Of a stretch of DNA of 33,025 nt, positions 1 through 33,025 are shown piece after piece (position 1 is the stretch's first letter; each line of letters starts with the position of its first letter). This stretch comes from Chloroflexota bacterium (GTDB lineage Bacteria > Chloroflexota > Dehalococcoidia > SM23-28-2 > RBG-16-64-32). The stretch covers positions 1 through 33,025 of the forward strand of contig VBJT01000122.1 of the NCBI GenBank assembly GCA_005880075.1. Direction: 5' to 3'. The notes under the pieces are model-generated. The model saw only the letters and a list, made by a program, of their open reading frames with translations. It searched no databases and was not told where the DNA came from. A program made the translations under genes and the position numbers.

Positions 1-1179
1 CGGCTCGGTCTGGATGTCGGCCACAAGTACCGGTTGTGGATCAGTCGCATCTGCCGGCCAGGGCGAGTGGCCGTCTACAGCCGCTCGGTAGCCCTCTGAA
101 AGTCCCCGCCATGCCTTGAAGCGCAGAATCCCGTCTGGGTCGAAGAGCAACAGTGACGATCTCTCCACCCTCAGGGAAAGTTGGATTGCGTCGAGCGCCT
201 TCTGGTAGACCGTTTCGATATCATCAGCACGGGCTACGGCGTCGGCGAGAATATATATGCTCTGCGATTGCTCGGCGTGTGACCGCACTTGGCGTTCGAG
301 CTGCTTGCGACTCGTTAGGTCACGGGTGAAGCAGCGCGTGTGGACAAACTTGTCGTCCTCAACTAAGGCGCTCGAATTGATCGCCACATCCTTGATCGAG
401 CCGTCCTTGGCCCGCATTTGCGCCTCATATTCGTCGACCGTTTCGCCTCTTTGTAACCGGGCGAGCAGGTCTTCGATGGCCTGTTGATCAACGTGGAACT
501 CAGCTATGTTCCTTCCGATGTACTCCTCGGCTTGATAGCCGAGAAGATGCAGTTCGGCGCTGTTTGCCCAGAGGATCGTGCCGTCGGGACCCACCCAGTG
601 AAGACCGATGTTGGCGTTCTCGACGAAATCTGAGAGGCGGTGCTCGCTGCGGCGCAGCTCATGTTCGATACGCTTGCGTTCCACGAACTGTCCGATCTGA
701 CTGCCCAGATTGTCGAACATACTGAGGATGTCGGGATCCGGCTCACGGATCCTCCGGCTGAAGAACTCGGCGACCCCGATCGTCTCCCCGGCGAAGCTGA
801 TCGGAAAACCGAAGGCCCCGTGTAACCCTTCTTCTTCTGCGGCCGGGGAGCGCGGGAAATTATCGTCCGCTACAACGTCCGGGACCCAGAGCGGCTGGCC
901 GCTCTGCCAGACTCGGCCCGGCAGACCGACTCCCCTGGGAAATGCAACCTCACGGCTCAACGCCTCGAACCTGGACGCTGCCCGGCCGGAACGCCAGACT
1001 TCTTGGCATACGAGCAGGTCGAGCTCCTTGTCCACGGTCCAGAGCGCTCCGAGCTCCCAGTCAAGTGTCTCGCAAACGGAGCGCAGAATCCGCGGCGCCG
1101 CCTCGCTCAGCGTTTCGCATTCTGCCAGCGCCTTTGTTACGGCGTACTGAGTGAGCAAGCGCGACTCGGCTGAGATCAC
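1..1179 (-). CDS. GAF-PAS-GAF multidomain sensor protein (partial, C-terminus off window)
   Basis: The minus-strand frame is open from the left edge for 393 codons, so the C-terminal output domain is not visible. Residues about 1-165 read as a GAF domain (GLPGRVWQSGQPLWVPDVV, then FPISFAGETIGVAEFF). A short helical linker (FVERKRIEHELRRSE) leads to a PAS domain at about 175-295, with GLHWVGPDGTILWAN, LLGYQAEEYIGR and the PAC-like stretch DGSIKDVAINSSAL. A second GAF domain starts near residue 305 (RVERSSLLLFDPDG). This architecture is usual for cytoplasmic sensor histidine kinases, and sometimes for diguanylate cyclases or LuxR-type regulators. The GTG start at 1179 was chosen because AGG lies 4 bases upstream; an in-frame GTG at 1269 would add 30 residues. 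A response regulator lies divergently upstream, which suggests, but does not prove, a two-component partnership. Confidence 0.8.
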   Translation of the reverse strand, partial: MISAESRLLTQYAVTKALAECETLSEAAPRILRSVCETLDWELGALWTVDKELDLLVCQEVWRSGRAASRFEALSREVAFPRGVGLPGRVWQSGQPLWVPDVVADDNFPRSPAAEEEGLHGAFGFPISFAGETIGVAEFFSRRIREPDPDILSMFDNLGSQIGQFVERKRIEHELRRSEHRLSDFVENANIGLHWVGPDGTILWANSAELHLLGYQAEEYIGRNIAEFHVDQQAIEDLLARLQRGETVDEYEAQMRAKDGSIKDVAINSSALVEDDKFVHTRCFTRDLTSRKQLERQVRSHAEQSQSIYILADAVARADDIETVYQKALDAIQLSLRVERSSLLLFDPDGILRFKAWRGLSEGYRAAVDGHSPWPADATDPQPVLVADIQTEP

Positions 1180-1539
1180 GCTACCTGGAGTCGGGCCGGA
1201 TTGCGAAAGCTCGGCTTGGGAAAGCCGATTCACACTCGGCCCAAACGAAGACTTGGACGGCAATGTCACAGGAGTATGCGGCTATCGGTCGCGTCGGCAC
1301 GCAGCATAAGACCAACCGTCGAGGAAGAGATCTAAATCTTGCCCCAGCGGCTCTACGCTGCCGTGACCGCACCTCCTACATTTCGCCAATGTAGGGAAAG
1401 CTTACACCGTCTTAGGTGGCGAGTCCTTGCATTGGCCGGAGTGGAGATGCCATTGATACGCATTTGAAACGCCTTACCCGTCTCCCCTTGAGCCCTTCCG
1501 TTTTACGGTGGCGTTAAGCTTTTGTGGGGTGAAATGCGT
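1180..1539. other. Divergent intergenic region between sensor and response regulator
   Basis: This 360-base stretch holds no convincing gene. Its clearest element is a perfect inverted repeat at 1375-1395 (listed separately). It should contain the promoters of both divergent genes, but I could not fix a convincing -35/-10 pair. A G-rich ribosome-binding site (1526-1531) sits at its right end. Confidence 0.5.
1375..1395. repeat. Perfect 8-bp inverted repeat between divergent genes
   Basis: CCTACATT at 1375-1382 and AATGTAGG at 1388-1395 are exact reverse complements separated by TCGCC. There is no T-tract on either side, so it is unlikely to be an intrinsic terminator. Its place between divergent regulatory genes fits an operator or an RNA hairpin. 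No regulator can be named. Confidence 0.45.
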
Positions 1540-1908
1540 ATGTCTCTCGCGGATAACGGGAACTTGGCTACCTGCTTGGTGATCGATGACGAGCCGGCGA
1601 TTCTCCGGCTCGTTGCCGTAGTTCTGGAGGATCTTGGTTGTGAGGCGTTGACCGCTCGTGACGCCGAGTCGGGGCTAGAGGTCATCGAGAAGCAGGACCC
1701 TGATTTCGTCATCAGCGATGTCAAGCTTCCGGGAATGGACGGCCTCGAACTCGCTCGGCGCATAAAGTCGGAGCAAAAGCAGACGCCCGTCCTGCTGATG
1801 AGTGCCTTCGGCGAGCCACGGAATCACCCGGGCGACGGCTTTCTCGCCAAGCCCTTCGACATCGACGGCCTCGTGGACTTCGTCAGTCCTTACCTCGACT
1901 CACAATAG
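1540..1908 (+). CDS. Single-domain response regulator (receiver only)
   Basis: The 122-residue protein is a stand-alone CheY-like receiver. The acidic pocket is Asp16-Asp17 (VIDDE), the predicted phospho-acceptor is Asp60 (FVISDVKLPG), the switch Ser is Ser88 (LLMSA) and the conserved Lys is Lys104 (LAKPF). All catalytic residues are present. The Ser88-Lys104 spacing is about six residues shorter than in CheY, so helix 4 looks shortened. ATG 1540 was chosen because GGGGTG (1526-1531) lies 8 bases upstream; ATG 1534 would leave only 2 bases, and an upstream TTG at 1522 is less likely. With no output domain it probably relays phosphate or regulates by protein contact. It is divergent from the sensor at 1-1179, a candidate partner. 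Confidence 0.85.
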   Translation: MSLADNGNLATCLVIDDEPAILRLVAVVLEDLGCEALTARDAESGLEVIEKQDPDFVISDVKLPGMDGLELARRIKSEQKQTPVLLMSAFGEPRNHPGDGFLAKPFDIDGLVDFVSPYLDSQ

Positions 1909-1956
1909 GTACCTGGCCCACCCACGCCGATTTCGATCAGACGATGACCGGCGTTT

Positions 1957-2951
1957 CTACGCTCTCTGTGGTTCAGCTGTTCTAATGCGGGCGCCAGCAC
2001 GCATCGCAGGCAACACCTCTCGCTCGTAGAATCGGAAGAAGCCTTCCTGGTCCGGTCCCACCTGGTGGATGTACACGTGATCGAAGCCGGCCTCGCTGAA
2101 CTTTCGAATCGCCTCGATGTGCTGGTCGGGATCAGGACCACAGATGATCTGTTCCGCAACCTGCTCCTCGGTCGCATCCGCCGTCGCCTGCTCGAAATGC
2201 GCGGGCAGCCTTAGCTCTTGACCGAGTTCCCCTTTGAGCACCGCGGTCGGCCAACATTCACGCGCCCTTCGGCGAGCGGCCGACTCGTCCTCGGCCCAGC
2301 AGACGGTCAGCTTACCGTAGCGGGGCTTGCCGGCACCCCGTTTCCCTCGAATTCCTCTACTGTCTCCTTGACCGGGGCCGTCGCGATGAGACCCTCGCCG
2401 ATGCGCCCGGCCAGACTCGCCGATTTCGTCCCGCCCGCCGCAACGTATATCGGCGGGAGTTCCTGCGGCAGCGTGTAAATCCGTGCGTTATCTACGCTGT
2501 AGTAGCGGCCGCGATGGCTTTCCGTGCCGCCCTGCCAGAGAAGCCGGATGACCTCAACGGCTTCCTCGAGCATCTCGAGCCTGACGTCGGTTGGCGGCCA
2601 GTACGTAGCGATGATGTGTTCATTAAGGTTCTCCCCGCTGCCGACACCCAGAAAGAAGCGGCCGGGCATCATGGCCGCACAGGTCGCGGCGGCTTGTGCG
2701 ATGATCGCCGGGTGGGTCCTCATCATGGGACAGGTGACGCCTGTACCTAGGCGCAGCCCTTCGGTCGCCTCGGCAATCCCGCCGATCACGCTCCAGACGA
2801 ACGGGCTCTGGCCCTGCCGGTCGATCCAGGGATGGAAGTGGTCCGAAATGAGCGCAAACGTGAACCCGGCTTCCTCCGCCCGCCGGGCATTCCGGATTAG
2901 TACATCGGGCGCGTGTTCTTCGCTCGAAAGCGCGTAACCGAATTCAGTCAT
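1957..2951 (-). pseudogene. LLM-class F420-dependent oxidoreductase, G6PDH-like family, frameshifted
   Basis: The N-terminal part (2951 down to about 2340) reads as an LLM flavin/F420 oxidoreductase: FALISDHFHPWIDRQGQSPF, LRLGTGVTCPMMRTHPA, GRFFLGVGSGENLNEH and PPIYVAAGGTKSASLAGRIG. This resembles the glucose-6-phosphate dehydrogenase-like subgroup of F420 enzymes. That frame stops at 2307. The remainder continues in another frame (KPRYGKLTVCWAEDES, then KGELGQELRLPAHFEQ) to a TAG at 1957-1959. The switch falls in a CCCC run at 2336-2339 (GGGG on the coding strand), and adding one base there restores a full-length protein. This is either a sequencing homopolymer error or a recent one-base deletion. 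The ATG at 2951 has GGAGGG 6 bases upstream. It overlaps the stop of the upstream small ORF in an ATGA. Confidence 0.8.
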
Positions 2952-3154
2952 GTGGCCCTCCGACGTAGAGGCGCGGCATGTCGGCGAGCTTCGGAAACCT
3001 TCCTCGCCGGCTTAATCAGAGCGGTCTCCAGCCGCGATATGTAAGCGCCGCCGATCGGTGCTTCTATCGCGTCTATTTCGAGACCCATTGCGTAGAAGAC
3101 AGGAAACCAGATCGCCCTATGTACCGCCAACATCCATTCGCTTGCGAGACTCAT
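2948..3154 (-). CDS. Small hypothetical ORF overlapping the LLM gene start
   Basis: This is a 68-codon frame whose TGA overlaps the ATG of the downstream oxidoreductase (ATGA), an arrangement typical of translational coupling. The protein has a hydrophobic stretch in its N-terminal half (AIWFPVFYAMGL) and an Arg-rich tail. I do not recognise a family. Third codon positions are less GC-rich than in neighbouring genes, and the best ribosome-binding candidate (GGGAG) is about 12 bases upstream. It may be a decayed remnant or non-coding. The overlap is the main argument for it. Confidence 0.3.
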   Translation of the reverse strand: MSLASEWMLAVHRAIWFPVFYAMGLEIDAIEAPIGGAYISRLETALIKPARKVSEARRHAAPLRRRAT

Positions 3155-3366
3155 TCCGTATCACGCTCCCTTCAACGGATGAAGCGATTCAAGCGTAGGC
3201 CAGCTTGTTCGCTTGCGGGGTAAAAGCTTAAGGCGCGCTGCTTTCAAACGCATTGCATCAACGAGGCGCGCGTATCGAAATCCGCCCGTAGGCCAACATT
3301 GACCCGCTGATCGCTCCTGCCTATATTCGTCCGTATGAAAAGCGCGTCTGCCACTAACGGGAGAAT

Positions 3367-3858
3367 ATGACCACAAAAAGTAAATTATTACGGATGGACA
3401 ACGTTCTCATCGTTGTCGACGACCTCGAGGCTGCCAAAGCGTTCTTCGCCGAACTCGGTATGGAGCTGGAAGGCGAGGCGCCGGTCGAGGGGCGTTGGGT
3501 GGACCGCGTCGTCGGGCTCAATGACGTCCGTGCCGACATCGCCATGATGCGGACCCCGGACGGCCACAACCGGGTTGAGCTGACGAAGTTCCACACGCCG
3601 CCGGCTGTCAGAGCCGAGCCGGAAAGCGCGCCGGCGAACACGCTGGGCATACGCCGCCTCATGTTCGCTGTCGACGACATCGACCACGTCGTTGCCCGCC
3701 TGCGCAGCCACGGTGCCGAACTCGTCGGCGAGATCGCGCAGTACGAGGACATCTACCGGCTCTGCTTCCTGCGTGGCCCTGAGGGCATCATCATCGGACT
3801 GGCCGAGCAGCTCAGTAAGAAATCAGTAACGGACTCCTACAGGGAGACCGCCCGCTGA
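3367..3858 (+). CDS. VOC (glyoxalase/bleomycin-resistance fold) family protein
   Basis: The 163-residue protein contains two beta-alpha-beta-beta-beta modules of the vicinal-oxygen-chelate fold. The first starts at MDNVLIVVDDLEAAKAFFAE (residues about 10-29) and ends at HNRVELTKFHTP. The second starts at IRRLMFAVDDIDHVVARL (about 98-115) and ends with FLRGPEGIIIGLAEQL. His and Glu at the ends of the modules could bind a metal, but the substrate cannot be predicted. GGGAG lies just 3 bases before ATG 3367; an in-frame ATG at 3394 is an alternative start. Its stop codon overlaps the start of the next gene, so the two are likely co-translated. Confidence 0.85.
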   Translation: MTTKSKLLRMDNVLIVVDDLEAAKAFFAELGMELEGEAPVEGRWVDRVVGLNDVRADIAMMRTPDGHNRVELTKFHTPPAVRAEPESAPANTLGIRRLMFAVDDIDHVVARLRSHGAELVGEIAQYEDIYRLCFLRGPEGIIIGLAEQLSKKSVTDSYRETAR

Positions 3859-4602
3859 AGATAGGCGTCAAGATCGGCCCGGCCAGCGAGCGCACGCTCA
3901 AGCGGGTCGCTGAAGAGGCAGAGAGAGCAGGCTTCGATTCCGTCTGGCTCAGCGAGCGCGTTGCGGTCCCGCTGGATAGACCACATCCTTATCAGCCGCT
4001 CGTCGACCCCTGGATCGGGCTGTCGTTCGTCGCCGCCGTTACGGAGAGGGTCACCCTCGGTACGAGTGTGAGCCAGATCGCCTTGCGACCGCCGGTCCTG
4101 ATGGCACGCGAGCTTGCGACGCTGGACCGCCTTTCGGAGGGCAGGCTCATCGTCGGAGCAGGGGCCGGCTGGGTGGAAGAAGAATTCACCTCGACAGCAG
4201 TCCCGTTCGAAACGCGTGGCGGCCGTCTGAACGAGTTCATCCCCCTCCTGCGGCATCTTTGGACGAGGCCCGAGGAGTCGTGGCACGGCAAGTTCTTTAG
4301 CATCCCGGCCGTTGGCCTGATCAAGCCGGCAACGCCGGGCGGCCCGCCGATTTACGTCGGCGCGGCCAGTACAGCCGGCCTCCGCCGGGCCGCACGCTAC
4401 GCGGACGGCTTCATCGCCACGGCGCTTCCGGTCACGACACTCACCAATATCAAACAAAGGCTGGAAGAGATGCGCTCACAGGGCGATGGTGAAGGACCAC
4501 GCAGCCGCCGGCGTGGACGGCCTGATCCTGACATATCCCGGAGAGCTACCAAATGCGTTCTTGGACAGCCGCGAAGTCGTCAAAGCGCTCATCGAAAGCT
4601 GA
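3855..4602 (+). pseudogene. LLM-class flavin-dependent oxidoreductase with internal deletion/frameshift; probable CTG start
   Basis: From CTG 3855 the frame reads LKIGVKIGPASERTLKRVAE, followed by LLM hallmarks VTLGTSVSQIALRPP, LSEGRLIVGAGAGWVEEEF and GGPPIYVGAASTAGLRRAAR. After LEEMRSQ (about 4480) the natural C-terminus continues in another frame (MVKDHAAAGVDGLILTYPGE, then REVVKALIES) to TGA 4600-4602. No ATG, GTG or TTG precedes this start in frame after the stop at 3816. CTG 3855 overlaps the VOC stop as CTGA, with AGGGAG 8 bases upstream. Both parts together give about 249 codons, shorter than the 280-350 usual in the family. A short segment near 4480 appears lost along with the reading frame. 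Function would be redox chemistry on an unknown substrate. Confidence 0.7.
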
Positions 4603-4626
4603 CATCCGACTCTGGACCGCGTTTGC

Positions 4627-4632
4627 TACACT
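4627..4632 (+). promoter_or_regulatory. TAnnnT -10 box 6 bases from start codon (possible leaderless gene)
   Basis: An extended -10 (TGC-TACACT) ends exactly 6 bases before ATG 4639, and no Shine-Dalgarno lies between. That spacing would place the transcription start at or next to the ATG. No good -35 is visible. Confidence 0.4.
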
Positions 4633-4638
4633 TCAGCC

Positions 4639-5725
4639 ATGCAGCTCACTGACGCCCAGCGCATGGTGTATACGACTGCACGCCGCTTCGCCGAACGCGA
4701 AATCAAGCCGCATATCCGCGAACGCGCGAACGACGAGTGCTTTCCGGTGGATATCATGCGGAAACTCGCCGACTCGGGTCTGCTCGGAGGCGCGTTTCCA
4801 GAGCAGTACGGCGGCGCCGGCATAGACAACGTTTCCTACGTTCTCATCTGCGAAGCGATCGGCGGCGCGAGTCCCTCGGTCTTCACCGCCGCGCTCACTG
4901 TGCAGCTTTCGCTCGTAGGAACAGCGATGTACGCGTTCGGGACGGAGGACCAGAGGAAGGACTACCTTCCGGACTTATTTTCGGATCACCGTGTTGGAGC
5001 GTGACGGGGATGACTGGGTCCTTAATGGAAGCAAGTTCTGGATATCGAACGGTTCCATCGCCGACGTCATAGTCGTCTTCGCGCAGACGCAGCCCGGAGC
5101 CCGCCACAAGGGCATGGCCGCTTTCATCGTCGATGGCGACTCGCCCGGCCTGGAGCGGCAGGTCATTACTGAGAAGCTGGGACTCCATGCCTCGAACACC
5201 GCAGCCCTGTTCTTCGATTCTGTTCGGGTGAGCGGCGATCGCCTCCTCGGCGGTACCGGAGATGGCTTCAAGATCGCGCAGACCTCCCTCGAGAGCGGCC
5301 GAACCTCGACCGCTGCCTGCGCCGTCGGCATCATCCAGGCGTGCCTCGACGCCTGTATCGCGTACGCCGGTCAGCGTAAGCAGTGGGGCAAGACTATCGG
5401 CAACCACCAGCTCATCCAGGAGATGGTTGCCGACATGGCGACGGACTGCGAGGCGGCTCGCCTGTTGACGATTGAGGCCGCACGTCTACGAGACGCCGGA
5501 GAGCCGGCCATGAAGAATGTCGTCATGGCGAAGCAGTTCGCGACGGAGGCCGCCGTGCGGGCGGCGCGCTCGGCGATCGCGCTGCATGGCGGCATCGGCT
5601 ACCTGGGCGAGTACCCCATCGAAGCGCTCTTACGAGATGCGATCGGCCTCAGTCTCTACGAGGGCACGACCCAGATCCAGAAGCTCATCCTCGGCCGCGA
5701 GCTGCTGGGCGTCCCGGCGTTTTAG
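4639..5725 (+). pseudogene. Acyl-CoA dehydrogenase with internal deletion removing the FAD signature
   Basis: The N-terminal frame (4639 to about 4983) is a typical acyl-CoA dehydrogenase start: RFAEREIKPHIRERAND, LLGGAFPEQYGGAGID, DQRKDYLPDLF. The C-terminal frame (about 4982-5725) continues with RDGDDWVLNGSKFWISNG, GRTSTAACAVGIIQACLDA, YAGQRKQWGKTIGNHQLIQE and IALHGGIGYLGEYP, ending KLILGRELLGVPAF. In intact members the two parts are joined by about 15-20 residues carrying the TEPxAGSD signature that contacts FAD and substrate. Here they are missing and the frame is shifted. The deletion therefore removes a functional motif as well as the frame. The gene would feed electrons from fatty or branched acyl-CoA oxidation to ETF. 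An assembly error remains possible. Confidence 0.8.
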
Positions 5726-5749
5726 CGTCGGCACAGGCGAACGTCCTCG

Positions 5750-6193
5750 ATGACGGGTTCAGGACCAGTGGTCGGGCCGGGGAGTGGATACAAGCCATCA
5801 CTCCGAATCGCCGGCCTCGCAACCGCCCTCGGCTTGATAGCGACACTTGCGGGCTGCAGGTTCTTATATTCATCCGCGCCTACGGATTGGGTTCTGGCGG
5901 AGGAGCCGAAGGGAAACCGGCTCTCTCTCGACATCGCGATTGGCGATTCGTGCACGTCGCTGGATCAAATCGGCGTTTATGAATCTCCGACCGAAGTAAA
6001 CATCCAAGCGTTCGTTGACAGGCAAGGCGCCAGGCAAGGTGCCTCGGGTTGTAATTCAATTTTGAAAACCGAGCGGCATGAGATTGACCTCGCTCGGCCT
6101 CTTGGGGCTCGGGACCTGAGGGGATGCGATGCATCTGGCAACAAACATCTGCTCAGGGACGCGCTTAAAGACTGCCACAGCCTGCGTAGGTAG
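5750..6193 (+). CDS. Small predicted lipoprotein, unknown function
   Basis: This 147-residue protein has a hydrophobic N-terminal segment (residues about 20-35) ending in a lipobox (TLAGC, Cys36), so it is probably a membrane-anchored extracellular lipoprotein. The mature part has three further regions with Cys (near DSC, ASGC and RGC) and the pattern DLARPLGARDLRGC. That resembles a recurrent small family of secreted, disulfide-containing lipoproteins. I do not recognise a catalytic motif. It starts 24 bases after the acyl-CoA dehydrogenase and lies between that gene and a remnant of a second copy of its 3' end. Confidence 0.6.
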   Translation: MTGSGPVVGPGSGYKPSLRIAGLATALGLIATLAGCRFLYSSAPTDWVLAEEPKGNRLSLDIAIGDSCTSLDQIGVYESPTEVNIQAFVDRQGARQGASGCNSILKTERHEIDLARPLGARDLRGCDASGNKHLLRDALKDCHSLRR

Positions 6194-6209
6194 ATCAGGT
6201 CTCGCCGCG

Positions 6210-6254
6210 AAGTTGATCCTCGGCCGCGAGCTGCTCGGCGTCCCCGCCTTCTGA
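6210..6254 (+). pseudogene. Remnant 3' end of a second acyl-CoA dehydrogenase
   Basis: Fifteen codons, KLILGRELLGVPAF plus stop, encode exactly the same peptide as the end of the acyl-CoA dehydrogenase at 5681-5725. The DNA differs at seven positions, all synonymous or in the stop codon (TGA against TAG). Nothing upstream of 6210 resembles the gene body. The synonymous-only divergence means this tail evolved under protein selection before the body was lost. A terminator follows 5 bases later. Confidence 0.6.
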
Positions 6255-6259
6255 ATAAG

Positions 6260-6286
6260 CAAACGAGGCGCCTTGCGCCTCGTTTG
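6260..6286 (+). terminator. Strong intrinsic hairpin terminator
   Basis: A perfect 12-bp stem, CAAACGAGGCGC at 6260-6271 and GCGCCTCGTTTG at 6275-6286, closes on a 3-base loop. The tail (TCCCCTCCCTT) is only moderately T-rich. It ends the operon in front of it and sits directly behind the dehydrogenase remnant. Confidence 0.65.
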
Positions 6287-6462
6287 TCCCCTCCCTTAGG
6301 CCCCACGAGCGGGCTTTCGGGTTACCGCACGCGTAGGCAAATTCTGTTTGGTTGCGGAATGTGTGTCAACCCGCTTTCAGCCGGGCACTCGGGATCTCGC
6401 TGGTTGGCTGAAATTTTGTCGGTCGTATCGAGCTCCCGATGGTCTACAATACAGAAAAGAGC

Positions 6463-6706
6463 ATGGTTACCGAAGACGTCATCATCGAGGGCCTGCGGGA
6501 AGTTTACGACCCGGAGTTGCATTACAACATCTACGACCTCGGCCTCGTCTACGACATCAACGTCAAGGACGGTCACGGAGCAGATCAACGAGAGCATCGG
6601 CCTGATTCCCGGCGTGAAGAACGTCGGCGTAGAGTTTACGTTCGATCCCCCCTGGACGCCCGACCAGATGAGTGACGAGGCGAGGGCTGACCTCGGCCTC
6701 GACTAG
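6463..6706 (+). pseudogene. DUF59/MIP18-family (SufT/PaaD-like) metal-sulfur cluster protein, internally deleted
   Basis: The start reads MVTEDVIIEGLREVYDPEL, then YNIYDLGLVYDINVKDG, the standard N-terminus of DUF59 proteins that assist Fe-S cluster assembly. The frame is then lost at about 6570, and the expected C-terminus continues in another frame: TVTEQINESIGLIPGVKNVG, FDPPWTPDQMSDEAR, stop at 6704-6706. The roughly 17 residues that should lie between, including the TxPGCP loop with the conserved Cys, are absent. ACGG at 6569-6572 fits both sides of the junction, so a microhomology deletion is possible. A -10-like TACAAT lies at 6445-6450, and an upstream in-frame ATG at 6439 is a less likely start. 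The SelW-like gene follows after 12 bases. Confidence 0.75.
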
Positions 6707-6718
6707 CCGAAAGAAGCC

Positions 6719-7009
6719 ATGGAATCCAAGATCGCTGAGCGCTACCCGGGCCGCCTCACCATCGAAATCACCTACTGTATAGAGTGAGGATACCTGCCCC
6801 TGGCCGCCTGGATGGCGACCGAAATCTGGCACGACTTCGGTGAAGACGCGCCCGTCACCCTGATTCCGGTTGGCTCCGGCCGCCTCGAAGTGATCGCCAA
6901 CGGCGAAGTCCTTTTCGACCGCAAGGCAGAGGGCGGAGCCTACCCCGATATGAAGCGCATCCGGGCGATCAAGGCGGAGATCCGGAAGCGGTTAGAAACC
7001 GGCTCTTAG
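6719..7009 (+). CDS. SelW-like (Rdx family) protein, predicted selenoprotein with in-frame TGA (CxxU)
   Basis: The frame runs from ATG 6719 through TGA 6785-6787 to TAG 7007-7009, giving 96 residues if the TGA is read as selenocysteine. Around the TGA the protein reads ITYCIE-U-GYLPLAAWMATEI. This matches the thioredoxin-like Rdx fold, where the motif is CxxC or CxxU followed by a Leu-Pro/Arg-Ala-Ala-Trp helix. Downstream the family continues with LIPVGSGRLEVIANGEVLFD and RKAEGGAYPDMKRIRAIK. The TGA replaces exactly the second redox Cys (residue 23, with Cys20). A hairpin suiting a bacterial SECIS starts 14 bases after it. A gene caller would report only 6812-7009. SelW-like proteins are thiol oxidoreductases. 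The alternative is a nonsense mutation of a Cys codon. The end overlaps the convergent polyprenyl synthase gene by 4 bases. Confidence 0.7.
6802..6820 (+). promoter_or_regulatory. Candidate bacterial SECIS hairpin
   Basis: GGCCGCC (6802-6808) and GGCGACC (6814-6820) pair with one internal mismatch around the loop TGGAT. The loop begins 22 bases after the TGA at 6785-6787 and has G as its second base. This fits the known bSECIS pattern of a short apical loop 16-37 bases from UGA with a G in its first two positions. The stem is short, so folding should be verified. Confidence 0.5.
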
Positions 7010-8031
7010 AATTCCCGCTCGAGCAAGAACTCGGCGATCTGTACGATCTCTTCGCGCGGCCCGGGCACCAGATCGAGCCGGCCGAGTTCGGCGATCGCAT
7101 TCCCTTTGAGCTCTGCCGCTTGCCTTTCGCAGTACCCCCGAGCACCAACCTCGTCGAGATGCTGCCGCACCTGCGCCACGTCGTCAGCATCAAGCGCCGG
7201 CTTGTCGTAGATCGCTCGCAATTCCTCCCGCGTCCCGGCCTTACCCTCGCTGAGCGCGTAAACGACGGGCAGTGACTTCTTGCGGCGGTAGACGTCCGCG
7301 CCTGCTGCCTTACCGGTCTTGCTCTCGTCGCCCCAGACGCCCAGCATGTCGTCTCGGACTTGGAATGCCGTCCCAAGCGTCCGCCCGACCCGGCCAAGCC
7401 GCTCGGCAAGTTCCCAATCACCGTCGGCCGTCAGTACCCCCAAGCGAAACGCAGAGTCGAACAGCGCGCCGCTCTTCTGCCGAACCATCTGCAGATATGC
7501 CGGCAAATCGACGTCCGTCTTCTCTTCAAAGGCGAGATCAAGCGTTTGCCCTGCCACCATCTCAAGCGTGGACTCGTCGAGGACGCGCGCTGCTTCTATG
7601 ACCGTGGCAGCCGCCACGCCTTCGTCCGCCAACCTCAATACCACCGGCCGGGCCAGCGCGAGAAGGCCATCGCCAGCGTTTATCGCCTGCGCCTCGCCCC
7701 AGATGCTCCACACGGTGGGCCGGTGGTGCCGCTCCTGGTCACGGTCCTGGACATCATCGTGGATCAGCGAAAAGTTGTGTACCAGCTCTACTGCCGCGGC
7801 CGCGGGCAGCGCGCGGTGCCATTCGCCGCCCGCCGCTTCGCAGGACAGCAAGCAGAGCGTCGGACGCAGCCCCTTGCCACCGGCATCTTGCGGCTGCCCC
7901 GCGGCGTCCTCCCAACCGAGGTGATAGCGAATCATACGGTTGAGCAACAGCGGCTGATGGTCGCTTATGAGGGAGCGCAGGTACGCATTGAACTCCCGCC
8001 GATGACGGGCGACCGGAAGGACGGACAGCAA
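7006..8031 (-). CDS. Polyprenyl synthetase (isoprenyl diphosphate synthase)
   Basis: The 341-residue protein has both aspartate-rich motifs of trans-isoprenyl diphosphate synthases. The first is FSLIHDDVQDRDQERHHRP, with DDxxD and the following Arg. The second is AFQVRDDMLGVWGDESKTGK, then RRKKSLPVVYAL. It condenses isopentenyl diphosphate with an allylic diphosphate (product probably C15-C20 or longer) for quinone or membrane lipid synthesis. The start is TTG 8031, directly after the stop codon of yjbQ, with GGAGAG 5 bases upstream inside the yjbQ end. The two are therefore probably translated from one message. Confidence 0.9.
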   Translation of the reverse strand: MLSVLPVARHRREFNAYLRSLISDHQPLLLNRMIRYHLGWEDAAGQPQDAGGKGLRPTLCLLSCEAAGGEWHRALPAAAAVELVHNFSLIHDDVQDRDQERHHRPTVWSIWGEAQAINAGDGLLALARPVVLRLADEGVAAATVIEAARVLDESTLEMVAGQTLDLAFEEKTDVDLPAYLQMVRQKSGALFDSAFRLGVLTADGDWELAERLGRVGRTLGTAFQVRDDMLGVWGDESKTGKAAGADVYRRKKSLPVVYALSEGKAGTREELRAIYDKPALDADDVAQVRQHLDEVGARGYCERQAAELKGNAIAELGRLDLVPGPREEIVQIAEFLLEREF

Positions 8032-8469
8032 CTACTCTCCGACGAGGTGGACGACGACCTCGCGGTCCCGGCCGTGGTCAAGCTCCACAAGAAAGAGGCG
8101 CTGCCACGGCCCGAAGGTAAGCCGGCCATTGACGATAGGCACGGATTCACTCGCGCCCAACAGCAGCTGCTGGCAATGCGAATGGCCGTTCGGCCGCTCC
8201 CCGTTGTTTGACAGCGCGTGGGCATATTTGTTGTGTGCGTAGTCGTTGCCGGCCGGCACAACTTCGCCAAGCATCTGCTCCATGTCGCGGAGGAGATGCG
8301 GCTCGGCTTCATTGATGCGAATAGCAGCAGTCGTGTGCTTGGAAAAGACCACTGCGAACCCGTTGAGCAGTCCACACTCGCGGGCCGCCTCCTCAACGTA
8401 GTCGGTTATGTCGACGAATTGAGGGCCGCGCTCAGTCTTGACCTCCAATGTGCGTGAGAGGAATTTCAT
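8032..8469 (-). CDS. YjbQ family (UPF0047) protein
   Basis: This 145-residue protein has the YjbQ signatures: VDITDYVEEAARECGLLNGF, VVFSKHTTAAIRINEAEPHL and NGHSHCQQLLLGASESVPI, ending LDHGRDREVVVHLVGE. Members have been linked to weak thiamine-phosphate synthase activity, though their physiological role is unclear. ATG 8469 is chosen over the longer open frame because AGGAGG sits 7-8 bases upstream and the family's N-terminus (MKFLSRTLEVKTER) begins there. It is the first gene of an operon with the polyprenyl synthase. A strong hairpin occupies its 5' flank. Confidence 0.88.
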   Translation of the reverse strand: MKFLSRTLEVKTERGPQFVDITDYVEEAARECGLLNGFAVVFSKHTTAAIRINEAEPHLLRDMEQMLGEVVPAGNDYAHNKYAHALSNNGERPNGHSHCQQLLLGASESVPIVNGRLTFGPWQRLFLVELDHGRDREVVVHLVGE

Positions 8470-8498
8470 GCGGGATTCCTCCTTCTTGCCGGTATCCC

Positions 8499-8526
8499 CG
8501 CGTGGTTTCAGTATTGAAACCACGCG
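8499..8526. repeat. Perfect 12-bp inverted repeat in the yjbQ upstream region
   Basis: CGCGTGGTTTCA (8499-8510) and TGAAACCACGCG (8515-8526) are perfect reverse complements around GTAT. They lie 30-57 bases upstream of the yjbQ start, between it and a divergent DUF1059 gene. No T-tract follows on either strand, so an operator or a regulatory mRNA hairpin is more likely than a terminator. Confidence 0.5.
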
Positions 8527-8698
8527 CGGGCGGCGCGGGCCGTTCGCCGAAACGCGATGCCTCATTTGCCTCCGGCTTAGATTATCGCGCGAAAACCTCT
8601 TACAAGATAGACTTTGTGCGATTTTCACAATGCCTCCCTTGAAAACGAGGGCCTCGGGCGCTAAAGTTTCTCTTGCCATTCAGAAGATGGAGGTTGAA

Positions 8699-8878
8699 GT
8701 GGGAAAGGTAGTTGATTGCGCGAAGGTCGACCCCAGCACCGGTTGTAGTCACGTCGTTCGAGGCGAGACCGAAGAAGATCTCATGAAGAACGCCCAGGAA
8801 CACGCGCAAGAGCATGGCCTAGTCGAGGTTACTCCCGAATTGATGGAGCGCGTCCGGGCGAACATCAGAGACGAATAG
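8699..8878 (+). CDS. DUF1059 family small protein
   Basis: A 59-residue protein reads MGKVVDCAKVDPSTGCSHVV, then RGETEEDLMKNAQEHAQEHG, ending ERVRANIRDE. That is the standard layout of DUF1059: two Cys near the N-terminus and a helical ETEEE..H..H stretch. Function is unknown. GTG 8699 is preferred to the upstream ATG 8687 because GGAGG (8689-8693) is 5 bases before it, and the resulting length matches the family. The gene is convergent with the OB-fold gene, separated by 2 bases. Confidence 0.8.
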   Translation: MGKVVDCAKVDPSTGCSHVVRGETEEDLMKNAQEHAQEHGLVEVTPELMERVRANIRDE

Positions 8879-8880
8879 GC

Positions 8881-9300
8881 TCATTCGCCGTTTCGCTCTT
8901 TCGCCGACGGATGCCGCCAAGGCGATAACCGTCCGGCTGCTCGCCCCTTTTTCCTCTGTACGCCCGACAGGATCTTGAACGTCCGCTCGATGTAGTCCTG
9001 ATCCCGCAAGATCTCGACTTCGTAGTCGAGTGGCACGACGCGGCTCTCCGCGTCTAGCGTGGCGCTGTGCCAGCCGCCCGGGTACTCGCGAACTATGGCA
9101 TCGTGAAATTCATAGCTCTTGGCTTCCTGAACCCTTGCTTCGCCTATCTCCACACGGGTCAGCGCCGAATCATCGCCGACGAGGCACATGCGGAGGCCAC
9201 CAACATCCCACAACCGTAGAACACGCGCTTGGAAACTCACGCGCTGTCCGGCAGAGCAGTCCTTCAGCGCCCGCAGGTTTTCCAGCGCTGGCGCGCTCAT
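8881..9300 (-). CDS. OB-fold-like protein, unknown function
   Basis: The 139-residue protein shows an OB-fold-like pattern: AGQRVSFQARVLRLWDVGGL, MCLVGDDSALTRVEIGE, FHDAIVREYPGGWHSATLDA, VVPLDYEVEIL. This alternation of strands resembles the tRNA-anticodon/RPA-type OB fold of nucleic-acid-binding proteins. The C-terminus is short and basic (QRKKGRAAGRLSPWRHPS). A role in binding single-stranded nucleic acid is inference only. Its ATG overlaps the stop of the upstream gene in an ATGA, so the two are translationally coupled. Confidence 0.65.
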   Translation of the reverse strand: MSAPALENLRALKDCSAGQRVSFQARVLRLWDVGGLRMCLVGDDSALTRVEIGEARVQEAKSYEFHDAIVREYPGGWHSATLDAESRVVPLDYEVEILRDQDYIERTFKILSGVQRKKGRAAGRLSPWRHPSAKERNGE

Positions 9301-9602
9301 CTGCCCTCCAGCCAGCGTGCGATGGCATCAACATTTTCCCGAAGGCTCGCCCTCGCCTCTTTGACTAGCCAGCGATAGCAGTGCATGCGGCTGGACTTAT
9401 CAGGCGCGTAGTCCTCCCAGGACAGGACGTAGGCGCGGCCCTGCGCCCTGTGAGGCCAGCTCTCCTTCGGCAGGAGGTGGACGTAGATAGTCCCGCCGTC
9501 ATCCGTGAACGTAATCGCGCCGACCGCGGCATCAGTTAGTGACTGGTGGCCGGTATCCACCAGCAACCGCCTCAGCTCCCGCTCTAGGAAACGTAGCGCC
9601 AT
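9297..9602 (-). CDS. Conserved-looking hypothetical protein, 101 aa
   Basis: I do not recognise this family. The protein is 101 residues long, with a helical basic N-terminus (ALRFLERELRRLL), a beta-rich centre (ITFTDDGGTIYVHLLPKESW) and an aromatic segment (AYVLSWEDYAPDKSSRMHCY) before a helical end. No membrane segment or signal peptide is seen. Overlap with the OB-fold gene by ATGA suggests joint production and perhaps physical partnership. Codon use resembles that of adjacent genes, so it is likely a true gene. Confidence 0.6.
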   Translation of the reverse strand: MALRFLERELRRLLVDTGHQSLTDAAVGAITFTDDGGTIYVHLLPKESWPHRAQGRAYVLSWEDYAPDKSSRMHCYRWLVKEARASLRENVDAIARWLEGR

Positions 9603-9626
9603 CGCTGACTTAAGCCGAAGGCAAGG

Positions 9627-10655
9627 CTATCCGTAGAACGTACTCGCGATGGCGCCTCCATAAGCGAGTACCTTCTGAGCCGGTAGCCCATACGGCGCCG
9701 GCACCGGACAAAGAGAATCGGCGATGTCCCACAGGGGTTCGATTCTCTTTCTCACATCGTCCGCCGGGCCACATGTAACGAACGCCTCCACCATCTCATC
9801 GGGGACGAGGTGCGCCACGCCCAAGTAATCTCCCCGCTTGACGCCCTCCTGCAGCCGCTGCGCCTCCTTCCGAAAACCGTGGGCAGCGAAATACTCTTCG
9901 TACTGGGTCATGCCGGCATAGAAGGCGATCGTCGCGCGGGAGTCGTTGATGGCTTCGGCGCGGTCGTTGTTGATCATTATCAGCGGCCAGAGGTTGATCT
10001 CAATATCGCTGCGTTGCTTGCCGGCACGAGCCAGGCCGCGCTTGATGGCCTCCGGACCGTCATTCGTCGCCCAGCGGAGCGACCAGATGGCGTGCCCCAT
10101 CACCCCGTCGGCGATTTCGGCCGCGAGGCTGACGAGAGGCCCGCGCAGACCCGCGATCCAGATCGGGAGGTCCGTGCGAAGGGGCGGCGACGGAGGCTGG
10201 AGCTCGCTGAAATCGTGCCGGTGGTAGCTCCCCTCGAAAGCCGCGAGCTCACCAGTATGCGCCTTCGCGATGATGAGCCGGATAAGCTCGACAACCTCTC
10301 GCAGATGCTCGAGCGGCTTGCCGTATGGCATTCCGAAGAATCCCTCGCTCCACGAGCGTATGCTGCAGCCGAGCCCGAGCGTGAAGCGCCCGCCGCTAAG
10401 CCGATCGAGGTCTATCGCCGCCATTGCCGTCTCGAAGGGGCTGCGCGCGAACGCCAGAGCGATTCCGGAGGTAAGCTTCACCCGCGTCGTTACAGCCGCC
10501 GCAGCCGCCAGCGGCACAAATGGCGGCCCATAGACCTGCGGGGCGAACAGCCCATCGAGACCCGCTTGCTCGTACATCTTCGCCTGGCCGGTCAGCACCC
10601 CGGGCGGCAGAGTAGGCGTAATCACACCCCAGATCGGCCTCTTTCCATCCCGCAC
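9627..10655 (-). CDS. LLM-class F420-dependent oxidoreductase (intact)
   Basis: This 342-residue protein is a complete luciferase-like monooxygenase-fold enzyme. It starts RPIWGVITPTLPPGVLTGQA and carries VKLTSGIALAFARSPFETA, LDRLSGGRFTLGLGCSIRSW and LPIWIAGLRGPLVSLAAEIA, then FVTCGPADDVRKRIEPLWDI near the C-terminus. It would use reduced F420 or FMN on an unidentified substrate. AGGAGG lies 7 bases before the GTG start. Unlike the two LLM genes at 1957-4602, it shows no disruption. Confidence 0.88.
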   Translation of the reverse strand: MRDGKRPIWGVITPTLPPGVLTGQAKMYEQAGLDGLFAPQVYGPPFVPLAAAAAVTTRVKLTSGIALAFARSPFETAMAAIDLDRLSGGRFTLGLGCSIRSWSEGFFGMPYGKPLEHLREVVELIRLIIAKAHTGELAAFEGSYHRHDFSELQPPSPPLRTDLPIWIAGLRGPLVSLAAEIADGVMGHAIWSLRWATNDGPEAIKRGLARAGKQRSDIEINLWPLIMINNDRAEAINDSRATIAFYAGMTQYEEYFAAHGFRKEAQRLQEGVKRGDYLGVAHLVPDEMVEAFVTCGPADDVRKRIEPLWDIADSLCPVPAPYGLPAQKVLAYGGAIASTFYG

Positions 10656-10749
10656 CAGCAGCCTCCTTCAAATGGTGGCGGTACTACGCACACGATACGC
10701 GGTCCTAATGCGCATTGATGACGTCATTACACTTGGGAACTGTGGGGTG

Positions 10750-10795
10750 CCGGTGGCGCTAATATGGCATCCCTCGTGCCACCGGTCAACGATAT
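10750..10795. repeat. 8-bp inverted repeat in the glpK upstream region
   Basis: CCGGTGGC (10750-10757) and GCCACCGG (10788-10795) are perfect reverse complements 30 bases apart, 38-83 bases before glpK. The spacing suggests a looped operator rather than a terminator. A 10-bp palindrome, ATGACGTCAT (10718-10727), lies just upstream. Either may bind a regulator. Confidence 0.3.
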
Positions 10796-10817
10796 CGACA
10801 GTCTCCAACGCCGATGC

Positions 10818-10823
10818 TAACCT
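10818..10823 (+). promoter_or_regulatory. Extended -10 box close to the glpK start
   Basis: TGC-TAACCT ends 9 bases before ATG 10833, with no ribosome-binding site between. A transcript from here would have a leader of only a few bases. No clear -35 is seen. Confidence 0.3.
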
Positions 10824-10832
10824 TGCCGCAAT

Positions 10833-12326
10833 ATGGCGGACTTGGTGCTCGCTCTAGACCAAGGGACATCTTCCAGTCGGGCCATCCTGTTTGACCATTC
10901 GGGGAACGCCGTTGCCTCCGCCCAGCAGCCGTTCGAGCAGATATACCCGCAGCCTGGCTGGGTTGAACACGACCCGGAGGACGTCTGGCAAACGCAGCTG
11001 GCGACCGCTCAGGAAGCGCTGAAGCAGGCAAAGGCAACCGCGGACGATGTAGCCGCGATCGGCATCACGAATCAGCGCGAGACCACGCTCCTCTGGGACC
11101 ACAACGGCCGCCCAATCGCCAACGCCATCGTCTGGCAAGACAGACGTACCGCACCGATCTGCGACGAAATGCGAGACAAGGGCTTGGAGCCTCTGTTCCG
11201 CGAGCGGACGGGCCTGCTGCTTGACCCGTACTTCTCTGGAACAAAGGTGAAATGGCTCCTCGATAATGTCAGCAGCGCCCGTGCCCTTGCCGAAGCCGGC
11301 GACCTGAGGTTCGGCACGGTCGATTCCTGGTTGCTCTATCGCCTGACGGGCCTCCACGCGACGGACTATACGAACGCCTCGCGCACCCTGCTCTACAACA
11401 TCTTCGACCTGGGCTGGGATGATGAATTGCTATCAGCCCTCGAAGTTCCTCGAGGCATCTTGCCTCCCGTGCGGGCATCCTCCGGCGTCTTCGCTGAGAC
11501 GAGCTTGTTTGGCAAATCCGTGCCCGTCGCCGGAATCGGAGGCGACCAGCAGGCAGCCCTCTTCGGGCAAGCGGCATTCGAGCCGGGCATGGCGAAGAAC
11601 ACATATGGCACCGGCGCGTTCTGCCTGATGAACATCGGCGAGCGGAAGGTCGCCTCAAAGAATCTGCTGACCACAATCGCCTGGGGGATATCCGGTGCGG
11701 AGCGCGACGAAGTCGTATACGCGCTCGAAGGCTCCATCTTCATCGCAGGCGCGGCCGTCCAATGGCTACGGGACGAGTTGGGCATCATTTCGACCGCCGC
11801 CGAATCCCAGGAGCTTGCGCTGAGCGTGCCCGACTCGAACGGGGTTTATGTCGTGCCAGCGTTCGTCGGCCTGGCGGCGCCACACTGGGACCCGAGCGCG
11901 CGCGGTGCCATCTTCGGGCTCACGCGCGGTGCCAACCGGGCGCATCTCGCCCGCGCGACGCTGGAAGCGATCGCGTTTCAGACTTGCGATGTAATTGATG
12001 CTATCGAAGCTGACTCTGGCGTGACGCTTTCCGAGCTGCGCGTCGACGGCGGCGCCGCGGCGAACGACCTGCTTCTCCAGATTCAGGCTGACCTGCTCGG
12101 CCGGGACGTCGTGAGGCCGGCGGTGCTCGAGACGACCGCGCTTGGAGCAGCTTATCTGGCCGGCCTGGCGACCGGGTTCTGGAGGGATGCGTCGGACGTT
12201 TCCAAGAACTGGCGCATCGACCGCCGCTTCAGCCCGCAAATGGCTGCTGACAGGCGGGCCGAGATGTATGCCGGCTGGAAGCGCGCGGTTGAGCGCGTAA
12301 AGGGATGGAGCACGGCCGGGGCCTGA
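10833..12326 (+). CDS. glpK: Glycerol kinase
   Basis: The 497-residue protein matches bacterial glycerol kinase in length and motifs. It has the N-terminal phosphate-binding [33 protein letters not shown] and [16 protein letters not shown], the Asp/Arg-containing [10 protein letters not shown], the FGGY signature region [17 protein letters not shown], and the C-terminal adenosine motif [20 protein letters not shown]. It phosphorylates glycerol to sn-glycerol-3-phosphate with ATP in the cytoplasm. No glpD or glpF lies nearby. It ends 12 bases from a convergent gene. Function is assigned with high confidence. Confidence 0.97.
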
Positions 12327-12338
12327 GCCGAGGCGCGC

Positions 12339-13604
12339 CTAGTGAGGCCTTGGCGTCCGTGTTGTGGGCGGGATCGGGCTCGGAGTGACGTTCGGCGTTG
12401 GCGTGTCACTCGGTGCCGGCGTGAGTGCGGGCGTCGGTTCAGGGGTTGCGGGCGGCGTCGGTTCCGGAGTGGGCGGCTGCCAGAGGCCATACTTGCCCAC
12501 CATCCAGTCCCAAACGTCTCTCGAGAGCCGGGCGCCGAATGAATAACCATCCTTCTCGCTGTTCGCCAACTGGGACAAATACGTGATCGCGTAAGCCTTC
12601 TGCTTTCCATCCACCCCCTGGAACGTCACGATTCCAACGTCGTTGTTCACCCACCCGTCCCAGTCCGCGTAATAGCCAATCTTATGGCCGACAGTAGCTT
12701 CCGATGGGAGACGCTTGGGGATGATGTAGTCGACATACGAATAGCTGTCACGTAGTACCCGGAGCGTGTAGACGGTCCATTCATAGTTGAAGAGTTGCTC
12801 GTTCCAGAGCTTGGCCAGGATGTCGTTTGTTTCGAGGGCAGTCAAGATGTTGGGGGACGGATAATCGCCCCCGTAGAACGGAATGTGATCAAAGTACGAG
12901 GTGGTCATTCCCCAGGAGTTCATAAGAGACCGCGCGTAATACGTGCCCTCCCAATACGATCCGAAAATCTCCTGCGTGAAATTCTTGACCTCCGGCGGAT
13001 AGCTGCCGCCAATGCCCTTCTTGATGCTATAACCGAGGCCGTCCGGGCTGGCGTTACCTGCCTGAAACTGATCGACGGCGCCCAGTAGAGCGAACAAGTT
13101 AATCACGCAGCCCGTGCGGTGCAGAACGTTGCCACCGACTGATATCGTTTCCCCGTTCTGGAGGTCAGTGACGGCTACGGCTACATCGATGCCGCCGACG
13201 TCCGCATCATAGTCAACGATCGAGCTTTCAAGCTGGTCGCGCAGCGCCAGAAAATCAGGCGAGGCGTTGACGTTTTCGGGCATGTTCCCGGATGTCTGAG
13301 GGAGCGGCGCTGAGGTCTGATCGCCGCCGGTGCCCTCTTGCGGTGAAGGGGCGGGCGTCTCCGACGGCGCGGGAGAGGCCGACGATCTATTCCAGTCGAC
13401 TACCCCATCGACTGTGACGCCCGGATACGATTGCCCGCCTTCGCGCCTCACGGCCGCTGCTGACCGCGCCGGGCTTTCTGAGCCAGCATCTTTCGCGCTT
13501 CCGTCAAGCGATGCCAGTACTATGACGACGCCGAGGGCAACCGGCGCCGAAGCCAGCCCGACGCCGGAGGCAATCCTTATCATTCTCCGGTCTAGACGAA
13601 ACAC
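12339..13604 (-). CDS. Secreted/anchored beta-lactamase-fold protein with degenerate active site
   Basis: This 421-residue protein has an N-terminal membrane segment (residues about 11-32), a Ser/Pro-rich linker (about 75-105), a class A beta-lactamase/serine hydrolase-like domain (about 115-372) and a Pro/Thr-rich tail (about 376-421) with repeated PTPEPTP and TPxP units. At the place of the SxxK catalytic motif (HRTGCVINLFALLGAV) the residues are Cys166 and Asn169. The KTG triad reads KIG (308-310). No clear omega-loop Glu was found. It therefore probably does not hydrolyse beta-lactams and may bind or cleave cell-wall peptides, or be inactive. GTG 13604 has AGGGG 6 bases upstream. The low-complexity tail suggests a cell-surface location. 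Confidence 0.75.
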   Translation of the reverse strand: MFRLDRRMIRIASGVGLASAPVALGVVIVLASLDGSAKDAGSESPARSAAAVRREGGQSYPGVTVDGVVDWNRSSASPAPSETPAPSPQEGTGGDQTSAPLPQTSGNMPENVNASPDFLALRDQLESSIVDYDADVGGIDVAVAVTDLQNGETISVGGNVLHRTGCVINLFALLGAVDQFQAGNASPDGLGYSIKKGIGGSYPPEVKNFTQEIFGSYWEGTYYARSLMNSWGMTTSYFDHIPFYGGDYPSPNILTALETNDILAKLWNEQLFNYEWTVYTLRVLRDSYSYVDYIIPKRLPSEATVGHKIGYYADWDGWVNNDVGIVTFQGVDGKQKAYAITYLSQLANSEKDGYSFGARLSRDVWDWMVGKYGLWQPPTPEPTPPATPEPTPALTPAPSDTPTPNVTPSPIPPTTRTPRPH

Positions 13605-13727
13605 GGTTCCCCTTCTGACCGCCTATTCAAGCGCTGTGATACTGATAACGCCGTATAGTGCTGCAAGGATACCAAAAGCAGGCTAAGGCGCACGACCCAC
13701 TTGTGGCTTCGCTAGAATGACGCCTCG

Positions 13728-13790
13728 ATGTGCGGCGGCGTTGCAACCGCTTCTGTTTCCCAGAAGGGCACTGCTAGACTTAGCGCGTGA
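13728..13790 (+). CDS. 20-codon upstream ORF overlapping the glcD start
   Basis: ATG 13728 opens a 20-codon frame (MCGGVATASVSQKGTARLSA) whose TGA (13788-13790) overlaps the GTG of glcD (13787-13789) as GTGA. A -10-like TAGAAT lies at 13712-13717, ending 10 bases upstream. It may be a coupled leader peptide or chance. No amino-acid bias typical of attenuators is visible. Confidence 0.25.
   Translation: MCGGVATASVSQKGTARLSA
13775..13780 (+). promoter_or_regulatory. TAnnnT -10 box 6 bases from the glcD start codon
   Basis: An extended -10 (TGC-TAGACT) ends exactly 6 bases before GTG 13787. There is no Shine-Dalgarno, which fits leaderless transcription of glcD. Confidence 0.4.
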
Positions 13791-15235
13791 AGCGCAGCAG
13801 CCTCATCCGAGACCTTCAGGGCGCAATCGGCCGCCGCTGGGTGCTCCACGCGCCCGAAGATCTCCTCGTGTATGAATACGACGCGACGATCGATCGCGGG
13901 CTACCGGAGGCCGTCGTGCTGCCAGACGACGCGGAGGGCGTCGCCAGCGCTGTGTGCATTGCAAGCAATCACGGAGTGCCGGTGACCGCGCGAGGCGCCG
14001 GGACGGGCCTCTCAGGCGGCGCCATCCCGTGCGAGGGCGGCGTCGTTATCGTTACGACGCGCATGAACCGCATCCTCGAACTCGATCCAGAGAACCGAAT
14101 CGCGGTCGTCGAGCCGGGCGTCATCAATCTCGACATCTCGCGCTCCACCGCGCCTTATGGCCTCTATTACGCGCCCGATCCGTCGAGCCAGAAGGCGTGC
14201 AGCATCGGCGGCAATGTAGCCGAGAACGCCGGCGGGCCCCACTGCCTGCGCTACGGCACGACGACCAACCACGTTCTGGGCCTCGAAATCGTGACCGCCG
14301 ACGGTGTGGTCGTATGGCTTGGCGGCAAGACGGCTGATACGCCCGGCTACGACCTCACCGGCGTTGTAGTCGGGTCCGAGGGCACTCTCGCAATCGTGAC
14401 GAAGGTCATCGTGCGGCTGCTGCACAAGCCCGAAGCGACCGTTACTCTGCTGGCGATTTTCGATACAGTCACGCAGGCGTCTCGCGTCGTTTCGTCAATC
14501 ATCGGCAAGGGAATGGTCCCCGCCGCGCTCGAGATGATGGACAAGAACACGATGGACGCAGTCGAGCCTTTTGTACATGCGGGCTACCCGCCCGACGCGG
14601 GCGCCGTGCTGCTAATCGAGGTCGAAGGCCTGAAGGAAGATGCTCAAGAACAGGCGGACGCTGTCGCCTCGATCTGCCGCGAGTTGGAGGCCCGTGAGAT
14701 TCGCATTGGTCTCTCGCAGGAAGACAGAGACAGGCTCTGGGCCGGCCGCAAGGGCGCGCTAGGCGCGTTGGGACGGCTGGCGCCCTCTTATTACATCCTT
14801 GACGGCGTCATACCGCGCACCCGGCTCCCAACCGTGCTGGACGGCGTTTACGAGGCCTGTGACCGTTTTGGCTTCCGTGTAGCGAACGTGTTCCACGCCG
14901 GCGACGGCAACCTCCACCCGAACGTGATGTTCGATGAGCGTGTGCAGGGCGCCACGAAAAAGGTCCTGGATTTGGGCGAGGAAATCATGCGCCTGTGCGT
15001 AGACGCCGGCGGATCGATCACCGGGGAACACGGCGTGGGATACGAAAAGCGCAACTATATGAGCTGGATCTTCTCGCCGGACGATCTCGAGGTGATGTCC
15101 AGACTCAAGGCAGCCTTTGGAGCCTCGGAGATCTTTAACCCGGGAAAGGTCTTCCCGACCTCGAAAGGCTGCGGCGAGGTCTCCTCGAGAATGAGAGCGG
15201 CGATCGCCAGGGTTGGCGCGGATGCCTTCGTCTAG
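13787..15235 (+). CDS. glcD: Glycolate oxidase subunit GlcD (FAD-linked oxidase)
   Basis: The 482-residue protein is the FAD-binding catalytic subunit of glycolate/lactate-type oxidases. The PCMH-type FAD domain spans about residues 30-210: PVTARGAGTGLSGGAIPCEG, VIVTTRMNRILELDPENRIA, CSIGGNVAENAGGPHCLRYG and VGSEGTLAIVTKVIVRLL. The C-terminal cap has FRVANVFHAGDGNLHPNV and the conserved ITGEHGVGYEKRNYM near the end. It oxidises glycolate (or a similar 2-hydroxy acid) to glyoxylate together with GlcE and GlcF. It overlaps glcE by 14 bases, and glcF follows directly, giving the canonical glcDEF order. The start is GTG 13787, with a -10 box only 6 bases upstream. Confidence 0.93.
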   Translation: MKRSSLIRDLQGAIGRRWVLHAPEDLLVYEYDATIDRGLPEAVVLPDDAEGVASAVCIASNHGVPVTARGAGTGLSGGAIPCEGGVVIVTTRMNRILELDPENRIAVVEPGVINLDISRSTAPYGLYYAPDPSSQKACSIGGNVAENAGGPHCLRYGTTTNHVLGLEIVTADGVVVWLGGKTADTPGYDLTGVVVGSEGTLAIVTKVIVRLLHKPEATVTLLAIFDTVTQASRVVSSIIGKGMVPAALEMMDKNTMDAVEPFVHAGYPPDAGAVLLIEVEGLKEDAQEQADAVASICRELEAREIRIGLSQEDRDRLWAGRKGALGALGRLAPSYYILDGVIPRTRLPTVLDGVYEACDRFGFRVANVFHAGDGNLHPNVMFDERVQGATKKVLDLGEEIMRLCVDAGGSITGEHGVGYEKRNYMSWIFSPDDLEVMSRLKAAFGASEIFNPGKVFPTSKGCGEVSSRMRAAIARVGADAFV

Positions 15236-16508
15236 GACGCCAACCGTGATCGCCCAGGCAACCATTCTCGACGACCTGAGTGCCATCGTGGGCGGCGAGC
15301 ACGCTTACCCAGCGGACGAATCGCAGAGGTTCGTGGTCGATGGCATGACCCCGCGGGCTGTAGTCGAGCCGGGCAGTTATGAAGAGGTCGCAGGCGTCAT
15401 GCGCTACGCAAGCGAGCAAGGGCTGGCCGCCATCCCGCTCGGCGGCGGGACTAAACGGCACATCGGCAACCTGCCCTCGCGCTACGATTTGGCATTGAGC
15501 CTCTCGCACATCCACCAGATCATCGAGCATGAGCCGGCCGATCTGACCGTGACCTGCCAAGCGGGGATTAGCGTTGCCGAGCTGGACCGGCGCCTTCGCG
15601 TCCACGGCCAAAGAGTGCCCTTCGATGTCTCGCACGGGCAGCAGGCGTCGGTCGGCGGGGTTCTTGCGGCGAACACTAATGGCCCATCACGTCCCGCTTA
15701 CGGCGCGCTCCGCGACTTTACAATCGGAATACGAATGGTCACGGGAGATGGTCGAATCACCCGCGCCGGCGGCAAAGTCGTTAAAAATGTCGCTGGCTTC
15801 GATTTGTGCAAGCTGTACATCGGGTCGCTGGGCACGCTTGGCGTGATCGTCGAGGCAACCTTCAAGGTAATGCCGGTCGCCCGACTTGAGCGAAGCGTCC
15901 TACTCTCCCTAGACACGCCCGGCGGTGCCTGCGCGCTCTCTGCGGAGTTGCATCGGCGCGGCCTCGCGCTGAGTCATGTCCAGCTTTCGGGCAGAGGAGA
16001 CGCAACGGGATACAGCTGGCTCCTTGAGACAAGGCTCGCGGGCAGCGAAGGAGCGGTCGAGCGCTCAGAGAACGAAGTCGTGGGCCTCGCGCCTGGTTCG
16101 CACGCGCAGCCTGCAGGCTCAGACGTAAGCTCGACTGATCGATTTAGCGGCGAGCATTTCGACGACAGTTCGCTCCTTTGCCGGTTCAGTACTCTCCCAT
16201 CGCGGCTCGCAGCATTCATCGGCGCCGTTCAGCGCCTGGAATCGCCGGACATTTTGGCCGAGCCGGCGACCGGCATCCTTCGCGTATCTTGGCATGAGAT
16301 CGACGGAGCCACGGTCTTAGAACGCGCCCGCCAGATCGCCGCAAGTCACTCGGCCACAGCGGTCGTCGAGCGTTGTCCACCCGAGCTCAAGCAACATATC
16401 GACGTCTTCGGCGACCCGCCGCCCGCTTTCCAGCTCATGCGGAGCGTCAAGCAGCAGTTCGACCCGAAAGGCATTCTCAGCCCGGGGCGCTTCGTGGGGA
16501 GGCTCTGA
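15222..16508 (+). CDS. glcE: Glycolate oxidase subunit GlcE (FAD-binding)
   Basis: The protein (428 residues from ATG 15222) is a second, shorter FAD-binding subunit. Its FAD domain carries LAAIPLGGGTKRHIGNLP, VTCQAGISVAELDRRLRVHG, VPFDVSHGQQASVGGVLAAN and RAGGKVVKNVAGFDLCKLYI, followed by GSLGTLGVIVEATFKVMP. The C-terminus ends SVKQQFDPKGILSPGRFVGR, as usual for GlcE. ATG 15222 overlaps the end of glcD and has AGGG 9 bases upstream; GTG 15246, with AGGA 8 bases upstream, is an equally possible start. The stop abuts the glcF start, so the trio should be co-translated. Confidence 0.9.
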   Translation: MPSSRTPTVIAQATILDDLSAIVGGEHAYPADESQRFVVDGMTPRAVVEPGSYEEVAGVMRYASEQGLAAIPLGGGTKRHIGNLPSRYDLALSLSHIHQIIEHEPADLTVTCQAGISVAELDRRLRVHGQRVPFDVSHGQQASVGGVLAANTNGPSRPAYGALRDFTIGIRMVTGDGRITRAGGKVVKNVAGFDLCKLYIGSLGTLGVIVEATFKVMPVARLERSVLLSLDTPGGACALSAELHRRGLALSHVQLSGRGDATGYSWLLETRLAGSEGAVERSENEVVGLAPGSHAQPAGSDVSSTDRFSGEHFDDSSLLCRFSTLPSRLAAFIGAVQRLESPDILAEPATGILRVSWHEIDGATVLERARQIAASHSATAVVERCPPELKQHIDVFGDPPPAFQLMRSVKQQFDPKGILSPGRFVGRL

Positions 16509-17792
16509 TTGGGTAAACAACCGGCGTTTACCAAACGGTTCGCTCCGTCCGAAGCCGACCTCGCCCAGTGCGTGCGTTGCGGCCTCTGCCTGCAACACTG
16601 CCCGACGTACGTGGCAACGGGCCTTGAGGCCGAGTCACCACGCGGACGGCTGTATCTGATCAAGGCGATGTCCGAGGGCCTGATCGAGCCGACGGTGAAC
16701 GTCACCGGCCACATGGACAGGTGCCTCCAGTGCCGAAACTGCGAGGCGGTCTGCCCTTCCGGCGTGCCCTACGGGCGCATCATGGAACATGGCCGAGCGC
16801 ACGTCCTTCACACCGGCCGCGCGCCGTTCGCCTGGCGCCTGCGGGCGCTCTTCCTGCGCGAGGTAATCGCGCGGCCAGGCCGCCTCGCGCTCCTCGCCTC
16901 GGCCTTACGCGTATACCGCGCGTCCGGGCTGCGGGCGCTCGCCGAGCGAACGCCGATGCTGCGTGACCGCGTCGCCCTGGCGCCGACTATTGCCGGGAAG
17001 GAGTTCAAGCGCCGCGGGGTTCTCGCCCGGCCGAAGGGCGCGACGAAGTATCGCGTCGCGCTACTAACCGGGTGCATCATGCCCCTGGCTTACGGCCGGG
17101 TGCATGCCGCAACTGTCAGGGTGCTCGCCCGCAACGGCTGCGAAGTGATCGCTCCGGCGACGCAGGTATGCTGCGGGGCGCTGCACGGCCACAACGGCGA
17201 TCTTCCCACCGCGATCGAGCTCGCGCGCCGCAACATCGATGCCTTTCTGGCGGAGGATTTCGACGCCGTTATCGTGAACTCAGCCGGCTGTGGATCAGCG
17301 ATCAAGGAGTACGGCCAGTTGCTTGCGGAGGACGGCGAGTACCTCGACCGCGCTCGGCTCCTCGCTTCGAGGGTAAGGGATGTGACCGAGTTCCTCGCCT
17401 CGCTGCCGTTTGAACCGCCCAAGCGGCTGTTGGACGCGCGCGTCACATACCAGGACTCCTGCCATCTGGGCCATGCGCAGCGAATTACGCGGGCGCCGCG
17501 CGAGATCATCGCCTCGATTCCCGGCGTTCGCTTCATCGAGTTGCCGCATGGCGACCGATGTTGCGGCAGCGCCGGTGTCTATGGGCTAACTCAGGGAGAT
17601 ATGTCGCTCCGCTTACTTGATGAGAAGATGCGATATATCAGGGAGACCGGCGCGGACGTCATCGCAACCGCGAACCCGGGCTGCATGACGCAGCTGGAAG
17701 CGGGCCTGCGGCGTCACGGCGTGAACGGACGCGTCGTTCACGTCATCGAGCTGCTAGACGAGTCATACCGGCGCGCCACCGCGCACGTTTAG
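16509..17792 (+). CDS. glcF: Glycolate oxidase iron-sulfur subunit GlcF
   Basis: The 427-residue protein has two [4Fe-4S] ferredoxin motifs near the N-terminus (CVRCGLCLQHCPTY, then CLQCRNCEAVCPSG). Two CCG domains follow, recognisable by LTGCIMP, QVCCGALHGHNGD, YQDSCHLGHAQR and GDRCCGSAGVYGLTQGDM. It passes electrons from the GlcD/GlcE flavins to the membrane quinone pool. The start is TTG 16509, immediately after the glcE stop, with GGGGAGG about 7 bases upstream. No glyoxylate-consuming genes are seen nearby, so the downstream pathway is unknown. Confidence 0.92.
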   Translation: MGKQPAFTKRFAPSEADLAQCVRCGLCLQHCPTYVATGLEAESPRGRLYLIKAMSEGLIEPTVNVTGHMDRCLQCRNCEAVCPSGVPYGRIMEHGRAHVLHTGRAPFAWRLRALFLREVIARPGRLALLASALRVYRASGLRALAERTPMLRDRVALAPTIAGKEFKRRGVLARPKGATKYRVALLTGCIMPLAYGRVHAATVRVLARNGCEVIAPATQVCCGALHGHNGDLPTAIELARRNIDAFLAEDFDAVIVNSAGCGSAIKEYGQLLAEDGEYLDRARLLASRVRDVTEFLASLPFEPPKRLLDARVTYQDSCHLGHAQRITRAPREIIASIPGVRFIELPHGDRCCGSAGVYGLTQGDMSLRLLDEKMRYIRETGADVIATANPGCMTQLEAGLRRHGVNGRVVHVIELLDESYRRATAHV

Positions 17793-17811
17793 CAGACCTT
17801 TCCTTTACACC

Positions 17812-17852
17812 GAATTCACCGGGTGTTAACCGCTTAAGCGGTCGCGTTAACC
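17812..17852. other. Inverted-repeat region after glcF
   Basis: The gap between glcF and the sigma promoter holds a 14-bp perfect palindrome, ACCGCTTAAGCGGT (17829-17842), flanked on both sides by GTTAACC-like words. An imperfect TTACACC/GGTGTTAA pair lies just before it. There is no T-tract, so a terminator is possible but weak, and an operator is equally likely. Confidence 0.3.
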
Positions 17853-17962
17853 GTATTCGCGCACGGCCGATGCCATAATTCGCGATGAAGGACGTTGACC
17901 CGAAAGTTTCCGTGTTATGAGTCGCGCGAGAAACAGCACAGCTAAGTTCGAATATAGAAACG

Positions 17963-17990
17963 TGTAACAGGGTGGCCGGAGGGGCGTCTA
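17963..17990 (+). promoter_or_regulatory. ECF-type promoter of the sigma factor gene
   Basis: TGTAAC (17963-17968), a 16-base spacer and CGTCTA (17985-17990) form a textbook ECF promoter. The transcription start would fall near 17997, which excludes the TTG at 17991 as a start. The same -35 with a related -10 occurs upstream of five other units in this window, so the factor probably activates its own gene. Confidence 0.65.
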
Positions 17991-18071
17991 TTGTTCATCC
18001 CAAGAGTTGAGGGTTCGCAAGAACCGTCAGTAGCCCGTGTCTTAGACACGGTGGATGACGAGGGCCGGAAT

Positions 18072-18692
18072 ATGACAACGATGCGCGTGGCGATGGCAGA
18101 AGCCTTGAAACAGCAACCGTCAGTCAAGGCCGAACAAGCGCAGACTGCGACCGAAGTGCCGCAGACGGAAGCCGGCACGAAGCCGGTGGAATTCACAGAC
18201 CTCTACCACCAGTACTTCCCCAAGGTCTTCGCCTACGTATACGGCCGGGTGCAAGACAAGGAAATCTCTCTCGATATCGTCTCGGACGTATTCGAGAAGG
18301 CATTCATCAAGATGCGGTCGTTACGCTCGCCGGACTCCTTCGGGTCATGGCTGTTCACGATCGCGCGGAATGAAGTTTCATCGCACTGGCGAAAGACAAA
18401 GCCCGCCGCCCGAGCTGCCCAGGAAGCCGCCTGGGAAACCGAGCTGCACTCGCAGCCGCGGGGCCCGGAAGAAACCGTGCTGCACAAAGAGAGGCTCGCC
18501 TCACTTTCGCAGCTCGTGCGCCAGTTGCCTCGGCGGGAGCAGGAAATCATCGCTCTGAAGTTCGATGCCGAGCTCACGAACCGTGAGATCGCGAATGTGC
18601 TGAGCACAAGCGAAGTGAACGTGCGGGTCACGGTCTTTCGCGCGCTGCGCAAGCTGCGGGAGCGCCTCCAGACCAGCGGCGACCGTACATGA
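18072..18692 (+). CDS. ECF-subfamily RNA polymerase sigma factor
   Basis: The 206-residue protein has a polar N-terminal extension (about 1-38), sigma region 2 (about 41-110, with FTDLYHQYFPKVFAYVYGR, ISLDIVSDVFEKAF and FGSWLFTIARNEVSSHWRK) and region 4 (about 143-199, with LPRREQEIIALKFDAELTNR then EIANVLSTSEVNVRVTVFRA). Region 3 is missing, as in all ECF factors. ATG 18072 is chosen over the longer frame from TTG 17991 because that TTG abuts the -10 element of an ECF promoter; AGGG lies 7 bases before the ATG. The stop overlaps the next gene as ATGA. The likely targets are the six TGTAAC-N16/17-(C/A)(G/A)TC promoters described here, which include pilus genes. Confidence 0.88.
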   Translation: MTTMRVAMAEALKQQPSVKAEQAQTATEVPQTEAGTKPVEFTDLYHQYFPKVFAYVYGRVQDKEISLDIVSDVFEKAFIKMRSLRSPDSFGSWLFTIARNEVSSHWRKTKPAARAAQEAAWETELHSQPRGPEETVLHKERLASLSQLVRQLPRREQEIIALKFDAELTNREIANVLSTSEVNVRVTVFRALRKLRERLQTSGDRT

Positions 18693-19939
18693 ACGAAGAG
18701 GAGCGGGCCGAATGGCTGGCCCGCGCCATCGACGATCTGCTTAACAAGGATCGTTCACGCCCCCAAGAACCCGCACCACCAAAATTCGAGCGACAGGAAC
18801 TCAACGCGCTGCTGCGCATCGCGAACGCGCGCGCTGAGCAGGGCGATGCGTCGATACAGACGGGCGTCCAGTACGAAGGCGCGGTCTGGCGACGAGTCCT
18901 CGAACGGCTGGACAGGCGCCGCACTTCGCGCGAGGTCCGGCCCCTCGACGCCAGCGAGCCGGCAAACCCGGAAGAAGCGATGGCTGCGAGGGCTCTCGAG
19001 GAAATGGAAATCGATGAGCTACGGGAAATCGCCCGCCTGCGCAGGATGATGGCCGAGCGGGCCGCCTCGATCGGAGAGTCGCAGCGGGACCGTGTCTGGG
19101 AGAGAGTTCAGTCACGTATTCAGGCGCAGCCCCGGAAGAGATGGCCGTTTACATTCTTTGTCCCGAGGACAAACAAGGCGCCTCTAGCCGGGGGCACGGA
19201 TGATCGCGCCGCTTCGGCAAGCCATTCGCTTCGTGAAGGGGAAAGGCGAGCGGCAGAGCGAAGCACGGAAGGTGCATACGCGGAAGAGGCCCATCCCGGC
19301 TTGGCCGGCGGCTGGCAGAAGACGGCAGCCGCGGCTGCGCTGGTCGTGTTGATCGCTGTCGCCCTTGCGCCCTTGCCGGTGACCGGCTTCGCCGAGCATC
19401 CCATTGCAGGCGTCCTGCGTTCCATCGGCGAGCACCTCGGCGTCAGAGAAGCCGGCGCGCCTCCCGCACCGCCACCCGTCACAGCCGTGGTCCGGGGCAG
19501 CGAGATTACGGCCGCCGAAGCGTCGGACCGGCTGGGCGTGCGGGTGGGAGTCCCGGTCACGCCCCCGTCGGGATTCGAGCTGACGTCGGCACGGTTCTTC
19601 GACCAGGCGCTCACTGCGGACGAGGGCGGTACATACGCGCTCACGTATTCGCGGGCAGGTGGATCGAGCGTGGTCATCTACCAGGAACGCGCGTCCGGAA
19701 AAGAGTTGAGCGTTGAGGGCGGCTCCGCGACTGACGTTGCTCTTTCGGACGGGACCGCGGGGACGTACGTCGAGGGGATGTGGCAGCCGGTGGACGGCAA
19801 GCTGGTCTGGAGCGCGGGCGGCGCGCAGACTCTCGTCTTCGAGCGCGGCGGGCTGCGGACGACAATCCAGTACACGGGCCCGCAGGCCGAAGCGCCCTCG
19901 CTGTTCGCGCTCGCGGACAGCATGTCATCCGCCCCCTGA
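18689..19939 (+). CDS. Membrane-anchored anti-sigma-like protein
   Basis: The 416-residue protein overlaps the sigma gene by ATGA. It has a long charged cytoplasmic-type N-terminus (about 1-205, with helical EEMEIDELREIARLRRMMAE), one membrane helix at about 211-228 (TAAAAALVVLIAVALAPL) and an extracellular C-terminal domain (about 265-410). The C-terminal domain includes GVRVGVPVTPPSGFELTSAR and YALTYSRAGGSSVVIYQERA, similar to DUF4367-type sensor domains. This topology and the gene pairing fit an anti-sigma factor that holds the ECF factor until an outside signal arrives. The zinc-finger motif of ZAS anti-sigma proteins is absent, so the binding mode would differ. The role is inferred from context. 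Confidence 0.7.
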   Translation: MNEEERAEWLARAIDDLLNKDRSRPQEPAPPKFERQELNALLRIANARAEQGDASIQTGVQYEGAVWRRVLERLDRRRTSREVRPLDASEPANPEEAMAARALEEMEIDELREIARLRRMMAERAASIGESQRDRVWERVQSRIQAQPRKRWPFTFFVPRTNKAPLAGGTDDRAASASHSLREGERRAAERSTEGAYAEEAHPGLAGGWQKTAAAAALVVLIAVALAPLPVTGFAEHPIAGVLRSIGEHLGVREAGAPPAPPPVTAVVRGSEITAAEASDRLGVRVGVPVTPPSGFELTSARFFDQALTADEGGTYALTYSRAGGSSVVIYQERASGKELSVEGGSATDVALSDGTAGTYVEGMWQPVDGKLVWSAGGAQTLVFERGGLRTTIQYTGPQAEAPSLFALADSMSSAP

Positions 19940-20003
19940 AAGCCGAAGCCCCTCCACAGCACTCCTTTACTCTGGCTACAATTAAAGCGACCGGAGGCTC
20001 GCC

Positions 20004-20468
20004 ATCAGAAAGCTACCCAGATTCTCAGGCCGTGTTACATTCGGCGCCCTTGCCCTGTCGGCCCTGATAATTACTGGCTTTCTGCTGCTATCCGGCTGGC
20101 TTAGCTCTGACGATAACTCAGGGGATCGGACGGCTGAGGCAGACGCCACGGGCCGAGTTCCTATGGTCGAGCCGGAAGGTACGGTACTGCCGGAAGTCAT
20201 GCCGACGTCGCCACCGCACATTATCATTAAGGGCCAGCAGGTGATGCTAGCGCCGGGGATGAGGTACTGGCGTTCGAGTCCAGAGGTGGACCCGGCCCCA
20301 CCATCGCCAATCCCCGAGCGCTGGATGGTGACGTATGACTCGGATCTCACCACGCTCGGAGACTCCTGGATTACATTCGATCTCGACTACAACCTACTGG
20401 CGAGCCATATACGCCCTGAGGATCAAGACGAATTCCAGCCGATTCTCGACGCGCTCGCGGCGCCGTAA
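20004..20468 (+). CDS. Small membrane-anchored hypothetical protein with probable ATC start
   Basis: The frame gives 154 residues if initiated at ATC 20004. It has a basic N-terminus (RKLPRFSGR), a hydrophobic helix (FGALALSALIITGFLLLSGW, about residues 12-31) and an extracellular domain ending DEFQPILDALAAP. GGAGG (19993-19997) lies 6 bases before ATC, and TACAAT (19977-19982) is a good -10. The first in-frame ATG, 20163, would remove the whole membrane anchor. The stop upstream (19983) excludes other standard starts nearby. ATC is a rare initiation codon; a mutated or misread ATG is possible. It follows the anti-sigma gene and may act in the same envelope response. No family recognised. Confidence 0.6.
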   Translation: MRKLPRFSGRVTFGALALSALIITGFLLLSGWLSSDDNSGDRTAEADATGRVPMVEPEGTVLPEVMPTSPPHIIIKGQQVMLAPGMRYWRSSPEVDPAPPSPIPERWMVTYDSDLTTLGDSWITFDLDYNLLASHIRPEDQDEFQPILDALAAP

Positions 20469-20544
20469 GCGCGTGCTCGATGTGGGTCGCAGGGGTAGCG
20501 TGGAGGCCTGAAAGGTGCGCCGCACAGGTGTCGCCGGACGGGGG

Positions 20545-20724
20545 TTATTCGATGTCTTCACGCGCGCGGCGTTCGCGCATCATCTCGTAGAGGAGGTTCT
20601 CTACAATCATGAGGAGGAGGAGGACCTGGCGCTGCTGGCGGCGGGACATGCGCCCCAGCATCTGGAGTAGTTCAGGGTCAATCTTTTCGGCGAGAGCGAG
20701 GCGGTCGTCCGGCAGGTCGGCCAT
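20545..20724 (-). CDS. 59-aa microprotein resembling the C-terminus of the adjacent XRE regulators
   Basis: This short ORF encodes MADLPDDRLALAEKIDPELL then QMLGRMSRRQQRQVLLLLMI, ending RRAREDIE. Its core, IDPELLQMLGRMSRRQQRQV, aligns without gaps with VDAGLLGYLGKMPRDRQRRL of the XRE gene just upstream and VDPDLLSFLARIPREQQARL of the next one. It lacks the helix-turn-helix. The ATG overlaps the upstream stop as TAATG, which indicates translational coupling. It could heterodimerise with the regulators through the shared C-terminal module and modulate them. Confidence 0.6.
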   Translation of the reverse strand: MADLPDDRLALAEKIDPELLQMLGRMSRRQQRQVLLLLMIVENLLYEMMRERRAREDIE

Positions 20725-21206
20725 TAGCGACGGGCCCGCCTGAGCTCCGGATGTCCCTTCGAGACGGTCGTTACCGGCGAACGCTTCAGGGCGAGCGGGC
20801 CGGTGGTCACGCCGTCCGGGGTCGCCCAGTCAGGCCCGTTGGCGGTTACGGAGTAGCCGTTGAGCACTTGCTCCATACCCTGGAGGATGAGGAGCAAGCG
20901 GCGCTGGCGGTCCCGCGGCATTTTGCCGAGATAGCCAAGCAGGCCGGCATCTACCGTCGATTCGTAGTCCTGGTAGACCTGGCGGAGCATGCGCACGGTC
21001 GGATAGCCCGCAGCTTCGAAGAGCTCATCGGGATCGATCTGCATCGCCTGAGCGACGCGCAGCAAGACAGCCGCCGAGGGGTTCTTCACCTCGCCGTTTT
21101 CGAGTTGCGAGAGGTAGCCCTGGCTCACCGAGGAGCCGCTGGCGAGCTGTCCCTGGGTGAGACCGAGCTCATCGCGTATTTGCCTGATCCTGTCTCCTAA
21201 TCGCAT
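20724..21206 (-). CDS. XRE-family transcriptional regulator (copy 1)
   Basis: The 160-residue protein begins with a classical Xre/Cro HTH: MRLGDRIRQIRDELGLTQGQ, then VSQGYLSQLENGEVKNPSAA, residues about 1-60. A linker and a leucine/arginine-rich module (VDAGLLGYLGKMPRDRQRRL, about 92-111) follow, then a disordered basic tail. ATG 21206 was chosen because GGAG lies 7 bases upstream and the HTH starts there; the longer frame would add 10 residues. It is paralogous to the regulator at 21318-21698 and lies downstream of the tad genes on the same strand. It may control them, but no operator was identified. Confidence 0.82.
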   Translation of the reverse strand: MRLGDRIRQIRDELGLTQGQLASGSSVSQGYLSQLENGEVKNPSAAVLLRVAQAMQIDPDELFEAAGYPTVRMLRQVYQDYESTVDAGLLGYLGKMPRDRQRRLLLILQGMEQVLNGYSVTANGPDWATPDGVTTGPLALKRSPVTTVSKGHPELRRARR

Positions 21207-21317
21207 CTTGTCGCTCCGCCTAACTGAGAGTCGCAAAAATTGTCGATGCTCCTCGCCAGCTTGTCAATAATTCCTCTTGCCGCTGCCCCGAATCGATGGA
21301 CGGGGATCGGGTGCTCC

Positions 21318-21698
21318 CTAACTAGCGCTGGGCCTGGCGGCCGCTGTGGCTCCGCGCTCCATCCCCTTGAACAGCTTGAGCAGGCGTGCCTGCTGCTCTC
21401 TCGGAATTCGCGCCAGAAACGATAAGAGATCAGGGTCGACAGAGACCTCGTAGCGGCCCGCGTTCCCCTCCTCCTGCCCGATCTCCGCGTAGCCGGCCGC
21501 TTGCATGAGAACGCGGGGGTCGATATGGAGCGAGCGGGCCAGCCGAAAGATGACGGCCGCGCTCGGGTTCTGGACATCGTCGTTCTCGAGCTGCGATAGG
21601 TAGCCCTGGCTGAGCTCCGCCTGGGCAGCAAGCTGCGCCTGGCTCATACTGAGCTCGTCCCGAAGACCCCGGATTTTCTTTCCCAGCGACACCCGCAT
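21318..21698 (-). CDS. XRE-family transcriptional regulator (copy 2)
   Basis: The 126-residue protein has an N-terminal HTH (MRVSLGKKIRGLRDELSMSQ, then LSQGYLSQLENDDVQNPSAA) nearly superimposable on that of copy 1. Its C-terminal module, VDPDLLSFLARIPREQQARL, is shared with copy 1 and with the microprotein. It starts 6 bases after the tadC stop, so it belongs to the pilus operon. The pair probably arose by duplication. A DNA target cannot be predicted. Confidence 0.83.
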   Translation of the reverse strand: MRVSLGKKIRGLRDELSMSQAQLAAQAELSQGYLSQLENDDVQNPSAAVIFRLARSLHIDPRVLMQAAGYAEIGQEEGNAGRYEVSVDPDLLSFLARIPREQQARLLKLFKGMERGATAAARPSAS

Positions 21699-21704
21699 AT
21701 CTCC

Positions 21705-22589
21705 TTACGAGAGGGACTGAGCGATGCGGATGGCAGCCGGCCCGAGAATAACGAGCAGGAAAGCCGGGAAAATGAACAGCACGAGCGGGAAAAGCATCTT
21801 GATCGGCGCCTCGTGGGCAGACTTCTCGGCCCGCTGCCGGCGCTTGGTACGAAGCTGATCAGACTGCACGCGAAGCACCTGCGCGATGCCGACACCAAGC
21901 TGCTCGGCCTGAATGATCGAGGTGATGAACGTGGTGAGCTCCTCAACACCAATGCGCTGTTCCAGTTCGGTCATCGCCTCCCTACGCATCTTACCCATCG
22001 CGACGTCGCGCAACATGCGAGAAACAACGCGGGCGAGAGCGGCGTCCAGACCGAGGCCGGCCTCCACACAGGTGGTGATCAGGTCCATCGCGTCGGGCAT
22101 GGCCCGGATCACCAGCTTCTGACGGGCCTTTACTTTGCCCTTGAGCCAGATGCGCGGGAACACGAAGCCAAGGGCCGCGAACATTACAACAAAGAGCAGT
22201 TTCTGAATGAGCAGGCTGCCGGGAAGGACGACGAAGAAGACGAGGCCCAGTCCGGTAAACGTTGAGAAGAGTACCCCCCAGAAAGTGAGATACGTTTGAA
22301 GGGTCATAGGATGGCCCGCCATCATCAGCTGTTTCTGTATGTCGGACAAGACCGAAGCTGGAAGCACCGAACTGATGGTGCGGGAGAACCCTTCGATGGT
22401 CGGCCTGAGTACTCGCTCGCCGAAGGGAAGTTCCAGGTTTACCTCATCCTCTTCCATAGAGACCGCGCGAGTGCGAAAGTCCTGAATTCGGGATTCCATG
22501 CTGGTGCCGCGCTTAGCGCCGCCGAACATGGCGTAGACGATGGACATTATCGCCCCAAAGACAGATACAGCTGCGAATGCGATGATCAT
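21705..22589 (-). CDS. tadC: Tad pilus inner-membrane protein TadC (type II secretion F family)
   Basis: The 294-residue protein has an N-terminal membrane helix, a cytoplasmic GspF-type domain (AMPDAMDLITTCVEAGLGLD, then ALARVVSRM, EELTTFITSIIQAEQLGVGI) and C-terminal hydrophobic helices (MLFPLVLFIFPAFLLVILGP). With TadB it forms the platform on which the ATPase TadA assembles Flp pili. AGGAG, overlapping the TAG that ends the extended tadB frame, lies about 7 bases before ATG 22589. This favours the extended tadB frame as the original gene end. Confidence 0.9.
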   Translation of the reverse strand: MIIAFAAVSVFGAIMSIVYAMFGGAKRGTSMESRIQDFRTRAVSMEEDEVNLELPFGERVLRPTIEGFSRTISSVLPASVLSDIQKQLMMAGHPMTLQTYLTFWGVLFSTFTGLGLVFFVVLPGSLLIQKLLFVVMFAALGFVFPRIWLKGKVKARQKLVIRAMPDAMDLITTCVEAGLGLDAALARVVSRMLRDVAMGKMRREAMTELEQRIGVEELTTFITSIIQAEQLGVGIAQVLRVQSDQLRTKRRQRAEKSAHEAPIKMLFPLVLFIFPAFLLVILGPAAIRIAQSLS

Positions 22590-22598
22590 TTGTGGCTC

Positions 22599-22691
22599 CT
22601 AAATCTCAATCGCCATGATTCGCTTCATGGAGAAGTAGCCCATGAGCTGGAGGCCGATTGCCGCGACCAGCATGCCCTTGCCGATCGTCTA
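22599..22691 (-). other. In-frame continuation of tadB after an amber codon
   Basis: After TAG 22691-22689 the same frame runs 29 more codons (TIGKGMLVAAIGLQLMGYFS, then MKRIMAIEI) to a TAG at 22601-22599. This is the characteristic last membrane helix and basic tail of TadB proteins. It contains no other gene, and its end meets the tadC ribosome-binding site. The amber codon is therefore a nonsense change, a sequencing error or read-through within tadB. Confidence 0.65.
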
Positions 22692-23588
22692 GGTGATGAG
22701 GAGGCTCATGTAACCCGGGTTCATAACCATGAAGATCGCGAACATGAACACCGGGAGGCCGCCGATAACGATACCCGTCATCTTCTGCTGGGCCACCAGC
22801 GTATTGATCTCGCCCCGGATGCGCTCCCGCTCGCGCATGGTACTCGCAACCTTGTCCAGAATCTCGGCCAGGTTGCCGCCGACCGTGCGCTGTATATTGA
22901 TCGCGGTGAGGACCATATCGAGGTCGCTGCTGTCGATGCGCTCGCCGACGGCGTTCAGAGCATCCTCAGCGCCCATGCCCAGGTTGGAGTCGCGAAGCAT
23001 CCTGCGGATCTCCAGGGAGATTGGGGGCTGCATTTGCCTCGAGGCGAACTCGAAACTCTGCATAAGGCCGTAACCGGACTTAAGCGAGTTCGAGACTAAG
23101 CCAAGAAGGTCGACGAGTTGCTGGTTGATTTTGTTTAGCCGCGACTTCTTCTTGTTGTTCACCCACATAGCGGGCAGCATATAGCCGACCACCGAAAGGC
23201 CAATGCCGAGAAACAGGTTGAAGGCGGCGAAGCCGAAAACGAAAGGAATGACGAGAAAGAGCGCCGCCATACCCCAACGAATCAGGTAGAATTCGCCGAC
23301 GCGCAGGGGGACGGCCGCACGCTCGAGGTGAATGGCCATCGCCTCCGAGCCGCCAAACTGGGCAAGGAATGTGCTGAGCACGGGTAGGCCGCTGTAAGAG
23401 CGCTTCTCTCGGAAGGTGGCTTTGCCCGGCGCGGCAGTGCTCTGCGGAAGCGGCCCTCCTCCGGAACGAAAAGCTTCCAGCCGCGAGCTCATCGGGTCGT
23501 CCTGCCCGCCCCGGCTTGTAAGGCCAACAGCTGCCAGGATGAACGCGAAGAAGATGGTGATAGCAATGCCGATAATAAGTGGGTCCAT
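22689..23588 (-). CDS. tadB: Tad pilus inner-membrane protein TadB, interrupted by an amber codon near its end
   Basis: The 299-residue open part has an N-terminal helix (PLIIGIAITIFFAFILAAVG), a variable linker, two central helices (MAALFLVIPFVFGFAAFNLF) and the GspF domain (QQLVDLLGLVSNSLKSGYGL, then QSFEFASRQM; LNAVGERIDSSDLDMVLTAI). It stops at TAG 22689-22691 just before the final membrane helix. With the 29 codons beyond, the protein would be about 329 residues, normal for TadB. A truncated product would lose one helix and have an altered topology. It works with TadC as the pilus assembly platform. The start lies 2 bases after the tadA stop. Confidence 0.85.
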   Translation of the reverse strand: MDPLIIGIAITIFFAFILAAVGLTSRGGQDDPMSSRLEAFRSGGGPLPQSTAAPGKATFREKRSYSGLPVLSTFLAQFGGSEAMAIHLERAAVPLRVGEFYLIRWGMAALFLVIPFVFGFAAFNLFLGIGLSVVGYMLPAMWVNNKKKSRLNKINQQLVDLLGLVSNSLKSGYGLMQSFEFASRQMQPPISLEIRRMLRDSNLGMGAEDALNAVGERIDSSDLDMVLTAINIQRTVGGNLAEILDKVASTMRERERIRGEINTLVAQQKMTGIVIGGLPVFMFAIFMVMNPGYMSLLIT

Positions 23589-23590
23589 GA

Positions 23591-24943
23591 TTACCTCGCG
23601 CGGGCCAGGAACAGCCCGTCCGGGAGTTTGATCCCGGACTGTTCGAACTGCTCGGTAAATGTGGGCCGGATGCCCGTAGGCGACATCAGCCCTTCGATCT
23701 TGCCCTCAGGGCTGACGCCGGTCTGCTGGAATCGGAAAAGGTCCTGCAGGGTGATGATCTGCCCTTCCATTCCGCTGACCTCAGTGACGTGAGTAACGCG
23801 CCGGACACCGTCCGTGAACCGCGAGAGCTGGACAATGAGGTGCAGGGCCGAAGCAACCTGCTCGCGGATCGCCCTGTCCGGCAGCTCGAGGCCGGCCATG
23901 AGGACCATGTTCTCGACACGGGCGAGCCCGTCTCGCGGAGAGTTGGCGTGGACGGTGGACATAGAGCCTTCGTGGCCGGTGTTCATGGCGTTGAGCATGT
24001 CGAACGCCTCCTGGCCTCGGATCTCGCCGATGATGATCCTGTCAGGCCGCATGCGCAGTGTGTTGCGCAGGAGGTCTCTCTGGGATACCTCGCCGCGGCC
24101 GTCTATATTGGCCGGCCGCGCCTCCAGACTGACGATGTGCGGCTGCTGCATCTTGATTTCGACCGGGTCCTCGATGGTGATAATGCGCTCTGTTTCAGGG
24201 ATATACGCCGAGAGCGCATTGAGGAACGTGGTCTTGCCGGTACCCGTACCGCCCGAGATGAGGATGTTCAGTTTGACCTGCACGCAGGCCTTCAGGAACT
24301 CCACCATGTCTTCGGTGATGGTGCTGGCGTTGACGAGGTCGTTCATCTGGAGCTTGTCGGCGCGGAATTTTCGGATGGTAATAGTCGGGCTCTTCGGCGC
24401 GACGGGTGGAATCACGACGTTGACACGCGACCCGTCCGGCAGGCGCGCGTCCACCATTGGAGACGACTCATCGACACGCCGTCCAATCGGCGCGATGATC
24501 CGCTCAATGACGCGCGCGATGTGCTGGTCGTCGCGGAAGCGGACGTCGCTCAGGTAGAGGATACCCTCGCGCTCGAAGTAGACCTCGTCGGGCCGGTTGA
24601 CCATGACCTCTGAAATCGAGGGGTCGCGCATGAGAGCGTCGATCGGCCCCAGGCCGACGACCTCGTCGACGACGCGCGACACGATCTGGTCGCGGGTGAT
24701 GCCACCGACGCCGGGCATCTCACGCCGCAGCAGCGTCTCGGCCGCCTGCTCGACGACTTTGCGGCGCTCATCTGCGGGCATGGCGCTGATCTGGTCCGCA
24801 TCCAGCTCATCGATGAGCATCTGGTGCATGCGGAAGATAAGCTGCTCCATATCCTCGTTGTAGCGGCCAGGCGTCGTCCGGCTCGGGCCCATGGCCGGCC
24901 GTAGAGTGGGTGCCTGGGGTCTGCCTGATTGAAAGCTTGTCAT
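23591..24943 (-). CDS. tadA: Tad pilus assembly ATPase TadA (CpaF)
   Basis: The protein (450 residues from ATG 24943) is a secretion ATPase of the VirB11/PulE superfamily. It has the Walker A motif ISGGTGTGKTTFLNALS at about residue 230, the Walker B/Asp box with IIGEIRGQEAFDMLNAMNTG and the His box GSMSTVHANSPRDGL. The upstream domain has VGLGPIDALMRDPSISEVMV and DGSRVNVVIPPVAPKSPTIT. ATP hydrolysis drives Flp pilin extraction and assembly. ATG 24943 is chosen because GGAG, at the end of cpaE, lies about 8 bases upstream. The gene is 4 bases downstream of the cpaE stop. Confidence 0.93.
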   Translation of the reverse strand: MTSFQSGRPQAPTLRPAMGPSRTTPGRYNEDMEQLIFRMHQMLIDELDADQISAMPADERRKVVEQAAETLLRREMPGVGGITRDQIVSRVVDEVVGLGPIDALMRDPSISEVMVNRPDEVYFEREGILYLSDVRFRDDQHIARVIERIIAPIGRRVDESSPMVDARLPDGSRVNVVIPPVAPKSPTITIRKFRADKLQMNDLVNASTITEDMVEFLKACVQVKLNILISGGTGTGKTTFLNALSAYIPETERIITIEDPVEIKMQQPHIVSLEARPANIDGRGEVSQRDLLRNTLRMRPDRIIIGEIRGQEAFDMLNAMNTGHEGSMSTVHANSPRDGLARVENMVLMAGLELPDRAIREQVASALHLIVQLSRFTDGVRRVTHVTEVSGMEGQIITLQDLFRFQQTGVSPEGKIEGLMSPTGIRPTFTEQFEQSGIKLPDGLFLARAR

Positions 24944-24947
24944 CTTG

Positions 24948-26198
24948 TCACTCCACACTTACTTCAGTTTTGTCTTCAGGGACCGATCCAAGGATCCGGC
25001 TAAGCAGGCCGCCCTTCTGCACTTCTCTTGGCTTGGGCGCCTGTTGCTGCCGCCGGACCCCGCTTAGCGCGTAAGCCATTTCCGTCAGGCTCTCGGACGC
25101 CTTGGACTGGGGCTTCGCGACCACCACCGGCATGCCCAGCTGCGTGGCGGCGCTAATGTTGCGGTCGTAAGGCACCGCCCAGAAGACGTCGCGGCCCAGC
25201 ATTCGCCGGATTTCGTGGGGCTGGACATTACTGGCCTCGTTGGTCGAATTAATTACGAGTTTGATCTTGTCCTGCGGAAAGTTCCAGGAGCGCAGCATGT
25301 CGATGGCGAGCAGGGTGTCCTTCAGGCTCGCCATATCGACCGTGCAGATGAGGACAACCATAGTTGCCATCTCCAGCGCCCGGGCGACGATGTCGTTGAA
25401 GGTGCCGGGCGTGTCCAGGATGACGTAGTCGTGGGTCTGCATGAGCAGGGTGACAACGCGCTCGATGTGGCCGGCGTGGACGTTGCGCCAGTCCGTGGGC
25501 CGGATCGGCGCAGGAAGGATCGTGACGCCGGTGTTGTGCGTGTACGTGCACTCCTCGACGATCTCGCGCGTAATATCTTCCTCTGGCATCGCCAGGTCCG
25601 CGATGCTCCGCTCGACCGGGATGTCCATGAGAATCGCGACGTCACCGAACCGCGTGTCGAGGTCAACGACGACGACCGACTGTTTGGTCTTCTGAACGAG
25701 CGCGGTCGCGAGGTTGGTGGCGATCGTCGTCTTGCCGATGCCGCCCTTGGCGCCGAATACGGTGACGACCGTGCCCGCGGCGATCGGTTCGTCCGTTTCG
25801 CCTGCGAGCCTGGCCCGGCGCCGTTCCTCCTGTGCGAGGACCGCGTGGATGGAGTTGATTAGCTCCTCTTCCTTCACGGGGCTGCCGAGGTAGTCCTTGA
25901 CACCCGCCACCATCGCCTTACGCATCGGCCCGGAGCCCTTGATCGAGGAGTGGCCGATGATTGGGGACTGCGGCAGGAGGTCCGCCAGGGCCTCGACCGT
26001 TTGTAGCGCCCGGATCTGGGGCTCTTCGATGGCGATTACGACCACATCCGGCTCGGTCTTCTTGGCCAGCGAGACGGCCTCGATGCCGTAGCCCGCCTCT
26101 CCGAGGACGCTGAACCCGGAAAGGGCGAGCATCTTCTGCACCTCGTCCCGGCTTACGGGTTCGGGGCCAATCACAATCACGCGTGGATTACGTGCCAT
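24948..26198 (-). CDS. cpaE: CpaE-like protein: pseudo-receiver plus MinD-type ATPase (TadZ)
   Basis: Residues 1-120 fold as a receiver domain (RVIVIGPEPVSRDEVQKMLA), but the phospho-Asp position is Ala56 (VVVIAIEEP), the acidic pair is lost and the conserved Lys is replaced in YLGSPV. It is a phosphorylation-dead receiver. From about residue 135 a ParA/MinD ATPase follows, with the deviant Walker A FGAKGGIGKTTIATNLATAL, SVVVVDLDTRFGDVAILMDI and YVILDTPGTFNDIVARALEM. Such TadZ/CpaE proteins position the pilus machinery at a cell pole or site. The C-terminus is basic. It lies between cpaB and tadA in the operon. Confidence 0.9.
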   Translation of the reverse strand: MARNPRVIVIGPEPVSRDEVQKMLALSGFSVLGEAGYGIEAVSLAKKTEPDVVVIAIEEPQIRALQTVEALADLLPQSPIIGHSSIKGSGPMRKAMVAGVKDYLGSPVKEEELINSIHAVLAQEERRRARLAGETDEPIAAGTVVTVFGAKGGIGKTTIATNLATALVQKTKQSVVVVDLDTRFGDVAILMDIPVERSIADLAMPEEDITREIVEECTYTHNTGVTILPAPIRPTDWRNVHAGHIERVVTLLMQTHDYVILDTPGTFNDIVARALEMATMVVLICTVDMASLKDTLLAIDMLRSWNFPQDKIKLVINSTNEASNVQPHEIRRMLGRDVFWAVPYDRNISAATQLGMPVVVAKPQSKASESLTEMAYALSGVRRQQQAPKPREVQKGGLLSRILGSVPEDKTEVSVE

Positions 26199-26237
26199 CG
26201 CCTTCCTTAGCTCCCTTCAGACTCTGCCGCCTGGCTC

Positions 26238-27095
26238 CTATTGGCCGAGGGCCGAAACACCCAGGACTTTGGCACAGGTCGGAGGCGGACCGTCGGCCGG
26301 CCACTGCGTGCGGTTGGAGAGCGCTTGACCGTCTCCGACGCCGCGCAGCGAGACGGACAAGCGGCCGCCGTGGTTGTGCGCACATGTTTCGGCCATCGCC
26401 ACAGTCTCACCCTGTATCGGCGATACACCAAGGGTCATGCTCGTGGCCGCCTGGTTAGCCTGCGTGGATTTACTGGGATCGCTGCTAGCCTCGGCATTTG
26501 GGTTGGTCGTCGTCTGGTCAACGGCCAGGACTTTTGCGTTCTGGATGATGGTGGCCGCCAACTGGTCCGATGTGCCCTGCGTGTCCCCTTCGGGCTTGAC
26601 CTGCACGATCAGAATCACGTCCACGAAGTCGCCGGGCCGGATGTTTCCGCCGGCGCCGATGACGCTGCTCAGCTCAATTGAGACCGCGCGCTGGCCCGGG
26701 TCGATGATGAGTGCCAGCGGCGGCTTGTCGCCAAATGCACTGATATTCGTAGTGCCGGTGACCTTGGTCTGGATGATCTGTTCGCCCGCAACAAGAGGCA
26801 CTCGCGTCACCTGACCGGACAGCCCCTCGACGCTCGAGAAAGCGCCGGCGAGCTGGGTGCCCTGGGGGATGCTTTCGACTCGGAGCATGGCGGCAGTCAG
26901 GCGCGTGCCGGCGGGAATCTCCTGTGCCGCGACAACTGTCGGCGCACCTTCACCGTTGCTGCTCGTGGAGCCGCCTTCGTCCTTGGCGCTGGTCAGGTAG
27001 ACCACCACGAGGACCGCTGCGACGAGGCCCAGGATGAGCCCGAGGATAAGCGGGAGTCTGCTGCCGCCCTTGGAAAGGGCCATACCTTTAATCAT
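26238..27095 (-). CDS. cpaB: Flp pilus assembly protein CpaB (RcpC)
   Basis: The 285-residue protein has an N-terminal membrane anchor (LPLILGLILGLVAAVLVVVY, residues about 14-33), a SAF-type domain (VVAAQEIPAGTRLTAAMLRV) and the CpaB/RcpC core (ALIIDPGQRAVSIELSSVIG, NIRPGDFVDVILIVQVKP, AATIIQNAKVLAVDQ). A Cys-containing C-terminus follows. In diderms CpaB acts with the secretin; here it probably acts at the cell wall. The start at 27095 has GAGGTG 5 bases upstream. It is the first gene of the tad operon and has its own ECF promoter. Confidence 0.87.
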   Translation of the reverse strand: MIKGMALSKGGSRLPLILGLILGLVAAVLVVVYLTSAKDEGGSTSSNGEGAPTVVAAQEIPAGTRLTAAMLRVESIPQGTQLAGAFSSVEGLSGQVTRVPLVAGEQIIQTKVTGTTNISAFGDKPPLALIIDPGQRAVSIELSSVIGAGGNIRPGDFVDVILIVQVKPEGDTQGTSDQLAATIIQNAKVLAVDQTTTNPNAEASSDPSKSTQANQAATSMTLGVSPIQGETVAMAETCAHNHGGRLSVSLRGVGDGQALSNRTQWPADGPPPTCAKVLGVSALGQ

Positions 27096-27142
27096 GCGTA
27101 CACCTCGACATAGAGAAATGTGCTGCTTGGTTCAGAAAGAAA

Positions 27143-27169
27143 GATGGTTTGCTCTCCAGTGGCGTTACA
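27143..27169 (-). promoter_or_regulatory. ECF-type promoter of cpaB / tad operon
   Basis: On the minus strand TGTAAC (27169-27164) and CATCTT (starting at 27146) are 17 bases apart. The -10 begins CATCT exactly as at both flp promoters. It sits about 50 bases before the cpaB ATG and downstream of the tadE terminator, so it should drive cpaB-cpaE-tadABC and the XRE genes. Confidence 0.62.
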
Positions 27170-27309
27170 ATGTTTACCGATTAATCCGGTCATTTTTCTT
27201 AAGTCCGGCCGGCTGGCAATCCGGCGCTCCCGACCGAGGGACCGATTGCCGGCGACGCCCTGCGGGGCTCCCGACATTGAGGTCCAGGCGGGCGGGCAAG
27301 GTGTTCCTC

Positions 27310-27340
27310 TAAAGAAAGAGCGGGCGCGTTGTGCGCCCGC
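27310..27340 (-). terminator. Intrinsic terminator after tadE
   Basis: On the minus strand GCGGGCGC and GCGCCCGC pair around ACAAC (27340-27320), followed by TCTTTCTTT. This is a classic GC-rich stem with a T-rich tail, 62 bases after the tadE stop. It separates the pilin/tadE unit from the cpaB operon. Confidence 0.8.
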
Positions 27341-27402
27341 GTGTTGTCGTTTTGTTTCCGCCGGCAATTTATTCCGCCGGCTCGGACCTCCGCTGTATGG
27401 GT

Positions 27403-27864
27403 TCACTCCAACCGCATATCAGCCGTCGAAGTGAACTTCAGCGTCGGGCCGATTTTACCGCCGCTTATTAAGCCGAGCATGTTGTCAAGAGGGGTGATCA
27501 GGTCGTAGTCGTAATCAACCTTCACCACAACCGACGAGCCCGGCGTGCCCTGTGCGTTAGTGACGGTCGAGGTGAGCTTCGCCTGGTTCAGCGACTCGGC
27601 CGTTTCCTTGACGCGGCAGGTGATATTCGTGGCTTTCGTGCTGGGATCGTTATCGCAGGCGCCGGAAGCAGGAGCTCTGACCGCCCCAAGCCGAGCACCC
27701 TCGCGGGCTGAGTTAGTTACTGTGAGCCAGGCGTGGAAGCCGAGACCGAAGTCGATGATGGCGAAGACCAAAATGAGGAAGATCGGCAAGACGAGGACGA
27801 ATTCGGCCAGGCTCTGGCCCTTTTCGCCCTTTCGCAAGAGTCCCTTTGTGCGCTTGGTAGTCAT
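27403..27864 (-). CDS. tadE: TadE/TadG-like pilus assembly (minor pseudopilin) protein
   Basis: The protein (153 residues from ATG 27864) begins with a basic segment, then the TadE signature KGQSLAEFVLVLPIFLILVF and IIDFGLGFHAWLTVTNSARE, that is, a prepilin-like cleavage region with Glu at +5 and one hydrophobic helix. Two Cys follow in the external domain (GACDNDP and NITCRVK), perhaps forming a disulfide. It is likely processed by a prepilin peptidase and acts as a minor pilin. ATG 27864 was preferred to the longer frame because GGGACGG lies upstream and the motif then stands near the N-terminus. It lies downstream of flp1 with no clear terminator between. Confidence 0.85.
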   Translation of the reverse strand: MTTKRTKGLLRKGEKGQSLAEFVLVLPIFLILVFAIIDFGLGFHAWLTVTNSAREGARLGAVRAPASGACDNDPSTKATNITCRVKETAESLNQAKLTSTVTNAQGTPGSSVVVKVDYDYDLITPLDNMLGLISGGKIGPTLKFTSTADMRLE

Positions 27865-28023
27865 TCTGATCCGTCCCTTCCGTCCGGCCCGCGGACGAGC
27901 CGCAGAGTCTTGATAAGAGAGCGCAGGGGTCACGGCCTATCGGCGCGCGACCCCCGAGCTACCTTGTTATCAACAACAGCGGTCTGTTGCCGACGTTTGA
28001 GCCCTGAAGGCTCCGGATCGATC

Positions 28024-28206
28024 TTAGAGCGAGCCCGTGATGCTGGACAGGGTGCCCGCGATCGCCAGACCCAGGGCAGTCAGCGCGAGGATGCAAACGA
28101 CCGCGATGAGGGCCAGAAGCAGACCGTACTCGGCCAGCGCCTGTCCGTCCTCACGCTCGTGGCGCGACGCGAACCACACCAGGGCTTCGTTGATCTTGGA
28201 GAGCAT
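28024..28206 (-). CDS. flp1: Flp-family type IVb pilin (copy 1)
   Basis: The 60-residue protein is a Flp major pilin. It has a short basic/acidic leader (MLSKINEALVWFASRHERED), then GQALAEYGLLLALIAVVCIL with Glu-Tyr at +5/+6 after the Gly cleavage site, and a hydrophobic helix ending LSSITGSL. ATG 28206 has GGAGGAG 4-5 bases upstream. The hydrophobic region is identical to copy 2, and the differences concentrate in the leader. The leader is removed by a prepilin peptidase such as that at 30032. It has its own ECF-type promoter (28266-28292). Confidence 0.92.
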   Translation of the reverse strand: MLSKINEALVWFASRHEREDGQALAEYGLLLALIAVVCILALTALGLAIAGTLSSITGSL

Positions 28207-28265
28207 TCGTCTCCTCCTTTCCAAACTAATTGATCGCTTGGTTGAGAACCTTCTCCGCCAAGTTA

Positions 28266-28292
28266 GATGGGAGTGGTGGTTCGCCCGTTACA
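28266..28292 (-). promoter_or_regulatory. ECF-type promoter of flp1
   Basis: On the minus strand TGTAAC (28292-28287) is followed after 17 bases by CATCTAACT (from 28269). The predicted leader is about 50 bases long. Upstream, GAACCGGGCG-N6 precedes GTGTAACGG, and this extension is also seen at the methyltransferase promoter. Confidence 0.68.
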
Positions 28293-28369
28293 CCTTATCC
28301 GCCCGGTTCACGAAGATTTCACCGTCGGCAGTGAGCGAGCGAGCGGCGTGTTTGCAGGGCGAGAGCCGG

Positions 28370-28411
28370 CAAATAAGAAGAGCGGCCCGCAGCGAATACG
28401 CAGCGGGCCGC
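28370..28411 (-). terminator. Intrinsic terminator after flp2
   Basis: On the minus strand GCGGCCCGC and GCGGGCCGC form a 9-bp stem, extended inside by GCG/CGC pairing around a small loop. TCTTCTTATTT follows. It begins about 24 bases after the flp2 stop and isolates flp2 from flp1. Confidence 0.85.
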
Positions 28412-28434
28412 ATAAGTTCCCCGGTGCAGTTTCT

Positions 28435-28617
28435 TTAGAAAGCGCCGGTGATGCTGGACAGCGTGCCAGCGATCGCCAGACCCAGGGCGGTCAGCGCGAG
28501 GATGCAAACGACCGCGATGAGGGCCAGAAGCAGACCGTACTCGGCCAGCGCCTGTCCGTCCTCGCGCTCGACGCGCGTCGCGAGCCGCGTCAGAGTCTCG
28601 TTGATCTTGGAGAGCAT
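28435..28617 (-). CDS. flp2: Flp-family type IVb pilin (copy 2)
   Basis: This 60-residue pilin reads MLSKINETLTRLATRVERED, then GQALAEYGLLLALIAVVCIL, ending LSSITGAF. The processed helix is the same as in copy 1, and only the leader and last residues differ. AGGAGGAG lies a few bases before ATG 28617. It is monocistronic: own ECF promoter (28675-28701) and a strong terminator right behind. That suits high expression of the major pilin. Confidence 0.92.
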   Translation of the reverse strand: MLSKINETLTRLATRVEREDGQALAEYGLLLALIAVVCILALTALGLAIAGTLSSITGAF

Positions 28618-28674
28618 TCGTCTCCTCCTTTCCAAAAAATTGATCGCTTGGTAAGGACCGTCTCCGTGAAGTTA

Positions 28675-28701
28675 GATGGGGTTGGCCGTACAGCCGTTAC
28701 A
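28675..28701 (-). promoter_or_regulatory. ECF-type promoter of flp2
   Basis: On the minus strand TGTAAC (28701-28696), 17 bases, then CATCTAACT (from 28678), the same arrangement as flp1 although the spacer sequence has diverged. This conservation of the two boxes only is good evidence that they are functional. Confidence 0.7.
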
Positions 28702-28838
28702 GCTTATGCACTCGGTAAACGAAGATTTCACCTTTGATTACTAAAGTCGGCGAGCGGTAAAGGAAGCGGCACAAGCAGCGGCTGGTTGGATTGCGACGAG
28801 CAACGTGAATTTCTGGCCGGTACCTGACTCTCTTACCT

Positions 28839-29753
28839 TTAGAAAGCCAGCGCGAGCTTGATTGAAACCAGCAGAATCAGTGCGCCCGTTAGGAGGAATA
28901 TAGCGCTGGGCCGGCTCGTAAACCCCGGTGGGACCCTGACGGGGCCAATCCTCTCGGGGCCCGGGCGCGCAGCGGGCCCAAAGGCAGGCGCGGGCTGCGA
29001 AACCGGATCCGGAGATGAGCGGCGCGGCCACGCCAGGCTGATCTGCGCTGCAAGCGCGATTGTTACGGCAACCACAACGCCGCCTAACACATCCACAACA
29101 TAGTGCTCGCCGGAGAGGACCACCTCAAAGCCAATCAGAACCGAGTAGGCAAGCATTGCCAGGGCAGGAAGCCTCCAGCGCTCGCGGAATAACCAGAGGC
29201 TGATGAGGAGAGGAAGCGCGACATGCAGGCTGGGCATCGCCGCCAGCGGGTTGTTGTCCGGAATCTCGCGGGCTGCGTGCAATGCCACAAGTCGTGTGAC
29301 CTCCGCGTTCGCCATCCACGGCGGTTGCAGTGGAAAGAGCGCGAACATCGGATTAACGACAAAGTGTAATGTGATCCAGCACAGAAAGAACGAGCCGATC
29401 CGCTCGGGCCTCTTCCACGAGACAAGGAGACCAACCAACCACGGCACGACGAACCAGGAACCGTGGACGGCCCTCACCGCCCACGAAAAGAACGTGGGCG
29501 AGAGCGGGTAGACGTGGTTTTGTAACCACATGGTCGGAAGCGAGCCGAACACGGCCTCCTCTGTGGCTGCGCCGTGGACGGGCAAACCAAAATCGTCCAT
29601 GTACCCTCGGATCACTGCGCAGACCGCGAGGGCGAGCCAGGCCAGTACCCACCAAAAGAAGAGTTGTCTGTGTTGCGGTTCTCGCAGTAGACCTCTCGCC
29701 CATGCGAGCGTGAACCCTCTTCTCGGCCTAACAGTGCCTGAAATTGTGGACAT
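28839..29753 (-). CDS. PAP2-family membrane phosphatase / phosphotransferase
   Basis: The protein (304 residues from ATG 29753) is a multi-pass membrane protein of the PAP2 superfamily, similar to inositol-phosphorylceramide-synthase-like members. The conserved motifs are AAMPSLHVALPLLISLWLF and VLSGEHYVVDVLGGVVV, supplying the catalytic histidines and Asp. At least six hydrophobic helices flank them, and a Pro-rich linker precedes a last helix (SAIFLLTGALILLVSIKLAL). It probably acts on lipid phosphates at the outer face of the membrane. The start is uncertain: TTG 29804 would add 17 residues, and neither start has a good ribosome-binding site. An ECF-type promoter at 29855-29881 links it to the pilus regulon. 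Confidence 0.85.
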   Translation of the reverse strand: MSTISGTVRPRRGFTLAWARGLLREPQHRQLFFWWVLAWLALAVCAVIRGYMDDFGLPVHGAATEEAVFGSLPTMWLQNHVYPLSPTFFSWAVRAVHGSWFVVPWLVGLLVSWKRPERIGSFFLCWITLHFVVNPMFALFPLQPPWMANAEVTRLVALHAAREIPDNNPLAAMPSLHVALPLLISLWLFRERWRLPALAMLAYSVLIGFEVVLSGEHYVVDVLGGVVVAVTIALAAQISLAWPRRSSPDPVSQPAPAFGPAARPGPERIGPVRVPPGFTSRPSAIFLLTGALILLVSIKLALAF

Positions 29754-29854
29754 GGGTCGTTGGGTCGCCTTCCGCGGAAAACTGCTTCGCTGCAAAGTCT
29801 GCAAGCGAGCAGCCGGTCAGAAATGAGCAGCAATCGCCTGCGGTCATCAGTACT

Positions 29855-29881
29855 GACGTAGCCCGAAAGAAGGCCGTTACA
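29855..29881 (-). promoter_or_regulatory. ECF-type promoter of the PAP2 gene
   Basis: On the minus strand TGTAAC (29881-29876), 17 bases, then CGTCAG (from 29858). The leader to ATG 29753 is about 95 bases. The -35 is followed by GG as at the flp promoters. Confidence 0.58.
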
Positions 29882-30031
29882 GATCGAAGCAGCCGCCGAG
29901 TAGACGCAAAAACGCGGGCGAGGACGTCGGAGACGGGACACCCCGCGGACGGTCGACATGGTTGCCAACCTTTCATTGAACCGTCGCGTTCCAACTCATT
30001 AGATGCGGCGTTCTTTTCCGAGTAACCGGCA

Positions 30032-30760
30032 GTGATATTTTTTGCAGCTCTGATCGGTTTCGCCGTGGGCCACCTCGTCCACCTCCTCTTCGACCGCTTC
30101 TTCAGCGGAGAGCCAGTGCGCGGGCCGCTCTACGAATGTCCGGCCTGCCGTTCACCTGTTAGACCGGTCGCGGCCATACCCTACGCCACCGTGGTCCTTT
30201 CCGGCGGCCGCTGTCCCAACTGCCGCGAGAAACTGCCCTGGCGCGCGGTGATACTTCCAGCCGGCGCAGCGGGCCTTTTCGCCCTGTCGTACCTGGCGTT
30301 CGATGAATTGGCCGCCGGCCTCCTGGGTGGGTTGTTCGCAACCGTCTTCTTGACCCTCACTCTTACCGACCTAGAACGCCGGCTGCTTCCGAACCGCATC
30401 GTCTACCCTTCGATTCTGCTGGCGATTGCCTTCTGTTGGGCCTGGCCGGACACGACCTGGGTGCAGATCCTGGCGGGCGGCGCCGTTGCGATAGCGATCG
30501 CCGTGCTCATCTACCTCTTCTCACTGTTGTTCGGCCCGGAAGCCTTCGGGATGGGCGACGTCAAAATGATCGTCCTCATCGGGTTTGTCGTCGGATTCCC
30601 GGCCGTGATTGTTGCCGTATTGCTCGGGACCGTCGCTGCGGGGATTGTCGCCGCTGTTCTGGTTGTTACCCGCCTGCGCGGGCTACGAGACTACGTGGCT
30701 CATGGGCCCTTTCTGGCCCTGGGCGCCGTCCTGGCGCTGTTGGCCCAGCATAGTCATTGA
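30032..30760 (+). CDS. Prepilin peptidase (A24 family, PilD/TadV-like)
   Basis: The 242-residue membrane protein has the zinc-binding cysteine pairs Cys36/Cys39 (YECPACR) and Cys61/Cys64 (GRCPNCREK) of a PilD-type N-methylation region. It also has the two catalytic Asp: Asp113 in TLTDLERRLLPNRIVYPS and Asp176 in AFGMGDVKMIVLIG. About seven hydrophobic helices are visible. It would cleave the Flp and TadE leaders encoded at 27403-28617. The start GTG 30032 has only a weak ribosome-binding site (GAGTAA). The N-terminal segment is shorter than in PilD, so methylation ability is uncertain. No ECF promoter was found upstream, unlike its neighbours. Confidence 0.9.
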   Translation: MIFFAALIGFAVGHLVHLLFDRFFSGEPVRGPLYECPACRSPVRPVAAIPYATVVLSGGRCPNCREKLPWRAVILPAGAAGLFALSYLAFDELAAGLLGGLFATVFLTLTLTDLERRLLPNRIVYPSILLAIAFCWAWPDTTWVQILAGGAVAIAIAVLIYLFSLLFGPEAFGMGDVKMIVLIGFVVGFPAVIVAVLLGTVAAGIVAAVLVVTRLRGLRDYVAHGPFLALGAVLALLAQHSH

Positions 30761-30794
30761 ATGCTAATCGAATAAGCGAATCGGGTGCGCTTCG

Positions 30795-30823
30795 TGTAAC
30801 GGCCGGCGATAGGGGCCAGTCCT
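30795..30823 (+). promoter_or_regulatory. ECF-type promoter of the methyltransferase-family gene
   Basis: TGTAAC (30795-30800), 17 bases, then AGTCCT (30818-30823). The -10 is the least typical of the set. Upstream GAATCGGGTG-N6-GTGTAACGG matches the flp1 promoter in 18 of 19 fixed positions outside the N6, which strengthens the call. Confidence 0.58.
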
Positions 30824-30868
30824 ACTCAGCGTGAGGGCGCCATTGGTTGCGCCACACTAGGAGGACTA

Positions 30869-31446
30869 ATGGCGACGGTACAGACCGCGCTCCCGCTGCG
30901 TAGACAACTGATCCGAGCTCTGACCAAGCTCGAGAACACTTTCCCAGCGCTCGTCTGGTTCTTCCTTGTGGTCTTCCAGCTCGCCAAAGCCTACGAAACC
31001 CCCTGGGTTTCCACCATCGGCCTCCTAATGATCAACTCGGTTGCGATGGTCCTCTTCCTGACTCGTCGAGATGCGTCGCGGATCGGGAACGTCTGGGAAG
31101 GCTTGCTGGCGGTTTCAGGCACCTTCGTGGTTACTCTGCTGCTCATCGTCTCGGATGACGACGAGGCGACGCTCGGGCCCGGGGCATCACCTCTCGCGAC
31201 CTTCCTCCAGTGCATCGGTATCGCCGGATGGGCGGCCTCGCTCTTCGCGCTCGGTCGGAGCCTGGGGATAGCTCCTGCGGACCGAGGGCTTGTCCGGCAC
31301 GGGCCTTATCGCTTTATCAGGCATCCCCTCTACGCCTTTGGGCAGCGCTCCAGATCGGCCGGATCGTCCGCGAGGAGAGGATCATCGGCGGCTACGAGCA
31401 GTACCGGCAGCAAGTTCGCTGGCGCCTGATCCCGTTCGTCTGGTAG
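30869..31446 (+). pseudogene. Isoprenylcysteine carboxyl methyltransferase-family membrane protein with internal deletion
   Basis: The N-terminal part has four hydrophobic helices (PALVWFFLVVFQLAKAYETP and others), then the conserved GLVRHGPYRFIRHPLYAF of ICMT/PEMT-type methyltransferases (cofactor site). The frame breaks at about 31340, and the family C-terminus continues in another frame: LQIGRIVREERIIGGYEQYR, QQVRWRLIPFVW, stop 31444-31446. About 30 residues that should form a membrane helix between the two are lost along with the frame. AGGAGG lies 5 bases before ATG 30869. Loss of the helix should abolish activity. An assembly error is possible. The substrate is unknown (lipid or small molecule). 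Confidence 0.75.
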
Positions 31447-31545
31447 GCAGTGGCTCGCGGCTTCCCGTCTTCCCGTTTTCGCCGCTGCGGGTTGAACCCG
31501 CAGGTCACTGACAACTGACCACGGATAACTGACGACGAATCGCGC

Positions 31546-31551
31546 TATCAT
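31546..31551 (+). promoter_or_regulatory. TAnnnT -10 box 6 bases from the grpB start codon
   Basis: TATCAT ends exactly 6 bases before ATG 31558, with no ribosome-binding site between. It is the third instance of this exact spacing in the window and indicates probable leaderless transcription. Confidence 0.4.
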
Positions 31552-31557
31552 ACGGCC

Positions 31558-32130
31558 ATGTCGCCGGCCGTCTCGGACACCATCTATCTTGCCGATTACG
31601 ATCCCCGCTGGCCGCAGCTTTTCGAAGACGAGCGAGCGCGCTTGCAAGCTGCCATCGGCGAATGGGCAGCGGACATCCAGCACGTTGGCAGCACGTCGAT
31701 ACCGGGCATCGCGGCCAAACCGATCATCGACATCGCGGTCCACCTGAGATCGCTCGTCGACGCGCTCTACTGCATCACCCCGCTCATGGAACTCGGATAC
31801 GAGTGCCTCGGCGAGTTCGGCATCCCCGGCCGCATCTACTTCCGCAAACGGACTCACCAGCCGGTCCGCGGCCAGAGTCACGACGGCATCGGGCGCACAC
31901 ACCAGATCCACATGTACGAGCGCACCAACGATCAGTACGAGAAGCAGATCGTCTTCCGCGACTACCTTCGCTCCCATGCGGACGCCCGAGAGGCCTACGA
32001 AGCCCTCAAGCGCCAGCTGGCGGAGCGGCACGCGGGCGATGTGGAGGCGTACGCGTTGGCGAAGAGCGATTTCGTCATCGAGGTCCTCGCACGGGCCCGC
32101 AGCGAACGCGATGGGGCTCCGGCCGGCTAA
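31558..32130 (+). CDS. GrpB family (UPF0157) nucleotidyltransferase-fold protein
   Basis: The 190-residue protein shows the GrpB pattern: LADYDPRWPQLFEDERARLQ at the N-terminus, IQHVGSTSIPGIAAKPIIDI with the nucleotidyltransferase-like GSTS...DI core, then RTHQIHMYERTN and IVFRDYLRSHADAREAYEAL. The C-terminus has YALAKSDFVIEVLARA. Members have a minimal nucleotidyltransferase fold; the substrate is unknown, and some are fused to CoaE. The last base of its stop is the first base of the phzF-like ATG (TAATG), so the two are co-translated. Confidence 0.9.
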   Translation: MSPAVSDTIYLADYDPRWPQLFEDERARLQAAIGEWAADIQHVGSTSIPGIAAKPIIDIAVHLRSLVDALYCITPLMELGYECLGEFGIPGRIYFRKRTHQPVRGQSHDGIGRTHQIHMYERTNDQYEKQIVFRDYLRSHADAREAYEALKRQLAERHAGDVEAYALAKSDFVIEVLARARSERDGAPAG

Positions 32131-33001
32131 TGGCCGTGCATCGCTTCAAGCAAGTCGACGTCTTCACCGCCCGGCCGTTCTTCGGGAACCCGGTCGCCGT
32201 CGTGCTCGACGCAGACGATATCGCGGACGAAGAGATGCAGCGGATCGCCGCCTGGACGAACCTCTCGGAGACGACGTTCGTGCTCAAGCCGACGATCACG
32301 CAACCCGCTTACCGTCTGCGGATCTTCACGCCTGCCCACGAACTGCCCTTCGCGGGCCACCCAACGATCGGCTCGTGCCACGCAGTCATCGAGGGCGGTA
32401 TCGTTACGCCGAAAGATGGGCGACTGGTCCAGGAGTGCGGCGCCGGCAACCTGCCACTTCGCATCGAGGGCGCGGGGGCGCAACGCAGAAATTGGGTGGA
32501 GGCGCCCGAGGCGAAGCTGATGGGTGAGCACCCGGAGTTGTCCTCGACCCTTTCTGACGTGCTTGGAAGCCCAATCGCTGAATCGCCGGCCCCGACGGCA
32601 TTCCGCAACGGCCCCACCTGGCTCTTCGTCCGATTCGAGACCGAGCCCGCGGTGGCGGCGCTCAAGCCGGACATATCCGCACTTGCGAAGCTCAGCCCGG
32701 CCGTCACCGGCGTCGCTGCATTTGCCTTCGTCAACGGCGAGCAATTTGCCGTCCACATACGCTGTTCGCGCCGGCAGCTGGTGTGCCGGAGGACCCGGTC
32801 ACGGGCAGCGCCAACGCGGCTCTGCCGGCGTATCTCGTCCACCACGGCCTCCTGGAAAAAACGGGCCGCGAGTACATCGCGACGCAGGCGACAGAGATGG
32901 GCCGCGATGGCCGCGTCCACGTCCGCATCCTCGACGACACTGGTCGCGCGGAGATCGGCGGCCAGGCGGTGACGGTGATCGATGGTGAGATACGGCTGTG
33001 A
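32130..33001 (+). pseudogene. PhzF family isomerase/epimerase-like protein, one-base frameshift
   Basis: Codons from ATG 32130 give a standard PhzF start: FKQVDVFTARPFFGNPVAVV, WTNLSETTFVLKP with the conserved catalytic Glu, and RIFTPAHELPFAGHPTIGSC. After FAVHIR (about 32761) the expected LFAPAAGVPEDPVTGSANAA lies one frame over and runs to the TGA at 32999-33001, ending GGQAVTVIDGEIRL. Adding one base near 32762 restores a full-length protein of about 290 residues. All motifs are otherwise intact, so a sequencing error or very recent mutation is likely. Function within the diaminopimelate-epimerase-like fold is unknown. Confidence 0.82.
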
Positions 33002-33025
33002 CGGAGTACGCTCTCTATCTCGAGT
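32998..33025 (+). CDS. Start of a downstream gene (partial)
   Basis: GTG 32998 overlaps the PhzF stop as GTGA, and the frame stays open to the window edge (MTEYALYLE). Only nine codons are visible, so no family can be named. Confidence 0.4.

Follow-up and report, generated by a model that had tools for sequence, protein, structure and literature searches.

The closest described relatives of the gene examined here are the TadB (CpaG) proteins of Tad pili, also called type IVc or Flp pili, which belong to the PF00482 family. Our tadB gene shares with them the T2SSF domain, the gene order tadZ-tadA-tadB-tadC, a C-terminal helix that ends in KRIMAIEI, and a terminal TAG placed inside the ribosome-binding site of tadC; it differs from them in a premature TAG at codon 300 that would remove the last transmembrane helix. 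Two additional groups of known events are comparable with this locus. The first one corresponds to ordinary nonsense alleles in one of two paralogous loci, in which, as here, a single substitution creates a stop codon, the downstream sequence is intact and a paralogue is present. The second one corresponds to stop-codon recoding by an amber suppressor tRNA, by pyrrolysine or by programmed read-through, in which an in-frame TAG is likewise followed by conserved coding sequence. A case with two tad loci has been reported in Micrococcus luteus, where transformation fell more than 100-fold, but was not abolished, when tadB was deleted, and partial complementation by the paralogue was put forward by the authors (PMC4322843).

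The window considered in our study is a stretch of 33,025 nucleotides from a Chloroflexota bacterium (contig VBJT01000122.1 of assembly GCA_005880075.1). On its minus strand it contains a cluster of tad genes for a type IVc pilus, with a prepilin peptidase gene nearby on the plus strand, and within this locus tadB adjoins tadA on one side and tadC on the other. The features of the locus are as follows.

21705-22589, minus strand: tadC, intact (PF00482)
22596-22601, minus strand: TAGGAG, the tadB terminator overlapping the tadC Shine-Dalgarno sequence (a reading of the letters; similar overlap in close relatives)
22599-22601, minus strand: original tadB terminator TAG, conserved in the family
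22602-22688, minus strand: 29 stranded codons for the last TadB transmembrane helix and the C-terminus (predicted AlphaFold2 helix 301-328)
22689-22691, minus strand: premature in-frame TAG, codon 300 (a sense codon in all relatives that reach the site)
22692-23588, minus strand: portion of tadB ahead of the premature stop, 299 codons, with the T2SSF domain at residues 164-287 (PF00482, E 3.3e-19)
23591-24958, minus strand: tadA/cpaF ATPase, intact (PF00437)
24948-26198, minus strand: tadZ/cpaE, intact
26238-27095, minus strand: rcpC/cpaB, intact (PF16976, PF08666)
27403-27933, minus strand: TadE-like minor pilin (PF07811)
28024-28224, minus strand: Flp-like pilin 1, 66 aa, EDGQALAEYGLLLALIAVVCI (identified from sequence only)
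28435-28635, minus strand: Flp-like pilin 2, a near copy of pilin 1 (identified in the same way)
30032-30760, plus strand: prepilin peptidase, A24 (PF01478, PF06750)

The two Flp-like pilin genes stand in tandem on the minus strand, are near-identical, and both have TTG as their listed start.

The tadB frame opens at position 23588 and hits the in-frame TAG at 22689-22691, past which it remains open for 29 sense codons (TIGKGMLVAAIGLQLMGYFSMKRIMAIEI). This post-stop frame aligns with all full-length relatives at their C-terminus, 7 to 19 of its 29 residues being identical, and consequently it is genuine tadB and not a chance open frame. The TAG that closes it forms the first half of the TAGGAG hexamer, which precedes the tadC ATG (22587-22589) by 6 nt; in close relatives, tadB also terminates in TAG, followed by a similar purine-rich stretch before tadC. 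A first-pass annotation of this DNA had described the amber codon inside tadB, a standard TadB C-terminus encoded beyond it, and a second TAG forming part of the tadC ribosome-binding site, and the three descriptions are borne out by our direct reading and by the alignment with the relatives.

The T2SSF domain of TadB was recognized with 69.5 bits against a Pfam cut-off of 25.2. A search by sequence found no solved TadB structure. An AlphaFold2 model, in which the TAG was read as a residue and which was built on an alignment of 31 sequences (mean pLDDT of 76), predicts a long helix at residues 240-289, a short helix at 291-299 and a final helix at 301-328, the latter with a pLDDT of about 80. 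According to this model, the final helix falls beyond the stop, in agreement with the earlier claim that the last membrane helix is intact there, and the translated product would be left without a complete C-terminal transmembrane helix; since the stop is located at the boundary that precedes this helix, the product would lose exactly the final helix. It might be argued that a TadB shortened in this way still works and that this lineage can do without the last helix, given that the T2SSF domain is complete ahead of the stop and that the remaining tad locus is intact. We give this possibility very little credence: the helix is kept in every full-length relative, Gly303 and Gly317 are nearly invariant among the 31 sequences, and the tail equals the body of the protein in its degree of conservation.

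TadB homologues were present in 41 of the 100 related genomes, and at the position of the stop all 28 full-length homologues aligned from these genomes encode an amino acid. Among the twelve closest ones, eight encode Glu (six with GAG, including loci L007 and L008, and two with GAA) and four encode Thr. At this site, the genome's own second TadB (L002, on contig C211) carries Glu (GAA) and no stop. GAG is one base away from TAG, and the stop would most simply have arisen by the change of one base in a Glu codon. The residue at this site varies across the TadB family (E, T, D, H, and N), and it is thus not an obvious functional motif. Of the sense codons that the first-pass annotation had proposed for the relatives (CAG, GAG, or AAG), GAG was found, in a variable column composed mostly of GAG/GAA (Glu) or ACN (Thr). 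The nearest TadB homologue among named records, 92% identical, comes from the Chloroflexi MAG isolate CF_22 ('14_0903_13_40cm'), and the next-nearest from a Dehalococcoidia bacterium record. The only homologue of the same genus belongs to a sister species and is 92% identical over 276 residues; its contig stops at TadB residue 276, that is, 24 residues before the site, and for this reason the sister species does not serve to date the mutation. We did not find tadC in the sister-species genome, and tadB is absent from the other genome of the genus.

A further reading is that programmed read-through or amber suppression yields TadB in its full length, perhaps in controlled amounts. In its favour, the tail is in frame and conserved, whereas the remaining observations oppose it. 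Both release factors, RF1 (C61) and RF2 (C40), which we told apart by our own reading of their recognition-loop motifs, are encoded in the genome. None of the 28 tRNA genes that were read has a CUA anticodon, in a genome that is 79% complete and in which several expected tRNAs are missing; the first-pass annotation had advised looking for an amber-suppressor tRNA. PylS was not found in this 79%-complete genome either. TAG is an ordinary terminator here: several other genes of the window end in it, as does tadB in almost all close relatives. The RNA downstream of the stop folds no better than its shuffled versions (z of -0.61), and we discarded a read-through-stimulating RNA structure on this basis. 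The stop is not conserved among the relatives. The genome was covered through a sample of its contigs, and in-frame stops were found in none of 79 matches to three large families (26, 21, and 32 matches) outside this locus. A first comparison with the sister genome gave apparent in-frame stops, which were traced to a low-complexity stretch, to antisense frames or to upstream leaders; once the hits had been filtered and inspected, about 66 genes common to both genomes were left with no genuine in-frame stop. A change of genetic code, or suppression, was likewise rejected as a candidate on RF1, the tRNAs, PylS and the use of TAG as terminator. In contrast with the known cases of recoding, the window presents a single, unconserved stop, with RF1 present, TAG in use as terminator and no dedicated tRNA or synthetase found. 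The release factors, tRNAs, PylS search, TAG usage, RNA fold and absence of other in-frame stops thus make suppression or programmed read-through highly improbable. Fainter still is the chance that the TAG acts as a leaky switch, in which basal read-through would give a little full-length TadB and thereby limit pilus assembly or tune tadC translation; if this were true, it would represent a form of regulation in which a stop codon sits immediately ahead of the final membrane helix.

The first-pass annotation had offered three readings of the stop: a fresh nonsense mutation, suppression or read-through, and a base-calling error. Read-through is unsupported by the above, and the other two both fit the data. 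In order to look for decay in the stranded tail, tail and body identities to relatives were set side by side in 13 family members. Against 12 relatives, the tail of the window tadB lies on the trend set by the identity of the body, with a mean residual of +0.011 against a range of -0.056 to +0.080 in the intact copies. The earlier view that the tail has not decayed further is therefore upheld, in the sense that no decay is detectable in a test to which 29 codons give low power. The absence of decay is what a recent mutation would give, and a consensus error equally.

A consensus error, or a mixture of strains, would mean that the population lacks the stop altogether, or that the stop is a minority allele fixed by a low-coverage, short-read assembly, tadB itself being intact. 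We regard this explanation as doubtful in itself and nevertheless as a serious rival, because the draft contains several other unmarked lesions that break reading frames, three of them in the window. The draft genome comprises 2.6 Mb in 281 contigs, is 79% complete and has short runs of N in many contigs; the assembly is probably of the short-read type. Relative to the sister species, there are unmarked coding deletions of 35 bp and 44 bp (L142:9569 and L161:5523) with well-conserved flanks, and the sister genome has no frame breaks of its own in the shared genes. The missing decay of the tail also agrees with an error. On the other hand, tadB is altered by a substitution and the other genes by small indels or deletions, and no other substitution-type stop appears in the approximately 66 shared genes or in the 79 domain matches. 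These other frame-breaking lesions could be real or assembly faults. Those of the window affect three conserved genes in its first 5.7 kb: a luciferase-like monooxygenase (2077-2951, minus strand) that occupies two frames (profile positions 12-198, then 221-314) and is split near 2307; a second luciferase-like monooxygenase (3891-4600, plus strand) with a frame change near 4480 and its C-terminal part, HAAAGVDGLILTYPGELPNAFLDSREVVKALIES, in another frame; and an acyl-CoA dehydrogenase (4639-5725, plus strand) that is broken near 5000, where the frame changes and the middle domain is short of about 25 residues.

We consider it reasonably probable that the stop is a recent nonsense mutation in the tadB gene of one of two tad loci. 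Codon 300 would have changed from a sense codon, most probably Glu, to TAG, and the truncated TadB would still have its cytoplasmic T2SSF domain and its penultimate transmembrane helix while losing the last helix and the C-terminus. The function of this platform protein is expected to be lost or strongly reduced, and the cell may tolerate this thanks to another tad locus, on contig C211, in which tadB and tadC are uninterrupted. The presence of the allele in the cells, the inactivity of its protein and the compensation by this other locus are our inferences. The function of this second locus is uncertain, since its tadA (L152, G000:C211:40001-60000, 10452-11759) has an in-frame gap of 21 residues in a conserved ATPase stretch, at the stretch matching EGSMSTVHANSPRDGLARVEN; the gap may be either a real deletion or an assembly fault like others in this genome.

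When compared with ordinary nonsense alleles, which are pseudogenizing point mutations, the window tadB shows nothing distinctive. If the stop is real, this lineage with its two tad loci offers a naturally truncated Tad platform protein that lacks nothing but the final helix, and with it a small natural test of the redundancy between the loci. It is also important to consider it as a warning that gene breaks in this draft assembly need read support before they are interpreted biologically. A search of the literature for stop codons in draft metagenome genomes brought up nothing.

With the nonsense mutation in place, ribosomes would be released 90 nt ahead of the normal release point, which is the terminator overlapping the tadC ribosome-binding site. 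The translation of tadC might be affected by this change, and tadC retains its own Shine-Dalgarno sequence. Just downstream of tadC, two similar helix-turn-helix regulators are encoded in tandem on the minus strand (20724-21236 and 21318-21698).
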